A DNA stretch of 64,000 nt from Natrarchaeobaculum aegyptiacum. Lineage in GTDB: Archaea; Halobacteriota; Halobacteria; Halobacteriales; Natrialbaceae. Shown here one piece after another: positions 1 to 64,000 of this stretch; the stretch's first letter is position 1; every line of letters starts with the position of its first letter. Made by a program: the position numbers and the translations under genes. The DNA is taken from positions 2,728,001-2,792,000 of the forward strand of contig NZ_CP019893.1 of the NCBI RefSeq assembly GCF_002156705.1, given 5' to 3'. The notes under the pieces are model-generated. The model saw only the letters and a program-made list of their open reading frames with translations. It was not told the origin of the DNA and did not search any database.

Positions 1-490
1 TGTAGCCCGTGATATTCTCGTGGCTGGCCAGTTCGACGGCCGTGTCCGGCTCGACGTTCTGCCCCGTCCGCGAGGGCACGTTGTAGACGATCTGTGGCAG
101 GTCGACCGCGTCCGCGATCGTCCGGAAGTGCTCGACCAGCCCGCGCTGTTCGGGCTTGTTGTAGTACGGCGAAATCAGGAGCAGGCCGTCGGCACCGGCC
201 GCTGCGGCGCGCTCTGAAAGCTCGAGCGCCTCGCGGGTGTTGTTCGAGCCGGTGCCGGCGATGACGGGGACGTCGTCGACGGCCTCGATGACGGCCTCGA
301 CGACGCGGACGTGTTCGTCGTGGGACAGCGTCGCCGATTCGCCGGTCGAGCCGACGGGGACGAGCCCGTCGACGCCGGCGGCCTCGAGGCGCTGGGCGTC
401 TTCCTGCAGGGTGTCGAAGTCGATACGGTCGTCGTCGTCGAAGGGCGTGCACATCGCAGGGAACACGCCGGTGAAGTCGATTGCTGTCAT
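1..490 (-). CDS. dapA: 4-hydroxy-tetrahydrodipicolinate synthase, N-terminal part (cut by window edge)
   Basis: DapA condenses pyruvate with aspartate semialdehyde, the first committed step of lysine/diaminopimelate synthesis in the cytoplasm. The visible 163 residues start MTAIDFTGVFPAMCTPF and carry the family's GSTGES phosphate-loop motif, SPYYNKP and YNVPSRTG, in the usual order for a TIM-barrel aldolase. The Schiff-base lysine lies beyond the left edge, so activity cannot be judged. The ATG at 490-488 gives the normal family N-terminus. Related genes lysA and a dapE-like gene lie about 15-17 kb away rather than beside it. Two inverted repeats lie 60-130 bases upstream. Confidence 0.93.
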   Translation of the reverse strand, partial: MTAIDFTGVFPAMCTPFDDDDRIDFDTLQEDAQRLEAAGVDGLVPVGSTGESATLSHDEHVRVVEAVIEAVDDVPVIAGTGSNNTREALELSERAAAAGADGLLLISPYYNKPEQRGLVEHFRTIADAVDLPQIVYNVPSRTGQNVEPDTAVELASHENITGY

Positions 491-551
491 TGGTCTGGTA
501 GCGTTGGTGTCGTGTCTGTCGTGTGTATCGTCGCTGTCGTGAGCCGTGGTG

Positions 552-587
552 TGGTGATCGGTCGATTCGACGAATCGACGATCACCA
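552..587. promoter_or_regulatory. 36-base near-perfect palindrome upstream of dapA
   Basis: The left arm at 552-569 pairs with the right arm at 571-587 around a single central base, with one unpaired G. It lies 62-97 bases upstream of the dapA ATG. Read as DNA it is a candidate regulator site; read as dapA leader RNA it would form a long hairpin. Which applies is not decided by the sequence. Confidence 0.45.
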
Positions 588-598
588 GATCTCGTCTT

Positions 599-618
599 CG
601 ATCGTCTGTCGACGATCG
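599..618. promoter_or_regulatory. Second inverted repeat upstream of dapA
   Basis: CGATCGTC at 599-606 and GACGATCG at 611-618 are exact 8-base inverted arms around TGTC. The half-site GACGATC is shared with the right arm of the larger palindrome at 552-587, so the two may be sites for one factor. This is inference from symmetry only. Confidence 0.35.
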
Positions 619-949
619 GTGTGTAGTCTTCGATCGATCGTGGTGGACCGAACCGCGCCCGGGACGGGGGTGCCACTCCCGCCGCGAGCGCTCTCACGCA
701 CGTTTACGTTTCGGAAAACGGGGAGCGACGCCGCTCACGCCGGGATCGGCGGTCGAACCGACGGTCGGTCGAGCGACGTGCATCGTTACCCGAGATACGT
801 CTCCGGGGCAACTTAGCCGTTGTGACTTCTCTCGGTCGTGTAGGCCACTGGCACGCTCGAGTCGGTCGTCCCCGACCCGTGATCGGCGTCGGCCTCCGCT
901 TCGACTGTGGTTGGCGTCGCTCTCATCCCCGAGCGTGAGCAGCGTCGGC

Positions 950-2194
950 CTACGCCTCGAGGTCCACCCGCTCTCCGAGGGCTGGCGCACTCGCGTCGAA
1001 TCCCTCGGCACGGAGTTCCTCGGCGAACGTCTCACAGCGGTCGCCGTGGACGACGAGAACCCGACTGTCCCTGTACGAATCGAGGAAGGCGAGCAGGCCC
1101 TCGCGGTCTGCGTGTGCAGAGAAGTCGTACTGTTCGACCTGCGCGCTGACGGGCATCACGCGACCGTCGATCTCTGCGCTGCCGGTCTCGAGTAAGTCCC
1201 GGCCGGGTGTGCCCTCGACCTGGTAGCCAGTCATGGCGATCTTGTTCGCCGGGTGCGAGCGAATCGCGGGCACGTAGGTCATCGCCGGCCCGCCGTGGAG
1301 CATGCCGCTCGTGGTGACGATGACGGTGTTTTGTTCGGCGATCCGCTTTCGTTGCCCATCCCGGCCGTCGACGAACCGGGCGTTGCCTTTCCCGCGGCGC
1401 AACTCGGCTGCGTCGCGCAGGAACGGCCGGTTCTGCTCCCGGAGGAACAACTCGGTGACGCGCTGGCCCATCCCGTCGACGTAGCACTCGAGGTCGTGAC
1501 GGGCACAGAGACAGAGCACCTCCTGAGTGCGGCCGATGGCGAACGCGGGGACGACGACGGTGCCGCCCTCCCAGATGGTCGTCTGGAGACTCTCGACGAA
1601 CGCCCGTTCGATCTCTGCGCGCGGAGGGCGTGTCGTGTCCGCGTACGTACTCTCGGTGATGACGACGTCGGCGTCCGGGCGCGCCGTGGTTCCGGCGACC
1701 AGCCGCTGGTCCTCGGTGTGGTAGTCGCCCGTATAGAGCAGTCGAGTATCATCGCCGGCTATCAGGACGTGGGCGCTTCCGGGGACGTGCCCCGCATCGT
1801 AGAAGGTAACCTCGAAGCCGGCGGCCTCGAACGGCTCGTCGTAGCCGTGGGTTCGGGATACTTGCGTCAACCGCGCGAGTTCGGTCTCGGTGAACGGACA
1901 GTCGTAGGTCCCGCCGTGCAGCTCGAGGGTGTCTCTGGCGAGCACCATCGCGAGGTCGTAGGTCGGTGGCGTCCAGTGGACTTCCGGACGGGCGTCACCC
2001 GAGAGCAGCGCGGGCACCGTCCCGACGTGGTCGAGGTGGCCGTGGCTCACGACGACGGCCTCGGGGTCGACGTCGCCGATCGGGAACGACGGCGGGTTCC
2101 CCGAGTCCATCCCGAAATCGATCAACAATCGATCGTCGATCAGGATCGCACTCCGACCGATCTCGCGAGCACCGCCCAGGAACTCGACCTCCAT
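950..2194 (-). CDS. Beta-CASP metallo-beta-lactamase-fold RNA/DNA hydrolase
   Basis: A 414-residue cytoplasmic protein with the metallo-beta-lactamase zinc motif SHGHLDHVG near residue 55, further ligands in GHVPGSAH and TGDYH, then a beta-CASP insert with VVPAFAIGRTQE, TTSGMLHGG and a C-terminal FSAHADREGL. This layout matches archaeal CPSF-like nucleases (the aCPSF2/RNase J-like group without KH domains), which process or degrade RNA. The substrate of this copy cannot be read from sequence. I start it at ATG 2194 (MEVEFLG); a GTG three codons upstream is the alternative. It seems to stand alone, with a membrane-protein gene 84 bases upstream on the same strand. Confidence 0.85.
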   Translation of the reverse strand: MEVEFLGGAREIGRSAILIDDRLLIDFGMDSGNPPSFPIGDVDPEAVVVSHGHLDHVGTVPALLSGDARPEVHWTPPTYDLAMVLARDTLELHGGTYDCPFTETELARLTQVSRTHGYDEPFEAAGFEVTFYDAGHVPGSAHVLIAGDDTRLLYTGDYHTEDQRLVAGTTARPDADVVITESTYADTTRPPRAEIERAFVESLQTTIWEGGTVVVPAFAIGRTQEVLCLCARHDLECYVDGMGQRVTELFLREQNRPFLRDAAELRRGKGNARFVDGRDGQRKRIAEQNTVIVTTSGMLHGGPAMTYVPAIRSHPANKIAMTGYQVEGTPGRDLLETGSAEIDGRVMPVSAQVEQYDFSAHADREGLLAFLDSYRDSRVLVVHGDRCETFAEELRAEGFDASAPALGERVDLEA

Positions 2195-2278
2195 GTCCCG
2201 CACCTCATACTCGAGCGGTTTCCCTCCGTCGATCCTGCTGGTCTCTGTCCCGACCGCGTCGCCGCCCGTCCGTCGTGG

Positions 2279-2725
2279 TCACCGATCGCGGTCGCGCTCT
2301 CGCTGTCCGTCGAGATCCTCGAGCGACCGCGCGGCGGGTTCCGGGTGGGAGTGGCCGGTCGCGTCCTCGTCCCCCGAGAGCACCCGCTCGAGTTCTCGCT
2401 CGAACTCCGCATCGGTCAGTTCGCCCTCGACGTACTGTTCCTGCAACGCAGCTTTCGGGTCGCTTTCGTCTGCAGGCTGCTCACTGCCGCCCCTCTCGTT
2501 CCGGTAGCGTTCCTGCGGTGTCCCGGAACTGCCCCGCATGACGGTGTACAGACCGATTCCAGCGAGGACGAACAGGGCGAGTATCACCAGCGTCACGAGC
2601 GCCGAGATGGCCGCACCGACGAGCCAGAGGACCAGTCCGACCACTGTCACGACGATCGAGAGGGCGACGAACGCGAGTAAAAGTGCACCGAGTCCCTTGA
2701 GCGCGAGGATCCCGAGTCGGCCCAT
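2279..2725 (-). CDS. Small membrane protein with C-terminal SHOCT-like motif
   Basis: About 148 residues. The N-terminal half holds two hydrophobic segments (roughly residues 5-35 and 38-60). The charged C-terminal half contains KAALQEQYVEGELTDAEFER, the short helical hairpin typical of SHOCT domains, often found at the ends of membrane proteins with oligomerising roles. The start at ATG 2725 (MGRLGIL) places the first hydrophobic segment at the N-terminus; an upstream GTG (2749) would add eight residues. It lies between the beta-CASP gene and another small membrane gene on the same strand. The function is unknown. Confidence 0.75.
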   Translation of the reverse strand: MGRLGILALKGLGALLLAFVALSIVVTVVGLVLWLVGAAISALVTLVILALFVLAGIGLYTVMRGSSGTPQERYRNERGGSEQPADESDPKAALQEQYVEGELTDAEFERELERVLSGDEDATGHSHPEPAARSLEDLDGQRERDRDR

Positions 2726-2806
2726 ACGATACTTTCGACCACCGGGCACAAAAACATCACGCGACTGTCACTCGAGTTGATCGGTTCGTCGTCTCGCCGC
2801 GTCCGG

Positions 2807-3142
2807 TCAGGACCCGTTCGACTGTGTGCTGGTCCCGCCGGACTCGGCTCGGCGCGTCAGTCCGATGAGGTAGACGTCGACCAGACAGACCACCAGAACC
2901 GCGAGCGGGACGGCGACGTCGACGTAGTCGACGGCCTCGAACTGCAACGCCGTCACGAAAAACGGCTCGCCGGGCTCGAGTGCACCCGGCAGCGTCCGTG
3001 CGCTCAGGAACGCCAGCGCCAGACCATAGAGCACGAACCACGCGCCGCCACGCATCCACCGGCCGAGGTAACAGTGGCCGAGGCCAGCGACGAACACCGT
3101 GAGCGGGTACGCCGGCCAGAGCGGGCGACTCGAGTCAGGCAT
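2807..3142 (-). CDS. Small integral membrane protein (TM2-like, haloarchaeal)
   Basis: 111 residues with three predicted membrane segments: YPLTVFVAGLGHCYLGRW near residue 12, WFVLYGLALAFL near 35 and a long one at about 75-95. The motif AGLGHCYLGRWMRGG recalls TM2-type and haloarchaeal zinc-ribbon membrane proteins in which a glycine-rich turn follows the first helix, but no zinc ribbon is present. Its start overlaps the end of the upstream gene (3135-4076) by 8 bases, so the two are probably co-translated. The role is unknown. Confidence 0.7.
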   Translation of the reverse strand: MPDSSRPLWPAYPLTVFVAGLGHCYLGRWMRGGAWFVLYGLALAFLSARTLPGALEPGEPFFVTALQFEAVDYVDVAVPLAVLVVCLVDVYLIGLTRRAESGGTSTQSNGS

Positions 3143-4076
3143 CGTCGTCGACGACGTCGGCGAACGGGATCCGTGTTGCCCGTTCCAGTCGGCTGAGCGG
3201 TGATCGACTCATCGGCCTGGAGTCGGTCTTCGACCGTTCGTCGGCGCGGCCGCCCGAGCGCTCGAGCGTCGTGATCGCCTCACGCGCCCGTTCGACGTGC
3301 CGCCTGACGGTCGCCGTGTGGGTATCGTCGCGCGGTTTCGAACTCGAGGACGCCTTCGCGTCCCGTTCGACCGCGGCCTCCTCGGGACGACCCGAGAGGA
3401 CGAGCGCGGCGACGTCGCCGACTGCGTCGCTGGGGGATGGATGGGCAGCGATCGCACCGAGGAGCGACCGTCCGTATCGCTCGAGGGCTTCCCGGGCGTC
3501 TTCGGTCGCGCCAGCGGCCGTCGCACCGAGTTCGCTCGCCGTCCCTGCAAGCACGGCGTCGGGCGTACGCGAGTCGGTCGCGTCATCACGTGCGTCCGCA
3601 GACTGGACGTGAAACGCGGTCGCGAGCGCCGTCGAGCCTCGGGTGAGAACCTGGTACATGGACGCAGTTCGGCGACTCGAGTCGGTCAGCCCGCCGATCT
3701 GGGTGTACGCGGCCGCGTGGAGGTAGTCACTGGCCAGCACGGCCGCGTCGCGGTCGGTCGGTCGACCGTATCGTTCGTCGGCGAGGAGGTCGGCCCTGAT
3801 CTCGACGTAGCCCTCGAAACAGCCGACGGCGGTGACGAGGTCGGTCGTCGGGTCCGCGGTCGGACTGTCGACCTCCTCGGGGTCGGGGGTGTCGGTTGCG
3901 GAGGCACAATCCCCGGCGTCCAGACTCACCTCTCGTGCGACCTGGCAGAGTACCACCGCGAGAGATCGGTCGGGTCTCGGGAGGGCGTCGGTGACGATGT
4001 CGCGGACGGCGGGTGACAGGCTGGCAACGGGGTAGTCGGCGGCAGTTCGGTCGAACGTCGGCGTAGGTTCGCTCAT
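3135..4076 (-). CDS. Degenerate polyprenyl-synthetase-like protein (haloarchaeal family, probably DUF7114)
   Basis: 313 residues, helical and acidic. The stretch DRDAAVLASDYLHAAAYTQI near residue 110 resembles the helix of trans-isoprenyl diphosphate synthases that reads LASDYLLARA, but neither aspartate-rich DDxxD motif is present, so prenyl transfer is unlikely. I recall this as a haloarchaeal family classed DUF7114. It overlaps the small membrane gene downstream by 8 bases. A serine/charge-rich linker (residues 235-260) and a basic C-terminus follow. It may be a non-catalytic partner of a lipid enzyme; that is inference. Confidence 0.65.
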   Translation of the reverse strand: MSEPTPTFDRTAADYPVASLSPAVRDIVTDALPRPDRSLAVVLCQVAREVSLDAGDCASATDTPDPEEVDSPTADPTTDLVTAVGCFEGYVEIRADLLADERYGRPTDRDAAVLASDYLHAAAYTQIGGLTDSSRRTASMYQVLTRGSTALATAFHVQSADARDDATDSRTPDAVLAGTASELGATAAGATEDAREALERYGRSLLGAIAAHPSPSDAVGDVAALVLSGRPEEAAVERDAKASSSSKPRDDTHTATVRRHVERAREAITTLERSGGRADERSKTDSRPMSRSPLSRLERATRIPFADVVDDDA

Positions 4077-4277
4077 GGCAGATTCGAGTGTGGGGACCGG
4101 GTCGTGGCGATTCGGGCGCGTCGGCCGCTGGCTCGGGCCGACGCGTCGCCGACGAGCGTCGTCGTCTGACTACTTGGTCAGGTAACCCTAAAAGGAATTT
4201 CGTTTCCGGACATTGTCACTATCTTCGTGACGAGACGGACACGAACCACCCGTCCCACGCGCCCGGGTGACAGCCAG

Positions 4278-4676
4278 TCACTGCTGATACTGTCGAATAC
4301 CGAACCGCTCGTACCCGCCGTAGGCGACCTCGAGCGAGCCGATCCACCAGTTCCAGCGGTCCGCCGGGGTGCCGTCGGGTGCGTCGGCGAGTTCCGAGAG
4401 GACGAACGCGGTCGTCAGCGGCGTCCCGGTGTCGGATTCGTACTGCCCGGAGTCGGCGAGGTCGATTGCTTGTCGAACGACAACCCGTGACTCGGCGCTC
4501 GTGCCGCCGAACTCCTGACGGAGGCGAACCTCGAGTCGCTCGGGGTCGATGAACACGAGCGACCGTAGCGCGGGAGTGTACTTGACTCTACGGTGCAAAT
4601 CACCGATCGCGGTCGGCTCGAACCAGTCGGTGGGAAACGATGTTCTTTTGAGCGGGCACCGTCTTCCGTCGGTCAT
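4278..4676 (-). CDS. Haloarchaeal hypothetical protein divergent from rps6e
   Basis: The core reads RVKYTPALRSLVFIDPERLEVRL and ends RWNWWIGSLEVAYGGYERFG, a composition typical of a small soluble globular protein. I do not recognise the family with certainty. The start is doubtful: ATG 4676 would share the bases CATG with the rps6e start on the other strand, while a TTG at 4598 would give a cleaner divergent promoter region and a protein of about 106 residues. The coordinates given are the longer option. Function unknown. Confidence 0.55.
   Translation of the reverse strand: MTDGRRCPLKRTSFPTDWFEPTAIGDLHRRVKYTPALRSLVFIDPERLEVRLRQEFGGTSAESRVVVRQAIDLADSGQYESDTGTPLTTAFVLSELADAPDGTPADRWNWWIGSLEVAYGGYERFGIRQYQQ
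4643..4650 (+). promoter_or_regulatory. TATA box of rps6e
   Basis: TTCTTTTG lies 25-32 bases upstream of the S6e ATG, the spacing expected for a leaderless haloarchaeal transcript, and supports ATG 4675 over upstream in-frame starts. Confidence 0.55.
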
Positions 4677-5085
4677 GGCAAGTTTCACTGTCGTCGTCGG
4701 CGACCCCGACTCCGGGTCGTCTTACCAGCTCGAGGCTGACGGACAGGACGCTAACCGCTTCATGGGCAAATCGATCGGCGAGGAAGTCGACGGCGCTGCC
4801 GTCGGCCTCGACGGCTACACACTCGAGATCACCGGCGGCTCCGACGACGCCGGCCGACCGCTCAACCCCGACGTCGCAGGATCGAGCCTGACGGAGGTCC
4901 TGATGGAAGGTCGCCAGGTCGGATACAAGCCCGAACGCTCCGGTGAGCGCCGCCGCATCACCGTTCGCGGCAGCGAAATCTCCGACGCCGTGGCTCAGAT
5001 CAACGCCTCGGTCGCCGACGCAGGCAGCGCGTCCATCGAGGACCTGCTGGGCGGCGGTGACGACGGCGAAGACGCAGACGAGTAA
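4675..5085 (+). CDS. rps6e: Small-subunit ribosomal protein S6e
   Basis: 136 residues starting MASFTVVVGDPDSGSSYQLE. It has the archaeal S6e core, with GKSIGEEVDG near residue 33, EITGGSDDAGRP near 54 and the basic RRRITVRG near 90, and lacks the long basic tail of the eukaryotic protein, as archaeal forms do. The C-terminus is very acidic (GGGDDGEDADE), a salt-in adaptation. It is a structural component of the 30S subunit. The start is fixed by homology and the TATA box at 4643-4650. The next gene follows after 42 bases on the same strand. Confidence 0.95.
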   Translation: MASFTVVVGDPDSGSSYQLEADGQDANRFMGKSIGEEVDGAAVGLDGYTLEITGGSDDAGRPLNPDVAGSSLTEVLMEGRQVGYKPERSGERRRITVRGSEISDAVAQINASVADAGSASIEDLLGGGDDGEDADE

Positions 5086-5127
5086 TCGACCGGTTTTCGA
5101 CTCCACCCCTTCCACGCTCCCCTGACA

Positions 5128-5565
5128 ATGGCTGACAGAGTCTCCAGTGACCATCCTTCGGTACGGACCGTCAGAGCCACGTGTGCCGGGACCGCGACCG
5201 GCGTCCGCCTCGAGTTACCGGCGGACGATCGGGACGCGTTCTCGCTCGAGGAGGTGGTTCGGGTCGTCCTCGACGGTGAGGAGCGATTCGCCCGCGTCGA
5301 GCGTGCGCTCACGGACGACCACTATCTGGTTCGCGGGGTGTTCGCCACACCCGACGGTGCGCGCGGCTCCGGCGATCCCGACCTGCTGGCCGACTGGGTC
5401 GACGACCACGACGTTCGCGTTGGCGGCTCTGTGCTCGTCGACGTCGTCGAACCGGAGTTTCTCTACGGACTCCGCGAGCCGGGAGCGACCGCCTACTACG
5501 ACGCCCACGAACCGCCGAGTTCGGGACTACAGGACATCGCACGCGGACTCGAGGACGGATCCTGA
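5128..5565 (+). CDS. Conserved haloarchaeal hypothetical protein (probably DUF7112)
   Basis: 145 residues, acidic, with no membrane segment. Phrases such as RATCAGTATGVRLELPADDRDAF, FARVERALTDDHYLVRGVFATPDGAR and VLVDVVEPEFLYGLREPGATAYYD suggest two small beta-rich units. I recall a haloarchaeal family (DUF7112) with this layout next to rps6e, but cannot check it. It lies 42 bases downstream of S6e and is likely co-transcribed, hinting at a role linked to translation or growth; the role is unknown. Confidence 0.7.
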   Translation: MADRVSSDHPSVRTVRATCAGTATGVRLELPADDRDAFSLEEVVRVVLDGEERFARVERALTDDHYLVRGVFATPDGARGSGDPDLLADWVDDHDVRVGGSVLVDVVEPEFLYGLREPGATAYYDAHEPPSSGLQDIARGLEDGS

Positions 5566-5624
5566 CCGAGAAGGTGTAAAAATCGGGAGGGACCACTGCG
5601 AATCGCACACCGCGCTCGCGTGGG

Positions 5625-6128
5625 CTACTCGTACTGTTCTAAGAACGCATAGAGGAGTAGCCCGAAGGAGAGGTGCTGCAACATCGTCGTTTCGACCGTT
5701 TCCCTGACGGCCTCGCGGTCGTCGATCGAGTACTCCTTCGTTCGAACTTTCGCGTGCATCGAGAGCACGTCCTCGTCCTCGAGGTCGTGGAGACACGGGT
5801 AGACCGTCCCCGGGCTCAGTCGTGCGTCGAAGAGCCGCTCGAGGTCCGTCAGGAGCTGATCGCCGTGGGCCTCCTCGTGCATCGCGATGAGCACGAGGAG
5901 AACCTCCTCGAGATTGCCCTTCACCAGTGCGTCCTCGAACGCCACCTGCTCGACCGGGAGTGCGTCGGTGACGAACCCGAGCAGTCGCTCGAGGTCGCGG
6001 TCGACGTCTTCGACCGATCGGTGTTGCCGACCGAGCGTGGCGTCCTGTGATTCCGACGTGTGGTCCGTCCTCACCGCCCTCGAGAGCTCCTCGAGGACGG
6101 ACTCGGGTTCGATCGTGTCATCACGCAT
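5625..6128 (-). CDS. PadR-family transcriptional regulator
   Basis: 167 residues. The C-terminal half is a PadR winged helix: EEVLLVLIAMHEEAHGDQLLTDLERLF, then LSPGTVYPCLHDLEDEDVL and a wing with KVRTKEYSIDD, followed by the usual C-terminal dimer helix. The N-terminal 65 residues are an acidic extension. PadR proteins bind short inverted repeats as dimers and often repress a neighbouring gene. The nearest divergent gene is at 6402, across a 273-base promoter region, and the two could be functionally linked. Inducer and targets are unknown. Confidence 0.85.
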   Translation of the reverse strand: MRDDTIEPESVLEELSRAVRTDHTSESQDATLGRQHRSVEDVDRDLERLLGFVTDALPVEQVAFEDALVKGNLEEVLLVLIAMHEEAHGDQLLTDLERLFDARLSPGTVYPCLHDLEDEDVLSMHAKVRTKEYSIDDREAVRETVETTMLQHLSFGLLLYAFLEQYE

Positions 6129-6401
6129 TGCCGATCACTGTTGGGGGTTCCGCGAGTGGCCCCCACCCTCCGCCGGCGCCCCGCCGACGGCTCCGTTTTC
6201 CGTGGCCCACTCACGACTACTCGAACGCTGGCGCTACCACGTAATAAACGACAGGGAGGCTACCGACTCGAAAAATAAAAAATCAACCCAGTGGGACACT
6301 CGGAATAACGGACAGGTCACGTCACGAACTGATCCGTCGCGTCGACCGCTGGTGCGAACGCGACCGACGGCCTTTTTCCACCGGGAAGGCAAGCAGATGC
6401 A

Positions 6402-6863
6402 ATGACTGCCACCAGCGAGGCGCGTGCTGAGTTTCTGGCGGGCGAGCGACCGGACGACGTCGCGCTCTTTCTCGCGTCGTCGTACGTCTCTGACGACCGG
6501 CTCGAATCGTTCGGCGACGCAGTCGATGGGGGCGTCGTGATCGTCGTCGACGGAGAGCGTGGTCGAAACGCCTTCCAGGCAGCGACTGGCGTCGACGCGA
6601 TGACGTTCGCTCAGACGGCGATGGGGACCGACGGCGAGGTAGCCGCGGATCTGGCCGGCGGGACGTGTCCAGCGGCGTCGACCGACGGCGACGACGACCA
6701 CGACGTGGCGTTCGTCTTCGCGTTCGCCGAAGCACAGAACGAGGACGTCGGCGGGATCTACGCCGAGGGTGACGTGATTCACGCGTACGCGAGATGTGAA
6801 TGCGGAACCGCTTACTCCGACCGGTGGAACGCGTCGACGGGCGACCGGCAGGACGCCGACTGA
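6402..6863 (+). CDS. Conserved haloarchaeal protein (probably DUF5807)
   Basis: 153 residues. It begins MTATSEARAEFLAGERPDDVALFL, contains a hydrophobic beta-strand core (GGVVIVVDGERGRNAFQ, DVAFVFAFAEAQNEDVGG) and ends with a CECG pair (HAYARCECGTAYSDRW) that could bind a metal with another chain. I recall this as DUF5807, a haloarchaeal family of unknown function. A TATA-like CTTTTT lies about 25 bases upstream of the ATG. The FAD oxidoreductase gene begins 52 bases downstream on the same strand. Confidence 0.72.
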   Translation: MTATSEARAEFLAGERPDDVALFLASSYVSDDRLESFGDAVDGGVVIVVDGERGRNAFQAATGVDAMTFAQTAMGTDGEVAADLAGGTCPAASTDGDDDHDVAFVFAFAEAQNEDVGGIYAEGDVIHAYARCECGTAYSDRWNASTGDRQDAD

Positions 6864-6915
6864 ACGCTCCTCCGAGTTGGCAAGTATTTTCGCAAGACCG
6901 ACCGTACCGGCCCGT

Positions 6916-8013
6916 ATGACTGATCGCTACGACGTCGTCGTCGTCGGTGTGGGGGGGATGGGAACTGCGACCGTCGCCGCACTCGCAGACAGCGGCGTCG
7001 ACGTCCTCGGACTCGAGCGACGGGACGTTCCACCGGTCACCACGGCGTCCGTAACCGGCCGGACCGCCCCGTTCGTCGCCGACGAGTCCGTTCCCGGCCC
7101 GCTGCTCGAGGCGGCGCTGACTCGTTGGGACGCACTCGAGGCCGACCACGACCGGCGATTGCTGTGGCGAACGGGAGCCGTCGCCGCCGGCCCGGACGCA
7201 GAATCAGCGATCGCGACGGACGGCGATGACAGCCACGAGGTCGATGTGGAAGAGCGCTATCCGGCCGTAGACCTCCCGGAAGCCTACGAGGCTTCTTCGG
7301 TCCCGGTCGGTGGGGTCCTCGATGCCGGAGAGTGCCTGCTGGCCAGCATTACCCGCGCGCTGGGTGCCGGCGCGACGATCCGGGCCCGCGAGCGCGTCGT
7401 CGACTGGCGATCGACCGACGACGGCGTCCGCGTCGAGACCGACCACGGCGCGTACGCAGCCGACGCGCTCGTCGTCACCGCTGGCCCGTGGACGGCCGGC
7501 CTCATCGACGATCTCGAGGACATCGTCGTGCCGGAGCGATACGTGTTCGCGCAGTTTCACCCGTCGACACCGGAGACGTTTACCCCCGACCAGTTCCCTG
7601 TATTCGACATTCGGGCGGACGACGACCAGTACGTCCTCGCGCCCGCTCATCGCGTTCCCGGCCTCGTCGTCGGAAGCCCTCGACCTGCGAATCGAACGGG
7701 GCCGCGGGCGACGGACCCGGTCGATCGCGATCCGACGCAGGCCGACGAACGCCGCCTCCGCGACGCCGTCGACCGGTACGTCCCCGACGGACTCGGCCCG
7801 ACGCTCGGCCTCGAGACCCGGCTCGCCAGCACGACTCCCGACGGCCACCCCGTCGTCGACACGCTCCCCGACCAGCCGAACGTGGCCGTCGCCGCCGGCT
7901 TCGACCGGCGAACGTTCGTCCTCGCGAGCGTCGTCGGCGACGCACTCGCCGACCTCGCGATCGACGGCGAGACCGACTACGACCTCGAGCAGTTCTCGCT
8001 CGCTCGCTTCTGA
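6916..8013 (+). CDS. FAD-dependent oxidoreductase, sarcosine/amino-acid oxidase type (DAO family)
   Basis: 365 residues. The N-terminal dinucleotide-binding motif is VVVGVGGMGTATVAAL (residues 6-21), followed by LERRD; the family's TAGPW is near residue 190 and the C-terminal FAD signature TPDGHPVVDTLPDQPNVAVAAGF lies near 310-332. This is the layout of monomeric sarcosine oxidase and N-methyl amino acid oxidases, which oxidise secondary or tertiary amines. The usual covalent-flavin cysteine in the C-terminal region is not evident here. Start ATG 6916 puts the Rossmann strand at the N-terminus; a frame-open extension upstream overlaps the preceding gene and was rejected. Substrate unknown. 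Confidence 0.85.
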   Translation: MTDRYDVVVVGVGGMGTATVAALADSGVDVLGLERRDVPPVTTASVTGRTAPFVADESVPGPLLEAALTRWDALEADHDRRLLWRTGAVAAGPDAESAIATDGDDSHEVDVEERYPAVDLPEAYEASSVPVGGVLDAGECLLASITRALGAGATIRARERVVDWRSTDDGVRVETDHGAYAADALVVTAGPWTAGLIDDLEDIVVPERYVFAQFHPSTPETFTPDQFPVFDIRADDDQYVLAPAHRVPGLVVGSPRPANRTGPRATDPVDRDPTQADERRLRDAVDRYVPDGLGPTLGLETRLASTTPDGHPVVDTLPDQPNVAVAAGFDRRTFVLASVVGDALADLAIDGETDYDLEQFSLARF

Positions 8014-8208
8014 GCTGTGTCGTGCAATCGCGTCTCCTCACCGACGTCACGATCACCGTCCGCGAGCACGTACTGGTCGCCGTTGGGACCGGAGACGTGG
8101 ACCGAACCCACGCCCATCCCGACGGTAGTGAGTGGTCTGAGGTCTGAGACGGTCGCTCGAGCGGGTACGCTCGGTCGAATTGGGTCAGTTGGTTAGCTCA
8201 ACCGAATG

Positions 8209-8217
8209 CTTTTATTG
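8209..8217 (+). promoter_or_regulatory. TATA box of the gene at 8242
   Basis: CTTTTATTG ends 25 bases upstream of ATG 8242. It therefore supports MGATKAE as the start rather than the in-frame ATG at 8206, which would precede transcription. Confidence 0.6.
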
Positions 8218-8241
8218 AATGGTCTGGTAGTGTTGGATGAA

Positions 8242-8880
8242 ATGGGGGCCACGAAGGCAGAACCTTCCGGGGGAGTGGATCCATCGGTTCCGACGCCCGA
8301 CGAACCGGGCGATAGAACGGGCGCGGATCCGACGCTGACCGAGGACGAACTCTTCGAGATGCTCTCGAATCAGCGCCGCCGGTACATCCTCCAGGAACTG
8401 ATTCGACGTGGTGAATCGATCGAAATCGGGGAACTCTCACAGGAGATCGCCGCACACGAAGACGGACTCGCAGTCGAGGACGTGACGAGCAGCGATCGAA
8501 AGCGAGTCTACACCGCATTACACCAGTCACACCTCCCGAAGATGGACAACGCTGGCGTCGTCGACTTCGACCGGGACCGGGGGACCGTCGAACCGACGCC
8601 CACACTCGAGGACGTCGAAATCTACATGGACGTGGTCCGGGGCCGTGACGTCCCCTGGAGCGATTACTACCTCGGCCTGACCGGTATCGCCGCTCTCGTT
8701 CTCGCTCTCTCGGCGCTGGGCCTCGGTCCGTTTGGGGCGATCTCTGCGTACGCGTGGGGGATCTTCGTCGTGGTCTCGTTCGGCGTCTCTGCACTCGCCC
8801 ACCGGTACTACGCCCGCCGAAACAGACTCGGTATCCGGAAAACACCACGGAGCGCCGACGTCGCCGCACGGAACGGGTGA
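8242..8880 (+). CDS. Winged-helix membrane protein (haloarchaeal DUF7344-type)
   Basis: 212 residues. The N-terminal 115 residues form a winged-helix unit with the signature LFEMLSNQRRRYILQELI and a basic SSDRKRVYTALHQSHLPKMD, followed by two membrane segments (YYLGLTGIAALVLALSALGLG and AWGIFVVVSFGVSALA) and a basic tail. Haloarchaea have many such proteins, with a DNA-binding-like domain joined to a C-terminal membrane hairpin, thought to be membrane-tethered regulators. The start is set by the TATA box at 8209-8217. It converges with the gene at 8902. Targets are unknown. Confidence 0.82.
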   Translation: MGATKAEPSGGVDPSVPTPDEPGDRTGADPTLTEDELFEMLSNQRRRYILQELIRRGESIEIGELSQEIAAHEDGLAVEDVTSSDRKRVYTALHQSHLPKMDNAGVVDFDRDRGTVEPTPTLEDVEIYMDVVRGRDVPWSDYYLGLTGIAALVLALSALGLGPFGAISAYAWGIFVVVSFGVSALAHRYYARRNRLGIRKTPRSADVAARNG

Positions 8881-8901
8881 ACGTCCGATTCGGGGCCTCG
8901 C

Positions 8902-9822
8902 CTACAGGTCCGCGAGAATCTCGTCGGCGAACTCCTCGAGTGCACCGGCCCGGTCGTCGCCCTCGAGGCTGACGATGACGTGATCGAGCCCGATCGCGTC
9001 GAGACGGTGGAAATACTCGCGGAACCACTCTGCACCCGCGTGGTAGCCGAGGTGCAGCGGTTCCGGCTCGGCCGTCGGATCGTCCGCGAGGCCGACACGA
9101 ACGGCGATAGCGAACGGTTTCTCGCCGGCGTCAGCCCGCCAGTCGCCGATGTAGGACTCGAGGGTCCGGTCGGGGAGGTGGTAGAACAGCCAGCCGTCGC
9201 CGTGGTCGGCGATCCACTCGGTGGTCTGGCGGGAGTGGCCGGTCGGCAACAGCGGAATCGACTCTTCGACGGGCGAGGGGACGACGTCGAGGTCGCCCTC
9301 CAGCGTGCCCCACTGCCCCTCGAGTTCGGGGTAGTCCTCGCGCCAGACCGTCCGAAGCGTCTCGACAGCCTCCCTGAAGAGGCGGCTACGCTCGTCACGG
9401 TCGACGCCGAACGCGGGGTACTCGGGGTCGCGGTCGCCGGAGGCGATCCCCATCACGAGCCGACCCCCGGAGAGCCGGTCGACGGTCGCGGCGGACTTGG
9501 CGACGTGGAGTGGGTGGCGGAGCGTGAGCACGACGCTCGAGGTACCGAGTGCGATCTCGTCGGTGTGGGCGGCGACGTGGGAGAGCCACGGCCAGGTATC
9601 GAAGGTCTGGCCGGCGTCGCCGAATTTGGGCCAGTAGGTCGGGACGTCGCGGGCCCAGAGGGCGTCGTAGCCGAGCGATTCGGCGAGCGCGGCGAGCTCG
9701 AGTTCGGCCGCGACGTCGGGCGTCGACTCCCGCGTCCCGGTCAGGGGAAAGCCGGTTCCGACGGTCATCCCATCTCCGTCGAACAGTCGCCGGTAGCCGG
9801 CGTTCTCGTGTCCGGAAGGCAT
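8902..9822 (-). CDS. Luciferase-like (LLM class) flavin/F420-dependent oxidoreductase
   Basis: 306 residues with a bacterial-luciferase-type TIM barrel: SLGYDALWARDVPTY, LGTSSVVLTLRHPLHVAKSAATVDRLSGGRLVMGIASGDRDPEY and DGWLFYHLPDRT. The motif RHPLHVAKSAATVDRLSGGR is diagnostic for the LLM class; within it the TIGR03571-like group fits best. Such enzymes use F420 or FMN to oxidise alcohols, aldehydes or heterocycles. The true start may be the internal MTVGTGFPL, about 18 residues in, because the first residues look unstructured. Neighbours give no substrate hint. Confidence 0.85.
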   Translation of the reverse strand: MPSGHENAGYRRLFDGDGMTVGTGFPLTGTRESTPDVAAELELAALAESLGYDALWARDVPTYWPKFGDAGQTFDTWPWLSHVAAHTDEIALGTSSVVLTLRHPLHVAKSAATVDRLSGGRLVMGIASGDRDPEYPAFGVDRDERSRLFREAVETLRTVWREDYPELEGQWGTLEGDLDVVPSPVEESIPLLPTGHSRQTTEWIADHGDGWLFYHLPDRTLESYIGDWRADAGEKPFAIAVRVGLADDPTAEPEPLHLGYHAGAEWFREYFHRLDAIGLDHVIVSLEGDDRAGALEEFADEILADL

Positions 9823-9868
9823 TCGCTCGAGTTATCGGGCGAATCCACAAGACGCTGTCCGTTCGTCC

Positions 9869-10735
9869 TCAGAGTGACCGAATCAGGACGTAGGCAACAG
9901 CGATGGCGATCAGCGATGCAGCTGTCAGGATCACGTCGAACGCCCACCTGAGGACCCAGTCGCGTGCCCTGGTTCCGGGGGGCCGGACCCCGATTCGATT
10001 CGTCACGTCGCGGGCGGCCACGACCACGACGAGGACGGCGAACCCGAAGAGGATCGGCCACACGTCGATTCCGAGGTGTCGCTGGACGACTGCCAGTGGC
10101 GCCACGCCGATCAGGACGGGGGTCGCGAACACGCGAAGTACCGGACCGACGGCTCGAGCCCGTGGTCGGGGAGTGGATCCCGGCGTGAGTTCCGGCACGG
10201 AGACGCCGGCTGTCCGGAAGGCGTCGGCGACCTCACGCAGTCTGACTCGCGGGACGACGATCGCCTCCGGGTTCGTGAGGTTCAGCGACCGATACTCGAG
10301 CTGGCAGACGACGTGGGTGGGGAGGGTAACGAACGCGACGGTGTCGACTCTCTCGAGGTCGACCTCGACCTCGTCAGCGCCCGTAATCGCGGCGAACTGG
10401 CTGGTTTCGGGGTCGTCGAACTCGGACGTAAGCCGGAGCGTCCCGGATCGAGGATCGAGTCGGTAGCTCGCGTATTTGAATCCCGGGCTGGAGAACCAGA
10501 TCACCAGCCACAGACACGCACAGACGACGACGTAGGCGATCGCTGCACGTGAACCGACGACCGGCGTTGCGGCGAGGACGACGATGGGGACGACCACGAA
10601 GAGGGTGACCCACGCCCAGGTACCCATTCCGAGGAGGAAACACCCCAGTCGATGTGGCAGTCGACCGAGGCCGTCGAGGCGGCTGTCCCACTCGACTGTT
10701 CGCTCGAGCCCGACCGGTCTGCCGTCGGCTGGCAT
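9869..10735 (-). CDS. Four-helix membrane protein of unknown function
   Basis: About 288 residues. Two membrane segments near residues 30-75 are followed by a soluble beta-rich region (YASYRLDPRSGTLRLTSEFDDP, VAFVTLPTHVVCQLEYRSLNLTNPEAIVVP), then two more hydrophobic segments and a C-terminal helix. The layout resembles small haloarchaeal PH-like membrane proteins, though I do not recognise a named family. ATG 10735 (MPADGRPVG) was preferred over a start 16 codons upstream because the extension is unlike the rest. It lies between the LLM oxidoreductase and aconitase genes, all on the minus strand but well spaced. Confidence 0.65.
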   Translation of the reverse strand: MPADGRPVGLERTVEWDSRLDGLGRLPHRLGCFLLGMGTWAWVTLFVVVPIVVLAATPVVGSRAAIAYVVVCACLWLVIWFSSPGFKYASYRLDPRSGTLRLTSEFDDPETSQFAAITGADEVEVDLERVDTVAFVTLPTHVVCQLEYRSLNLTNPEAIVVPRVRLREVADAFRTAGVSVPELTPGSTPRPRARAVGPVLRVFATPVLIGVAPLAVVQRHLGIDVWPILFGFAVLVVVVAARDVTNRIGVRPPGTRARDWVLRWAFDVILTAASLIAIAVAYVLIRSL

Positions 10736-10839
10736 CTGTACGCCGTATGCTGGGCCAGGAGTAATGGGCTTTTTCGTCAGCACTCGAGATCGGGTGAGAA
10801 AACGTGGTAATCCGGCCGTGGAGGACGGTCAGTCCACGA

Positions 10840-12816
10840 TCAGTCGTCTGCGGGCGTCGCGCCGGCACCGCCCTCTTCGGCCTGGGCTTTGGTCCAGGCG
10901 AGTTTGCCGCCGGCGGCGAGGATGTCGCGTTCGCGCGCGGAGGCGTCGAGCGTAGCGGTGTACTCGTCGTCGCCGTTGACGCGGATGGTGAACTCTTCCT
11001 GGCCGGAGGTGACGGCCTCGTGGACGTCGTCGACGATCTCGACCTCGTCGCCCTGGTCGATATCCGCGTAGGTGTCCTCGTCGATCGTCAGCGGGACGAT
11101 ACCGAAGTTGAACAGGTTCGCGCGGTGGATTCGCGCGAAGCTCTGGGCGAGGACGGCCTCGACGCCGAGGTACATCGGACACATCGCGGCGTGCTCGCGC
11201 GAAGAGCCCTGGCCGTAGTTCTCGCCGGCGAGCAGGACGCCGCCGTCGGCCGCCTGTGCGCGCTCGGCGAAGGTGTCGTCGACCCGGGAGAGGGTAAACT
11301 CTGAGAGCTTCTCGATGTTCGACCGGTACATCAGGATGTCCTGGGTCGCGGGGATGATGTGGTCGGTCGTGATGTTGTCTTCCATCTTGAGGAGGACCTC
11401 TCCTTCGACGTCCGAATCGAGGTCCTCACGAAGCGGGACGTCCCCGATGTTCGGCCCCTTGACCAGTTCGTCGTCGACGGCCTCGTCGGGTGTGATGAGG
11501 TCGACCTTCGAGGCGTCGTACTCGTCTGGAAGTTCGATACCGGGGTCTTCGAGGTCCTCGAGTTCGTCGGCCAGGTCCCGTGGGTCGACGATTTCGCCGG
11601 TGATCGCTGCGGCGGCGGCGACCTCGGGGCTGCAGAGGTAGACGTTGTCGTCTTCGATGCCCGAGCGACCCTCGAAGTTGCGGTTGAAGGTGCGCAGCGA
11701 GACCGAGTCAGAAGCGGGAACGTGGCCGATGCCGATACAGGCCCCACAGGTCGCCTCCGAGAAGTTAACGCCCGCGGCCATCATCTCGGCGACCCAGCCC
11801 TCGCGGGCGAGGATCTCCGAAGCCTGCTTGGAGCCGGGGGCGACGATCATCTCGGTCGTCGGGTTCACTTCGCGACCCTCGAGCATCTTCGCGGCCGGCA
11901 GGATGTCCTCGTAGGCACCGTTCGTACAGGAGCCGACGATGACCTGGTCGACGTCTTCGCCTGCAACCTCGCGGACGGGGACGACGTTGTCGGGCATCGA
12001 CGGCTGTGCGATCAGCGGTTCGAGGTCGGAGAGGTCGACGACGATCTGGTCGTCGTATTCGGCGTCGTCGTCGGGCTGGAGTTCGACGTACTCCTCTTGG
12101 CGGCCGACCCGTTCGAGGTAGTCTTCGGTCTGCTCGTCGGTCGGGAAGATCGAGGAGGTCGCACCGAGTTCCGTCCCCATGTTGGTGATCGTCATCCGCT
12201 CGGGCGCGGTGAGGCTCTCGACGCCCGGACCGGTGTACTCGAGGATCTTTCCGACGCCGCCTTTCACGGAGAGACGGCGGAGCATCTCGAGGATGACGTC
12301 TTTCGCGGTGGCCCACTCGGGGAGTTCCCCCTCGAGGCGGACTTCGACGATCTCGGGCATCTCGATGTAGTAGGGGGCACCGCCCATGGCGACGGTGACG
12401 TCGATCCCGCCGGCACCGATGGCGAGCTGGCCGAGGCCGCCGGGGGTCGGCGTGTGAGAGTCAGAGCCAAGCAGCGTCTTGCCGGGCGCGGCGAAGTTCT
12501 CGCGATGGACGTTGTGACAGATGCCGTTGCCCGGCCGGGAGAAGTACGCGCCGTAGGTGCCGGCGGCAGAACGGAGGAAGCGGTGGTCGTCGGTGTTTTT
12601 GAAGTCGAATTGATAAGTCTGGTGATCACAGTACTGAGCGGCGATTTCGGTCTGGACCTCGTCCAGCCCCATCGCCTCGAACTGGAGCCAGACCATCGTG
12701 CCGGTGGTGTCCTGAGTCAGTACCTGGTCGATTTCGATCCCGATCTCCTCGCCGGTCTCGAGGTCACCGTCGACGAGGTGATCCTCGAGGATCTTCTCCG
12801 TGATCGTCTGTCCCAT
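10840..12816 (-). CDS. acn: Aconitate hydratase
   Basis: 658 residues. Aconitase interconverts citrate and isocitrate in the TCA cycle using a [4Fe-4S] cluster. Visible signatures are SDSHTPTPGGLG, GSCTNGAYED and CGACIGIGH (two cluster cysteines here and one in GSCTNG), and the C-terminal swivel domain motif GQGSSREHAA. Domain order is the mitochondrial/archaeal-type single chain with the swivel domain last. The ATG at 12816 has a TATA box 27-34 bases upstream, so the message is probably leaderless. It diverges from the dUTPase-like gene across 234 bases. Confidence 0.96.
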   Translation of the reverse strand: MGQTITEKILEDHLVDGDLETGEEIGIEIDQVLTQDTTGTMVWLQFEAMGLDEVQTEIAAQYCDHQTYQFDFKNTDDHRFLRSAAGTYGAYFSRPGNGICHNVHRENFAAPGKTLLGSDSHTPTPGGLGQLAIGAGGIDVTVAMGGAPYYIEMPEIVEVRLEGELPEWATAKDVILEMLRRLSVKGGVGKILEYTGPGVESLTAPERMTITNMGTELGATSSIFPTDEQTEDYLERVGRQEEYVELQPDDDAEYDDQIVVDLSDLEPLIAQPSMPDNVVPVREVAGEDVDQVIVGSCTNGAYEDILPAAKMLEGREVNPTTEMIVAPGSKQASEILAREGWVAEMMAAGVNFSEATCGACIGIGHVPASDSVSLRTFNRNFEGRSGIEDDNVYLCSPEVAAAAAITGEIVDPRDLADELEDLEDPGIELPDEYDASKVDLITPDEAVDDELVKGPNIGDVPLREDLDSDVEGEVLLKMEDNITTDHIIPATQDILMYRSNIEKLSEFTLSRVDDTFAERAQAADGGVLLAGENYGQGSSREHAAMCPMYLGVEAVLAQSFARIHRANLFNFGIVPLTIDEDTYADIDQGDEVEIVDDVHEAVTSGQEEFTIRVNGDDEYTATLDASARERDILAAGGKLAWTKAQAEEGGAGATPADD

Positions 12817-12842
12817 AGCACACGAAACTGGGTCGTCAGTCC

Positions 12843-12850
12843 TGATAAAA
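12843..12850 (-). promoter_or_regulatory. TATA box of aconitase gene
   Basis: Read on the minus strand this is TTTTATCA, 27-34 bases upstream of the aconitase ATG at 12816, the spacing of a leaderless haloarchaeal promoter. Confidence 0.55.
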
Positions 12851-13050
12851 CCAGCGCGTGCTCTCGAATGTTATTAATTCAGGTCATCGTACCGGTCGAC
12901 GCCGAACTCCCCCGTAGATGGCCTGAACCGGTTCTTTCCACCCTGTCGAAAATCGCCTTCTTCAGGAGAGCTGTATTAAAGATTAGTAGCGGACGCGGGG
13001 CGGTGCCACCCAAACGATACGCTTTTTTCGGTGCCGTTGCGAGACGCGGT

Positions 13051-13533
13051 ATGTTCCGTTCCGGGGCGTTCGTCGCCGAGTTCGTCTCGCCAGCGACAGA
13101 CGAGCAGGTTCAGCCCAACGGCGTCGACCTCACCCTCGACGTCGTCTTCGAACAGCTCGAGCCGGGGCGTATCCGGCGCGACGGGAAGGAGATCGGCGAC
13201 CGGGTCGCCCGCCCGCTCGAGGAACTCGAAGAGAAGTTCCCGGACACCTACTACCTGCCGAAGGGGGTCTACGTCGCTCGCTACGGCGAGCAGATCCAGA
13301 TTCCCGACGGGCACGTCGGGTTCGTCTACCCGCGATCGTCGCTGATGCGCAACTCCTGTATGCTCAACACGGCCGTCTGGGACGCCGGCTACGAGGGTCG
13401 CGGCGAGGGCCTGTTGCAGGTCCACCACGACATCGAGATCGAACGCGGTGCCCGGATCGCCCAACTGGTGTTCGCCGAGGCGAATCACGAGGACGTCTAC
13501 GACGGGAGCTATCAGGGCGAGAACCTCGAGTGA
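13051..13533 (+). CDS. dut: dUTPase / dCTP deaminase superfamily enzyme, probably dUTPase
   Basis: 160 residues starting MFRSGAFVAEFVS. It carries PNGVDLTLD, then IPDGHVGFVYPRSSLMRNSCML and WDAGYEGRGEGLLQVH, the trimeric dUTPase/Dcd fold signatures. Haloarchaeal members of this group are usually annotated as dUTPase, hydrolysing dUTP to dUMP to keep uracil out of DNA; dCTP deaminase activity is the main alternative. TATA-like CTTTTTT lies about 25 bases upstream. The longer open frame running back through the aconitase gene on this strand is a shadow and was not used. Confidence 0.87.
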   Translation: MFRSGAFVAEFVSPATDEQVQPNGVDLTLDVVFEQLEPGRIRRDGKEIGDRVARPLEELEEKFPDTYYLPKGVYVARYGEQIQIPDGHVGFVYPRSSLMRNSCMLNTAVWDAGYEGRGEGLLQVHHDIEIERGARIAQLVFAEANHEDVYDGSYQGENLE

Positions 13534-13599
13534 CACGGCTGGAAACGCCCCGTCCCGGATCGCGTATCGTTTTCCCACTCGAGCCCCAACCATCGATCC

Positions 13600-14154
13600 A
13601 TGATGGCGACCACCCACGTTTTCGTTGCGCTGGCCGTGGTCGCACCGGTCGCCTCCGCCGTTCCCGAGTTCGCTCCGGCGCTGGCCGCCGGTGCCGTCCT
13701 CGGCGGCCTCGCTCCCGACCTCGACCTCATCTTCGAGCATCGACGCACCTTCCACTTCCCGTTACTCGGCGGGGTCGCCACCGGAGCGGTGCTTCCAGCG
13801 GCTGCGATCGTTCCCTCGAGTCTCACCGTCGGCATCGCTGCGTTCGTCGCCGCCGGCTGGCTCCACGCCGCGAGCGACGCACTCGGCGGGGGCCCGGAGA
13901 TGGACCCGTGGACCAGCCCGAGCGACCGTGCGGTGTATGACCACGTGCGCGGACAGTGGATTAGCCCGCGACGGTGGATCCGCTACGACGGGGCTCCGGA
14001 AGACGCTGCGCTCGCGGTCTCGCTCGCCGTTCCCGCACTGCTGGTCTTCGACGGGTGGGTGACGACGCTCGTCGTCGCTGGCATCGTCGTCTCCCTCGGG
14101 TACGCACTGGTTCGCCGCCGCGTGGTCGCCTGGCTTCCCGACTGGCTCGAATAG
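13600..14154 (+). CDS. Membrane-bound metal-dependent hydrolase, YdjM/PF04307 type
   Basis: 184 residues with about five membrane segments. The family's metal-binding residues are visible: TH in MMATTHVFVALAV, DLDLIFEHRRTFHF near residue 45 and the histidine/aspartate in AGWLHAASDALGGG near 92. PF04307 proteins are integral membrane putative hydrolases; the Escherichia coli member is under LexA control, but the reaction is not known. The second ATG (13603) could be the start. It follows the dUTPase gene by 66 bases on the same strand. A second family member is at 18935. Confidence 0.82.
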   Translation: MMATTHVFVALAVVAPVASAVPEFAPALAAGAVLGGLAPDLDLIFEHRRTFHFPLLGGVATGAVLPAAAIVPSSLTVGIAAFVAAGWLHAASDALGGGPEMDPWTSPSDRAVYDHVRGQWISPRRWIRYDGAPEDAALAVSLAVPALLVFDGWVTTLVVAGIVVSLGYALVRRRVVAWLPDWLE

Positions 14155-14234
14155 ACCGCTCGTATTGATAGCCGCACTTGCATATGCCAGCCCGGAGTCG
14201 CAACGCTGATACTGCCGCCCTCCACAGTTCGACT

Positions 14235-14699
14235 ATGGTCGACGAGTTCATCGCACGGACGTCTCACCTCATCTTCGCCGCAATCTGGGCGGGGAGCGTC
14301 TTCTACGTCGCGTTCGTGGTCCTGCCACTCGCCCGCGACGGTGCGTTCAACTCCACGAAACCACTCGAGGGCATCTCCGGGAAACTGAAGACGATCTCTC
14401 GGGCGAGTGCGGTCGTGCTGTTCGTCACCGGCGGCCACCTCGCCGGGACCGGCTACACCGCCGAGGGGCTGATCCAGACGCGAAACGGCCAGCTCGTCAT
14501 CGCGATGCTCGTCCTCTGGCTGGTGCTGGCCGCACTCGTCGAGGTCGGTGCCAAGCGCTTCGAATCGGGGCTCAACGGCAAGAAGCTTCGCGAACCCGCC
14601 AGTGACGCGCTCGGACTGTTCCGCGCCGCAGCGATCGTCGCCATCCTCCTGCTCGTCGTTTCCGGCGCGATCACGTCGGGATTCGCGGCCAGCCTGTAG
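14235..14699 (+). CDS. CopD-like four-helix membrane protein
   Basis: 154 residues with four membrane segments: SHLIFAAIWAGSVFYVAFVVLPL, AVVLFVTGGHLAGTGYT, GQLVIAMLVLWLVLAALVEVG and AAIVAILLLVVSGAITSG. The histidines in the first and second segments (TSHLIFAAIW, TGGHLAG) and the overall layout match the CopD family, in which such residues may bind haem or copper. Haloarchaea encode several stand-alone copies of unknown role. ATG 14235 (MVDEFIARTSH) was chosen because it starts just before the first helix; an upstream in-frame start adds 19 unlike residues. Confidence 0.75.
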   Translation: MVDEFIARTSHLIFAAIWAGSVFYVAFVVLPLARDGAFNSTKPLEGISGKLKTISRASAVVLFVTGGHLAGTGYTAEGLIQTRNGQLVIAMLVLWLVLAALVEVGAKRFESGLNGKKLREPASDALGLFRAAAIVAILLLVVSGAITSGFAASL

Positions 14700-14806
14700 C
14701 GAACTCGTAACTCACCTGTCGATTACCTCAAGCACTGGCCTCTCTTCGACGAGAGCCGTACGTTCTTACGAAAGATACTTAGCCGGTTACTGTAAGGTAT
14801 GCCACG

Positions 14807-15247
14807 ATGCTCAGGCGGAACGACCTGGCGCTGTCGCTGTTCGTAGTCGGTGCGGCCGCCGCCGCAGGCTACGCTCTCCGGTCTCGATCGTCTCGGGCGC
14901 GCGAGGACCGGGACCGCACGACGGCCGACGTCGGCGCGCGGATCGTCGATCGAACCGAAGTTCCCGACGGAGCGATGGTCGTCGACGCAGCCTCGAGACG
15001 GCTCGCAGAGATCCCCGGCGCGCGTCGGGCAATCGTCCGTGCCGTTCGCAACGACGCTCGAGACGAGTGGGAACACGTGACGTTAACGCGCGACGGCGCG
15101 TGGTCGGTCGTCGACGCCGTCCGGGACTCGTTGCCATACTACGACGGCGACGCCGACGAGATGAACGGGGTCTTCGTCCGGTACGGCGACCGGATCATCG
15201 TCCTCGACGCCATCGGCTGGGCGCGACTCGAGCGTCCAGTCTCCTGA
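14807..15247 (+). CDS. Hypothetical protein with N-terminal membrane anchor
   Basis: 146 residues. One hydrophobic segment (DLALSLFVVGAAAAAGYAL, residues 6-24) is followed by basic residues and a soluble acidic domain with VDRTEVPDGAMVVDAASRRL, EWEHVTLTRDGAWSVVDAV and VFVRYGDRIIVLDAIGWARL. No family was recognised. The basic residues after the helix suggest that the soluble part is cytoplasmic. A TATA-like AAGATACTTA lies about 27-36 bases upstream. It precedes lysA by 143 bases on the same strand. Confidence 0.65.
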   Translation: MLRRNDLALSLFVVGAAAAAGYALRSRSSRAREDRDRTTADVGARIVDRTEVPDGAMVVDAASRRLAEIPGARRAIVRAVRNDARDEWEHVTLTRDGAWSVVDAVRDSLPYYDGDADEMNGVFVRYGDRIIVLDAIGWARLERPVS

Positions 15248-15390
15248 CGTCTCGTTTTCTGCTCCTGGCTCCAGTTCTGTGGTTCCCAGCTCACGTGGCC
15301 GTATCCGTGTCTGTGGTCGTTCCCGTATCGGTAACCCTGGCGGTCTACAGAATCCAAACGCTTGAATCCTCGCGGTCACTTGATCGACCA

Positions 15391-16626
15391 ATGACCGATC
15401 TCGAGGAGTCGCCGGCGGTGCGCCGGCTCGACGACTGGAACCTGCCGCGACTCGAGTCGCTGGCCGAGGAGTACGACACGCCGCTGTACGTGATCGACCT
15501 CGATCGCGTGAAGGCGAACTACACCCGTTTTGCGGCCGCGTTCCCCGACGCCGAGGTGATGTACGCGGCGAAGGCACACACCGGGAAGGCCGTTCTCGAG
15601 GCCGTTCTCGAGGCTGGCGGCGAGATCGAGTGTGCCGCGTGGGGCGAGCTCCAGCGCTCGATCGACGCGGGTGCGGACCCGAACGAACTGCAGTATACGG
15701 CCGTCAACCCGCCGGATCACGACCTCGATTACGCGGTCGACCTCGCCGACGAGGCACCGGGGCTGACGATCACGATCGGCGCGACCGACACGCTCGACCG
15801 GCTGGCCGAACGGGGCTACGACGGTCGAATCGCCATCCGGATCAACCCCGGTATCGGCACGGGCCACCACGAGAAGGTCGCCACGGGTGCCGACGCGAAG
15901 TTCGGCATCCCCTACGAGCAGGTTCCCGAGGTGGCCGACCGCGTCCGCGAGGAGTTCGACCTCGTCGGTCTGCACGCCCACGCCGGCAGCGGCGTCCTCA
16001 CCGATGGACTCGAGGAACACTGCCGGGCGATCGAACGCGTCGGCGAGATGGCCCGCCGCGTCGGCGACGCGGACCTCGAGTTCGTCGACGTCGGCGGCGG
16101 CTACGGCGTTCCCTACCGCGAGGACGAAGCGCCACTCGACCTCGAGAAGACCTCGGAGATGGTCCGTGAGGCCGTTGGCGACCTCGAGGCGACACTCAAA
16201 CTCGAGCCCGGCCGGTACGTCGTCGCCGATGCGGGGCTCATCCTCACCGAGGTGAACACGATCAAGGAAGCTCCCGACGCGACCGTCGTCGGTGTCGACG
16301 CCAGCCTCGCGACGCTCATCCGCCCGGCGATGTTCGGCTCCTACCACCCCATGCTGAACGTCACCGCGCCCGATCGCGAGTCGATCGAGGCGACCGTCGG
16401 CGGGCCGGTCTGTACCAGCGCCGACGTCTTCGCCCACGACCGCCCGCTCGCTCGCCCGGAGCGTTGCGACATCGTCGCGATCGGCAACGCCGGCTCCTAC
16501 GGCTACGAACTCGCGAGCCAGTTCCACTCCCAGCCCCGGCCCGCCGAGGTCGCCCTCGAGGACGGCGAGGATCGCGTCGTCCGTCGGCGAGAGACGCTCG
16601 AGGACGTCACACGCGTCGAACAGTAA
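15391..16626 (+). CDS. lysA: Diaminopimelate decarboxylase
   Basis: 411 residues. LysA removes CO2 from meso-diaminopimelate to give lysine and uses PLP. The PLP lysine is in VMYAAKAHTGKA (K61), and the barrel signatures GLHAHAGSG and FVDVGGGYGVPY are intact, as is the C-terminal ALR-type barrel with the substrate-binding GGPVCTSADVFAHDR cysteine region. ATG 15391 matches the conserved N-terminus; the very long open frame upstream is artefactual. It converges with the CBS gene 25 bases beyond its stop. A dapE-like gene lies about 1.1 kb further on in the same direction. Confidence 0.95.
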   Translation: MTDLEESPAVRRLDDWNLPRLESLAEEYDTPLYVIDLDRVKANYTRFAAAFPDAEVMYAAKAHTGKAVLEAVLEAGGEIECAAWGELQRSIDAGADPNELQYTAVNPPDHDLDYAVDLADEAPGLTITIGATDTLDRLAERGYDGRIAIRINPGIGTGHHEKVATGADAKFGIPYEQVPEVADRVREEFDLVGLHAHAGSGVLTDGLEEHCRAIERVGEMARRVGDADLEFVDVGGGYGVPYREDEAPLDLEKTSEMVREAVGDLEATLKLEPGRYVVADAGLILTEVNTIKEAPDATVVGVDASLATLIRPAMFGSYHPMLNVTAPDRESIEATVGGPVCTSADVFAHDRPLARPERCDIVAIGNAGSYGYELASQFHSQPRPAEVALEDGEDRVVRRRETLEDVTRVEQ

Positions 16627-16650
16627 GCGTTCCGTGACGTTCTGTTCCCG

Positions 16651-17094
16651 TCACTCGCCAGCCCAGTCGGGGGTTCGATCGATTCGTCGCCGCTCGAGAT
16701 GGCGAATTTCGGTACTGATCTCGTCGAAGTGTCTGACGACGTCACCCATCGTCACGATGGCGACGATAGAGAGGCCGTCGACGACCACGAGTTTCTTGAC
16801 GCCTTCCGTTTCCATCCGAGCGATGGTTTCCCTGATCGTTCGCGAATCGTCGATCGTCACGAGCGGATGACTGGCGACTGCTCGAGTCGAGATTGCTGTG
16901 AGCGGGTCGCCGGTACTGTAGGCAGCGCCGATCACGTCAGTCTCGGTGACGATCCCGGACGGGTTCCCGTCGTCGGTGACGACGACGCTCCCGACCCGGT
17001 TTTTCAGCATCGCCGCTGTGACCGTCTCGAGCGTCGTCTCCGCGTCGCAGGTCCCCACGTCAGTCGTCATGACGTCTGCCACACGAAGTCCCAT
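16651..17094 (-). CDS. Two-CBS-domain protein
   Basis: 147 residues made of a CBS pair: VADVMTTDVGTCDAETTLETV and NRVGSVVVTDDGNPSGIVTETDVI form the first, ASHPLVTIDDSRTIRETIARM and GVKKLVVVDGLSIVAIVTMGDVV the second. CBS pairs (Bateman modules) bind adenine nucleotides or SAM and act as energy sensors, alone or with partners. The start at ATG 17094 (MGLRVADVM) matches the paralogue next door. The pair sits inverted between lysA and the dapE-like gene. No effector domain is attached. Confidence 0.88.
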   Translation of the reverse strand: MGLRVADVMTTDVGTCDAETTLETVTAAMLKNRVGSVVVTDDGNPSGIVTETDVIGAAYSTGDPLTAISTRAVASHPLVTIDDSRTIRETIARMETEGVKKLVVVDGLSIVAIVTMGDVVRHFDEISTEIRHLERRRIDRTPDWAGE

Positions 17095-17184
17095 GACACA
17101 CACTCACACTCGGCGCTCCTCAATCCATCGGCTATGTGAAACGATGAGGTGAGACATTCCGGGAATTTGCCACGCCGTCACCGA

Positions 17185-17631
17185 TCACTGCTGGGTCGAC
17201 CACTTGTCAGAACGACGGACGCGACCGCGTTCGATCTCCCGGATATCCGCACTCACGTCGCCCCATCGGCGGATCAGGTCGTAGGTCGTCACGATGCCGA
17301 CCACCTCGAGATCATCCACGACGACGAGTTTCTTGATGTTCTCCGATCGCATCCGGTCGATCGCCGTTCCGATCGGCTGTCCGGGGTCGACCGTCACCAG
17401 CGGATGACTCGCCACCCGGTGGGTCGGTATCTCGGCGAGCGGCCGCCCGGTATGGTAGGCCGCGTGGATGAGATCCGACTCGGTGACGATCCCGTAGGGA
17501 TTGCCGTCGTTCGTTACGACGACGCTCCCGACGTCTCGCCCGAGCATTCGCTCGGCGACGGTCTCGAGCGTCGTCTCTCCGTCGCAGGTCACTACGTCCT
17601 CGACCATGACGTCTCTGACTCGACTGCCCAT
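17185..17631 (-). CDS. Two-CBS-domain protein (tandem paralogue)
   Basis: 148 residues, collinear with the neighbouring CBS protein and clearly a duplicate: VRDVMVEDVVTCDGETTLETVAERM, DVGSVVVTNDGNPYGIVTESDLI, ASHPLVTVDPGQPIGTAIDRM and NIKKLVVVDDLEVVGIVTTYDLI line up without gaps over most of their length. It is expected to bind an adenylate ligand. The two are 90 bases apart on the same strand and may be one operon with this gene first. Ligand and partner are unknown. Confidence 0.88.
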   Translation of the reverse strand: MGSRVRDVMVEDVVTCDGETTLETVAERMLGRDVGSVVVTNDGNPYGIVTESDLIHAAYHTGRPLAEIPTHRVASHPLVTVDPGQPIGTAIDRMRSENIKKLVVVDDLEVVGIVTTYDLIRRWGDVSADIREIERGRVRRSDKWSTQQ

Positions 17632-17770
17632 GGCCTCGAATGACCGTCACCGCTACTGAACCTATCGCCCGCTCGAGACGACCGTGGCGGGAACCCGGGG
17701 CGCTTATCCTGTGGTGGTGGGTAGATGCTGGCATCGACCAGCGGTCTGCTGGTGCTGACCGACACCACCC

Positions 17771-18850
17771 ATGTCCTTCGACGTCGACTCCTTCCACGCC
17801 GAGGCCGTCTCGACTCCGTCCCACGAGGACGTCTCAGCAATGCGTTCACTGCTCTGTGAGACGCTTCGGGACCACGGTCTCGAGCCAGAGGTCGACGACC
17901 TTGGGAACGTGCTGGCGAGCAAGGATGGGGCAGACGACGGTCCACACCTCGTCCTGAACACTCACATCGACACGGTCGCACCGCACGTCCCCTACGAACG
18001 CGACGGCGACGTCGTCCGTGGACGCGGTGCCTGTGACGCCAAGGGTCCACTCGCCGCCTTGCTCGCGGCATTTTTGCGGGTCGACCCCACGGCCGGCACG
18101 CTGACGCTCGCGATCACACCCGACGAGGAGACGCTGATGACCGGGGCGGCCGGACTTCAGGAGCGACTCTCCGCCGATGGTTTCGTCGTGGGCGAACCCA
18201 CCGATCTCGACGTCTGCATCGCCGCCCGCGGTCAGTGTGAAGGGACGATCACGATCACCGGCGAGAGCGGCCACGCCGCGAGCGTCCCTGCCGAGCGAAA
18301 CGCCGTTTTCGGCCTCTCGAGCGTTCTCGAGACGCTCCGCCGCTACGACGCCGAAGCCGGTCCGGGCGCAGACGACGTCCTCGGCGCACCGAAGCTGACG
18401 GCGACGATGCTCGAGGCCGGTGAGGCTCCCAACCGCGTGCCCGACGCGTGCCGGCTCACGTTCGACCGTCGTAGCGTCCCGCCGGAGACGAGCGAGTCGT
18501 TCCGCGACGACCTCGAGGCGTTTCTCGAGGAGTGTGTTCCCGACGCGCTCTCGCTCTCGGTCGACCTCATCCGACCCGATACGCCGTTCCCGCCAGCGTT
18601 CGTGACCGACCCGGACGCCGACCTGGTCCAGACCCTGCAGGAGGCAAGCGGCGGCGAGGTGCGACCGTTCGGCGCGGCGACGGAGGCCGGGTTCTTCGCC
18701 GTCGACGCACCGACGGCCGTCTTCGGACCCGGCGTGCTGGCCGACGACGAGGGCGGAGTCGCCCACGCCGAACGCGAGTACGTCCACCTCTCGGACGTCG
18801 AGGCCGCTGCGGACGCACTCGAGGCGACGCTCCGGGCAGTCTGTGGCTGA
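17771..18850 (+). CDS. dapE: M20-family deacylase, probably succinyl-diaminopimelate desuccinylase
   Basis: 359 residues, M20 metallopeptidase fold. The zinc/catalytic motif NTHIDTV is at residues 63-69 (H65, D67), the bridging aspartate region is GRGACDAKGPLA near 85-96, the general base pair is in TPDEETLM near 118 and GEPTDL follows. A dimerisation domain occupies the middle. Nearby lysA supports a role in diaminopimelate synthesis, removing succinyl or acetyl from the intermediate; the acetyl-lysine or acetylornithine branch is the alternative for this family, so the substrate is inferred from context. Confidence 0.8.
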   Translation: MSFDVDSFHAEAVSTPSHEDVSAMRSLLCETLRDHGLEPEVDDLGNVLASKDGADDGPHLVLNTHIDTVAPHVPYERDGDVVRGRGACDAKGPLAALLAAFLRVDPTAGTLTLAITPDEETLMTGAAGLQERLSADGFVVGEPTDLDVCIAARGQCEGTITITGESGHAASVPAERNAVFGLSSVLETLRRYDAEAGPGADDVLGAPKLTATMLEAGEAPNRVPDACRLTFDRRSVPPETSESFRDDLEAFLEECVPDALSLSVDLIRPDTPFPPAFVTDPDADLVQTLQEASGGEVRPFGAATEAGFFAVDAPTAVFGPGVLADDEGGVAHAEREYVHLSDVEAAADALEATLRAVCG

Positions 18851-18934
18851 CGACTCGAGAACTGGTCGGCCCCCGTTCGCAGTACGTTCGAACCGACGCA
18901 ACGGCTTTGCGAGCCGTCGACGTACGACCGGCAG

Positions 18935-19492
18935 ATGCTTCCGCCCGGCCACCTCGGCGTCGCGTACCTGCTGTACTCGCTGTACGCACACGTCAGGTTT
19001 CGTCGGCCGCCGCGACAGGAACCGGTGCTGGCGGTCGTCGTCGGCTCCCAGTTCGCGGACCTGATCGACAAGCCACTCTGGTTGCTCGGCGTCTTCCCGA
19101 CTGGCCGCGACCTCGGACACTCGTTGCTGTTCGCAGTCGTCTTGCTCGCGGCCGTCTACCTCGTCGCGTTCGCACTCGAGCGCGTCGAGACGGCGACCGC
19201 GTTCGCTATCGCCCACCTCTCTCACCTCGCTGCTGACCTCCCGCCCAGGTTCGCACTCGGCTATCCGTTCGGAACCGAGTTCCTGCTCTGGCCGCTCGTT
19301 CCCCACCACACGTTCGGCTACAACGAGCGGCTGTTCGACCCACCCGCTTTCGTCGAGACAGTCGTGACGCCGTTGACCGACCCCGTGACCTTTCTGGCCG
19401 TCGAGTTCGTTCTCTTCGGGCTCGCGGTCGGACTGTGGCTTTTCGACGGTCGCCCCGGCCTCGAGTACGTCCGCAATCTATCCCGTCGATGA
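18935..19492 (+). CDS. Membrane-bound metal-dependent hydrolase, YdjM/PF04307 type
   Basis: 185 residues with about four membrane segments. It opens MLPPGHLGVAYLLYSLYAHVRF, where the early histidine is typical, then QFADLIDKPLWLL, RDLGHSLLFAVVLL and AHLSHLAADLPPR supply the remaining family residues. It is a second, more diverged member of the family seen at 13600. Haloarchaeal copies are often called membrane-bound metal-dependent hydrolases, but the substrate is unknown. The gene starts 84 bases after the dapE-like gene on the same strand and may be co-transcribed. Confidence 0.78.
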   Translation: MLPPGHLGVAYLLYSLYAHVRFRRPPRQEPVLAVVVGSQFADLIDKPLWLLGVFPTGRDLGHSLLFAVVLLAAVYLVAFALERVETATAFAIAHLSHLAADLPPRFALGYPFGTEFLLWPLVPHHTFGYNERLFDPPAFVETVVTPLTDPVTFLAVEFVLFGLAVGLWLFDGRPGLEYVRNLSRR

Positions 19493-19594
19493 TGGTTCTG
19501 CCCACGTTCGTCTGTCGCGACGGTAGTTGATCCTGTGTCGGACAACTGGTCGCGTGGCATACATTTACTACTATGTGTATCTCTATCACGTGTC

Positions 19595-19699
19595 ATGGGT
19601 TCGACGACGCCCGACTGGAACCAACGCGGCGACGCAGACGCAACGTACGCGGACGGCACGCCCAACCACGGTGCCCCTCGAGTGCGGGGTGAACCATGA
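19595..19699 (+). CDS. 34-residue ORF translationally coupled to enoyl-CoA hydratase
   Basis: MGSTTPDWNQRGDADATYAD begins this tiny reading frame, which ends 14 residues later. It has its own TATA-like ATTTACTA 25-32 bases upstream, giving a leaderless start, and its stop overlaps the next start as ATGA, the arrangement used elsewhere in this operon. The PDW-RGDADATY wording resembles the N-terminus of some haloarchaeal acyl-CoA synthetases, so it may be the remnant of a truncated ligase gene kept as a leader, or a true small protein. Both are inference. Confidence 0.45.
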   Translation: MGSTTPDWNQRGDADATYADGTPNHGAPRVRGEP

Positions 19700-20496
19700 C
19701 CGACGCTGAGACACTCTCGAGTGAGGACCTCGCCGTTTCGGTCAGCGACGACGACCTCGTCGTCCGGGCGACGATCGATCGGCCGGACCGGCGAAACGCG
19801 CTGAACGACGGCGTCATCCGGGGGCTTTCCGACGTGCTCGAGGCGGCCGACGCGGGGCCGACCCGCGTGGTCGTGATCCGCGGGGCCGGTGGCACGTTCT
19901 GTTCCGGCGGCGACCTTCAGGAGTTCCCGATCGGTCAGGGTACCCAGGCCTATCGCGAGAATTTCGGTGCGCTCTCGGGGCTGATCGAGCGCCTCCAGCG
20001 GACGAGTGCGCTCACCGTCGCCGCCGTCGAGGGACACTGTCTCGCGGGCGGGCTGGGACTGGCGACGGCCTGTGAGTTCGTCCTCGCGAGCGACGATGCG
20101 AGCTTCGGGACGCCGGAGGTCGACGTCGGCCTCTTTCCAGCGCAGGCGATGGCACCGATCACCCGCGCGGCGACGGAGAAAGCCGCGCTGAAACTGCTGT
20201 TCACCGGCGAGCACGTCGACGCCGCCGAGGCTCGAGAGATGGGGCTCGTCACCGACGTCGTCGCTGCCGAGGCGTTCGAGGCCGACCTCGAGTCGCTGGT
20301 CGACACTCTCGCAGCGAACAGCCCGGTCCTGATCGAGATGGGCAAGGAGGCCTACTACGAGCAACGGGACATGGACGTCGCTAGCGCCCTCGCGTACCTC
20401 AAGGAGGTCATCGCCATGATCGCGATGAGCGAGGACACCGAGGAGGGGATCGACGCCTTCCTGACCGATCGCGAGCCCGACTGGCGGGGGCGCTAG
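19696..20496 (+). CDS. Enoyl-CoA hydratase/isomerase family protein
   Basis: 266 residues, crotonase fold. The first oxyanion-hole strand is RGAGGTFCSGGDL near residue 60, the second is EGHCLAGGLGLATACEFVLA near 113, followed by FGTPEVDVGLFP. The usual hydratase glutamates are not both obvious, so it could be a hydratase, isomerase or CoA hydrolase. It overlaps the 34-residue ORF by four bases and is followed after one base by the beta-keto acid cleavage gene, so all are one transcript. Predicted role: processing an unsaturated or branched acyl-CoA in the pathway this operon encodes. Confidence 0.88.
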   Translation: MTDAETLSSEDLAVSVSDDDLVVRATIDRPDRRNALNDGVIRGLSDVLEAADAGPTRVVVIRGAGGTFCSGGDLQEFPIGQGTQAYRENFGALSGLIERLQRTSALTVAAVEGHCLAGGLGLATACEFVLASDDASFGTPEVDVGLFPAQAMAPITRAATEKAALKLLFTGEHVDAAEAREMGLVTDVVAAEAFEADLESLVDTLAANSPVLIEMGKEAYYEQRDMDVASALAYLKEVIAMIAMSEDTEEGIDAFLTDREPDWRGR

Positions 20497-20497
20497 T

Positions 20498-21400
20498 ATG
20501 ACTGGAACCACCGACTTCTACGCCCGGCAGGCCTCGACGAAGGGCAACGACCCCGAGACGGTCGTCGTTTCGGCGGCGCTGACCGGCGCGCTGACGACCC
20601 GCGAGCAGTGTCCGGCCATTCCCTATACGCCCACGGAGATCGCCGAAGAAGCCGCCGCGGCGCGCGAGGCCGGCGCTGCCGTCGCCCACATCCACGCCCG
20701 CACCGCCGAGGGCGCACCGACGTTCGACGTCGACACCTACCAGGAAATTCACGACGCGGTTCGCGATCGGACCGACATCGTACTCAACTTCTCGACGGGA
20801 GCGATCGACGTCCCACTCGAGGACCGCCTCGAGTACGTCCAGTCGGTCGGCCCCGAGGTCGCCGCGCTCAACATGGGCTCGATGAACTACGCGAAGTACT
20901 CCGACTCCCGCGAGGACTACGTCTTCGACATGATCTTCGAGAACCCATTCTCGGAGATCCGCGACCTGCTCGCGGGGATGAACGAGGCCGGCGTGACGCC
21001 CGAACTCGAGTGTTTCGACACGGGTCACGTCGGGAACACTCGACCCCTGCTGAAGGAAGGGGTTCTCGAGCGACCGTTCCACGTGAGCCTGATCATGGGC
21101 GTTCTCGGCGGGATTCCCGCCACGGTCGAGAATCTGGTCCACCAGGTCCGTCAGTTGCCCGACGACTCCACCTGGCAGGTCATCGGCATCAGTCAGGACC
21201 AGTGGCCACTGGCCTCCGCCGCGGCTGCGATGGGGGGCAACGTCCGCGTCGGCCTCGAGGACAACTTCTACCGGCCGAACGGCGAGATGGCCGAGAGCAA
21301 CGCCGAGCTCGTCGAAGACGCCGTCGAGCTGGTTCGCACCGTCGGCCGCGAACCCGCAACGCCCGACGAGGCCCGCGAGATTCTGGGGGTCGAACGATGA
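20498..21400 (+). CDS. Beta-keto acid cleavage enzyme (BKACE/DUF849 family)
   Basis: 300 residues, TIM barrel with the BKACE zinc motif AHIHAR (H64, H66) and the late glutamate in VRVGLEDNFY. BKACE enzymes use acetyl-CoA to split a beta-keto acid into acetoacetate and a new CoA ester; the best-known member, 3-keto-5-aminohexanoate cleavage enzyme (Kce), acts in lysine fermentation, others in carnitine and unknown pathways. Other visible stretches are ALNMGSMNYAKYSDS, ELECFDTGHVGNT and IMGVLGGIPATVENLVHQVR. Downstream, ATGA overlaps the SDR start. The natural beta-keto acid cannot be read off; the neighbours suggest an acyl-CoA breakdown route. Confidence 0.88.
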   Translation: MTGTTDFYARQASTKGNDPETVVVSAALTGALTTREQCPAIPYTPTEIAEEAAAAREAGAAVAHIHARTAEGAPTFDVDTYQEIHDAVRDRTDIVLNFSTGAIDVPLEDRLEYVQSVGPEVAALNMGSMNYAKYSDSREDYVFDMIFENPFSEIRDLLAGMNEAGVTPELECFDTGHVGNTRPLLKEGVLERPFHVSLIMGVLGGIPATVENLVHQVRQLPDDSTWQVIGISQDQWPLASAAAAMGGNVRVGLEDNFYRPNGEMAESNAELVEDAVELVRTVGREPATPDEAREILGVER

Positions 21401-22203
21401 GCCTCCCGGAGACGCCGCCCTCGATGGAGCTGTTCGCCCCGGACCTGCTCGCCGGCGAGACGGCGCTCGTGACCGGTGGCGGCACCGGCATCGGGAAGGA
21501 ACTCGCGCTGGCGTACGCCGACCACGGCGCGAACGTCGCCATCGCCAGCCGCTCGATGGACCACCTCGAGCCCGTCGCCGAGGCGATCGAAGACCGCGGC
21601 GTCGAGGCCTGCGCGACGACCGTCGACGTGCGCGACCGCGACGACGTCGAAGCGATGCTCGAGACCGTCCTCGCGGAGGTCGGAGACGTCTCGATCCTCG
21701 TCAACAACGCTGGGGCGAATTTCCTCTGCCCGGCCGAGGAGCTGTCGGCCAACGGCTGGCGTTCGGTCGTCGGAACCATCCTCGATGGGACCGCAAACTG
21801 CACGTTCACCGTCGGCGAGCACCTGATCGACCGCGGCGGCGGCGCTATCGTCTCGATGGGCGCGACCAACTCCGTCCGCGGCGCGCCCTACCACGCCCAC
21901 TCGGGCGCGGGGAAAGCGGGCGTCCACAACCTGATGCAGACCGTCGCTGCCGAGTGGGCCCGCCACGGTGTTCGCGCGAACACGGTCGCGCCGGGCGTGA
22001 TCCGCACCGAAGGCGTCATGGACGTGATGGGCGAGACCGTCGCCGAGCAGGTGATCGACGAGGATCTGGCAGCCGACCGCCTCGGGACGCCCGCCGACTG
22101 CGTGCCCGTGACGCTCTTCCTCTCGAGTCCCGCCGCGGCCTACGTCACGGGCGCCTACTACGCGGTCGACGGCGGCCAGCTACTGGCGCCGACGCCGATG
22201 TGA
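21397..22203 (+). CDS. SDR oxidoreductase, 2,4-dienoyl-CoA reductase-like
   Basis: 268 residues. The NAD(P)-binding motif is TGGGTGIGKE (residues 25-34) and the NNAG motif is VNNAGANF. The usual catalytic YxxxK is replaced by SGAGK: the lysine is kept but tyrosine is serine, as in mitochondrial 2,4-dienoyl-CoA reductases. The stretch KAGVHNLMQTVAAEW and the following GVRANTVAPGVIRTEG also match that group closely. It should act on acyl-CoA double bonds rather than as a plain alcohol dehydrogenase. Its start overlaps the BKACE stop (ATGA). An open extension upstream in this frame is a shadow of the BKACE gene. Confidence 0.82.
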   Translation: MSLPETPPSMELFAPDLLAGETALVTGGGTGIGKELALAYADHGANVAIASRSMDHLEPVAEAIEDRGVEACATTVDVRDRDDVEAMLETVLAEVGDVSILVNNAGANFLCPAEELSANGWRSVVGTILDGTANCTFTVGEHLIDRGGGAIVSMGATNSVRGAPYHAHSGAGKAGVHNLMQTVAAEWARHGVRANTVAPGVIRTEGVMDVMGETVAEQVIDEDLAADRLGTPADCVPVTLFLSSPAAAYVTGAYYAVDGGQLLAPTPM

Positions 22204-22261
22204 CCCGTGCTCGAGTCCGCGGCCATCCACAGTTAACTCCCCGGCACCGAAACGTCCGGCC

Positions 22262-22993
22262 ATGACACTCGAAACCGAGACGGTGATCGTCACCGGCGCG
22301 AGCCGCGGACTCGGCGCATCGATGGCGAAACGGTTCGCCCGCGAGGGGGCGTCCGTCGTGGTGACTGCCCGCAGCGAGTCGGAACTCGAGGCGGTCGCGG
22401 CCGAGGCCGACGGCGAGACGCTCGTTGCACCGGCCGACGTCACCGACGAGGCTGCTGTCCGCGCCGCCGTCGAGACGGCGGTCGACGAGTACGGCGCGGT
22501 GACCGGCCTCGTGAACAACGCCGGCATCGGGCTGTTGAATCTCTACAGCGAGCAGCGCGTGCTTCACGACGTCGATCCTGACGACTTCCGCACGATCCTC
22601 GATGTCAACGTCACCGGTGTCTTCCTGTTCTCGAAGTACGTCGTCCCACACATGATCGACGCTGGCCGTGGCAACGTCGTCAACATCTCGTCGGGGCTCG
22701 GTCGCCGCGCGGCGGCGAAGTGGGGCCCGTACGTCGCCTCGAAGTGGGCCCTCGAGGGGATGACCCGGACTCAGGCGGCCGAACTCGAGGCGTATGGGAT
22801 CTCCGTCAACGCACTCGATCCCGGCGGCCGCGTGGCGACGGCCTTCTGGGACCATCTACCGGAGGACGAACGCGAGGGCGTCCTCGAGCCCGACGTGATG
22901 AACGACGCTGCCACGCGGCTGCTCGCACAGGGACCCGACGGGATTACCGGCAAGTCGATGGCCGCCGACGAGTGGGAGCAGCGACTTGGCTGA
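22262..22993 (+). CDS. Classical SDR oxidoreductase
   Basis: 243 residues with the complete classical SDR set: TGASRGLG (residues 11-18), VNNAGIGLL, NISSG and the catalytic YVASK. It lacks the coenzyme-fingerprint basic residue after strand 1 needed for a clear NADPH call, although TARSES suggests NADP(H). It starts 58 bases after the dienoyl-CoA-reductase-like gene on the same strand and likely belongs to the same operon. A 3-hydroxyacyl or similar alcohol substrate is plausible. It converges with the carboxylase gene. Confidence 0.85.
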   Translation: MTLETETVIVTGASRGLGASMAKRFAREGASVVVTARSESELEAVAAEADGETLVAPADVTDEAAVRAAVETAVDEYGAVTGLVNNAGIGLLNLYSEQRVLHDVDPDDFRTILDVNVTGVFLFSKYVVPHMIDAGRGNVVNISSGLGRRAAAKWGPYVASKWALEGMTRTQAAELEAYGISVNALDPGGRVATAFWDHLPEDEREGVLEPDVMNDAATRLLAQGPDGITGKSMAADEWEQRLG

Positions 22994-23030
22994 CTGGTTC
23001 GACCTGCTCGAAAACTGCCACACCCGGCGA

Positions 23031-24725
23031 TCAGAACAGTACCGTCCCGTGGTACCGATCCCGCTCCGTCCGCCGTTTCGTCCGTAGCGTCCGAAGCCGC
23101 GCTGCCAGCTGGTCACGCAGGTCACCGGCCGGCAGGAGTTCGTCGACCTGCATCTGTGCGGCCTGTGCCCGCACGTCGATGTGTTTGTCGTACTCCGCGC
23201 GCATGCTCTCCTCGAAGGCCTCGCGCGACTCAAGGTCCATCTCCTCGAGCTGTTCTGCGAACAGTGCGTTGACGGCCGCGTCGGGACCCATGACGGCGAT
23301 CTCGGCACTCGGCAGGGCGAGGGTAGCGTCGGGGTCGAACGAGGGGCCGGCCATGGCGTAGATGCCCGCACCGTAGGCCTTGCGGGTGACGACACAGAGT
23401 TTCGGCACCTGGGCGTTCGACGTCGCGTAGATGAACTTCCGCCCTTTCTGGAGGACGCCCTCGCGTTCGACCTGCGATCCGACCATGAAACCGGGCGTGT
23501 CACAGAGGTAGATCAGCGGAATGCCGAAGGCGTCACAGGTCCAGACGAAGCCGGCTCCCTTCTCGGCGGAGTCGGGGAAGATCGCCCCGCTTTTCGCTGC
23601 GGGCTGGTTGGCAACGATTCCCACCGGTCGCCCCTCGATCCGCCCGAATCCGGTGACGAGTTCGGGGGCGAAGTCGGGCTTGAGTTCGAACCACGAGTCG
23701 GCGTCTACGAGTCGGTCGATCACCTCGAGGACGTCGTAGCTCTCGTTCGGTTTCTCGGGGATGACGGCGTCGAGCCCCATCGGGTTCGCCGCGGGGGTGT
23801 CGGGGTCACGCGTCGGTACCGGCCCGTCGTGGCGCTGTGGGAGATAGGTCAGCAGGTCGCGGACGGCGTCGGCGGCCGCGCGCTCGTCGGGCACGACGAG
23901 GTCCGCGCTTCCCGACTGTGTGGCGTGGACCTGTGGCCCGCCCAGTTCCTGCATCGTCGCCTGCTCACCCGTGACGGCCTCGACGACCCGCGGACTCGCG
24001 ATCGCCATCCCGCTGATCTCCTCGACCATGATCAGGTAGTCACAGAACACCGGCGTGTACGCCGATCCCGCGATGTCTGGACCGTAGAGGACGCCAATCT
24101 GGGGAACCTGGCCCGAGTGGATACACTGGTTGTAGAACATTCGGCCGCCGCGGTAGCGATCCATGTGGGTGTCGCCCGGGTCGCGTTCGTCGAGGTTCAG
24201 CCGCGCACCGGTCGAGTCGATCAACCGGAGGATCGGCGCGCCGACCTCGACCGCTCGTTCGGCCAGCCGGATCTCCTTCTCGACGCCCATCTGGCCGAGC
24301 GACCCCGCCTTGACGGTGTAGTCGTTCGCCGCGAAGAAGACCGTCCGGCCGTGGATCGTCCCGACGCCGGTGATCATCCCGTCGGCCGGCAGGTCACCGG
24401 CGTCGTGACGGGCGAACGTGCCGTCTTCGTACTCGATATCGTCGAAGATCAACTCGAGGCGGTCCCGGACGAACAGCTTTCCGAGGTCGGCGATCTTCTC
24501 GTGTCCGCGTTCGGGTCCGCCGGCGAGGATCGCCTCGATCTCTTCGCGGAGCCGCCGCTCGCGGTCGGTGATCACTGGATCGTCCCCGCCCTCGCCAGCG
24601 GTGACGACCGGTTCCTCCTCGCCGTCGACGACCAGTTCGACCGCGCCGCCGAGGTGGGCCGAGAGCGCACTGGCTATCGCACGCGCAGTCTCCTCGTCGG
24701 GCGTGGCGTCGACGCGAATCTTCAT
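23031..24725 (-). CDS. Acyl-CoA carboxylase carboxyltransferase (beta) subunit with N-terminal extension
   Basis: 564 residues. The carboxyltransferase halves are clear: FFAANDYTVKAGSLGQMGVEK and IDSTGARLNLDE in the N-half, GIVANQPAAKSGAIF and LCDTPGFMVGSQVE in the C-half, followed by RKAYGAGIYAMAGPSFDPD. This is the methylmalonyl/propionyl-CoA carboxylase or acyl-CoA carboxylase type; geranyl/methylcrotonyl-CoA is the alternative. Residues 1-55 form an extra acidic segment opening MKIRVDATPDEETARAI, not part of the usual subunit. The biotin carboxylase partner is not in the window. It is transcribed away from the acyl-CoA dehydrogenase gene across 155 bases. Confidence 0.92.
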   Translation of the reverse strand: MKIRVDATPDEETARAIASALSAHLGGAVELVVDGEEEPVVTAGEGGDDPVITDRERRLREEIEAILAGGPERGHEKIADLGKLFVRDRLELIFDDIEYEDGTFARHDAGDLPADGMITGVGTIHGRTVFFAANDYTVKAGSLGQMGVEKEIRLAERAVEVGAPILRLIDSTGARLNLDERDPGDTHMDRYRGGRMFYNQCIHSGQVPQIGVLYGPDIAGSAYTPVFCDYLIMVEEISGMAIASPRVVEAVTGEQATMQELGGPQVHATQSGSADLVVPDERAAADAVRDLLTYLPQRHDGPVPTRDPDTPAANPMGLDAVIPEKPNESYDVLEVIDRLVDADSWFELKPDFAPELVTGFGRIEGRPVGIVANQPAAKSGAIFPDSAEKGAGFVWTCDAFGIPLIYLCDTPGFMVGSQVEREGVLQKGRKFIYATSNAQVPKLCVVTRKAYGAGIYAMAGPSFDPDATLALPSAEIAVMGPDAAVNALFAEQLEEMDLESREAFEESMRAEYDKHIDVRAQAAQMQVDELLPAGDLRDQLAARLRTLRTKRRTERDRYHGTVLF

Positions 24726-24880
24726 CGGGATCGCCTCCCTCGTGTCGGTCGATCGATCATAGTAAGACTATTGTTACCAGCTATCAAAGAAATTTGGTCT
24801 CGAGTACCGGTTAAACTCCGTTTTCGTTCTTGCCCGTGGGAAACTGTAACGTCACTGCACGATTATTGATGACGGTACGC

Positions 24881-26047
24881 ATGGACTACACCGAGACCGA
24901 CGAACACCAACTGATCCGCGACAGCGTCCGCGAGATTGCAGCAGACTACGACTGGGCCTACTGGAAAGACTGCATCGAGGAGAACGAGTTCCCCGAGGCG
25001 TACTGGGCCGACCTCGCACGCGACGGCTGGCTTGGCGTCACCATCCCCGAAGAGTACGGTGGTGCCGGACTGGGCATGCTCGAGATGTCGATGGTGATCG
25101 AGGAACTCTCTCGTGGCGGCGGGCAGGGTGGGATCATCTTCGTGCTCACGCCCGTCTTCGGCGGGATCAGCATCCAGCGCCACGGAACCGACGAACAGAA
25201 AGAGGAGTACCTGCCTGCGATCGCCGACGGCGAGATGCGCTTCTGTATGGGCCTGACCGAAGCGGGGGCCGGAACGAACACGCTCAACATCGACACGACG
25301 GCCGAACGTGAGTGTCAGGAGTTCGTCATCTCGGGCCAGAAGATGTGGATCAGCGGCGTCGAGAACGCCGACGAGATGCTATTGATCGCGCGAACGTCGG
25401 AACTCGATCCGGACAATCCGACCCACGGCGTCTCGATGTTCCTCGTTCCAGAGCCCGCCGAACAGGACGGCATCTCCCTGACGCCGCTGGACGTCGAGGT
25501 GCCGTGGTTCGAGACCCAGTACCAGGTGGACATCGACGGGCTGCGGGTCCACGAAGACCGCATTCTGGGCGCAGAAGACGGCGGCCTCTACCTCCTGTGG
25601 GACACCCTGAACACCGAGCGGATCGCTGGCGCGGCGAGCGCCATCGGCGGCGGCCTGCGAGCGATCGACCTCGCCGTCGACTACGCCAACGAACGCTCGG
25701 TCTTCGGCCAGCAGATCGGCGGCCACCAGGCGATCCAGCACCCGCTCGCCGACGCTTACGCCGAATTACTCTGTGCCCGCGAGATGACCTACAAGGCCGC
25801 CTCGAAGTGGGACCAGGGCGAAGACGCCGGCACGGAGGCCAACGTCGCCAAACTCCGCTCGAGTGAGGCCGCGACGAAAGCCGCCGACCGGGCCGTCCAG
25901 ACCCACGGCGGCAACGGCTTCTCGGCCGACTACGAGGTCTACGACATCTGGCAGAATTCGCGGCTGTTACAGACCGTCCCGATCACCAACGAGATGGTCA
26001 GGAACTTCCTCGCCGAACACACGCTCGGACTCCCGCGATCGTACTAG
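24881..26047 (+). CDS. Acyl-CoA dehydrogenase
   Basis: 388 residues, three-domain acyl-CoA dehydrogenase fold. MDYTETDEHQLIRDSVREIA opens the helical domain; MGLTEAGAGTN and KMWISGVENAD mark the FAD/substrate beta-domain; FGQQIGGHQAIQHPLADAY and VQTHGGNGFSADYEVYD close the C-terminal helical domain. The enzyme makes the alpha-beta double bond in acyl-CoA using FAD and passes electrons to ETF. The catalytic glutamate position was not identified with certainty. ATG 24881 gives the conserved N-terminus and has TATA-like GATTATT upstream. Divergent from the carboxylase gene, suggesting joint control. Confidence 0.93.
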   Translation: MDYTETDEHQLIRDSVREIAADYDWAYWKDCIEENEFPEAYWADLARDGWLGVTIPEEYGGAGLGMLEMSMVIEELSRGGGQGGIIFVLTPVFGGISIQRHGTDEQKEEYLPAIADGEMRFCMGLTEAGAGTNTLNIDTTAERECQEFVISGQKMWISGVENADEMLLIARTSELDPDNPTHGVSMFLVPEPAEQDGISLTPLDVEVPWFETQYQVDIDGLRVHEDRILGAEDGGLYLLWDTLNTERIAGAASAIGGGLRAIDLAVDYANERSVFGQQIGGHQAIQHPLADAYAELLCAREMTYKAASKWDQGEDAGTEANVAKLRSSEAATKAADRAVQTHGGNGFSADYEVYDIWQNSRLLQTVPITNEMVRNFLAEHTLGLPRSY

Positions 26048-26176
26048 GCTGGGCCACGCTGTCGTGGTCACCCGAACGACTCTGTCTTCTCGGCAACGGT
26101 CGTCTTGTATAGTATCACTTGGCTTGGTTGAAATGCTTACTGGTTGATAGGTTTCGGCGACCGTGGTGAATGCAGA

Positions 26177-26193
26177 GCGCGAATGTGGCACCA
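26177..26193 (+). repeat. Island repeat, copy R1 (17-base core)
   Basis: GCGCGAATGTGGCACCA, identical over 17 bases to copy R3 at 29838-29854. It is intergenic and on the same strand as the membrane gene that starts 139 bases downstream. Only the core is recognisable here; the longer flank seen in R2 and R4 is absent. Confidence 0.6.
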
Positions 26194-26331
26194 ATCTCAG
26201 TAAAATATGAGCCAGAGAACGGTGGTCGGAATCTAACAAGCACAGTGCCGGGCACAGATGTCCGAGATCGACCTTAGTAGCAAGTGTATCGGATGATTAA
26301 ATAACAGCTGGTGGGGATGGTCCATCGCAAG

Positions 26332-27060
26332 ATGTACAGCAAGGTCGAGAAGGCATTGTTTGGCCGGTTTGGCCTCGCTAGCGACTATCTGACGCAGATC
26401 ATCACACACGCGTTCCTCGTTGTCGGAATCGTCGCTTTCCAATGGAGTGTGTTCGAGATCCTCCTAATCTATGTGCTCGAAATCGCAGTCATTAACGTTT
26501 TGTTCACCTTCGCAGCGCTGTTTGCCGCCCAACCAATCGACGGCCGTGACGCGGAGAAATGGAAGCGGGAACCGAACCCTATCCGGACGATTCCACTTCT
26601 CCCGCCGGTGTACAGACGAAACGTTGGAGTGGTGGTGAAACAGTTCCTCGCGTCGTTGTTCTACCTGTCGATCATCGGCATAGCAGTTGTCGACTTTATA
26701 GAGCAAAGCGTTCTCTCGTTGCTTTCCTCGTCGGCTGGTCTCGCAGTACTCGCTATCTGCATCACACAAACAGCACGCGTCTGGCAACAATTCTTTGCCG
26801 GTCAGTCGTATCGAGAACGATCGCCAGCTGAGGCAATCAAAGCCGCTCAAAAACCGTTGGGAGAGGCTTTGTTTCTGCTATTGCTCGTGATTGTACCGAT
26901 TACGGTTGCTCTAGGAATAACTGCAATCGCAGTAGCTGGAGATGGAGGTGAAATCGAACTCGGTGCTGTTGAGACTGGGGCCGTACTGCTGCTGTATGTC
27001 ATTCCTATCGGCGTAGTCAGAGTATGGTTGCAAGACGCTAAGCTAACGATTATAGACTGA
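26332..27060 (+). CDS. DUF6498-like polytopic membrane protein (island copy A)
   Basis: 242 residues with about six membrane segments. Conserved landmarks shared with its paralogue at 29070: ITHAFLVVGIVAFQW, EIAVINVLFTFAALFAAQPIDG, REPNPIRTIPLLPPVY-RNVG, a basic loop RVWQQFFAGQSYRERSPAEAIK and YVIPIGVVRVWLQ. I recall DUF6498 as a fitting haloarchaeal family, function unknown. ATG 26332 (MYSKVEKALF) aligns with the paralogue's start and sits about 30 bases after TATA-like ATTAAATA (26296-26303); ATG 26317 is possible. Lower GC than flanking genes. Confidence 0.75.
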   Translation: MYSKVEKALFGRFGLASDYLTQIITHAFLVVGIVAFQWSVFEILLIYVLEIAVINVLFTFAALFAAQPIDGRDAEKWKREPNPIRTIPLLPPVYRRNVGVVVKQFLASLFYLSIIGIAVVDFIEQSVLSLLSSSAGLAVLAICITQTARVWQQFFAGQSYRERSPAEAIKAAQKPLGEALFLLLLVIVPITVALGITAIAVAGDGGEIELGAVETGAVLLLYVIPIGVVRVWLQDAKLTIID

Positions 27061-27103
27061 CGAAAAGACCATCGCAACCGCGTACAGAGCAGTTTTAGTT
27101 ATG

Positions 27104-27198
27104 GTGTTGCACCTATCCTCTGAGTGGGGCATGCCACTCTTGACAGAAGCTGGGTAGTTCACACGAGGCGTGCTGAACTCACAGCGCAAATGTTGCAT
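27104..27198 (+). repeat. Island repeat, copy R2 (95 bases)
   Basis: Aligns without gaps to R4 (30441-30535) with about 67 of 95 bases identical by eye. Its core reads GCGCAAATGTTGCAT, a diverged form of GCGCGAATGTGGCAC. It lies between the first island membrane gene and the 94-residue membrane gene, ending 38 bases before the latter's ATG. Confidence 0.65.
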
Positions 27199-27235
27199 AG
27201 TGCTTTTTGAACTGTATGAGAACTACCACAGTACA

Positions 27236-27520
27236 ATGCCCTCCAAAACGGTATTCGACTCGAACTGGAGTTCGAACATTTTTGAGAAGCCAAAAGGGTG
27301 GCCGTATAATGCCGTACTCTTGTTTGCGGCAGCCCTTTCTTTCTTCTTGATGTACACTAGAGAAACAGGGGCTTGGATGACTCTTGGATTTATTTTCATC
27401 GTCTTTGCTATTGGTGAATCGATTCCGTCGGAGCGAACATCGCTCGCAGGAGCCATTCGGGTCGGCGGACTTGGACTTGTCGTCCTTGTTGCTGTTATAA
27501 TCGACTTTGGACTCAAGTAG
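27236..27520 (+). CDS. Small two- to three-helix membrane protein of the island
   Basis: 94 residues. Soluble start MPSKTVFDSNWSSNIFEKPK, then hydrophobic segments NAVLLFAAALSFFLMY, TLGFIFIVFAIGESI and VGGLGLVVLVAVIIDF. I recognise no family. TATA-like GCTTTTTG (27202-27208) lies about 30 bases upstream of ATG 27236, consistent with a leaderless message that begins just after repeat R2. An upstream in-frame start would lie before the promoter. AT-rich codon use sets it apart from the flanking core genes. Confidence 0.65.
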   Translation: MPSKTVFDSNWSSNIFEKPKGWPYNAVLLFAAALSFFLMYTRETGAWMTLGFIFIVFAIGESIPSERTSLAGAIRVGGLGLVVLVAVIIDFGLK

Positions 27521-27694
27521 TACCTTGACAATCAATGCACTCGAGCCGTTCCCGGGTCGATACTGCTGTCGGCTGTCATACCGTTGGTGACACGGCTGCG
27601 GTCGGGATCGGTTCGCATCCGCTGGAGGTCCGTCGAACCGGGCGCGATCGGCCCCACCAAAACGTTGTTTACCACACATGAACAAGACCGGGAT

Positions 27695-28936
27695 ATGCCC
27701 CTGAGTCCGGACCGTCGACTCCAGCTCCGGATCGCATGTGCGCTCGCGCTCGTGATCGGAGTCAACGCGGTCGTTCTGTCAGTGCTCGCCTGGGGTGTCC
27801 ACCGCGGGCTCTCCGCGAGCGGCCACGCGATACAATTCGATCTCGGGCTCCCAGCTACTGTCGGAGCGGTCCTACTCGGCGCGATCGGTCTCGTGGCTGT
27901 CCAGGCACGATACGGGTCGAAGAGAGTCGTCGCGGATCTCGAGACGGAGCCGATCGAGGGTGACGGCCCACGGGATGTCGGCGCGCGAGTTAGACGGCTG
28001 GCAAAACAGGCCGACGTTCCGGTGCCACCTGTGGCCGTCGCCGACCGTGACGAGCCGAACTGCCTGACCATCGGTACCCAACGCTCGCCGACGGTCGTCA
28101 TCACCACGGGATCGCTCAAGCAACTGGACGACGACGAACTCGACGCCGTACTAGCCCACGAGATTGCGCACCTTGCCAACCGTGATCTGACCGTCGTGAG
28201 CGCTGTCGCCGCGATCGTCGCTATCGGTGATCGCTTGCTCGAGCGTGAGCGCACGCTTCGGGAATTTCTCGTATCGATTATTGTCGTCGCATTCTACGCT
28301 ATCGCCGCGTTCTGGATCATCCTCCTGCTGGCAGCACCGTTTCTCGTGATCGCAACGCTGTTCATCTTCGTGAGTGCCGTCGCAAGGCTGTTACTGGCGG
28401 TGAACGCGATTACGATCGGGCTCTTCGCTAAGACGCGCGAGCACGCCGCTGATCGCGGTGCGAGCGAACTGACCGGCGACCCGGCCGCGCTTGCGAGTGC
28501 CCTCGAGACCCTCTCCGGGGATGATCGACCAAACCGAGACGCGCGCCTGGACGCGAGCGCAACGCTCGGCATCGTTCCGCAGTCCCTGTCGGTCGATAGA
28601 TCGGACGATGGCGACGAGGAGGGCTGGTTCGACCGCTGGTTCGTGAGCCAGTTCAGCGCGTTGCGGGAGAATATCTCGAACTACTCGGCCAACGAGGAGG
28701 ACTCCGCGACTCCAGAGTGGCGTGATCAGGAGTCCACAACCGCGGAGTGGCGCGAGCCCGATTACAGTGCCGACGACGAACCGAAGTCCTGGATCGTCGA
28801 ACCGTTCGTAGAGAGCCTCGTTTCCCCAGTCCGGAATCGCGTTCGACGGCTGCTTTCGTGGCGACCCGCGACACATCCCACGACCGAGGCGCGGATCGAA
28901 CAGTTGCAGACGCTCGAGTGGCGGCGACGGAACTGA
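27695..28936 (+). CDS. htpX: HtpX-like M48 membrane metalloprotease
   Basis: 413 residues. The zinc protease motif HEIAH is at residues 155-159, with the third ligand expected in KTREHAADRGASEL. Two hydrophobic segments lie at about 15-35 and 52-70 and a further pair near 190-235, typical of HtpX, a membrane protein quality-control protease facing the cytoplasm. The region after residue 275 is an acidic, repetitive extension (EDSATPEWRDQESTTAEWRE) before a C-terminal HPTTEARIEQL. ATG 27695 was preferred to an extension of 37 residues with no family match. It is in the middle of the membrane-protein island. Confidence 0.87.
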   Translation: MPLSPDRRLQLRIACALALVIGVNAVVLSVLAWGVHRGLSASGHAIQFDLGLPATVGAVLLGAIGLVAVQARYGSKRVVADLETEPIEGDGPRDVGARVRRLAKQADVPVPPVAVADRDEPNCLTIGTQRSPTVVITTGSLKQLDDDELDAVLAHEIAHLANRDLTVVSAVAAIVAIGDRLLERERTLREFLVSIIVVAFYAIAAFWIILLLAAPFLVIATLFIFVSAVARLLLAVNAITIGLFAKTREHAADRGASELTGDPAALASALETLSGDDRPNRDARLDASATLGIVPQSLSVDRSDDGDEEGWFDRWFVSQFSALRENISNYSANEEDSATPEWRDQESTTAEWREPDYSADDEPKSWIVEPFVESLVSPVRNRVRRLLSWRPATHPTTEARIEQLQTLEWRRRN

Positions 28937-29069
28937 CCACCTGGGTCGCAGTGCTGTCGGTCGGCTGTGGTGTGGTTTTCAGCGTCGTGAAGCGTCTCGT
29001 CCGACAGCGGCGGGCGTTCATGACTGGTTACGACAGCCGACCGAAAAATAGGCAGCCCTACCTGCCGGT

Positions 29070-29786
29070 TTACCGCTCATAGGGGAGCGTCACGGTCAAT
29101 CCACCGTTCTGCAGCCAGCCCCTGGCAACTCCGATAGGGATCACATATGCTAATAATACGATAGTCTGTGACTCTATACCGTCTACTGCAAACGCAGCAG
29201 TCACCAGTACGAAGGTAACAGGTACAAATACGAACAAGACTATAACGAGGAGTTCGTGAATTGGCCAAAGGCCGACTTTGATCGCTTCTGCTGGCGACCG
29301 GTTTTGATATGCCTGATCGGCAAGGAACTGTTGCCAGACACGCGATATTTGAGTGATACAAATGGCGAGTATCGCAAGGCCAACTGTTGGCGAAATCAGC
29401 GAGGGTATACTCTGGTTTGTGAGTTGGACTACAGCATGCATAAACGGGAGAATATAGACAAATCCAAAGGGCATGTATTTTAGAAAGATTCCAACATTTC
29501 GATCATACACCGGTGGAAAAAATGGAATTAGCCGAATTGGGGTCGGTTCTCTCTGCCATTTATCGCCGTCATGGCCTTCTATCGGTTGTGCCGCAAACAG
29601 CGCTACGGTTACGAACAGGACGTGAATGACTGCGATCTCGATTAGATAGAGGAGTACTATTTCACCAACTTCCCAATTAAAAAATAGAATTCCAATAACA
29701 AGGAAGAGGTGCGTGATGATTGGAGAAAGATACTCTCGAGAGACTCCAAGTTCATCGGAAATCGTCTCATCAACTCTTTTGGACAT
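29070..29786 (-). CDS. DUF6498-like polytopic membrane protein (island copy B, inverted)
   Basis: 238 residues, paralogous over its whole length to the gene at 26332: ITHLFLVIGILFFNWEVGEI, EIAVIHVLFVTVALFAAQPIEG, REPTPIRLIPFFPPVYDRNVG, RVWQQFLADQAYQNRSPAEAIK and YVIPIGVARGWLQ. About six membrane segments. It is inverted relative to copy A, with the HtpX-like gene between them. ATG 29786 (MSKRVDET) aligns with the other copy; 22 extra upstream codons are open but AT-rich and unlike it. Function unknown; the conserved PIRL-P-PPVY-RNVG loop is probably the functional part. Confidence 0.75.
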   Translation of the reverse strand: MSKRVDETISDELGVSREYLSPIITHLFLVIGILFFNWEVGEIVLLYLIEIAVIHVLFVTVALFAAQPIEGHDGDKWQREPTPIRLIPFFPPVYDRNVGIFLKYMPFGFVYILPFMHAVVQLTNQSIPSLISPTVGLAILAICITQISRVWQQFLADQAYQNRSPAEAIKVGLWPIHELLVIVLFVFVPVTFVLVTAAFAVDGIESQTIVLLAYVIPIGVARGWLQNGGLTVTLPYER

Positions 29787-29837
29787 CTCCTGAATAAGAT
29801 ATAATCGACTCTCCCTATATGTGCTACTGTATATATG

Positions 29838-29854
29838 GCGCGAATGTGGCACCA
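29838..29854 (+). repeat. Island repeat, copy R3 (17-base core)
   Basis: Exact 17-base match to R1. It lies in the divergent gap between copy B (minus) and the 139-residue membrane gene (plus). After the core, GATCGGTCAGTACAGA at about 29880-29896 resembles sequence in the same relative position after R4. Confidence 0.6.
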
Positions 29855-29933
29855 GGTCTGCCTCGGTCTGTAAAGAGATGATCGGTCAGTACAGAAGTCA
29901 CACTTATCACTGGGAGGATGATATATTTGCTTA

Positions 29934-30353
29934 ATGTCCATTCCTGAGTCTGTGCAGTCACTTGCTGACGACGATCTTCGTTCGAGTGCTCTGAGGGGGT
30001 TGTTGATAGCGTTCGCTCTCACCCCAATCCTATTGCTCCCCAGTAATGTTCGAGAAATCACCTCGCCAGAAGCGACTGTGATGGCTCTCGGGCTTGGTGT
30101 ATTGCTTGGAGTCCTACTGAGCTACATTACGGATAATATGCTCCAGCAGAACGATGGGGCAAATTCTACTGTAGCAGGCCTTCTCCTTGCATTGGTCGGT
30201 GGGCTACTTGTCTTTATTGCTGGTATTGGTATTTACGCACTCGGATTAGGAGAAGCGAGTGTTGTCGTCCACTTTGCCTTGGCATTCATCTGGAGTATGG
30301 CACTTACATCAGCAATTCGGCATCTCGGCATGACGGGCACACCCACTAAATAG
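29934..30353 (+). CDS. Four-helix membrane protein of the island
   Basis: 139 residues. After MSIPESVQSLADDDLRSSAL there are four membrane segments: LLIAFALTPILLLP, TVMALGLGVLLGVLLSYI, VAGLLLALVGGLLVFIAGIGIYAL and VVVHFALAFIWSMALTSAI. I recognise no family. The ATG is 80 bases after repeat core R3, and the repeat R4 follows 88 bases after the stop, so the gene is bracketed by two copies of the repeat. TATA-like ATATATTTG lies only about 10 bases upstream, so the promoter is unclear. Confidence 0.65.
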   Translation: MSIPESVQSLADDDLRSSALRGLLIAFALTPILLLPSNVREITSPEATVMALGLGVLLGVLLSYITDNMLQQNDGANSTVAGLLLALVGGLLVFIAGIGIYALGLGEASVVVHFALAFIWSMALTSAIRHLGMTGTPTK

Positions 30354-30440
30354 AACTCCTCTCATCGATTTTGCTGATCAATACGCACGTGGTGTGTGCG
30401 GATGGTTCCTCGCTATTGGTGTGAAACAAACGACATCGTC

Positions 30441-30535
30441 GTGCTGCACTCACCCTCTGAGTCTGTCACGCCGTTTCTGACAGGAATCGGATAGTTCGTT
30501 CAGTGTGTGCTGGACTCACAGCGCGAATGTGGCAC
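30441..30535 (+). repeat. Island repeat, copy R4 (95 bases)
   Basis: Gapless partner of R2. It contains CTGACAG, a GTTC segment and the block GACTCACAGCGCGAATGTGG near its right end. It lies in a convergent gap between the 139-residue and 130-residue membrane genes, so it is not simply a promoter for a downstream gene. Confidence 0.65.
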
Positions 30536-30605
30536 GGACTGAGGAGCGATCAACGTGGAAGATCGAACGGCCAGTACAGAGGCTTCATCTGACACTATGC
30601 TGTTG

Positions 30606-30998
30606 TTATATCGATTCGATTATCTTTGACTGCAGAACAATCTCAATCCGAGCAAGCACAAATGAAAGTACGATGGTCGCAGGTCCAGTTATATACAGGA
30701 AACCGATTAGTGGGTCGCCTGGACCAGGATCCGCCTCCGCTCGAAACCACAACCAGATGCCACAAGCGCAGACGATTACCGGCGTTACAGTCCGATATTC
30801 GATCAGCAACAACGCGGGTACTGCACCTACTACAAAAAACACAGCCAACGGTATGAACCAGACCCATACCGGCTCAAAGAGCTGGTAGGCCTGATTCTGT
30901 GCGTACCAGCCAAGTCCGGCTGCGGTAAGTGTCCCAGCTACAACTGATAACATAATAGCGGCCGTATTGAGTGTCCTCATATTCGGCACCTCAATCAT
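30606..30998 (-). CDS. Four-helix membrane protein of the island
   Basis: 130 residues with four hydrophobic segments: TAAIMLSVVAGTLTAAGLGWY, WVWFIPLAVFFVVGAVPALLL, VIVCACGIWLWF and GFLYITGPATIVLSFVLA. I recognise no family. The N-terminus could be MIEVPNM (30998) or MRTLNTAA (30980). It is the last gene of the AT-rich island, facing the opposite way to the gene at 29934. About 256 bases of noncoding, AT-rich sequence separate its start from the end of the acyl-CoA ligase gene. Confidence 0.62.
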   Translation of the reverse strand: MIEVPNMRTLNTAAIMLSVVAGTLTAAGLGWYAQNQAYQLFEPVWVWFIPLAVFFVVGAVPALLLIEYRTVTPVIVCACGIWLWFRAEADPGPGDPLIGFLYITGPATIVLSFVLARIEIVLQSKIIESI

Positions 30999-31254
30999 TT
31001 CTGATGAATGTAGTCTGATAATGAATGATGATACATCTACCGATACCGTTGCAAAAACCTAGCTCCAGAGTGGGTCACACTGCTACCGATTGCTAAACTC
31101 TCTGTCAAGATTGGGGTTGGACTCGCGCTCTGTATTCAGCAGTCAACTCTTATCATATGCTGAGGGGATCAACAGACTCTAACAACTGAACGGGTTCGCA
31201 TACCGATCACACAGCAGTCATGCGATTGGGTGCGCACTGATCGGTCAGTGGCTT

Positions 31255-32907
31255 CTATAGCTCCTCGCCACTCGACTGCAATGGCTCCTCGAGTCGGTCT
31301 TCGACGTCTGCTTCGAGGACGTACCGCTGGACTTTCTGGGTGGCACTGCGGGGGAGTTCGTCGACGACGAACACCCGCCGCGGGTGGGCGTAGGTCGCGA
31401 CGCGCTCGAGAGCGAACGAGCGGATTTCGTCTTCGGCTACGTCGGTGTCCGCTTCGGGGACGACGAACGCGACGGGGGCTTCGCCTTTCACGTCGTGTGG
31501 TGCGGCGACGACGGCTGCTTCGGCCACGTCGGGGTGTTCGTAGAGGACGTCCTCGACTTCGGCCGGGTAGACGTTGTTCCCGCCGGTGATGATCATGTCG
31601 TCGGCGCGGTCGACGATCCAGAAGTAGCCGTCCTCGTCGATGCGGGCGACGTCTTCGGTGTAGAACCAGCCCTCGTCGTCGAATACCTGCTCGGTTTTGC
31701 CCGGCCGGTCGTGGTAGCCCTCGAAGACCATCGGGCCGCGGATCGCCAGTTCGCCGGTGACGGCTTCGTCGTCGTCGAAGTCGATCTCTGGGTCGGGGAA
31801 CGGATCGATGTCTTCGGGTGCGATCTTCGTCTCGCGCGTCGCAGTATCGACGAGTTTGAGTTCGACTCCCGGCAGCGGCGGACCGACGCAGCCTGCTTCC
31901 TTTCGGACGCCGTTGAACGGTTCGACCGTTCCGGCCGGCCCCGTCTCGGTCATCCCCCACCCCTCGACGACGGGAACGTTCCAGGCGTCTTCGATCTGCC
32001 GGCGAACCTCCTCTGCCAGCGGTGCGGCTGCACAGATGACGTTCCTGAGCGAGGAGAGGTCGTACTCCCCGGGATTCTCGCGGTACTCGCGGAACATCAT
32101 CGTGTACAGCGCCGGCACCCCGGCGAACATCGTGATCTCGTGTTCGTCGATCGCCGTCAGCATGTTCACCGGATCGGGCTCCGGCTGGAGGACCATCGTC
32201 CCGCCGCGATAGGTGAAGATCCCGAGCAACGCGTTCAGCGCGTAGATGTGGAACATCGGCAACACGAGCAGGATCGAGTCGTCGGCGTCGATGGCCAGCC
32301 CACCTTTCCCGTAACTCTCGAGGGTCGTCAGGACGTTTCGGTGACTGAGCAGGACTCCCTTCGGCCGGCCGGTCGTCCCACTCGTGTATGGCTGGATGCA
32401 GACGTCGTCGGGATCACGTTCGATCGGCTCGAACTCGTCGTCGGCGTCCATCGTCGCGTGCGAGTAGTTGACGATTCCCGCTTCCTCGTCGGCGACACCG
32501 GGCAGGAACAACGTTTCGACGTCCGCGGCTGCCGCCAGCTCCTTCGCCTCGTCGGCCAGGAACGCCGAAGCGATCATCGTCTCGATGCCAGCGTCTTCGA
32601 TGACGTACGCGAGCGTCTCAGGGTCCATCCGCAGATTCAGCGGCGTCGATACCGCCCCGGCCTTGATGATGCCAAAGTGGGCAGGCGGAAACTGCGTCGT
32701 GTTCGGGACGAAGAGTCCGACCCGGTCGCCGGGAGCTACACCGTGGTCGACCAGTACGTTCGCGACGCTGTTAGCCTCCTCCTCGAGTTCCCTGAACGAC
32801 TGCTCGCTCCCCATGAAGGAAAACGCCGTCTTGTCTTCGTACCTGTCTGCCGCCATCGCCGGGAGCGTCCCCATGTGCGCCAGTTGCTCCCCGTGGTGAT
32901 ATTCCAT
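31255..32907 (-). CDS. AMP-forming acyl-CoA synthetase (fatty-acid-CoA ligase type)
   Basis: 550 residues, ANL-superfamily adenylating enzyme. The AMP-binding loop is PYTSGTTGRPKGVLLSH (near residue 172), followed by the A5 motif VEGWGMTETGPAG, A7 GELAIRGPMVFEGYHDRPGKT, A8 YTEDVARIDEDGYFWIVDRADDMI and the A10 region RSATQKVQRYVL. It activates a carboxylic acid with ATP and CoA; chain length is not readable. A TATA box (32936-32943) and an inverted repeat precede the start. It fits with the acyl-CoA block at 19.6-26 kb. Confidence 0.92.
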   Translation of the reverse strand: MEYHHGEQLAHMGTLPAMAADRYEDKTAFSFMGSEQSFRELEEEANSVANVLVDHGVAPGDRVGLFVPNTTQFPPAHFGIIKAGAVSTPLNLRMDPETLAYVIEDAGIETMIASAFLADEAKELAAAADVETLFLPGVADEEAGIVNYSHATMDADDEFEPIERDPDDVCIQPYTSGTTGRPKGVLLSHRNVLTTLESYGKGGLAIDADDSILLVLPMFHIYALNALLGIFTYRGGTMVLQPEPDPVNMLTAIDEHEITMFAGVPALYTMMFREYRENPGEYDLSSLRNVICAAAPLAEEVRRQIEDAWNVPVVEGWGMTETGPAGTVEPFNGVRKEAGCVGPPLPGVELKLVDTATRETKIAPEDIDPFPDPEIDFDDDEAVTGELAIRGPMVFEGYHDRPGKTEQVFDDEGWFYTEDVARIDEDGYFWIVDRADDMIITGGNNVYPAEVEDVLYEHPDVAEAAVVAAPHDVKGEAPVAFVVPEADTDVAEDEIRSFALERVATYAHPRRVFVVDELPRSATQKVQRYVLEADVEDRLEEPLQSSGEEL

Positions 32908-32925
32908 GGTACGATCACGCGTACC
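32908..32925 (-). promoter_or_regulatory. Inverted repeat between TATA box and start of acyl-CoA ligase gene
   Basis: GGTACG (32908-32913) and CGTACC (32920-32925) are exact arms six bases apart. They sit directly upstream of the ATG and downstream of the TATA box, over the expected transcription start, so a bound protein would block initiation. Confidence 0.4.
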
Positions 32926-32935
32926 ACACTATCTG

Positions 32936-32943
32936 TATTAAAT
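32936..32943 (-). promoter_or_regulatory. TATA box of acyl-CoA ligase gene
   Basis: ATTTAATA on the minus strand, 29-36 bases upstream of the start codon at 32907. Confidence 0.55.
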
Positions 32944-33004
32944 CACCGGATCGTTCACACGATCCGTTCGTTCGTGGCGCTCGAGTCGCTGTCTCCGACG
33001 AACG

Positions 33005-33133
33005 TCACCGTTCTCGGGTCCGTCCGCACCGGCGGCACCTGAACGTCTTCATCTCGCCGCCGACTTCGACCCAGAGCAACTCGTAGTCGTGCGGACAGAT
33101 CCGCTGACGAACGCGACTGGCAACACTTGTCAT
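33005..33133 (-). CDS. 42-residue small zinc-finger protein
   Basis: MTSVASRVRQRICPHDYELL starts this short gene, which continues with WVEVGGEMKTFRCRRCGRTRER. The CPH and CRRC pairs form a probable four-ligand zinc site typical of the many small zinc-finger proteins of haloarchaea. It is highly charged and would be cytosolic. A TATA-like CTTATAGAAG occurs about 75 bases upstream. It lies alone between the acyl-CoA ligase and purB, both on the same strand. The phase and composition argue for a real gene; function is unknown. Confidence 0.7.
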   Translation of the reverse strand: MTSVASRVRQRICPHDYELLWVEVGGEMKTFRCRRCGRTRER

Positions 33134-33297
33134 GGCTAGTCGACGCTTCTTGCCTGTCGTACTTACGTGTTCTTCTAAGATGGTTCTGAAGACAGTGGGT
33201 CAATATTACTTCTATAAGGTGGTTGAATGAGTGTTCGAAACCTATTTCTCTGAACGATCGTGAAGATTCCACGAGTTCAGAGCAGGACGACCCGACG

Positions 33298-34686
33298 TCA
33301 CTCGAGGTCGTCGATCAGGTCGTCGGCGACGCCGGTGTAGGTCGCGGGGGTGAGCGCGTGGAGTTCCTCGCGAACGCCCTCGTCGACGTCGAGGTCATCG
33401 AACAGGTCGCGGAAGTCCTCGAGGGTGACCTCGCGGCCGCGGGTAAGCGCTTTGACCTGTTCGTAAGCGTCTTCCTGACCCTCACGGCGAAGGATCGTCT
33501 GGACGGCTTCGCCGAGGATCGCCGGGGTGTCGTCCAGATCGTCGCGCATGACCTGCTCGTTCGGTACGACCTTCGAGAGGCCGGCAGCGGTCTTGTTGTA
33601 GCCGATCAGGCAGTGAGCGAAGGCCCCGCCGATGTTACGCTTGACGGTCGAATCGGAGAGGTCCCGCTGGAGGCGAGAGGTGGTGACGTAGTCGGCGAGG
33701 AACGTCAGGTCCGAGTTCGCCTTCGAGAGGTTCCCCTCGCTGTTCTCGAAGTCGATCGGGTTGACCTTGTGTGGCATCGTCGACGAGCCGGTCTCGCCGG
33801 CGACGGCCTCTTGCCCGAGGTAGCGGTCGGAGACGTAGAGCCACATGTCCAGATCGAGGTCGAGCAGGACGTCGTTGGCCCCGCGGAGGGCGTCGAACAG
33901 CGTCGCGAGATCGTCACACGGGTTGACCTGTGTCGTCAGCGGCTCGAATCCCAGCGCGAGGTCGTCCTCAATGAACGACCGGGCAAACGCCTGCCAGTCG
34001 ACGTCCGGGTAGGCCGCGTGGTGGGCCGCGTACGTGCCCGAGGCCCCGCCGAGTTTCCCCCGGAGCCCGTCGGTCGCCCGTCGAATGCGGCCGATCGCCG
34101 TTCCCAGCCGGCCGGCGTAGACGGCCATCTCCTTGCCGAACGTGGTCGGCGTCGCTGGCTGACCGTGGGTACGCGCGAGCATCGAAAGGTCGCGGTACTC
34201 CCGTGCCATCCCGCCGAGCGTGTCGGCGAGCCCGTGCAGTTCCGGCAGGAGCACGTCCTCGACGGCGTCCCGAACGAGCAGGCGGTGGGCGAGGTTGTTC
34301 ACGTCCTCGCTCGTCAGTCCGAAGTGGATCCACGCCGAGGCGTCGCTGTTCGCCGGCAGATTGTGCCGAATGTAGTACTCGACGGCTTTCACGTCGTGGT
34401 TGGTCGCCTCGAACCCGGCGTGGCCTTCCGTCTCGAGTTTCTTGATCAGGCGGGCGTCTTCCTCGGCAAAGCTCCGGTAGAGCCCCCGAAGCTGGTCGCG
34501 TTCGTCCACGTCGATCTCGAGTGGCGTCACCTCGAGGTCGGCGAGCGCGAGGAGGTACTCGACTTCGACGCGGACGCGGGCGCGCATGAGCGCGGCCTCG
34601 CTCGCGTACGGAGATAGCGGGGCCGTCCGGCCACTGTATCGACCGTCGAGCGGTGACACGGCGTACAGCGCGTTGGTATCGGTCAT
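33298..34686 (-). CDS. purB: Adenylosuccinate lyase
   Basis: 462 residues. PurB releases fumarate from SAICAR and from adenylosuccinate in purine synthesis. The fumarase/aspartase signature GSSTMPHKVNPIDFEN is intact, as are HFGLTSEDVNN and the catalytic TRTHGQ-type loop, here LARTHGQPATPTTFGKEM. It begins MTDTNALYAVSPLDGRYSGR, the conserved N-terminus, at ATG 34686; the open frame extending further upstream crosses the divergent promoter and was not used. It is divergent from the PurN-PurH fusion gene, so two purine genes share a 177-base control region. Confidence 0.95.
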   Translation of the reverse strand: MTDTNALYAVSPLDGRYSGRTAPLSPYASEAALMRARVRVEVEYLLALADLEVTPLEIDVDERDQLRGLYRSFAEEDARLIKKLETEGHAGFEATNHDVKAVEYYIRHNLPANSDASAWIHFGLTSEDVNNLAHRLLVRDAVEDVLLPELHGLADTLGGMAREYRDLSMLARTHGQPATPTTFGKEMAVYAGRLGTAIGRIRRATDGLRGKLGGASGTYAAHHAAYPDVDWQAFARSFIEDDLALGFEPLTTQVNPCDDLATLFDALRGANDVLLDLDLDMWLYVSDRYLGQEAVAGETGSSTMPHKVNPIDFENSEGNLSKANSDLTFLADYVTTSRLQRDLSDSTVKRNIGGAFAHCLIGYNKTAAGLSKVVPNEQVMRDDLDDTPAILGEAVQTILRREGQEDAYEQVKALTRGREVTLEDFRDLFDDLDVDEGVREELHALTPATYTGVADDLIDDLE

Positions 34687-34863
34687 CGTGCGGCGGTTTC
34701 GGATACAGCGCCAAAGGAATGTCGAAACCCGCCGGTGTCGAACCCACGAGCGTGCATATTGGGGGCGGTGGGGCCGAATATACTCTCTGGACGATGCACG
34801 ATCGTGGATAACTTCGCCGAAGAGACCGCAACCACTTTGCCCTTCGCGGATGGGCCTACGCGT

Positions 34864-36501
34864 ATGACCACGATCGCCGGGATGGCCGGCAACCGCGGGC
34901 GTAACCTGTTGAACGTCGCCGACCGTGCACCTGGTGGTGCCGAAATCGGCGTCATCCTCACGAATAGCCCCAACGCGCCGGTGCTCGAGGCAGCGGCCGA
35001 CCGGGGGATTCCGACCGAGGTCGTCCCACTCGAAGACAGGACGAGCCGCCGCGAACACGAGGAGGCTGTGCTCGAGGCGCTTGCCGACTACGAGTTCGAC
35101 CTCGTCTGCCTCGACGGCTACATGCGCATCCTCTCTGACACCTTCCTCGAGAGCGCGCCGACGACGCTCAACGTTCATCCCTCGTTGCTCCCCGCGTTCC
35201 CCGGCATGGACGCCTGGGGCGACGCCCTCGAGGCAGGCGTCTCCGTCACCGGCTGTACGGTCCACGTTGTCACCGACGCGACCGACGACGAGGGCCACGT
35301 ACTCGAAGAGGAAGTCGACATGGGGCCGATCGTCACCCAGGAACCGATCCCGATCTACGAGAGCGACGACCGTGAGACGCTAAAAGAGCGCGTCCTCTAC
35401 GAGGGTGAGTTCCGCGCGTACCCGCGCGCCGTCAAGTGGTTTGCCGAGGGTTCCGTGGACGTCGACCTCGAGGCGGGCGAGGTGTCGGTCGAGAACGACG
35501 TCGCGAGCACGGACGCGGACGACCACGTCGGACTGCCAGCGCGGCGGCTGGTTTCGGACGACCGCCTCGACACACTCCGCTACGGGGAGAACCCGCATCA
35601 GGACGCCGCGGTGTACGCCGACTACACCTGCGACGAGGCCAGCGTGGTCCACGCGGACCAGCTCAACGAGGGTGCGAAGGCGCTGTCGTACAACAACTAC
35701 AACGACGCCGACGGCGCGCTCAACCTGATCAAGGAGTTCGACGAGCCCGCCGCCGCGGTGATCAAGCACACCAACCCCGCAGGCTGTGCGACCGCCGACT
35801 CGCTCGCCGAAGCCTACGAGAAGGCCCTCTCGACGGATCCGATGAGCGCCTTCGGCGGCATCGTCTCGCTCAACCGCGAGTGCGACGCCGAGACAGCCGA
35901 GTTGATCACCGACTCGTTCAAGGAAGTCGTCGTCGCGCCCGGGTATACGGAGGAGGCGCTCGAGGTGCTCTTCGAGAAGGACAATCTCCGCGTGCTCGAT
36001 GTTGGACCACTCGGTGAATCCACGGAGCGCTTCACCGAGAAACCCATCGTCGGCGGGCGTCTCGTCCAGGAACGAGACGACCAGTCGATCTCCATCGACG
36101 ACCTCGAGGTCGTCACCGAACGCGAGCCGACCGACGAGCAACTCGAGTCGATGGTTTTCGCCTGGCAGACGCTCAAACACGTCAAGTCCAACGGTATCCT
36201 CTTTGCGAACGGGACCGAGACGGTCGGCATCGGGATGGGGCAGGTCTCCCGCGTCGACGCGGTTCGGCTCGCGGCGATGAAGGCCGACGAGCACGCCGAG
36301 AGGAAAGACGCCGAGGGTGCCGTGATGGCCTCCGACGCGTTCTTCCCGTTCCCAGATGGGATCGAAGAGGCCGCAAAAGCAGGCATCGAGGCGGTCGTCC
36401 AGCCCGGCGGGTCGGTCAACGACGACGACGTGATCGCGGCCGCAGACGAGCACGGGATGGCGATGGCGTTTACGGGACAGCGGAGTTTCAGGCACGACTG
36501 A
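34864..36501 (+). CDS. purH: Fused PurN-like GAR formyltransferase and AICAR formyltransferase (PurH without IMP cyclohydrolase domain)
   Basis: 545 residues. Residues 1-195 are a formyltransferase of the PurN type: LNVHPSLLPAFPGMDAWGDA, then CTVHVVTDATDDEGHV and MGPIVTQEPIPI. Residues about 228-545 are the AICAR transformylase half of PurH: RYGENPHQDAAVY, NNYNDADGALN, KHTNPAGCATADS, SDAFFPFPDGIEEAAKAG and a C-terminal TGQRSFRHD. The MGS-like IMP cyclohydrolase domain that precedes this half in bacteria is missing; archaea use PurO for that step. Haloarchaea are known to have this fusion. ATG 34864 gives the family start MTTIAGMAGNRGRN. Confidence 0.92.
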   Translation: MTTIAGMAGNRGRNLLNVADRAPGGAEIGVILTNSPNAPVLEAAADRGIPTEVVPLEDRTSRREHEEAVLEALADYEFDLVCLDGYMRILSDTFLESAPTTLNVHPSLLPAFPGMDAWGDALEAGVSVTGCTVHVVTDATDDEGHVLEEEVDMGPIVTQEPIPIYESDDRETLKERVLYEGEFRAYPRAVKWFAEGSVDVDLEAGEVSVENDVASTDADDHVGLPARRLVSDDRLDTLRYGENPHQDAAVYADYTCDEASVVHADQLNEGAKALSYNNYNDADGALNLIKEFDEPAAAVIKHTNPAGCATADSLAEAYEKALSTDPMSAFGGIVSLNRECDAETAELITDSFKEVVVAPGYTEEALEVLFEKDNLRVLDVGPLGESTERFTEKPIVGGRLVQERDDQSISIDDLEVVTEREPTDEQLESMVFAWQTLKHVKSNGILFANGTETVGIGMGQVSRVDAVRLAAMKADEHAERKDAEGAVMASDAFFPFPDGIEEAAKAGIEAVVQPGGSVNDDDVIAAADEHGMAMAFTGQRSFRHD

Positions 36502-36516
36502 ATCGCCGTTCTCCGA

Positions 36517-36957
36517 TCAGTGACCGGCCTCGGTCGGTCGCGCGAGCCCGACCTGTCGGCAGGTCCAGCTGGTGATTCTCGCGGCGACGACAGCTGCAAC
36601 GACTGCCAGCACGTACCCGACGAGGCCGAAGATCAGGACGTAGAACGCCTGAACCAGTTTGAACCCGGCCGGGGAACCCGTCTCGACGACGAACCACAGC
36701 AGGTCTGCGAGCGCGACGACCAGTGGGGTCATCGCGATCACGGCCGCTCTCGCGGCGACTCGAGAGCGGTGCACTGGTGCGGTCCGGTACAGGAGCCCGA
36801 CGACGATCCCGGCGACGAACGGGCCACCGAGGCTGATCGAGTCGTCGGGAGAGAGAACACCGTGGAGAGTCAGCGGGAGGGCCACGATGCCCGCGACGAG
36901 GGCGTACCGCCAACCGGGGTCGTCGAGGTACATCCGGAACGTCTTCGCGAATCCCAT
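36517..36957 (-). CDS. Haloarchaeal four-helix membrane protein (DUF5518-like)
   Basis: 146 residues with four membrane segments: YALVAGIVALPLTLHGVL, GGPFVAGIVVGLLY, AAVIAMTPLVVALADLLWFVV and LVQAFYVLIFGLVGYVLAVVAAVVAA. The GGPFVAGIVVGLLY helix with its glycine run is typical of DUF5518, a haloarchaeal membrane family of unknown function; this family call is from memory. It converges with the PurN-PurH gene, their stops 15 bases apart. No partner gene is close. Confidence 0.66.
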   Translation of the reverse strand: MGFAKTFRMYLDDPGWRYALVAGIVALPLTLHGVLSPDDSISLGGPFVAGIVVGLLYRTAPVHRSRVAARAAVIAMTPLVVALADLLWFVVETGSPAGFKLVQAFYVLIFGLVGYVLAVVAAVVAARITSWTCRQVGLARPTEAGH

Positions 36958-37089
36958 AGTCGTCCTACAGGTGGTCCAATAATAAGGTCATCGAATCTAC
37001 AGGTCGGCCCTGGTCCGCCAACTGGCACGACTCAAAGACGCCTTTCACCTTGGGAAGGTGACTTTTAGTTTCCATCCGAATTCTCCGGT

Positions 37090-37842
37090 ATGGATCGACG
37101 ACAGTTCCTCGCTGGCACGGCCGTCGTGGCCGCCGTCACCGCCGGCTGTACGACTCGAGCACAGAACGACGAACCGGACGCGATGGGCACCGTTCGCGGT
37201 GCAGCACCGGAAGACCCGGCCGAGCGGGAGATCGAGGTCAGCGCTCGCGGCGAGGTGGAAACGGAACCCGATCGGGCCACGCTCTCGGTCAGCGTCGAGG
37301 CCACGGGTGACAGCGCGGACGCGGTCGAATCCGACCTCGCCGAGCAGGCTGCAGCCCTCCGGGACGCCTTCGACGACCTCGAGATCCCCGACGACGACGT
37401 CGAGTCCGGGCGGTACGACGTCCGCCCGGAGCGAAACGGTACCGGTTACCGTGGTCGCCACCAGTTTCGGCTCACGCTTCGGGACCCCGACCGGGTTGGC
37501 GACGTGATCGACACCATCACCGCGGCCGGCGCCGACGACGTCGGCCGGATCAACTTCGGTCTCACCGACCAAACGCGCGCGGCACTCCGTGATAGCGCCC
37601 TCGAGGAAGCGCTCGAGAACGCAGACGCCGAGGCTCGTTCGATCGCGGCCGATCGAAACGTGACGATCACGGGGACGAAGGCCGTCTCGACCAGGAACGT
37701 CGACGTCGTTCCCGTTCGGGCCGAATACGACGCCGCAACGGCGGAGGTCGCAGATGACGCCGACGCGTCGCCGCGGACGGAGATCGACTCCGGCCCGGTC
37801 ACCGTCACCGCGTCCGTCGACGTCGTCTACGGATTCGAGTGA
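37090..37842 (+). CDS. Secreted SIMPL-domain lipoprotein
   Basis: 250 residues. The start MDRRQFLAGTAVVAAVTAGC has a twin-arginine motif and a lipobox ending in TAGC, so it is a Tat-exported lipoprotein. The mature part is a SIMPL (DUF541) domain: EIEVSARGEVETEPDRATLSVSV, a central helical part with DLAEQAAALRDAFDDLEIPD, DDVGRINFGLTDQTRAALRD and a C-terminal VTVTASVDVVYGFE. The family forms oligomeric periplasmic or surface proteins of unclear function. TATA-like CTTTTAG is about 25 bases upstream. Confidence 0.87.
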   Translation: MDRRQFLAGTAVVAAVTAGCTTRAQNDEPDAMGTVRGAAPEDPAEREIEVSARGEVETEPDRATLSVSVEATGDSADAVESDLAEQAAALRDAFDDLEIPDDDVESGRYDVRPERNGTGYRGRHQFRLTLRDPDRVGDVIDTITAAGADDVGRINFGLTDQTRAALRDSALEEALENADAEARSIAADRNVTITGTKAVSTRNVDVVPVRAEYDAATAEVADDADASPRTEIDSGPVTVTASVDVVYGFE

Positions 37843-37992
37843 CTCGCTCGAGTACCAGCCTACTCCCGGGCCTGCACGGTGGTGTCGCTCTCCCTGTCGT
37901 GGGTCCCTCGCGTTCGCCGACGACGGCGTCGACCGCGCAGTAACGCTCGCCGTGAGTTCTCTCGGACAGTAGAGGAAGTTTCTGCAGCAACC

Positions 37993-38258
37993 TTACACCG
38001 TCGGACGAAGGAGGAGATACTCGCCGTTCTCAACAGTAATGTGAATGTCGTCGTAAACGAATTTGACCGTCCCCTCCTGTTGTGACGCACACAGCTCATC
38101 CAGCAACTCCGGGTCTATCGTCCAGTACAACGGGGTCAACTCGCACGGGTCACACCCTTCAGTGAACTGACAGCCTGGATCGCCGCCCTGTTCACGGGTT
38201 CGTCCGCCTGGATTTCGTATTCGACCGTGAGATGATCGTCTCGAGCCGTTGGGTCCAT
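37993..38258 (-). pseudogene. Frameshifted HalOD1-domain gene
   Basis: From ATG 38258 a frame reads LTVEYEIQADEPVNRAAIQA and stops at 38136; another frame continues with CELTPLYWTIDPELLDELC, then GTVKFVYDDIHITVENGEYL and stops at 37995. Joined, they give a HalOD1 output domain of about 88 residues, a module found in haloarchaeal signalling proteins and as stand-alone small proteins. A single missing base near 38146 would restore the frame. It is either a pseudogene or a base-call error; the neighbouring decayed sequence favours the former. Confidence 0.7.
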
Positions 38259-38828
38259 TACCGTGTTCAGTAGCTGCGGTCAGGTAAACCCCGAGTTTGA
38301 AAGAGCAGTGACTCGTTGGATGATCAGCTGTCGGTACCGTGGCACCTTCCGATACGCAGGCGACGGCTCCCCCTGGGGAGCGCGGTCGTTCTGCGACGGA
38401 TTCGTCGTGCGAGTGGGCGTGTGCTGACCGACAGTGGCCACTCTCGCTCGAGTCACTCCATCGACAGTGGGAGGCTCTGCCGTCGATGACCAGAACGACC
38501 TGATCGCACGAATCGTTTCCTCGATAGGCAAACGGGCGAGACAGTCACGCCGATGGCACGTGTATGACGATCGTCACCGAAGGCCGGTAAACACGCGTAT
38601 GGCGTGGACTCTACGGTGACGACTGGTCGGCGTCGGAGGGATGGCACTTGCGCGGACCACCCCGAACTTCGACTCCAAAAATCGCCGGGCGACGGTGTCC
38701 TCCAACCGGAATCACACCTACATCCACATTGCTGGCCCGAACCCGCGAACGAGAACTACTGGAGAGAGGTGCTGAAACGTGTGTAAACGCCACTACAAGG
38801 TTCGAATACGAATCGGCTTGGAGAGAAG
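38259..38828. other. 570 bases without recognisable genes next to tRNA-Tyr
   Basis: No open frame here has family content. It holds a GC-rich hairpin (GCTCCCC at 38366-38372 with GGGGAGC at 38375-38381). It lies between a frameshifted gene and the 3' end of a tRNA, a common setting for the remains of integrated elements. I searched by eye for a repeat of the tRNA 3' end (a candidate attachment site) and found none inside the window. Confidence 0.4.
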
Positions 38829-38902
38829 TCCGCCCTCCCCGATTTGAACGGGGGACAAGTCGATCTACAGTCGACTGCTCTACCAGTCTGAGCTAAGGGC
38901 GG
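38829..38902 (-). tRNA. tRNA-Tyr (anticodon GUA)
   Basis: Read on the minus strand, the acceptor stem pairs CCGCCCT with AGGGCGG; the D arm contains AGCTCAGACTGGTAGAGC, the anticodon stem-loop GTCGACTGTAGATCGAC has anticodon GTA, and the T arm is CCCCCGTTCAAATCGGGGA. The discriminator base is A and CCA is not encoded. There is no intron. The expected archaeal C1-G72 pair for tRNA-Tyr is present. Confidence 0.96.
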
Positions 38903-39020
38903 TCATTGAATTGTAGCCGCCGTAGGTGACATAAGGGTTGTTATTCTCGACGGCAACCGACTGTCGTGAATGGAAGAATGATTGATATAGGATGCCCGTT
39001 AACACAGTAGTATCGAGGCC

Positions 39021-39674
39021 ATGAGTAAGGTCACGTTCCGGGCCGACGACGAACTCGTCGACGCCCTCGAGGAACTCGACGTCTCCAAGAGCGAAGCGCT
39101 CAGGGAGGCACTTCGATCGTACCTCGAGCGATCGCCCGAGGCGGAGAATCCAGCGCCGTCGCCCTCGACTGACGGGGACGCCGACGCGTCGTCGACCTCG
39201 TCGCTCGACGACCTCGTGCGAGAACGCGTCGACGAGCTGGTCGCAGCCCGCCTCGACGACCACGCCTTCGAGGCGACTCCGGGTGCGTACGCGTCAGACG
39301 GACGTGACGTCAACGTGACCATCTCACTCGAGGGAAGTGCCCTCGAGGTGACCGATGGCCCACGCGGGCGCGAATCAGAGCGTGGTCAGGCCGGCCGGGT
39401 CAACGTGAGACAGCCACGCTCGCAAGAGGATGCTGTCAGACGAGGCAGAGCCGAACCAGACGCAGACGTCGGTGCCCGCGGCTCTGACACCCAGTGTGGT
39501 CAGTGTGGAGAGATGGTCGACGGTGACCACGTCTACTGCCCGAACTGCGGTGAGAAACGAACTCGGCGGTTGTTCTGTGACTGTGGCGACGAGCTTCGGT
39601 CGGACTGGTCGTTCTGTCCCGGCTGCGGTCGTCGGACACCGGCGGCGGACGTCCTCGAGCGCGAGCGTCCGTGA
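39021..39674 (+). CDS. cdrL: CdrL-like ribbon-helix-helix and zinc-ribbon regulator
   Basis: 217 residues. Residues 1-45 are a ribbon-helix-helix DNA-binding domain (MSKVTFRADDELVDALEELD, then SKSEALREALRSYLE); a long acidic linker follows; the C-terminus has a double zinc ribbon with CGQCG, CPNCG, FCDCG and CPGCG. In haloarchaea the long RHH protein CdrL is encoded beside cdrS and ftsZ2 and controls that operon. Gene order here is the same. It ends 205 bases before cdrS. The half-sites upstream of cdrS (39692-39860) are plausible binding sites for this protein. Confidence 0.85.
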   Translation: MSKVTFRADDELVDALEELDVSKSEALREALRSYLERSPEAENPAPSPSTDGDADASSTSSLDDLVRERVDELVAARLDDHAFEATPGAYASDGRDVNVTISLEGSALEVTDGPRGRESERGQAGRVNVRQPRSQEDAVRRGRAEPDADVGARGSDTQCGQCGEMVDGDHVYCPNCGEKRTRRLFCDCGDELRSDWSFCPGCGRRTPAADVLERERP

Positions 39675-39686
39675 CAGCGATTTGAA

Positions 39687-39700
39687 GTGTCGTAAGACAC
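39687..39700. promoter_or_regulatory. GTAAGAC half-site 1, in an inverted repeat
   Basis: GTGTCGTAAGACAC, with 5-base arms GTGTC/GACAC, includes GTAAGAC at 39692-39698. It is exactly 65 bases before the next direct copy at 39757. It is just downstream of cdrL and upstream of the cdrS TATA box. Confidence 0.5.
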
Positions 39701-39722
39701 TGACCGTCCTGACCGACGATAG

Positions 39723-39730
39723 TTTTATTA
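39723..39730 (+). promoter_or_regulatory. Probable TATA box of the cdrS-ftsZ2 operon
   Basis: TTTTATTA. Transcription would start near 39755, inside the 18-base palindrome, leaving a leader of about 125 bases before cdrS, long for haloarchaea. A second possible box, GTTTACTT near 39812, would give a shorter leader. Confidence 0.45.
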
Positions 39731-39756
39731 CCCATGACAGTATTGCCCTTACTTGC

Positions 39757-39774
39757 GTAAGACGATCGTCTTAC
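39757..39774. promoter_or_regulatory. 18-base perfect palindrome GTAAGACGATCGTCTTAC
   Basis: It is two fused half-sites (GTAAGAC at 39757, GTCTTAC at 39768) and lies over the expected transcription start of the cdrS-ftsZ2 operon. An extra CTTAC at 39748-39752 forms a second inverted pair with it. Ribbon-helix-helix dimers typically bind such symmetric sites. Confidence 0.6.
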
Positions 39775-39821
39775 AGATCCGGAGAATCCCGGAAAACGGC
39801 CGCGACAGGCCGTTTACTTCT

Positions 39822-39860
39822 GTAAGACATGCTGCGTCTGACAGGGGCGCGCCGTCTTAC
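39822..39860. promoter_or_regulatory. Third pair of GTAAGAC/GTCTTAC half-sites
   Basis: GTAAGAC at 39822-39828 is again exactly 65 bases from the previous direct copy; GTCTTAC at 39854-39860 faces it 25 bases further on. The pair ends 19 bases before the cdrS ATG. Confidence 0.5.
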
Positions 39861-39879
39861 CCAACGGGGAATACAAACC

Positions 39880-40062
39880 ATGGAGCGTGTGACACTTCGC
39901 ATTCCGAAGCAGCAGATCGAGGAGGTCGAACAGCTCGTCGACTCGGGCGAATTTCCGAACCGAAGCGAGGCGATTCGGTCGGCCGTCCGTGAGATGATCA
40001 ACGAACAGTACGACGGACAGACCGAACAGTCCGGCGCCAAGCGCAACTGGGCGAGGGTCTAA
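39880..40062 (+). CDS. cdrS: CdrS ribbon-helix-helix cell-division regulator
   Basis: 60 residues: [20 protein letters not shown], then [20 protein letters not shown]. This is a minimal ribbon-helix-helix protein and matches CdrS, which in Halobacterium salinarum and Haloferax controls ftsZ2 and other division genes. Its stop is two bases before the ftsZ2 ATG, so the pair is one operon. An in-frame ATG at 39829 would add 17 residues lying inside the half-site array and is not favoured. It is short but certain. Confidence 0.92.
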
Positions 40063-40064
40063 CG

Positions 40065-41246
40065 ATGCAGGATATCGTTCAGGACGCCCTCGAAAACGCC
40101 GAACAGGAAGCCCGGGAGATGGACGTCGACATGGACGGTGACGAGTTCGGCGATCCGCGGATCGTCATCGTCGGTGCCGGCGGTGCCGGGAACAACACGA
40201 TCAATCGACTGTACAACATCGGCGTCGACGGCGCCGACACCGTGGCGATCAACACGGACAAACAGCACCTCAAGATGATCGAGGCCGACACGAAGATTCT
40301 CGTCGGCAAGTCGCTCACCAACGGGCTCGGTGCCGGTGGCGACCCCTCGATGGGTGAGCGTGCAACCGAGATGGCCCAGAGCACGATCAAGGAGGTCCTC
40401 GGCGACGCAGACCTCGTGTTCGTCACCGCGGGCATGGGTGGTGGGACCGGCACGGGTTCCGCCCCCGTCGTCTCGAAGATCGCCAAAGAACAGGGTGCGA
40501 TCGTCGTCGGCATGGTCTCGACGCCGTTCAACGTCGAGCGCGCACGGACAGTGAAAGCCGAGGAAGGACTCGAGAAGCTGCGCGAGCAGGCTGACTCGAT
40601 CATCGTCCTCGATAACAACCGACTGCTCGATTACGTCCCGAACCTCCCGATCGGCAAGGCGTTCTCGGTGATGGACCAGATCATCGCCGAGACCGTCAAG
40701 GGCATCTCGGAGACGATCACCCAGCCCTCGCTGATCAACCTGGACTACGCGGACATGTCCACGATCATGAACCAGGGTGGCGTCGCCGTGATGCTCGTCG
40801 GGGAGACCCAGGACAAGAACAAGACCGACGAGGTCGTCAAGGACGCGATGAACCACCCGCTGTTGGACGTCGACTACCGCGGTGCCTCGGGTGGACTCGT
40901 CCACATCACCGGCGGTCCCGACCTCACACTCAAAGAGGCCGAAGGTATCGCCGATAACATCACCGAGCGCCTCGAGGCCTCGGCGAACGTCATCTGGGGT
41001 GCCCGGATTCAGGAGAACTACAAGGGCAAGGTTCGGGTCATGGCGATCATGACCGGCGTCCAGAGCGCCCAGGTCCTCGGTCCGACGACCCAGAAACAGG
41101 CTGACCGCTCTCGCGCCAGCATCGAAGGGGTCGATAATGCCGACTTCGACGCGAGCAACAACGTCAAGGGGCCGAGTTTCGGCGCCCAGAGCGACGGCGG
41201 CCGGAACGAACTCGAGAAAGAAAACGGCGTGGACGTCATCCGCTAG
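40065..41246 (+). CDS. ftsZ2: Cell-division protein FtsZ2
   Basis: 393 residues, tubulin/FtsZ GTPase. The nucleotide site shows GAGGAGNN (38-45) and the tubulin signature [12 protein letters not shown] (about 123-134); the T7 catalytic loop NLDYADM lies near 225-231. Haloarchaea have two FtsZ proteins: FtsZ1 builds and stabilises the ring, FtsZ2 drives constriction. The N-terminal extension with [21 protein letters not shown] and the cdrS neighbour identify this as FtsZ2. The C-terminal tail is acidic and short. Confidence 0.95.
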
Positions 41247-41598
41247 GCCCTCGCTGACCCGCAGTTTCTGCCCTCCACTCTCGCTTCGTTTTCTCGTTCG
41301 CTTTCGACACTTGCAACCGGTCAGACGTGTCTCTCGAGTGGTTTTGTTCGCCTCCCGTATGACACGAGATCACCGTGCGTCTTCGTTCTCGATGGTTCCG
41401 TCGGACGTCGTTGGCCGATCCCGGTGGTGTCGGGCGTTCGACCACACGGTAGGAGTCTCGGTAATACCGGCTCGTTCGCCACGACCCGGTCGTAATACGT
41501 CAGGCTGTCGCCACACGGCCGATCTGACCGTCCTCGATTCGTGCGGTTATGCTGTCGGCGGACGTCTCCGGCGAGTCACCGATCGACGATAACGTTCC
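41247..41598. other. 352-base gap between ftsZ2 and ncsA (convergent)
   Basis: Pyrimidine-rich stretches follow ftsZ2 (TTTTCTCGTT near 41290) and could end its transcript. I see no conserved small ORF, tRNA or repeat. The short open frames here overlap the ends of the flanking genes and have no family content. Confidence 0.4.
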
Positions 41599-42564
41599 TC
41601 ACGCGAGTGACTCGAGCAGCGAACACTTCCGACAGACCTCCCGCGTGGTCGTCGAGCCGCACTCGGCGCACTCGCGCAGGTCGGTGCTGTCCTCGCCGTC
41701 GCCGCCGTATCGATCTGCGGCGATACCCGCGAGTTCCTCGTAGCCCGAGAGGATCGAGTGACGGGTTCCGGGGTGGTTCTCCTCGAGTCGGTAGAGCAGT
41801 TGCTGGATCTCGCCGCGGTAGGCCTCGCTGGCGTGGGGGCACTCGGTGATGTGAGCGGGGAGGTCCTCGAGGTGGGCGTACAGCGCGACCTCTTTCTCCG
41901 GGACGTCTCGCAGGGGTTTCGCGCGCGGAACGAACGACTCCTGTTCGCTCCGTTCGGAGAGCGGGCCGAGGCTGGCGTCGAAGTGTTTGGCGACCTGTGC
42001 GACGTCGCCCTCGAGGAAGTTCATCAGCGCCGTCTGGGCCTCGTCGTCGAGATTGTGTCCGGTCAACAGGAGGTCGGCCTCGAGCTCGTCGGCGTGGCGC
42101 TCCAGCAGGTCGCGTCGGAAGACTCCACAGTAGGCACAGGCAGCCATGTTCTCGGGGTCGTCCTCGACGACGTCGTCCATCCGGATACCGAACTCCTCCT
42201 CGTAGCTGACGAGTTCGTGGCGGATCTCGAGGTCGGCGGCGAGTTCGACGCAGGCGTCGACGGATTCGTCACGGTAGCCCTCGATGCCCTCGTGGATCGT
42301 CAGTCCGACGAGTTCGATGCGGGGGTCCTCGGCGAACGTATCGTGGAGGATCTTGGTGAGGACGACGCTGTCTTTGCCACCCGAGAGGCCGATCACCCAG
42401 GTCAGTGGCTCTTCCGGCGTCGCCGCCCGCGAGACGAGGTCGTCGCGACGAACTCGGCGGCGAACCCGCTTTTCGACGGACTCGAGGAAGTGACTCTCAC
42501 AGAGGTGGGCCCCCGAGTAGGCCGCGTGCATGATCGCGTCCCCGTCACAGCGGTTACACTCCAT
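41599..42564 (-). CDS. ncsA: tRNA 2-thiolation protein NcsA (Ncs6/CTU1 family)
   Basis: 321 residues. PP-loop ATPase motif LSGGKDS (residues 60-66); N-terminal zinc cysteines C3 and C6 with C22/H25; the middle CAYCGVFRRD pair; and a C-terminal CAECG and CRKC zinc ribbon. NcsA adenylates U34 of tRNA Lys/Glu/Gln and exchanges it for sulphur delivered by the ubiquitin-like SAMP2 in haloarchaea. TGHNLDDEAQTALMNFL is the family's conserved tract. The start MECNRCDGDAIM is fixed by the zinc ligands. It is divergent from the hydratase gene at 42702. Confidence 0.93.
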   Translation of the reverse strand: MECNRCDGDAIMHAAYSGAHLCESHFLESVEKRVRRRVRRDDLVSRAATPEEPLTWVIGLSGGKDSVVLTKILHDTFAEDPRIELVGLTIHEGIEGYRDESVDACVELAADLEIRHELVSYEEEFGIRMDDVVEDDPENMAACAYCGVFRRDLLERHADELEADLLLTGHNLDDEAQTALMNFLEGDVAQVAKHFDASLGPLSERSEQESFVPRAKPLRDVPEKEVALYAHLEDLPAHITECPHASEAYRGEIQQLLYRLEENHPGTRHSILSGYEELAGIAADRYGGDGEDSTDLRECAECGSTTTREVCRKCSLLESLA

Positions 42565-42701
42565 CGACGGACGGTTGTCGACGGTCGCCCATCACGGTTT
42601 CGCCTCCGTCTATCCGGTAACCGGACAACGCCGTTCGCCCCCGTGCTCGACCTACGATGCGAACCCGACGATATATCTGGCTCGCGATAATACACTGGCC
42701 A

Positions 42702-43496
42702 ATGGTATCTCTTGACAATGTCGAGTACGCCGTCGACGACGGGGTAGCCAGCATCGCGCTCGACCGTCCCGAGACGCTCAACGCGCTCGATGCTGCACTC
42801 CTCGCGGAACTCGAGGAGGCGATCGAACGCGCCGAGCAGACCGACGAGGTCAGGGTCGTCGTACTGGGTGGAAACGGACGGGCGTTCTCCTCGGGGTACG
42901 ACATCGGCGACGCCGAAGTCGACCGTTCGACAGACGAACGCATCCTCGACCAGCGAACCCACCTCGAGGCGATCTTCTCCGCTCGAGTCCCGGTCATCGC
43001 GGCGGTCGACGGTCCCGCGCTCGCTGGCGGATGTAACCTCGCGATCTGCTGTGATCTCACCGTCGCGACAGAGACGGCCGAGTTCGGCTATCCGGACATG
43101 CACTTCGGTGAACCACCGCCGAAGTTCGTCCTCCCGTTCGTCACGAACTCGCTGAAAGACGCCCGGGAACTGCTCTACACCGGGAAGATAGTCGACGCCA
43201 CCACTGCCTCGGAGATGGGGCTTGTCAACCGGGTCGTCTCCGATGGCCAGTTGGACGCAGCCATCGACGAGGAAGTCGACCACATCAAGAAGACACCGGG
43301 TACAGCCGTCACGATCGCGAAGGACATGATTAACGGCGTCCAGGAATCACAGGGGTTCAGACGGTACGGCCGCGTCGACGAGTACGTCGGTGCGCTCACG
43401 ATGGAGTCGTCGGCTGCACGGCAGTTCCGAGAGATCCGGGACGAAGAGGGGCTGCAGGCCGCCCTCGAGTGGGTTCACGAGAGTGACAAACCCTGA
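42702..43496 (+). CDS. Enoyl-CoA hydratase/isomerase family protein
   Basis: 264 residues, crotonase fold. Oxyanion-hole strands are GNGRAFSSGYDIGD near residue 63 and DGPALAGGCNLAICCDLTVA near 103; FGYPDMHFGEPPPKFVLPF follows. The insert after FGEPPPKF is unlike the typical hydratase ELGLxP, so substrate and exact reaction (hydratase, isomerase or cleavage) are open. TATA-like GATATATC lies about 25-32 bases upstream of ATG 42702. It converges with the alpha/beta hydrolase gene; no other fatty-acid gene is immediately adjacent. Confidence 0.87.
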   Translation: MVSLDNVEYAVDDGVASIALDRPETLNALDAALLAELEEAIERAEQTDEVRVVVLGGNGRAFSSGYDIGDAEVDRSTDERILDQRTHLEAIFSARVPVIAAVDGPALAGGCNLAICCDLTVATETAEFGYPDMHFGEPPPKFVLPFVTNSLKDARELLYTGKIVDATTASEMGLVNRVVSDGQLDAAIDEEVDHIKKTPGTAVTIAKDMINGVQESQGFRRYGRVDEYVGALTMESSAARQFREIRDEEGLQAALEWVHESDKP

Positions 43497-43525
43497 TCGG
43501 CCCCACGTCAGCGACTGTTTCCGGT

Positions 43526-44245
43526 TCAGGCGGGGACCCTGGCTCGTTCCTCGACGACCACTGCGCCCTCCTCGAGCGACTCGAGTAGCAGGTCCACGTA
43601 TCGATCGCGACCGGTAGAGGAGAACAGCTCGTGGCCGCCGTTATAGAGGACGACGTGTTCGGCGGGAACCCGTTCGCCGATGGGACGGTGATCGATCAAC
43701 GGATCCCGAAGCGAGCAGAAGACGACGGCGTCGTGGTCGATCGTCAGCAGACGCTGCTGGGCGTCGCGGGTCTCGCGGACGAACGTCGGAGAGACCCACT
43801 GCGGCTGGGTCGCCAGTTGATGGGCGGTCGCTTTCTGTCCGACGACGGTCTCGTCCCAGTCGCCGACCGGCAAGCAGGGGAACGTGGTTGGAATCTTCGA
43901 GACGGCCTCGAGTGCCGGCTCGAAAAACCGGTCGCCGTATCCCCAGAACGGACTCAGGTAGACGTGATTCTCGGCGCCGTCGAGCGCCTGACCGACGAGT
44001 GCGCCCGCGCTGTGTCCCAGTAGCTGGTAGCCCTCGAGGTCGGGGACGTACTCGGCGACGGGCTCGAGCCAGTCGGCTCTGAAGTCGGCGATGTTGGTGG
44101 GGAGTTCGAAGGCGTGAACCCGATAGTCGGCCTCGGTCAGCCGTCCGATGAGCCAGCTGACGTTCTCGTGGGTCCAGCGGTTGCCCCAGCCCATGACGAA
44201 GACGAGGTCCTCGTCGCCGTCCTCGTTGAAGATCCGGTGTCGCAT
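43526..44245 (-). CDS. Alpha/beta hydrolase
   Basis: 239 residues. The oxyanion strand is VFVMGWGNRWTHENVSW near residue 16, the nucleophile elbow is LLGHSAGALVG (GHSAG) and the histidine is in LYNGGHELF near the C-terminus; the acid is in SLRDPLIDHRPIGERV. It is a small serine hydrolase of the pip/lipase type, cytoplasmic. ATG 44245 (MRHRIFNEDG) was preferred to a start 27 codons upstream because a TATA box lies 22-31 bases before it and inside the longer frame. Substrate unknown. Confidence 0.85.
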   Translation of the reverse strand: MRHRIFNEDGDEDLVFVMGWGNRWTHENVSWLIGRLTEADYRVHAFELPTNIADFRADWLEPVAEYVPDLEGYQLLGHSAGALVGQALDGAENHVYLSPFWGYGDRFFEPALEAVSKIPTTFPCLPVGDWDETVVGQKATAHQLATQPQWVSPTFVRETRDAQQRLLTIDHDAVVFCSLRDPLIDHRPIGERVPAEHVVLYNGGHELFSSTGRDRYVDLLLESLEEGAVVVEERARVPA

Positions 44246-44266
44246 AGGTGACCGTTCACCGGGAAC

Positions 44267-44276
44267 GAATAAAAAG
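44267..44276 (-). promoter_or_regulatory. TATA box of the alpha/beta hydrolase gene
   Basis: CTTTTTATTC on the minus strand, 22-31 bases from ATG 44245; it fixes that start. Confidence 0.55.
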
Positions 44277-44338
44277 CTGCACGTTTGACAGGATTTGCGC
44301 CGGGAGCTGCCAAGCGGTGAACGCACACCGACTCACCA

Positions 44339-44354
44339 GGTGTTTGTAAACACC
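44339..44354. promoter_or_regulatory. Palindrome GGTGTTTGTAAACACC upstream of the hotdog gene
   Basis: Arms GGTGTTT and AAACACC around GT. It occupies the TATA-box position, 28-43 bases upstream of ATG 44382, so a protein bound here would directly compete with TBP. It could equally be the core promoter itself (TTTGTAAA). A regulator cannot be named. Confidence 0.45.
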
Positions 44355-44381
44355 TTTCGTCGGTCACGGCTGAATCCGGAT

Positions 44382-44855
44382 ATGCTCGAGGCAGTTCGGT
44401 CGCGGCTCTACCGGCTAGGTTTCAACCTCTTTCCGGCGTACCGGGGAACTGGCGGACGGGTGACCTACATCGCTCCCGACTGGAGCGAGGCCCGTGTCAA
44501 ACTTCCCCACAGCTGGCGGACGCGAAACGGGCTGGGGACGACCTTCGGCGGGAGCATGTACGGCGCGGTCGATCCGTTCTACGTGGTGATGCTGAGCAAG
44601 CGCCTCGGCGACGCGTTCGTCGTCTGGGACAAGGAAGCCGAGATCCGGTTCAAGCGGCCTGGTCGTGATACCCTCTACGCTCGGTTTACAGTGACCGACG
44701 CGGAACTCGAGGCGATCCGGACCGAACTCGCGACAGACGGCGTCGATTCCGTGGACCGTCACTACACGGTCGACCTCGTCGACGAGGAGGGGACGGTTCA
44801 CGCGACCGTCCGGAAGACGGTCTACGTGACGACTGATCGGTCGAAAGGGGCCTGA
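44382..44855 (+). CDS. Hotdog-fold protein, DUF4442 type (thioesterase-like)
   Basis: 157 residues. The phrase GLGTTFGGSMYGAVDPFYVVML is the DUF4442 core, related to YbgC/PaaI-like acyl-CoA thioesterases; RVTYIAPDWSEARVKLPHSW precedes it, and the C-terminal half has KEAEIRFKRPGRDTLYARF. It probably hydrolyses or binds an acyl-CoA. MLEAVRSRLYRLGFNLFPAY starts at ATG 44382; 29 extra upstream codons are open but cross the palindromic promoter. It ends in a strong hairpin at 44855-44884. Confidence 0.82.
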   Translation: MLEAVRSRLYRLGFNLFPAYRGTGGRVTYIAPDWSEARVKLPHSWRTRNGLGTTFGGSMYGAVDPFYVVMLSKRLGDAFVVWDKEAEIRFKRPGRDTLYARFTVTDAELEAIRTELATDGVDSVDRHYTVDLVDEEGTVHATVRKTVYVTTDRSKGA

Positions 44856-44884
44856 CGGACCGCGTCGTTCGACGGACGGTCCGT
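44855..44884 (+). terminator. Hairpin at the stop codon of the hotdog gene
   Basis: ACGGACCG (44855-44862) pairs with CGGTCCGT (44877-44884), and inside it CGTCG pairs with CGACG around TT. No long T-run follows, so it is not a classical intrinsic terminator; it may protect or process the 3' end. Confidence 0.35.
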
Positions 44885-45082
44885 ACGCGACGGTGGCAAT
44901 CGATCTGAGAATCCGTTTTCGACCGGAGTGACGGTTGTGGCCGTCCTCGTCGTGATCGTGGGTGCAAGAGCGATGGCCGGCAGTCCTCTCCATACACCAA
45001 CTCTCGCGATATCAATTTGCCCGTCGCGGTGAGATCGCCAACCGAGAAACCGTTTTGCGACTCGAGCCCAGAGTTTCTCCCG

Positions 45083-45760
45083 ATGAACGGCTTTCCGCGT
45101 GACGAGGCGGTCGACCGACTCGAACAACTCGTTGACACGGTCGAGAGCGAGCGCATGCCGGTTCCGATCCGGGAAGTATGGGCCGTCGGTGACGTCGCGC
45201 TCGGTCTGGACCCCGTCGACCGGCTGGACGTCTACCTGACGAAGGACATCCTGGTGCGCGACGACAGCGACTCGTCGGGTGACGACGGGGGCGGTCCACA
45301 CCAGCAGTTCCGGGAGTCCCACGGCGTCGGCGGCGTCGGCAAGTCGGTCCGTGCTGACTGGGCCAAGGAGTATCCCGAGTACCTGCGAGCCAACGCGAAC
45401 GGCCACGCGGCCCCCGAGAAGTGTCTGGCGGCCCACCTGCTCTCGGGCGACGAACCGATCCACCTCGAGGTGTGTAATGCCTCCTTCGAGGACAACGTCA
45501 CCCAGCGGCTGCGTGGGGCGAAACTGCGCGAGGACTACACGCAGTTGCTCGATCCACGCGGGGTGTGCCTCTGGGTCGACGGTACCCGGAGCGACGAGGC
45601 CTTCCGCAAGTTGCGGGAGAGCGAACTGGCGCTGCCGACGCTCTCGAGCGCCCTCGAGATGCTGGGGCTCGAGGCAGAGCAAGCGACGGTCGCGGCCAGG
45701 AAGGTTCACGCCTGGCGCGAGGAGCAGGAGGGAGCGACGGTTCGCGGAGACGTGGTTTGA
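45083..45760 (+). CDS. Conserved haloarchaeal protein (probably DUF7095)
   Basis: 225 residues. It starts MNGFPRDEAVDRLEQLVDTV and contains DVALGLDPVDRLDVYLTKDI, DWAKEYPEYLRANANGHAAP, HLEVCNASFEDNVTQRLRGA and a C-terminal helix ALEMLGLEAEQATVAARKVH. I recall this as DUF7095, found only in haloarchaea, function unknown. It has the look of a soluble alpha/beta protein. ATG 45083 was chosen over a start 22 codons upstream. It converges with the methyltransferase gene 60 bases away. Confidence 0.7.
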   Translation: MNGFPRDEAVDRLEQLVDTVESERMPVPIREVWAVGDVALGLDPVDRLDVYLTKDILVRDDSDSSGDDGGGPHQQFRESHGVGGVGKSVRADWAKEYPEYLRANANGHAAPEKCLAAHLLSGDEPIHLEVCNASFEDNVTQRLRGAKLREDYTQLLDPRGVCLWVDGTRSDEAFRKLRESELALPTLSSALEMLGLEAEQATVAARKVHAWREEQEGATVRGDVV

Positions 45761-45820
45761 GTCCGTCTCGAGTGAGACGAAGTCCGGGTTGGCGCTGTAA
45801 GTGGTGGTGTGGAGTCGGAA

Positions 45821-46618
45821 CTATGGGACACGAGCCACAGTCACGAAGAACGGAACGGTTTCTTCGCGCCTGTACGCGCGCGAAGCCATCTGGTCGATCA
45901 CGTCACGACCCATTTTGCGCCACTCCCGGCGCAGGTCGTCGTAGCCACCTTCTGTCAACTCGCCGGCGAGCATCGTCTCCCGGTCGTCGGCCAGCCCCGT
46001 ACCCAGCGCTTTCCGGCGGGCGGCCTCGAGTGCGGCGTCGCTGTAGGGGGGTTCGACCGTCCGGACGTGATCGTATCGGCGAGTCTCGAGAACCTCGAGT
46101 CCGGCCTCCTCGAACGCCTCGCGGGCGTCGGCTCCGAGTGCGACGTCGGTGTCGACGCCGTCGATGTAGGCCGACCGGGCACGTTTCTCGAGTCTGCCCT
46201 CCGCGTCGACGCTCGAGTCGACGTCGACGGCCGCGTTGTTGGGTTCGACGGCGGCGACGAGGTCGTTCGAGACGCGGGCGAATTCGACAGCGGCCGCGGC
46301 GGGTTCGGGCAGGTTGATCAGCAACGCCTGACAAACCACGAGGTCGACCGCGTCGTCGTGGAGGGGCAACTGGAACGCATCGCCCGCGACGACGGGGACC
46401 TGCTCGCGAGCGACCGACAGCAGGTCGGGGTCGGCGTCACAGCCGATCACCTCGCCGGCGCACTCCGCGTCGAGTACGCGACTCAACTCGCCGGTTCCAC
46501 AGCCCACGTCGAGAACTCGCTCGCGCGAGTCGAGAGCCAGCGGCTCGAGGGCCGCCCGGGAGTCGGCCCACATCCCCTCACGGGTGCGCTCGAGGTAGGA
46601 TTCGGAGAACGTCCGCAC
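45821..46618 (-). CDS. Class I SAM-dependent methyltransferase
   Basis: 265 residues. The SAM motif is VLDVGCGTGELSRVL (near residue 40), followed by EVIGCDADPDLL, VVAGDAFQLPLHDDAVDLVVCQALLINL and a C-terminal domain that includes WRKMGRDVIDQMASRAYRR. Substrate unknown. It starts with GTG at 46618, supported by a TATA box (TTTTTAGG, 23-30 bases upstream) and an in-frame stop just before. A deleted copy of its 5' end lies at 49919-50065, on the same strand. Confidence 0.87.
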   Translation of the reverse strand: MRTFSESYLERTREGMWADSRAALEPLALDSRERVLDVGCGTGELSRVLDAECAGEVIGCDADPDLLSVAREQVPVVAGDAFQLPLHDDAVDLVVCQALLINLPEPAAAAVEFARVSNDLVAAVEPNNAAVDVDSSVDAEGRLEKRARSAYIDGVDTDVALGADAREAFEEAGLEVLETRRYDHVRTVEPPYSDAALEAARRKALGTGLADDRETMLAGELTEGGYDDLRREWRKMGRDVIDQMASRAYRREETVPFFVTVARVP

Positions 46619-46697
46619 GCGCTTTCGTTACGGTTCAGCCCTAAAAACGGGGTCGATTCGATATCGACCGGGGCGATGGGGGGTGGCTTTCGCGACG

Positions 46698-47153
46698 CTA
46701 CTGCCTGCGTGCGTCGACGATCATCACTGGGACGGTGACGTTTCTGACGGTACGTTCGGCGACGCTTCCCAGCAGCACTCGCTGGACGCCGCTCCGACCG
46801 GCCGACCCCATCACGACGGCGTCGACGCCTTCGGACTCGACGTAGCTGTGTATCTGTCGATGTGGCTGGCCGGTCTGGATGGCTTCGACGACCTCGAGTT
46901 CGTCTGGAGCGCGTTCGGAGACCGTCTCGACTGCCTCCGCCGCCCGGTTCTGAAGTTCGGTCATCTCGTCGAGGTGTCCTTCCTTGATGCGCTGGACCTG
47001 TTCTGTTCCGAGACTCAGGTCGATGGCGTCGATGTCGACGACGTAGAGTGCGTGGAGTCGTGCGTCGTGTCGTCTGGCGAGATCGACACCGTGGGTGATC
47101 GCGTTTTCAGCGACGGCGCTTCCGTCGGTCGGGATGAGGACGTCGTCGTACAT
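46698..47153 (-). CDS. UspA-family universal stress protein
   Basis: 151 residues. Begins MYDDVLIPTDGSAVAENAI and ends with the ATP-binding motif GSAGRSGVQRVLLGSVAERTVR, the complete GxxGxRxxLGS type. Single-domain Usp proteins dimerise and bind ATP or related nucleotides. It starts two bases after the symporter stop, so it is the last gene of the DUF4212-symporter-Usp operon. In haloarchaea Usp genes are often found beside transporters and may gate them; that link is inference. Confidence 0.92.
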   Translation of the reverse strand: MYDDVLIPTDGSAVAENAITHGVDLARRHDARLHALYVVDIDAIDLSLGTEQVQRIKEGHLDEMTELQNRAAEAVETVSERAPDELEVVEAIQTGQPHRQIHSYVESEGVDAVVMGSAGRSGVQRVLLGSVAERTVRNVTVPVMIVDARRQ

Positions 47154-47155
47154 GG

Positions 47156-48808
47156 TCAGTCGTCAGCGGGGGTTCCGCCGTCAGTTGCAACGTCCTCTGC
47201 TGACTGGAGTTTCTCCATCGGCTCTGGGGAGTGACACTGCCGGACGAGTCGCTTTACGTCCTCCGGGGGGTCGTCGGTGAACTGCGAGACGACGATGATC
47301 GTCACCATGACCGCAGGGACCCCGACGAGCGACGACGACGTCGCGGGAACGATGGTCGCAAACGTCGGGAAGATGGCCTCACCGGAGAGTGCCCCCACGT
47401 ACTGGGGCAGGACCTCGTTGACGATCGAGCCAAAGCCGAAGAAGAGCCCGACCACCATACCGGCGATGGCCCCTTCGCGGGTGGCGTCTTCCCACCAGAG
47501 GCCGAGGAAGAACACCGGGAACAACACGGTACCGGCCAGCGCGAACGACATTCCGACGACCTCGGCGATCAGCGCGGGTGGGTTCAGAGCGAGGTAGGTG
47601 ACGATCGCACCGAGCACGAGTATCGTCGATCGGCCGACGATCAGCTGCTCGCGCTGGGTCGCATCCTCCTTGTAGAGATTCGTGTAGATGTCGTGTGCAG
47701 CAGCCGACGACGCCGAAATGAACAGACCGGCGGTTGTCGCCAGTCCAGCCGCGATCGCACCCGCTGCGACGATGCCGACGAGCCACTCGGGCAAGTTTGC
47801 GAGGTAGGCCGTCAGCACGACGAGCGTGTCGGATTCGGTGCCGGTCATCTCGGTGTACTCACCGACGTTGTCCTGATACAGCAGGGAGCCGAATGCCGCG
47901 TAGGCCGCGGTTCCGAGGAACAGAAGCAGGGTGAAGAACAGTCCCCAGACGGTTGCCCAGCGGGCGTTGCGCTCGTTATCTGCGGTGTAAAAGCGCACGA
48001 GGACGTGTGGAAGCCCGCAGGTACCCGCGATCAGGCTGACACAGAGTGCGATCCAGTGGTAGTAGGTTGCGTTGGCGAACGGCTCGGTATACTGGCGTTC
48101 GATCTCGGCCATCGCGGTCGCCTGGTTTCCGTACTCGACGAACGGCAGGACGGTCGACCAGCCCTGCGTCCAGCCGGTCGCGTAGAGGCCGAGCAGGAAC
48201 GCCGAGATGAGGATGACGTACTGCAACGCCATGTTCTTCGTCGCCCCCAGCATCCCCGAGAGGGCGACGTAGCCGATGGTGATGGCCATCAACAGGATAA
48301 CGCCGACCTCGTAGGAGACGCCGAAGATGTACTGGGCCATCAGCCCGAGGCCGTTCCCCTGTGCGATGATGTAGACGAACGCGATCAACAGGGTCGTCGA
48401 GGCAGCGAGCGCCCGGCCCAGGTCAGAGTAGTAGCGATCACCGACGAAGTCGGGGGCCGTGTACTTCCCGAACCGACGGAACTGCGCGGCCAGGAAGATG
48501 AGCAGGATGAAGTATCCCGTCGTCCAGCCGACGACGTACGCCAGCCCGAAGTATCCGAGTAGCGCGACCGTCGACGCGACACCGAGGTAGGCGGCGACAC
48601 TCATCCAGTTTGCCGCGATCGCCATCCCGTTTTCGACCGCGCCGATCGACCGGCCGGCGACCCACATCTCGTCGACCGCTGCCACACGGAAGAACCAGCC
48701 GACGCCCAGGAACACCGCCAGCATAGCGACGAGCGTCACCGCCGGAAAGAGCTTGAAACCGCCGTCGAAGAGGTCCGAAGCGACCTCGAGTGCGAACGGC
48801 TCGATCAC
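47156..48808 (-). CDS. Sodium:solute symporter, large subunit (ActP/VC_2705 type)
   Basis: 550 residues, about 13 membrane segments, LeuT-fold SSS family. Visible: FFRVAAVDEMWVAGRSIG, AIAANWMSVAAYLGVASTVA, GDRYYSDLGRALAASTTLL, AGTCGLPHVLVRFYT, and FISASSAAAHDIYTNL, all characteristic of acetate/pyruvate symporters. It is paired with a DUF4212 small subunit as in the VC_2705-type two-part symporters. The GTG start overlaps the upstream stop by four bases (GTGA). The substrate is likely a small carboxylate such as acetate, judged from relatives. Confidence 0.88.
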   Translation of the reverse strand: MIEPFALEVASDLFDGGFKLFPAVTLVAMLAVFLGVGWFFRVAAVDEMWVAGRSIGAVENGMAIAANWMSVAAYLGVASTVALLGYFGLAYVVGWTTGYFILLIFLAAQFRRFGKYTAPDFVGDRYYSDLGRALAASTTLLIAFVYIIAQGNGLGLMAQYIFGVSYEVGVILLMAITIGYVALSGMLGATKNMALQYVILISAFLLGLYATGWTQGWSTVLPFVEYGNQATAMAEIERQYTEPFANATYYHWIALCVSLIAGTCGLPHVLVRFYTADNERNARWATVWGLFFTLLLFLGTAAYAAFGSLLYQDNVGEYTEMTGTESDTLVVLTAYLANLPEWLVGIVAAGAIAAGLATTAGLFISASSAAAHDIYTNLYKEDATQREQLIVGRSTILVLGAIVTYLALNPPALIAEVVGMSFALAGTVLFPVFFLGLWWEDATREGAIAGMVVGLFFGFGSIVNEVLPQYVGALSGEAIFPTFATIVPATSSSLVGVPAVMVTIIVVSQFTDDPPEDVKRLVRQCHSPEPMEKLQSAEDVATDGGTPADD

Positions 48809-49224
48809 GCTTGCTCACCGCCATCCGCGGCGACGGTTTGCCCGGTGTCTCCTTTGACGTCGGTCGAGTGGTCGACGCCGTATCTCGTGTCGAGCACGTC
48901 TCGACGCCAGGCGTACAGTGCCGAGAGGAGCAAGGCACCGATCGGAGAGCCCAGCGCTGTCAGGAAGTAGTGAAGCTGGAATCCGAGGACGTAGGTGTTT
49001 GTCATCACCTCGGGAGCGACCGCCGTTGCGGTAACGGGACCGAAGGTAAACACCACCCACACTGCGAATAGCCCCCAGATAACCTTGAGATGGTCCCGCA
49101 TGAACGGCGTTGCGGGTTTGAACATGTGGATCTTCTCGTCGAGGTAGTCGACTTCGTTCGGTCCGCCGTCGGTTTCGATCCGGCCTGACTCGGTCGGTTG
49201 CTCGCCCGGTTTTTCATCGTCCAT
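48805..49224 (-). CDS. DUF4212 small subunit of the sodium:solute symporter
   Basis: 139 residues. An acidic N-terminus precedes FMRDHLKVIWGLFAVWVVFTFGPVTA and YVLGFQLHYFLTALGSPIGALLLSALYAWR, two membrane segments, the complete layout of DUF4212 partners of SSS symporters. Start ATG 49224 (MDDEKPGEQ) is favoured; an in-frame start 17 codons upstream adds a segment unlike the family. It overlaps the large-subunit start by four bases and so is co-translated. Confidence 0.9.
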   Translation of the reverse strand: MDDEKPGEQPTESGRIETDGGPNEVDYLDEKIHMFKPATPFMRDHLKVIWGLFAVWVVFTFGPVTATAVAPEVMTNTYVLGFQLHYFLTALGSPIGALLLSALYAWRRDVLDTRYGVDHSTDVKGDTGQTVAADGGEQA

Positions 49225-49654
49225 ACTACCGACCACCCACCGGATCAGTGGCGACAGCTGAGCCGCCACAGACATTCTTCGCCAGCCGTGTGGCGGTCAC
49301 GCTTGCCAACCCCCCACCAACAGTTATAAGATCAAGCATATCTACTCTACCGGAATCGCGCACGATTCGCATACAGACCACAGTAGATTTATCATGATAG
49401 ATAAGCGCTCCTGTTTCCTATTATTCGTTACAAACCGATGGCATGCTCGGGGGTGATGTTAGCTGTTCACACGTATACTCGAAAATAGTAATTTTTCCAC
49501 AATGACTCGTGGCAGTTACTATGTTTGAGACTCTCGCACAGACTCGAAAAATCACCATATATTTGACTGTTTTCAGCAGCACCACCGAAGCTATTCGACC
49601 ACGTTCCGTCCCACCAGAAAATTGATAGCTGGTCTCGACGAACTGGTAACTGCT
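49225..49654. other. 430-base gap upstream of the symporter operon
   Basis: AT-rich intergenic sequence with several TATA-like stretches and the 10-base palindrome TATCATGATA at 49390-49399. It is the shared upstream region of the minus-strand symporter operon and the plus-strand 40-residue gene at 49655. The minus-strand open frame that spans 49421-50011 has no protein-like content. Confidence 0.4.
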
Positions 49655-49777
49655 ATGAAACGACTGGCGCTGTTCGTGACTGTACTCGTCATCGTCGCTG
49701 CGATCGTGACCTACGTGCTTGGATCCTCGAGTGACCCCGGGGAGTCCGTAGATCCGATCGAGGTCGGCGAGAACTAA
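49655..49777 (+). CDS. 40-residue single-helix membrane protein
   Basis: MKRLALFVTVLVIVAAIVTY opens the protein, then VLGSSSDPGESVDPIEVGEN. A basic start, one 18-residue hydrophobic helix and an acidic exposed tail: a small membrane protein or an uncleaved signal anchor. The upstream region is AT-rich, and the frame keeps haloarchaeal codon use (GTC, GAC, GAG). No relative can be named with confidence. The tail wording DPGESVDPIEVGEN looks constrained, which argues for a real gene. Confidence 0.6.
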   Translation: MKRLALFVTVLVIVAAIVTYVLGSSSDPGESVDPIEVGEN

Positions 49778-49918
49778 CCCACCGTAACTACCGTCTGAAC
49801 TGGACCGGAGTATAGACAGATCGTTCACCCGCAAACGGGTCAGCTCGGTCACCCCTTTCAGTTCCGCAGTTCTCGCCCACCACGTTCGCTCCGAATCACG
49901 TCCGTGTTGCTGCTCGAG

Positions 49919-50065
49919 CGACGCTCGAGTCGACGTCGACGGCCCAGTTCGAGAACTCGCTCGCGCGAGTCGAGAGCCAGCGGCTCGAGGGCCGCCCGGG
50001 AGTCGGCCCACGCCCCCTCACGGGTGCGCTCGAGGGAAGATTCAGAGACCGTCCGGACGCTGAGC
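49919..50065 (-). pseudogene. Partial, internally deleted copy of the methyltransferase gene
   Basis: About 115 bases (49949-50062) match the first codons of the methyltransferase gene (46509-46618) at roughly nine in ten positions, encoding VRTVSESSLERTREGAWADS. Immediately after ERVLELG the sequence jumps to a segment matching 46207-46232 from the middle of the gene; about 275 bases, including the SAM motif, are missing. It cannot make an active enzyme. An open frame runs from an upstream ATG (50115) through it. Confidence 0.75.
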
Positions 50066-50320
50066 GCGTACGGGTCGGCCGTAACAACGGGTTCTGGCTC
50101 GTCCAGACAGTGCATTTGATATTGCGTTAATTGGTTTATCGGCCGTGGGCGGCTACACCTGACGACTCTCGGCGAACTAGTCGAAGCTCTGGTCACCGGT
50201 CGAAGTGATGGCTGCCCGCCGACGGCACCGCTGTCAACCGATCGAGTTTCGGCTCGAGAAGTCGTGGCTGGCCGGACTGAAACCGAAGAAAACCGAAAAC
50301 GGACGACTTGAGTTTGCTCC

Positions 50321-51190
50321 CTACTCTTCGCGCAGTTCTTTGACCTTCTCGATGTTCCAGGCGAACCCGCGTCCGTCCTCGGTGGGGGTCTCGAGTGCGA
50401 ACGGCAGGTCACGCAGGTCTGGGTGGTTGACGATCGCACGCATCCCGTCCTCGCCGATGTAGCCCTCGCCGATGTGGGCGTGTTCGTCCTTGTGGGTGCC
50501 GACGTCGTGTTTCGAGTCGTTGAGGTGGATGTACTCGAGGTACTCGAGGCTGACTTCCTCGTCGAAGCGCTCGACGGTCTCGTCGACGGCTTCGGGCGTC
50601 GTGAGGTCGTTGCCCGCGACGAGCGTGTGAGCGGTGTCGATACAGATGCCGATATCGGTCTCCGTGCGCTCGATGATCCCGGCGAGTTCCGAGAATTCGC
50701 CGCCGAGTTTGGTGCCGCTGCCGGCGTCGGATTCGATGAGCAACTGGACGCCCTCGGGAACGTCGAGGTCGTCGATCACGCCCGCGGCGTTGTCCAGTCC
50801 GCCTTCGACGCCAGCGCCGGTATGGGCCCCGAGGTGGGTGTTGACGTACGGGACGCCGAGTCGTTCGGCAGCGTCGAGTTCGGCCTGCAGCGACGAGATC
50901 GACTTCTCGCGCAGGTCTTCCTTCGGGGTACAGAGGTTGACGAGATAGGCCGAGTGAATCACCCACGGCCCTTCGAGCAGTTCGTCGGATTCCTCTCGGA
51001 AACCCGCTGCAGCCTCGTCACTAATTTCTGGTTCGGCCCAGACCTGCGGCGAGGTCGTGAAAATCTGCCCGCAGTTGCCGCCGAAGGCGAGCTGGCGATG
51101 AACTGCGTTGCGAACGTCGTCGTACGGCGGCGTCTCCTCGTCCGAAGAGACCCGCGAGCCGGAAATCGAAACGTGTGCGCCGACTTTCAT
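50321..51190 (-). CDS. nfo: Endonuclease IV (AP endonuclease)
   Basis: 289 residues, TIM barrel with the trinuclear zinc site residues in [64 protein letters not shown] and ETPTEDG. The enzyme cuts DNA 5' to abasic sites in base-excision repair. The first residues [11 protein letters not shown] are the conserved family start. All expected metal ligands appear present. The gene stands alone, with 83 bases to the lipoate-ligase-like gene upstream in window coordinates. Confidence 0.95.
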
Positions 51191-51272
51191 GGCTTCCCGT
51201 CAGTACCGGGTCGTGATAGGTACTTCGGACCCGTCCGCTGGCCTGCCGCTTCGAGTCTCCTCTCGGAGGCGA

Positions 51273-52106
51273 CTACTGCTCGCTCGCCTCGAGTACCTCG
51301 CGCTCGCGAATCCACGCGTCTGCTCCGTACTTGCGCTCGGCAAGGTCGCCCGCGGCCTCGAGTTCGGCTGCGTCCCAGTCGCCCTCGTCGGCGTCGCACC
51401 ACTCCCCGAGCGCTTCGGCGAGCGTCTCGACTGCCTCCTCGCGATCGATCCCAGCCTGCTCGCGGATACTCGTCACCCGGTCGGTGAACGTCGCAGGCTC
51501 GAGGTCGGCGTCGAAGACCCCGACGTGGTGTCCGGGCTCGAGGTCGTAGCTGATCGAGCCGTGCTGGATCACGACGTCGCGCTGGCGGTACTGGGCGTTG
51601 CCGCTTACCTTCCCCGCATCGTCACCGCCCGCGGGCGCGACCACGTCGTGGGCCGGGTTGATGTCTCGAAGGTAGCAAGAGGGCTGGTGGATCGAAGGCT
51701 GTTCGCTGCCTGCGAAGTCGGCGTCGACGCCCATCCGCTGGAGTCCCTCGAGAATTGGCTCACAGAAGAGCGCGTAGCAGTCCATGAGGTCGCCGGGGAC
51801 TTCGTCTGCGGGAGCGACGATCGTATAGGAAATGTCGGCGTGTCGGTCGTGGTAGATCCCACCGCCACCGGTCTGGCGACGGGTGACGTCGATCCCCTCG
51901 CGCTCGCAGTAGTCCCAGTCGACCGAATCGGCTTCCTGTCGGTAGCCCAGCGAGAGCGTGCTCGGTTCCCACGAGTAGACGCGGACGGTCCGGAGTCCGT
52001 CCTCGAGCGCCGTCGTCGCGGCGACCTCCTCGAGTGCCATCTGGGTTGGCCCGTCGCGAATGCCGTCCCTGATCAGTCGCCACTCCCGATCGGCGAGTTC
52101 GGTCAT
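51273..52106 (-). CDS. Lipoate-protein ligase A-like protein
   Basis: 277 residues, biotin/lipoate ligase (BPL/LplA/LipB) fold. Visible: MALEEVAATTALEDGLRTVR, YSWEPSTLSLGYRQEADSVD, TRRQTGGGGIYHDRHADISY (the RRxxGGGxxxH motif) and KVSGNAQYRQRDVVIQHGSI. The lysine in GKVSGNAQ is the usual catalytic one. It attaches lipoate or octanoate to the lysine of E2/GcvH domains, or serves as an amidotransferase. ATG 52106 (MTELADREW) fits. The long open frame upstream in the same frame is a shadow of the GTPase gene. Confidence 0.87.
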   Translation of the reverse strand: MTELADREWRLIRDGIRDGPTQMALEEVAATTALEDGLRTVRVYSWEPSTLSLGYRQEADSVDWDYCEREGIDVTRRQTGGGGIYHDRHADISYTIVAPADEVPGDLMDCYALFCEPILEGLQRMGVDADFAGSEQPSIHQPSCYLRDINPAHDVVAPAGGDDAGKVSGNAQYRQRDVVIQHGSISYDLEPGHHVGVFDADLEPATFTDRVTSIREQAGIDREEAVETLAEALGEWCDADEGDWDAAELEAAGDLAERKYGADAWIREREVLEASEQ

Positions 52107-52219
52107 GTCCGATGAGTGATCGCCCAGCGGCAAAGCGGTTGCGTCCCGGATGGGACGTGGAGGGTTGGGAGAGCTGATCGGATGGGAAATTCCGGTCGAG
52201 ACCCGAGAGTTGGTGGCGC

Positions 52220-53419
52220 TCAGTTGGTCGTGATGACCTCGATCACGTCGCGCGCCTCGACCTCGTAATCCTTGCCGAGTTGTCGGTTGCTCCGGCAGTC
52301 GATCGCGTGGAGGAACCCGTCGCCGATGTCCGAGTGGAGGCTGTAGGCGAAGTCTTCTGCGGTCGAATTCGGCGGGATCAGGTAGCAGTCGGGGAGTACC
52401 TCGCCGCGTTCGTTGCCCAGTCCGTTCGCACCGCCGGGGAAGACGGGGACGACGCCCAGCACGTCGAACAGCGCGGTCTCGAGAGCCGCCTGAACACCGG
52501 TCGCGCCGTATTCGCCGAGGAACTCTCGGATCTGTTCGAGTCCCTGTTCTTGCTCGTCGGAGACGTCGCCGACGATTTCGAAGTCGTCGTCGCCGGGGCG
52601 GTAGTCGACGACACCGGCCTTGTCCGCCGACTTGAGTGCCTTCTCTGCGTGAGCGCTGCAGGGGACGATCGTCAGATGCTCGTAGTCGGGATCGGTCGTG
52701 ATCTCCTCGTAGTTTTCCTGGGCCTCGGGGGTGTCCATCTTGTTCGCCGCGATCACCATCGGCTTGGTTTCCTTGCGGATCTCCCGTGCCAGCTCGAGTC
52801 TGTCCTCGTCGTCCCACTCGGAAGGGTCGAAACCAACGTCGGTCCGGCGGATGAGGAGTTTGATCTCGTCTTCGTTCGTCTTGAACGCGCTCATCTGCTC
52901 GGCGAGTTCTTCCTCGATCTTGTCGTCCTCGGTCGTATAGCCCGACTCGTAGCGCTCGATGCCCTTCTCGAGGATGCCGAGGTACCACTGGTCGAGTTCT
53001 TCCTCCAGGAACGCGATGTCGTCTCGCGGGTCGTGCCCGTCGGTGGCCTCGCCCTCGAGGTCGGTTTTGCCGGAGAAGTCGACGACGTGGACGAGGACGT
53101 CGGTCTCGTTCAGGTCGGTCAGGAACTGGTTGCCAAGTCCCGCGCCCTCGTGAGCGCCGGGGATGAGGCCGGCGACGTCGACGAGTTTCGTCGGGACGAA
53201 GCGAGTGCCGTGGTCGCAGTAGCCCACGTTCGGGGTACACTCTTCGTCGAATTCGGGGGCTGCACATTCGACGCGGACGTAGGCCTCACCGACGCTCGGG
53301 TCGATGGTCGTGAACGGGTACGCGCCCTCGGGCACGTCGTTCATCGTCGCGGCGTTGAAGAACGAGGACTTGCCGACGGAGGGTTTGCCGACGAGTCCGA
53401 TCCGGTAGCTCTTGCTCAT
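52220..53419 (-). CDS. ychF: YchF/OLA1-like translation-associated GTPase
   Basis: 399 residues. P-loop GKPSVGKSSFF (about 11-21), the switch-region YPFTTIDPS, G3 DVAGLIPGAHEGAGLGN, the NxxD site NKMD near residue 216 and a C-terminal TGS domain (DFAYSLHSDIGDGFLHAI). This is the archaeal relative of YchF/OLA1, an Obg-family ATPase/GTPase linked to ribosomes and stress. Start MSKSYRIGLVGKP at ATG 53419 is conserved. It is divergent from the ABC operon across 165 bases. Confidence 0.9.
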   Translation of the reverse strand: MSKSYRIGLVGKPSVGKSSFFNAATMNDVPEGAYPFTTIDPSVGEAYVRVECAAPEFDEECTPNVGYCDHGTRFVPTKLVDVAGLIPGAHEGAGLGNQFLTDLNETDVLVHVVDFSGKTDLEGEATDGHDPRDDIAFLEEELDQWYLGILEKGIERYESGYTTEDDKIEEELAEQMSAFKTNEDEIKLLIRRTDVGFDPSEWDDEDRLELAREIRKETKPMVIAANKMDTPEAQENYEEITTDPDYEHLTIVPCSAHAEKALKSADKAGVVDYRPGDDDFEIVGDVSDEQEQGLEQIREFLGEYGATGVQAALETALFDVLGVVPVFPGGANGLGNERGEVLPDCYLIPPNSTAEDFAYSLHSDIGDGFLHAIDCRSNRQLGKDYEVEARDVIEVITTN

Positions 53420-53584
53420 TGCTTCTCGCAGGGCCGGCCCAACTAAACTGGTTTTGTTCCATCGACGCCGTGTCACGGGGATGCGTATCACGTCGATCGA
53501 CCCTCCTCGAATTCGATGGCTACCGGGCTGTAACCCGGGGCTACTACCCATCGATTATACCCCCACCGCCGTCGTACCAGCCCC

Positions 53585-54649
53585 ATGGCGACGATCGAAC
53601 TCGCCGACCTCACGAAACGGTACGGCGACACCGTCGCGAACGACGAGGTCAGCTTCGCGGTCGACCGCGGCGAAATCTTCGGCTACCTCGGGCCCAACGG
53701 CGCGGGCAAGACCACCACGATTCGACTCCTGCTCGGCCTCATCAGACCCACGTCCGGAACCGCCAGCATTCTGGGTGCCGATATCCGTGATCGACGGGCG
53801 CTGACGCAGGCCAAGGCCAACCTCGGATACCTGCCCGACTCGCTCGGGTTCGACGAGCGACTGACCGGCAACCAGGCGCTCGATCACTTCGCGCGGATGC
53901 GCGGCGACGAGCGCCGCGAGGAACTCCTCGAGTTATTCCACCCGCCGCTCGATCGCCGGATCGAGGACTACTCTCACGGGAACAAGCGAATGCTGGGGAT
54001 CGTTCAAGCGTTTATGCACGACCCGGATCTGGTCATCATGGACGAACCAACCTCCGGGCTCGACCCGCTCAAACAGGATCGCCTCTACGCCTTCCTCGAG
54101 GACGAGCGGGACGCTGGCACCACGATTTTCTTCTCGTCGCACATTCTGAGCGAAGTCCAGCGTATCTGCGACCGGGTCGGCATCATCCGCGAGGGCGAAC
54201 TCGTCGCTCTCGAGGACGTAGCGTCCCTGCTCGACCGAAGCGGGAAGGAAGTCCGGGTGCACTTCGCGAGCCCGGTCGACGACGATCGGTTCGTCACGCC
54301 GGAGATGATCGACGTCGAGGTCGTCGACGCCAGCGTCCAGTTCACTTACACCGGCGAGATCAGGCCACTGCTCGAGCACCTCGTCCAGTTCGACGTCAAC
54401 GACGTCCACATCGGGGATCCGCAACTCGAGACGATCTTCAAGCACTACTACGCGGGCGCGGCCGACGAAGAGGTGACTGGCGACGAGACTGGGATGACCG
54501 GCGACGACGCCACTGGAACGGGAGAACCAGCGGGTGGCACCACTCCTGCGAGCGGCGACGGCCACCGCAGCGGTGAGCAGTCGATGCCGGCCGACGGGGA
54601 CGACCAGTCGATGCCGGCCGATACGGACGACTCCTCGAGTGATCCGTGA
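53585..54649 (+). CDS. ABC-type multidrug/export system ATP-binding protein
   Basis: 354 residues. Walker A GPNGAGKTTT (residues 37-46), the C-loop YSHGNKRMLG in place of LSGGQ, Walker B DLVIMDEPTSGLDP and the H-loop SSHILSEVQRICDRVG. It belongs to the ABC-2 exporter class. From about residue 300 there is an unusual hydrophilic tail rich in G, D, S and T with QSMPAD repeated twice, likely disordered. The stop overlaps the first permease start by one base (TGATG), so the three genes are one operon. Substrate unknown. Confidence 0.9.
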   Translation: MATIELADLTKRYGDTVANDEVSFAVDRGEIFGYLGPNGAGKTTTIRLLLGLIRPTSGTASILGADIRDRRALTQAKANLGYLPDSLGFDERLTGNQALDHFARMRGDERREELLELFHPPLDRRIEDYSHGNKRMLGIVQAFMHDPDLVIMDEPTSGLDPLKQDRLYAFLEDERDAGTTIFFSSHILSEVQRICDRVGIIREGELVALEDVASLLDRSGKEVRVHFASPVDDDRFVTPEMIDVEVVDASVQFTYTGEIRPLLEHLVQFDVNDVHIGDPQLETIFKHYYAGAADEEVTGDETGMTGDDATGTGEPAGGTTPASGDGHRSGEQSMPADGDDQSMPADTDDSSSDP

Positions 54650-55437
54650 TGGCCACGACCGCACTCTTGCGCCTCGAGTCCCGGGGATATTTCCGGAGTT
54701 CGCTCGTCCTCGTGGCGCTCTTTGCGATCGTCGGCGTCTTCCTGTTCGCCGCGTTCCCGGGGTTCGCAGACGAGGCCGAACTCATCGAGGAGGCGTTCCC
54801 GCCGTTTCTGGCCGGGCTACTCGGGTTCGAGGCGCTGCACACGATCGAGGGGTTCGTCTCGGGTTACGTCTACCCGTTGCTCTGGATCGTGTTCGCGGGG
54901 ATCTACGTCGCCTACCTCAGCGCCGGGACGGTCGTGCGGGACGTTCGTGAGCGCCGGATGGACCTCACCCTCTCGTATCCCATCTCTCGGGAATCGGTGG
55001 TCCTCCAGAAGGTGGCGGCTCTCTGGGTCCCGCTCGTCGTGTTGAACGTGGGGCTGATCGCCGTCGTCTTCGCCGGCGTGACCGTCCTCGGGGAGTCGAT
55101 CGATCCCGTCGCACTCGCGATGGTTCACCTGCTGTCGATCCCCTACCTGCTGGTCTGTGCCGGCATCGGCATCGTGCTCTCGGTGACCCTCGACCGGATC
55201 GAGACGGCGCAGGTGAGCGCACTCGGCCTCGTCTTCGTCCTCTGGCTGGTCGAAGGGCTCTCCGAGATGGACCCAGATTACGAGTGGCTCGGCGTCGTCG
55301 CCCCCAGCCGGTACTACGACCCGTCGGCCATTCTCGTCCACGGAGAGTACGCCTACGCCGACGCCGGGATCCTCCTGATCGCCTTCCTCGCTCTCCTCGC
55401 CGTCGCGATCGTGATCTTCACGCGGAGGGATCTCTGA
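54649..55437 (+). CDS. ABC-2 type permease (first copy)
   Basis: 262 residues with six membrane segments. N-terminal MATTALLRLESRGYFRSSLV, then FLFAAFPGFADEAELIEEAF, LHTIEGFVSGYVYPLLWI, the cytoplasmic RRMDLTLSYPISRESVVLQK and the DYEWLGVVAPSRYYDPSAIL loop before the last helix. It pairs with the ATPase upstream. It has exactly the same length as the next gene and is its tandem duplicate. ATG 54649 was chosen over GTG 54646. Confidence 0.87.
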   Translation: MATTALLRLESRGYFRSSLVLVALFAIVGVFLFAAFPGFADEAELIEEAFPPFLAGLLGFEALHTIEGFVSGYVYPLLWIVFAGIYVAYLSAGTVVRDVRERRMDLTLSYPISRESVVLQKVAALWVPLVVLNVGLIAVVFAGVTVLGESIDPVALAMVHLLSIPYLLVCAGIGIVLSVTLDRIETAQVSALGLVFVLWLVEGLSEMDPDYEWLGVVAPSRYYDPSAILVHGEYAYADAGILLIAFLALLAVAIVIFTRRDL

Positions 55438-56225
55438 TGAGCGCGACGGCGATCCTCCGCCTCGAGTCCAGGAAGCGGGTTCGGGGTTCGGTCGCGCTCG
55501 TGGTCGCACTCGGCCTGCTCGCGGCGATGTACTTCTCGATCTTCCCCAGTTTCGAAGACGAGGTCGACGACGTGATGGAGGCGTTCCCGGAGTACTTCTT
55601 CGACATATTTGGCATCGAGGCGTTGCACACGATCGAGGGGTTCATCGCCGCCGAGATCTACTCGTTCTTCTGGATCGTCCTCGTCGGAATCTACTTCGCG
55701 TACATCGGGGCCGGGCTGATCGCGACCGACATCGACGAGCGACGGATGGACCTCACCCTCTCGTACCCGATCTCTCGCGAGTCGGTCATCCTCCAGAAGG
55801 TGGCAGCGCTCTGGGTCCCGCTGGTCGTGCTCAACGTCGCGGTTCCCGCCGTGGTCTACGTGGGTGCGCTCGCGATCGGCGAGTCGTTCGACCCCGTCGC
55901 GCTCGCGATGGTCCACCTGCTGTCGATCCCCTACCTGCTGGTCTGTGGCGCCATCGGCCTCCTCCTCTCGGTGGTCGCTCCACGAGTCCGGACGGCACGC
56001 GCGGCCGCGATCGTCCTCGTGTTCGTCCTGTGGTTGATCGACGGCGTCTCGCGGCTCGACGACGATTACGAGTGGATCGGCGTCGTCACCCCGAGCCGGT
56101 ACTACGACGAAACGGCGATCCTCGTCCGCGAGGAGTACGCCTACGGCGACGCCGGAGTCCTCCTGATCGTCTTCCTCGTCTTGCTCGCCGTCGCCGTCCT
56201 GACGTTCTCCCGCCGGGACCTCTAG
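55437..56225 (+). CDS. ABC-2 type permease (second copy)
   Basis: 262 residues. MSATAILRLESRKRVRGSVA, then AMYFSIFPSFEDEVDDVMEA, LHTIEGFIAAEIYSFFWIV, RRMDLTLSYPISRESVILQK and DYEWIGVVTPSRYYDETAIL line up residue for residue with the first copy. The two may form the heterodimeric channel. The ATG overlaps the previous TGA by one base. The open frame upstream of it is a shadow of the first permease. The central segment is the most conserved part at DNA level. Confidence 0.87.
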   Translation: MSATAILRLESRKRVRGSVALVVALGLLAAMYFSIFPSFEDEVDDVMEAFPEYFFDIFGIEALHTIEGFIAAEIYSFFWIVLVGIYFAYIGAGLIATDIDERRMDLTLSYPISRESVILQKVAALWVPLVVLNVAVPAVVYVGALAIGESFDPVALAMVHLLSIPYLLVCGAIGLLLSVVAPRVRTARAAAIVLVFVLWLIDGVSRLDDDYEWIGVVTPSRYYDETAILVREEYAYGDAGVLLIVFLVLLAVAVLTFSRRDL

Positions 56226-56309
56226 GCCGAGCAGTTTCTCGAGCACTGACCAGTCACTGGCGGCGACCAAAGGCCCGGGGTCTATCCAGACTGGCCGTGT
56301 GGAACGGGT

Positions 56310-57401
56310 ATGCCACCGGATCGACGAACCGTACTCGAGGTCGCCGGCGGAACACTCTCGACAGCGACTCTTGCTAGCCTCGGATCGTCAATCGTCGCAG
56401 CACAGGACGACGAGCTCGAACAACCGGACGACGACGGGAACGACGGGGACGACGGAGACGACGGCCCCGATGACGGGGACAGCGACGACCCTGTCGACGA
56501 AGACGCCCTTCCCGACTACAGCCGCTGGCTCGTCCTCGAGGACGGCGCTCTCGAGTTCACCGCGATCGACTGGGACGCCGTCGGCGAGGACGTCCGGGCC
56601 GAACTCGAGGCGGCCGAGGGGGTCGAGGACGACCCGGACGTTCCGTCGGAGTACGAGGCCGACCCGATGGTCGTCCTCCCCTCGGAGGGGCTGTACTCGT
56701 CGTACCTCCTCGTCACCCTCTCGCTCGGTCAGTACGGGCTCGGGCGGCTGCTCGAGCCGGAGGCCTTCGAGACGACGGTCGAGGACCTCGTGGTAGTCAA
56801 CGACGTGACCGTCGCCGCCGGCGAGGTCGACGCCGACGAGATCGACGGTCAGCTCACCGCCGACCCCGACAACGGCTTCGCCACGCAGTTCGAGCAGACC
56901 GACGAGATCGACGGTGCCGACGTCTACGCGCCGGTCGAGACCGAGGACGTTCCGGAGCAGGTCGCGATCGCCGTCGACGACGAGACCATCGTGATCGCCG
57001 ACCGCGAGGCAGACGACGACCCGGTCGCGACGCTCGAGACGGTCCTCGAGGCTGAAGCCGGCGATGGTGACCGTGCGGCCGACGAGGCCGACGTCGCGTG
57101 GCTACTCGAGGCCGCCGGCGACGGGGACGCGGTCGTCGGTGCCTACGGTGAGCCGACCACGGGTGACGACGGACTCGTCGGCCCCGAGTTCGAGGCGCTG
57201 GCCGACGCCGAGGGAATCGTCGTCTCGACCACTCCCGAGGACGAGGAGGCCGCCACCGGCACCCTCGCGGCCATCCTCCCGGACCCCGACGAGGACCCAC
57301 TCCTGGACAGCCTCGGTATCTCGGCCGACGAACGCTCGTTCTCGCTCGAAGACGGCAACGTGACGGTCTCGGCGCGGTGGGAAGAACTCGAGGAGCTGTA
57401 G
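56310..57401 (+). CDS. Tat-exported acidic protein of unknown function
   Basis: 363 residues. MPPDRRTVLEVAGGTLSTAT has the twin-arginine (DRRTVLE) export signal; the signal region ends near VAAQ. An Asp/Gly-rich linker (residues 33-62) leads to a soluble domain containing DYSRWLVLEDGALEFTAIDW, YLLVTLSLGQYGLGRLLEPE, EQVAIAVDDETIVIADREAD and a C-terminal SLEDGNVTVSARWEEL. I recognise no family; it is probably a surface or cell-wall-associated protein typical of haloarchaea. TATA-like sequences upstream were not clear. Confidence 0.7.
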   Translation: MPPDRRTVLEVAGGTLSTATLASLGSSIVAAQDDELEQPDDDGNDGDDGDDGPDDGDSDDPVDEDALPDYSRWLVLEDGALEFTAIDWDAVGEDVRAELEAAEGVEDDPDVPSEYEADPMVVLPSEGLYSSYLLVTLSLGQYGLGRLLEPEAFETTVEDLVVVNDVTVAAGEVDADEIDGQLTADPDNGFATQFEQTDEIDGADVYAPVETEDVPEQVAIAVDDETIVIADREADDDPVATLETVLEAEAGDGDRAADEADVAWLLEAAGDGDAVVGAYGEPTTGDDGLVGPEFEALADAEGIVVSTTPEDEEAATGTLAAILPDPDEDPLLDSLGISADERSFSLEDGNVTVSARWEELEEL

Positions 57402-57434
57402 CTCTCGTTGCTGACGATCGACGTAAATCGCCGG

Positions 57435-57662
57435 TCAGCGCTCTCGACGCTCGCGGTCGGCGAGGATCGTCGCCGCGACTCGCTCCCCGGAGCTAACTGC
57501 CCCCTCCATGAAACCGGACCACTCGAGTGCCGTCTCAGAGCCAGCCCCGAGGACGACCACCTCGAGGGCGGTGTCGGACAACTCCCTCGCCGCCGTGAGT
57601 CCGGCGAGTCCCGCACCGACGACGCCGACGTCGTAGCGCTCGATCGTTCGAGAATCCGGCAT
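57435..57662 (-). pseudogene. Amine-oxidase gene reduced to its two ends by internal deletion
   Basis: A 75-codon frame joins an N-terminal FAD-binding segment, YDVGVVGAGLAGLTAARELS, directly to a C-terminal segment, GSETALEWSGFMEGAVSSGE, that belongs near the end of flavin-containing amine oxidases. Family members are over 400 residues, so about 350 have been lost in frame, with all the substrate domain. The join lies at VVVLGAGSE. No enzyme activity is possible. It lies between the exported-protein gene and thiolase. Confidence 0.75.
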
Positions 57663-57808
57663 ATCCGGTCACTGACCCACCGCGAAAATAGCGTTTGGTG
57701 TTGCGATTCCCGGATCTGGTCGGGTCGAGCCCTGTCTGGCCAGCGTACGCTCTCGCTGACCGTCGCTCACGTCGTTCGCGAAGAGACCAAAAGTCCTCGG
57801 TCAGGAAG

Positions 57809-58951
57809 CTACGGCAAGGAGAACTCGATCGCCGCACCCTGGCCGAAGCCGACACACTCGGTCGCGATCCCGCGCTCGACGCCGCGGCGGTTCATCTCGT
57901 GGACCAGCGTCACCGGCAGGCGCGCACCCGAACAGCCAAGCGGGTGTCCGATCGCGATTGCGCCACCGTTGACGTTCAACTGATCGTCCGGAATTCCGAG
58001 TTCACGCTGGGAGTAGATCGTCTGGCTCGCGAACGCCTCGTTGATCTCGAAGAGGCCGTAGTCGTCGATCGTCCGGCCTGCGCGCTCGAGCAGGCCCTCG
58101 GTGGCCGGGACCGGCCCGACGCCCATGATCGTCGGATCGACGCCCGCGACGTAGCTGGTGCCGACCTCCGCGAGGATCTCGAGTCCGTTTTCCTCTGCGT
58201 AGGCGCGGCTCGTCAGCAGGACGCCGGCGGCACCGTCGGCGATCTGGGAGGCGTTGCCCGCGGTGACGGTTCCGCCCTCCTTGAACACGGGTGGGAGGTC
58301 GGCGAGTTTCTCGGCGGTCGTCCCCGGCCGGATGCCCTCGTCCTCGTCGTGCACGCCGTCGTCAGTCTCGAGAGGGACGATCTCGTCGTCGAAGCGGCCT
58401 TCCTCCGTGGCTTCGACCGCCCGTTGCTGGCTGCGCGCGCCGTACTCGTCTTGCTCCTCGCGGCTGACGTCGTACTCTTCGGCGACCTTCTCGGCGGTCA
58501 TCCCCATCATCAGGTTGCGCATGCCGTACTCCTCGTCGAGTTTCGGGTGCATCTCGCCGCTTTCGGCGGCACCCATCTTCACCCGGCTCATGCTCTCGAC
58601 GCCGCCTGCAAAGACGACCTGCTGGCGACCAGCGGCGATCGAGTCGGCGGCACCGATAATCGCCTGCGCGGAGGAAGCACACTGGCGATCGACCGTCGTC
58701 GCGGGCACGCTCTCGCCGAGTTCCGAGAAGAGGGCAATCTGACGGGCAATGTTCGTTCGCTGTTCGCCTCGCTGCTGGGCACAGCCCCACATCAGGTCGT
58801 CGACGTCGTCGGGATCGACACCCGTCTCCTCGAGCATGGCGTTTACCAGCGGAATCGAGAGGTCTTCGCTCCGGATATCAGCGAGTGCGCCGTCCTCGCG
58901 TCCCTGTGCGGTTCGTACTGCGCTCACGATGACCGGTGTCGTGTCGGACAT
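57809..58951 (-). CDS. Acetyl-CoA acetyltransferase (thiolase)
   Basis: 380 residues. Nucleophile cysteine in [12 protein letters not shown]; the NEAFAS loop; [16 protein letters not shown] with the catalytic histidine; and [15 protein letters not shown] with the second cysteine at the end (one F replaces the usual G in the GGGQG turn). Thiolase joins two acetyl-CoA or cleaves 3-ketoacyl-CoA; here it could feed acetoacetyl-CoA to mevalonate/isoprenoid synthesis or complete beta-oxidation. ATG 58951 ([17 protein letters not shown]) is the conserved start. Confidence 0.92.
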
Positions 58952-59166
58952 GAACGATCATTACCTACCGTCTATCAAATAGGTACGTACTCCGGAAACA
59001 TGGCACAGGCTCCCTCGTCCTTTCGCAACTGCTCGAGGGCCCGAAACTGGACGATTTGCCTCGAGCCGTGGTGGACCGCCGATTCCGTCCACGAACGACT
59101 CCCGTCGGCCATCGGTCGACTGTGGGGCGTGTGCACGCACTGGTGGGGCCTGCCCGAATACGTGTG

Positions 59167-59174
59167 TTTTATAA
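59167..59174 (+). promoter_or_regulatory. TATA box of the rpl21e operon
   Basis: TTTTATAA, 30-37 bases upstream of the L21e ATG. Confidence 0.6.
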
Positions 59175-59203
59175 CCGTCACCGGCCAACGGCGTCGTACG
59201 ACT

Positions 59204-59512
59204 ATGCCGAACTCTAACGGCCCACGTCAGGGAACCCGGAACAAACTCGCGAACAAGCCTCGAGAGCGCGGTACGTCCCCGCCACAGCGCGCGATTCAGG
59301 AGTACGAGGAGGGCGAGACCGTCCACCTCAAGATCGACCCGAGCGTGCAGGACGGTCGCTTCCACCCGCGTTTCGACGGCCTCACCGGCGAAGTCGTCGG
59401 CAAGCAAGGGAAGGCCTTCAAGGTCCGCATCAACGACGGCGGCAAGGAGAAGACGGTAATCGTCACTGCCGCCCACCTGCGCGCACAGGACCGATCCGAA
59501 GACCGCGTCTAG
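59204..59512 (+). CDS. rpl21e: Large-subunit ribosomal protein L21e
   Basis: 102 residues, [20 protein letters not shown] at the start, then [20 protein letters not shown] and a KOW-like loop [20 protein letters not shown]. This is archaeal L21e, a 50S protein. Its stop is one base before the rpoF ATG. The long open frame stretching back through the thiolase gene is a shadow; homology and the TATA box fix ATG 59204. Confidence 0.94.
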
Positions 59513-59513
59513 C

Positions 59514-59870
59514 ATGACGATCTTCAAGGAGATCGTCGACGAGGAGTACCTCACCGTCTCGGAGGCGAAAGAGCTCCTCGCCGACATCGAGGCCGAACGC
59601 GCACTGGACGAAGAGCGCGAACTGCGCTACGAACTCGCCCGTGCGATCGAGCACGTCAATCGATTCGCCGTCCTCGATCCCGAGGACGCGCAGGCGCTCG
59701 CCAACGACCTGCAGGAACTCGAGAAGGTCGACGAGCCGACGGCCTACAAGATCGCGAACCTCCTGCCGCGCAACCGGGACGAACTCCGCTCGGTGTTCGC
59801 CCAGCAGCGATACTCGCTGTCCGGGGACGAACTCGACGAGATCCTCAACCTCGTTGCCCAGTACGCCTGA
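59514..59870 (+). CDS. rpoF: DNA-directed RNA polymerase subunit F (Rpb4)
   Basis: 118 residues, MTIFKEIVDEEYLTVSEAKE then helical HVNRFAVLDPEDAQALANDL, KIANLLPRNRDELRSVFAQQ and a final DELDEILNLVAQYA. RpoF/Rpb4 pairs with subunit E (Rpb7) to form the RNA polymerase stalk. It directly follows rpl21e, an order conserved through euryarchaea. Length and the HRDC-like helices match the family. Confidence 0.94.
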   Translation: MTIFKEIVDEEYLTVSEAKELLADIEAERALDEERELRYELARAIEHVNRFAVLDPEDAQALANDLQELEKVDEPTAYKIANLLPRNRDELRSVFAQQRYSLSGDELDEILNLVAQYA

Positions 59871-60005
59871 CGACGGGTTCTCCCGACGCTCGCGTCTCCG
59901 TGGTTCTCACAGACTGACGGTCGGACTCGATCAGCGAGCCGCCGCGGTCGCGACACGAAAACGGAACCGTGTTTGGGCGTTCTGACTCCGAGCCGACTCT
60001 TTAAG

Positions 60006-60020
60006 TACGACGTAGTCGTA
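60006..60020. promoter_or_regulatory. Inverted repeat in the promoter of the DUF655 gene
   Basis: TACGAC and GTCGTA flank GTA. It starts 1-2 bases after the TATA-like CTTTAAG and ends 10 bases before ATG 60031, covering the expected start of transcription. Confidence 0.4.
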
Positions 60021-60030
60021 TCTTCGAACA

Positions 60031-60618
60031 ATGAGTGATACGGATGGCGACGACGCGAGCGTCCGCCGTGCAGTCGTACTGGATTACCTCGCCCACGGAC
60101 TCTCCGACGACGCCCGCCCGCAATACGAGAAGTCCCCCGCAGGCTACGCGCTCGACGTCGAGGATTTCACGCTCTACGAGGTCGCCTTCGACGAGGACGA
60201 GCGTCTGACCATCGGCAGCGAAGTGGTCGTCTCACCACCCGGGGAACGCGACGTCGTCCTCGAGTCCCAGGAGGTCGAGTACGAGGACCTCTCCTCGGGT
60301 GCCCAGTCGGAACTCGAGTACGTCGTGGCGGACCTCGTCGAGGAGTACGAAGAGCGCTTCGTCGACTTCTACAACGAGGCTCAGCCGATCACTCTCCGGC
60401 TCCACCAGCTCAACCTCCTGCCGGGGATCGGCACCAAGCTTCGCGACGGCATCCTCGACGAGCGCAAGCGGGCCCCCTTCGAGAGTTTCGACGAACTGTC
60501 CGAACGCGTCTCCGGCCTCCACGACCCCGACGAGATCATCGTCGAGCGCATCCTCGAGGAACTGCGCGACGACGACCTCAAGTACCACACGTTCGTCGGC
60601 CGGCACGGCGACCAGTAG
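60031..60618 (+). CDS. DUF655 protein, helix-hairpin-helix nucleic-acid-binding
   Basis: 195 residues, MSDTDGDDASVRRAVVLDYL start; an N-terminal OB-like beta part (EVAFDEDERLTIGSEVVVSP) and a C-terminal tandem helix-hairpin-helix with LNLLPGIGTKLRDGILDERK and ILEELRDDDLKYHTFVG. DUF655 is an archaeal RNA-binding family whose gene lies between rpoF and rsmA in many euryarchaea, pointing to rRNA or transcription. Here it has its own promoter region of 160 bases after rpoF. Confidence 0.9.
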   Translation: MSDTDGDDASVRRAVVLDYLAHGLSDDARPQYEKSPAGYALDVEDFTLYEVAFDEDERLTIGSEVVVSPPGERDVVLESQEVEYEDLSSGAQSELEYVVADLVEEYEERFVDFYNEAQPITLRLHQLNLLPGIGTKLRDGILDERKRAPFESFDELSERVSGLHDPDEIIVERILEELRDDDLKYHTFVGRHGDQ

Positions 60619-60718
60619 TCTTCCCGACCGCCCCGGTCCCGTCGGTCTGCTGCGGTGCTGTCCGTTCCAGCCACGTCGTTTTCCCACCTCGACTGGCCTC
60701 GCTCTCCAAACGGTCTGG

Positions 60719-60958
60719 TCACCAGTCGTACCAGACCGTCAGCGGATGCGATCGCACACAGCGAACCTGTATTCGACGGATTCGCGATGTCGTCCTCGGC
60801 CGGTCACTACCGTCGAGGAACTCGGTCTCGAGAGCGACGACGGTAGCCGAGTACGGGAGTCCGGCCGGGACCGTGCTGGCGCAGATCGGACACGAGAGCG
60901 TCGTCGGTCCACCGTCTGTCCCTCGGTCTGCCGGCTCGTCGCGAGTGGGACGTTCCAT
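60719..60958 (-). CDS. Small CPxC protein, antisense insert in the ribosomal cluster
   Basis: 79 residues, MERPTRDEPADRGTDGGPTT then LSCPICASTVPAGLPYSATV and a C-terminal VRCVRSHPLTVWYDW. CPIC with C/H in RCVRSH suggests a zinc site. It has a TATA box (TTTTA at 60981-60988 on the minus strand) 23-30 bases upstream, so it is likely a genuine leaderless gene. No named family could be assigned. It lies opposite to the cluster's direction, between DUF655 and rsmA. Confidence 0.68.
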   Translation of the reverse strand: MERPTRDEPADRGTDGGPTTLSCPICASTVPAGLPYSATVVALETEFLDGSDRPRTTSRIRRIQVRCVRSHPLTVWYDW

Positions 60959-61090
60959 ACCCGGTGAGGGGACGACAGGGTAAAAGGCAGCCACACTAAC
61001 AGTGACAAATCGAACCTGCTGGGACGGCCCGGGGCGCTCGAGGACACGCGAGGCGGTGCGTTTACACCGCCCCCGCCCGAACGGCGGCCA

Positions 61091-61987
61091 ATGAGAGATC
61101 CCGACGCGCTGATCGCCCGGGCGGGTGTCCGTGGTGACCCCGACCGCGACCAGCACTTTCTCGTCGACGACCGCGTTCTCGATCGCCTCCCGACCTACCT
61201 CGAGAGCGAGGCGCCACGCGCCTCGGACGACGTGAGCGGGGAGTCCCCGCGAGCCGAGGAACTCGACGCCGACACCACGCACCTCCTCGAGATCGGCGGC
61301 GGAACGGGTGCGCTGACCGATCGGTTGCTCGCCGTCGCAGACGAAGTCACGGTGATCGAACGCGACCCGACGCTGGCGGCGTTCCTCGAGCGAGAGTTCA
61401 GCGCGGAAATCGATGCGGGCAGGCTGACGGTGATCGAGGGGGATGCCCTCGAAGTCGAGTTGCCGGACTTTACCGCGTCGGTCTCGAACCTGCCCTACGG
61501 CGTCTCGAGTGAGATCGCGTTTCGGCTCTTCCCCGAGGGAAAACCACTCGTGTTGATGTTCCAGCAGGAGTTCGCCGAGCGGATGGTCGCCGAGCCGGGA
61601 ACCGGCGAGTATGGACGGTTGTCGGTCTCGAGCCAGCACTACGCCGACGTGGAACTGGTCGAGTCGATCCCGAAGGAAGCCTTCTCGCCACCGCCGGCGG
61701 TCCAGAGTGCGGTGATCCGTGCCGTCCCTCGAGACCCGGACTACGAGGTCGACGACGAGGCTTTGTTCTTGCGGTTCGTGAAGGCGCTTTTCACCCAGCG
61801 TCGCAAGACCATCCGGAACGCGATCCGGAACACGGCCCACATCTCGGGACTCGAGACGCCCGACGCGGTGGTCGAGGCGGCCGACGAGGAGCTCCTGAGC
61901 GCACGAGCGGGTGCGCTCTCACCTGCGGACTTCGCGGCGCTCTCCCAGCTCGCCCTCGAGGTGGGCGGGCCGGATCTCGAGGAGTGA
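61091..61987 (+). CDS. rsmA: 16S rRNA dimethyladenosine transferase
   Basis: 298 residues, KsgA/RsmA family, which dimethylates two adjacent adenosines at the 3' end of 16S rRNA. Visible: DQHFLVDDRVLDRL, SAM motif LEIGGGTGALTD, catalytic NLPYG, MFQQEFAERMVAEPG, YGRLSVSSQHYADVEL and a C-terminal RRKTIRNAIRNTAHISGL. An acidic insert (residues 40-60, ESEAPRASDDVSGESPRAEE) is a halophilic addition. The gene following rsmA in many haloarchaea (a HemK-like methyltransferase) is not next here. Confidence 0.94.
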   Translation: MRDPDALIARAGVRGDPDRDQHFLVDDRVLDRLPTYLESEAPRASDDVSGESPRAEELDADTTHLLEIGGGTGALTDRLLAVADEVTVIERDPTLAAFLEREFSAEIDAGRLTVIEGDALEVELPDFTASVSNLPYGVSSEIAFRLFPEGKPLVLMFQQEFAERMVAEPGTGEYGRLSVSSQHYADVELVESIPKEAFSPPPAVQSAVIRAVPRDPDYEVDDEALFLRFVKALFTQRRKTIRNAIRNTAHISGLETPDAVVEAADEELLSARAGALSPADFAALSQLALEVGGPDLEE

Positions 61988-62171
61988 AACTGGGGCTACA
62001 ACGCTCTGTAGGGTAGTTTTCCCAGTAGAACAGGTTGCAGGGAGAGACTACCACCGGAGTTTCGAGGTGAGTATACCCGAGTGACCGCAGCGACCGAGGG
62101 TTGGAACGTCGAATCCTCGATTCGAGAACCGTGCCAGATCATACAAGGTAATCCTGGCTCTAGCAAATAGT

Positions 62172-62831
62172 ATGGCACCACGCCGTGATCAAGTGGATAG
62201 ACGGTGGTTACTGGGAACGATCGGAACCGGCGCAACGCTCGCTGTCGCTGGCTGTCTCGACGGAAACGGTGAGGAGGTCGCGGAACCGGACGACCCTGAG
62301 CCGGAACCTGACGACGACGGTGGCGACCCGGAGGCCGGGGACGACGTGGAAGAACTTTCCCTCGACGAGCCAGCCGACTTCCCGACGGACGATGACGAGG
62401 GCGAGTGCGCGGTCTGTAACATGCACTCGGTGGATTACCCGGACTGGAACGCCCAGGTCGTCCACGAGGACGGCCACCGCGAGTACTTCTGTTCGAAGGG
62501 CTGTCTAGTCGCGTACTACTACGCGCCGACAGCGTTCAGCGGCGAGGACGCCGACGAGGAGATCGTGGGTGTGTGGGCGACGAGTTTCGAGAGTGGCGAA
62601 CTCATCGACGCCACGGAGGGATACTTCGTCTACGAACAGGACCGTGACCGCCACGACTACCCGATGCCGAGAGGAAGCCCACCCGCGTTCGAAAGCCGAG
62701 AGGAGGCCATCGCCTACGTCGAGGAGTACGACGAACTCTCGGAAGATGACCTGTTTACTCTCGAGGACGTCGACGAAGAGATCGCGATGTTCTACCGGGA
62801 GCCGGTGCTCGAGGACGCACTCGAGAGCTGA
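62172..62831 (+). CDS. NosL-like copper-binding lipoprotein
   Basis: 219 residues. Twin-arginine type start (DRRWLLGTIGTGATLAVAGC) with a lipobox; an acidic linker (residues 28-75); then the NosL signature ECAVCNMHS, YFCSKGC and a beta-rich tail. NosL binds Cu(I) and usually helps mature nitrous-oxide reductase. No nos gene is nearby, so it may serve another copper enzyme. ATG 62172 (MAPRRDQVDRRWLL) was chosen for the export signal. Confidence 0.85.
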   Translation: MAPRRDQVDRRWLLGTIGTGATLAVAGCLDGNGEEVAEPDDPEPEPDDDGGDPEAGDDVEELSLDEPADFPTDDDEGECAVCNMHSVDYPDWNAQVVHEDGHREYFCSKGCLVAYYYAPTAFSGEDADEEIVGVWATSFESGELIDATEGYFVYEQDRDRHDYPMPRGSPPAFESREEAIAYVEEYDELSEDDLFTLEDVDEEIAMFYREPVLEDALES

Positions 62832-62959
62832 TACTGGCCCCTCTTTTGTGGCCGCCATCGAGACGGTCAGGACGGTGCTACCAACCTCGACCAGCCGCGT
62901 TTTCGACCGGTATCGATCGACGAATACTCAACGCTGGGTGAGTGACTGCCCCGGGAACA

Positions 62960-64000
62960 GTGATCGACGTGACCGGGATTCTCGCGGGACTGGACTGGCT
63001 CTCGACGGTCGTCGAGACGACCGAGTTGCGCCTCCTCGTGACTGTCGGGGCTGTCGGTCTGTTGCTCGCTGCACTCCTTGGCCATCGCCGCCTGAACGCG
63101 TGGGTCGGCGGTCGAACGCGACCGGTGTACGGCGACATCGTTGCAGTAACGACGCTCGTCGGTTCGTGCATCGTCGCCTTTGCCGTCGCTGTCGGCGTCT
63201 GGGGACTGACCGAGACGATCTATAGTGTCTACGCCGACGACCTCGAGCTCGGCGAGGACGTCGTCGCCCGCGCTGTGGTCTCGTTCGTCCTCGTGATCAC
63301 CACCGTCATTTTTACGCGGCTTCTCTGGCGGCTCTTCGAGGAACTGCTGGGGTCGGCGTCGGCCGTGACCGACCACCAGCGCGAGATCACGCGCCGGATG
63401 ACTCAGGTCGTCGTCTGGTCGCTTTCGCTCGTCGTCATCCTCGGCATCTGGGTCGACGACCTCGGCGGCCTGCTGGTCGGGGCCGGCTTCCTCGGGATCG
63501 TCCTCGGGATGGCTGCCAGACAGACTCTCGGGACGATCCTCGCCGGCTTCGTCCTCATGTTCTCCCGTCCGTTCGAGATCGGCGACTGGATCGAACTCGA
63601 GGGAAACCAGGGCGTCGTCACCGACATCTCGATCGTCAACACGCGCATCCAGACGTTCGACGGCGAGTACGTCGTGATCCCCAACGACGTGATCTCCTCG
63701 AGCATGGTGACCAACCGGTCGAAACGGGGCCGACTCCGCGTCGAGATCGACGTCGGCGTCGACTACGAGACCGACCTCGAGCGTGCCTCGGAACTGGCCG
63801 AAGCCGTCGTCGCTGACCTCGAGTACGCGATCTCCGGACCGTCACCACAGGTGGTCACCAGGGCGTTCGGCGAGTCGGCGGTGATCCTCGGGGTACGATT
63901 CTGGATCGACAACCCGAGCGCGAGACGCCGCTGGGAGGCCCGGACGGCAGCGATCAACGCGATCAAACGCGAGTTCGAAGCGGCCGGAATCACGATCCCG
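62960..64000 (+). CDS. MscS-family mechanosensitive channel (cut by window edge)
   Basis: 347 residues visible. Three to four membrane helices, the pore-lining stretch LLVGAGFLGIVLGMAARQTL, then the MscS beta-domain GDWIELEGNQGVVTDISIVN, RIQTFDGEYVVIPNDVISSS and the start of the C-terminal domain. It opens under membrane tension to release solutes during osmotic down-shock, a likely need for a haloarchaeon. Start is GTG 62960 or GTG 62942 (an in-frame stop precedes the latter). The stop lies beyond the window. Confidence 0.88.
   Translation, partial: MIDVTGILAGLDWLSTVVETTELRLLVTVGAVGLLLAALLGHRRLNAWVGGRTRPVYGDIVAVTTLVGSCIVAFAVAVGVWGLTETIYSVYADDLELGEDVVARAVVSFVLVITTVIFTRLLWRLFEELLGSASAVTDHQREITRRMTQVVVWSLSLVVILGIWVDDLGGLLVGAGFLGIVLGMAARQTLGTILAGFVLMFSRPFEIGDWIELEGNQGVVTDISIVNTRIQTFDGEYVVIPNDVISSSMVTNRSKRGRLRVEIDVGVDYETDLERASELAEAVVADLEYAISGPSPQVVTRAFGESAVILGVRFWIDNPSARRRWEARTAAINAIKREFEAAGITIP

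Follow-up and report, generated by a model that had tools for sequence, protein, structure and literature searches.

The window analysed here is a 64,000-nucleotide stretch of the Natrarchaeobaculum aegyptiacum genome (contig NZ_CP019893.1, positions 2,728,001 to 2,792,000). Between about 26121 and 31179 it carries genes separated by a repeat that the initial annotation had described as four plus-strand copies of a short core. All four copies were recovered on the plus strand: GCGCGAATGTGGCAC occurs exactly at 26177, 29838 and 30521, and with 3 mismatches at 27184. When up to 3 mismatches are allowed, the 4 window matches are about what chance would give (mean 3.2); the three exact occurrences of this 15-mer lie above the chance expectation. 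Genome-wide (3.93 Mb), the 12-mer CGAATGTGGCAC occurs 6 times versus 0 for the reversed control. Random scatter of the core, raised initially as grounds for dismissing the repeat, does not describe it, the motif being non-random. Copies R2 (27104-27198) and R4 (30441-30535) align without gaps at 67 of 95 positions, as had been claimed, and R3 and R4 do flank the gene at 29934-30353. Elements previously unrecognised are a right half-site (31118-31172) and the two outer ends, near 26121 and near 31179. The features are as follows, S1 and S2 being the two core elements of a site.

26121..26162, plus strand: outer left terminal inverted repeat (GGCTTGGTTGAAATGCTTACTGGTTGATAGGTTTCGGCGACC), a diverged copy of the IS5-type end GGCTCTGTTGAAATCC (TIR HMM match 26121-26181, 41 bits)
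26163..26191, plus strand: S2 core of the left half-site, holding the core 26177-26191 (site HMM match 26144-26202/26210)
26311..27060, plus strand: cassette 1 gene, DUF6498 membrane protein, 249 aa (Pfam PF20108, 3.2e-9)
27104..27198, plus strand: full site R2, with S1 27104-27132, linker 27133-27169 and S2 27170-27198 (HMM match 27097-27199, 78 bits)
27236..27520, plus strand: cassette 2 gene, 94-aa membrane protein (ORF; none above cut-off in Pfam/NCBIfam)
29070..29786, minus strand: second DUF6498 gene, left of R3 (PF20108, 8.6e-11)
29824..29894, plus strand: left half-site R3, with S2 29824-29852 (core 29838-29852) and tail (HMM match 29823/29824-29894, model 96-167)
29934..30353, plus strand: cassette gene between R3 and R4, 139-aa membrane protein (ORF)
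30404..30579, plus strand: full site R4, with S1 30441-30469, linker 30470-30506, S2 30507-30535 (core 30521-30535) and tail to 30579 (HMM 149 bits, the best match in the window)
30606..30998, minus strand: last cassette gene, 130-aa membrane protein in reverse orientation (ORF between R4 and the right end)
31114..31142, plus strand: S1 core of the right half-site (HMM match 31117/31118-31172, model 34-88)
31143..31179, plus strand: outer right terminal inverted repeat (reverse complement GAGTCTGTTGATCCCCTCAGCATATGATAAGAGTTGA; TIR HMM match 31124-31176, 43 bits)

The DUF6498 gene at 29070..29786 is a paralogue of the cassette 1 gene (51% amino acid identity over 241 aa, blastp). An M48 peptidase (protease) gene at 27695-28936 is GC-rich (64%) inside an AT-richer island (about 49-50% GC) and has no bracketing sites. 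No outer terminal repeat was recognisable at R3, and the window end pair (26121/31179) shows a target duplication of only 5/8. Because of these last three features, the array at about 26121-31179 is an old, decayed member of the family described below, and probably a rearranged or double insertion. Further clusters of the extended motif lie in the same genome at 1.126, 1.164-1.167 and 1.766-1.771 Mb, and near 2.593 and 2.847 Mb.

Profile searches on fetched loci showed that the complete site is larger than the unit first described, measuring about 167-175 bp and consisting of head, S1, linker, S2 and tail. The 95-bp block noted initially corresponds to S1, a 37-bp linker and S2, and the 15-base core GCGCGAATGTGGCAC to the right half of S2. 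S1 and S2 (consensus GTGCTGAATACATCCTCTGTATCTAGCAC and GTGCTGAATACAGAGCGCGAATGTGGCAC, respectively) are mutually inverted, and each is a 29-bp imperfect palindrome laid out at about 11-7-11 (arm, centre, arm). The arms are GTGCTGAATAC-type, while the central bases differ, being mostly ANNCTCT in S1 and GCGCNNT in S2 as read from the cassette side. The linker of about 37 bp resembles the right terminal repeat.

In the fetched loci (numbered L below), which were picked for richness in matches so that the figures describe arrays and not average genomes, 208 of 226 neighbouring pairs of sites (150-3000 bp apart) lie on the same strand (binomial p 4e-42). The median interval between same-strand sites is 708 bp, one large ORF is present in 187 of the 208 intervals, and ORF orientation is even (96 same vs 83 opposite). 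The longest array has about 34 same-strand sites (L141-L142). The initial idea that the cassettes are specific for membrane genes did not survive a survey of the cargo: 210 cassette ORFs fall into 171 sequence clusters, including methyltransferases, acetyltransferases, hydrolases, a PAS kinase, DUF6498 and many unknowns. The 121 cassette representatives were likewise diverse, with only occasional transposases, which are probably secondary.

The repeats are intergenic, conserved and located in AT-richer islands, as would suit repeats with a regulatory or small-RNA role (promoter, terminator or riboswitch-like) incidentally flanking horizontally acquired genes. This reading is nevertheless highly improbable: gene orientations are about equal, sites lie both upstream and downstream of genes and on either strand, an Rfam scan of the repeats gave no match, RNAalifold predicted no pairs and no conserved fold for the sites, and terminal inverted repeats with target duplications are present. 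Of the three functions guessed at initially, small RNAs are therefore set aside, whereas recombination sites that shuffle cassettes, as which the copies behave, and a small mobile element are both retained.

Members of the family were found in 116 of the 125 host-family genomes and in 111 of 195 genomes sampled across the order, with sites also on plasmids and contigs from many haloarchaeal genera. Phage records gave no match to the sites. Sites or complete elements were also seen in contigs labelled as Bacteroidales, Thermoplasmata, Elusimicrobia and Planctomycetaceae MAGs (L175, L179, L192, L213), which may reflect either misbinning or transfer.

Many arrays and single cassettes have half-sites on both sides, followed by an inverted repeat starting GGCTCTGTTGAAATCC. 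In a frame picked after several lengths and offsets were tried, among which 8 bp from the GGC terminus (with equivalent shifted frames) stood out, 12 of 30 end pairs carry a target-site duplication matching in at least 7 of 8 positions (permutation mean 0.033, maximum 1, over 1000 shuffles). A first reading as a 6-bp duplication was superseded by 8 bp in the fixed frame. Four of the 12 pairs are perfect, and further perfect 8-bp duplications were found at L256, L257, L259 and L260. Duplications flank single cassettes (L173, L179, L149) as well as multi-cassette arrays (L054, L094, L098).

Natrialba magadii contains a 1471-bp element in two copies (L254/L255) whose ends are those of the cassettes (GGCTCTGTTGAAATCC). 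It encodes a 273-aa IS5-family transposase (NCBIfam NF033579, 3.9e-66) and a DUF4870 passenger. The 8-bp flanks of the two copies have swapped partners and were apparently exchanged between them. L257 is a related IS5-family copy with GGCTCTGTTGAAATCC ends and an 8/8 duplication. The subterminal sequence of the IS5 element matches the cassette head weakly (13.7 and 12.8 bits vs 9.2 for the best shuffled sequence). Judged from sequence, an IS5-family insertion sequence is the likely source of a trans-acting transposase for the cassettes. The checks proposed initially, on cassette ends and on a known insertion sequence, gave a divided answer: cassettes do end at the sites and the outer ends match an IS5-type insertion sequence, but the core was not found in that element, save for a half-site-like stretch in one copy. 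This stretch (L257:1403-1463), made up of the right half of S2 and a tail, lies within the L257 copy after its transposase gene.

The IS6 family, which has similar ends, was rejected as a partner, as only one clear IS6-type end pair was found (L242, GGTCGTGTTTAGTTTG), its ends differ, and two array-rich genomes gave no PF13610 match. Cassette-type ends also bound a 124-bp MITE with a perfect 8-bp duplication (AATTCAAC) and no S cores (L256:552-676), and a 3.6-kb element with MgtE, CBS-domain and PhoU genes in which no S core was detected (L258:563-4137). In two places (L258:563 and L294:1565), related integrase genes are followed, from a few to about 70 bp after their stop codon, by an element end, as if this were a favoured insertion spot.

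Exchange between cassettes was assessed from pairwise identities in 190 full sites. Arm-to-arm identity within one core is uncorrelated (S1, r 0.01; S2, r -0.02). A correlation does appear between the inner arms of S1 and S2, 37 bp apart across the linker (r 0.19, 0/300 permutations), and likewise between the head and S1L (r 0.29), between S2R and the tail (r 0.31) and, weakly, between the outer arms S1L and S2R (r 0.11). Long homologies mostly stop inside or at the S1/S2 cores. Moreover, near-identical linkers join different cassettes at distant loci within one genome, and one cassette was found with different linkers. Together, the linkage pattern, the linkers shared between different cassettes and the single cassette with different linkers point to crossing over in the middle of each core, at exact points that strong core conservation leaves uncertain.

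The well-supported IS5-type ends and 8-bp duplications would equally be expected of ordinary passenger-gene IS derivatives, with arrays built by repeated adjacent insertion and by homologous recombination over the roughly 100-175 bp of shared ends, and with no site-specific recombinase. The S1-linker-S2 unit, a repeat of about 100 bp, is long enough for homologous recombination, the arrays are not linked to a recombinase, and flanks have apparently been exchanged between L254 and L255. Nevertheless, adjacent insertion predicts that every junction should keep both terminal repeats in full along with a target duplication, where a single linker of fixed length and a left end that is shortened are seen, and homologous recombination predicts breakpoints scattered over 100 bp, where linkage is lost across the S1/S2 centres and kept across the linker. 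This explanation is rather unlikely, although it deserves more weight than the regulatory one.

Crossover at the cores would call for a recombinase. No recombinase gene linked consistently to arrays emerged from a similarity search using 22 integrase ORFs, only scattered cases. All genomes tested have tyrosine recombinases, whether or not they have sites, and clustering of PF00589 genes, a weak test as many loci have incomplete ORFs, gave no family separating these two groups. A palindromic-core search of site-free genomes found no dif-like site. At L105:8040-8180, a fragment resembling the L026 tyrosine recombinase was seen by eye to adjoin the left end of an array.

Transposases also insert at the sites. 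A near-identical 346-aa transposase, which we take to be IS110-like by sequence, occurs with a 70-aa companion ORF at L027:6064-7309, L049:11266-12511 and L055:5016-6261; its insertions lie within S cores or within ends, at CTGCTG^, and recall IS1111-type elements, which target attC sites. Another transposase element (ends GGCCGTGTTTAGACGC) lies in the centre of S2 variants at L104:3467-4400, L096:16433-17390 and L090:4663-5655, the L096 insertion having a perfect 9-bp target duplication (CAGGGCGCG). The IS5-type insertions of L104 and L096 had been considered as empty attachment sites and were dropped because they sit in S2 variants.

By their ends, the cassettes fit a passenger-gene IS derivative. 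As in MICs and MITEs, including the gene-bearing haloarchaeal ISH2-type elements (PMC3129680, PMC3119063), the ends are IS-related, the target duplication has a fixed length, no transposase is encoded, a passenger gene may be present and movement in trans is presumed; terminal repeats and duplication length are shared with the insertion sequence. Unlike MICs, which are described as single units, the haloarchaeal units form long one-strand arrays in which neighbours meet at a fixed S1-linker-S2 junction; their cargo is highly varied, and their exchange sites are core-like.

In their working, the arrays are like dif modules or integrons, yet they are neither by sequence nor by linked enzyme. The dif modules (pdif/Xer) of Acinetobacter plasmids are gene modules bounded by alternately inverted sites of about 28 bp, whose arms belong by turns to two module kinds, with exchange in a short centre, and some insertion sequences target these sites (PMC13141974, PMC10132070). 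S1 and S2, inverted two-arm sites of 29 bp with a short centre, share this layout. The haloarchaeal sites differ in sequence, have a centre of about 7 bp and constant linkers of about 37 bp, and their GTGCTGAATAC-type arms do not match the XerC/XerD pdif arms ATTTCGTATAA/TTATGTTAAAT (PMC13141974). Unlike dif modules, the arrays are bounded by transposon ends and are chromosomal as well as plasmid-borne, in Archaea.

True integrons, in which attC sites folded as single strands are recombined by an IntI-type integrase, have the core motif GTTRRRY, which the site consensus lacks. Long arrays in one orientation (208/226 on the same strand) with one-gene cassettes (187/208) and diverse cargo do resemble integrons, which are known from archaeal MAGs (PMC9668308), and carriage between MITE-like ends is possible, as in MITE-flanked class 1 integrons (PMC10969869). 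Here, however, no integrase adjoins the arrays, only scattered integrase ORFs occurring near them; the fold is not conserved; cassette genes face either way; and both array ends are half-sites with transposon ends. An integron origin is largely contradicted by these features and has very little probability.

The preferred explanation, which we hold to be probable, is that a passenger-gene mobile-element family with IS5-type ends has these repeats as its junctions and termini, its cassettes being exchanged in arrays. On the anatomy above, a unit comprises the left end (GGCTCTGTTGAAATCC..., S2 core and tail), one gene either way round, the head, the S1 core and the right end, and enters its target with an 8-bp duplication. 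Because most units encode no transposase, we infer that they are moved in trans by a transposase supplied by an IS5-family insertion sequence with equal ends. Units are joined in same-strand arrays, where S1, the linker and S2 connect adjacent genes. Cassette exchange would then take place through crossover in the middle of the 29-bp cores, with a host-encoded tyrosine (Xer-like) recombinase, acting in trans, as the most likely enzyme. The differing central bases of S1 and S2 would explain the fixed orientation of cassettes relative to the sites.

A more far-reaching version, on which we are evenly divided, is an integron-independent haloarchaeal gene-capture platform in which IS ends enclose an exchange site and a host recombinase loads and reshuffles circular single-gene cassettes, giving mobile arrays of tens of genes. 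A search of open PubMed Central found no description of such a cassette system, and this mobile gene-cassette family, widespread in salt-loving archaea, is apparently undescribed.

Gene exchange is heavy among haloarchaea, and to our knowledge no integron-like capture system is known in them. A cassette family that most host-family genomes and many other Halobacteriales possess, and that carries very diverse genes, would offer a mechanism for haloarchaeal gene flow. It would also offer a ready annotation tool, in the form of one HMM, and a testable two-enzyme model.
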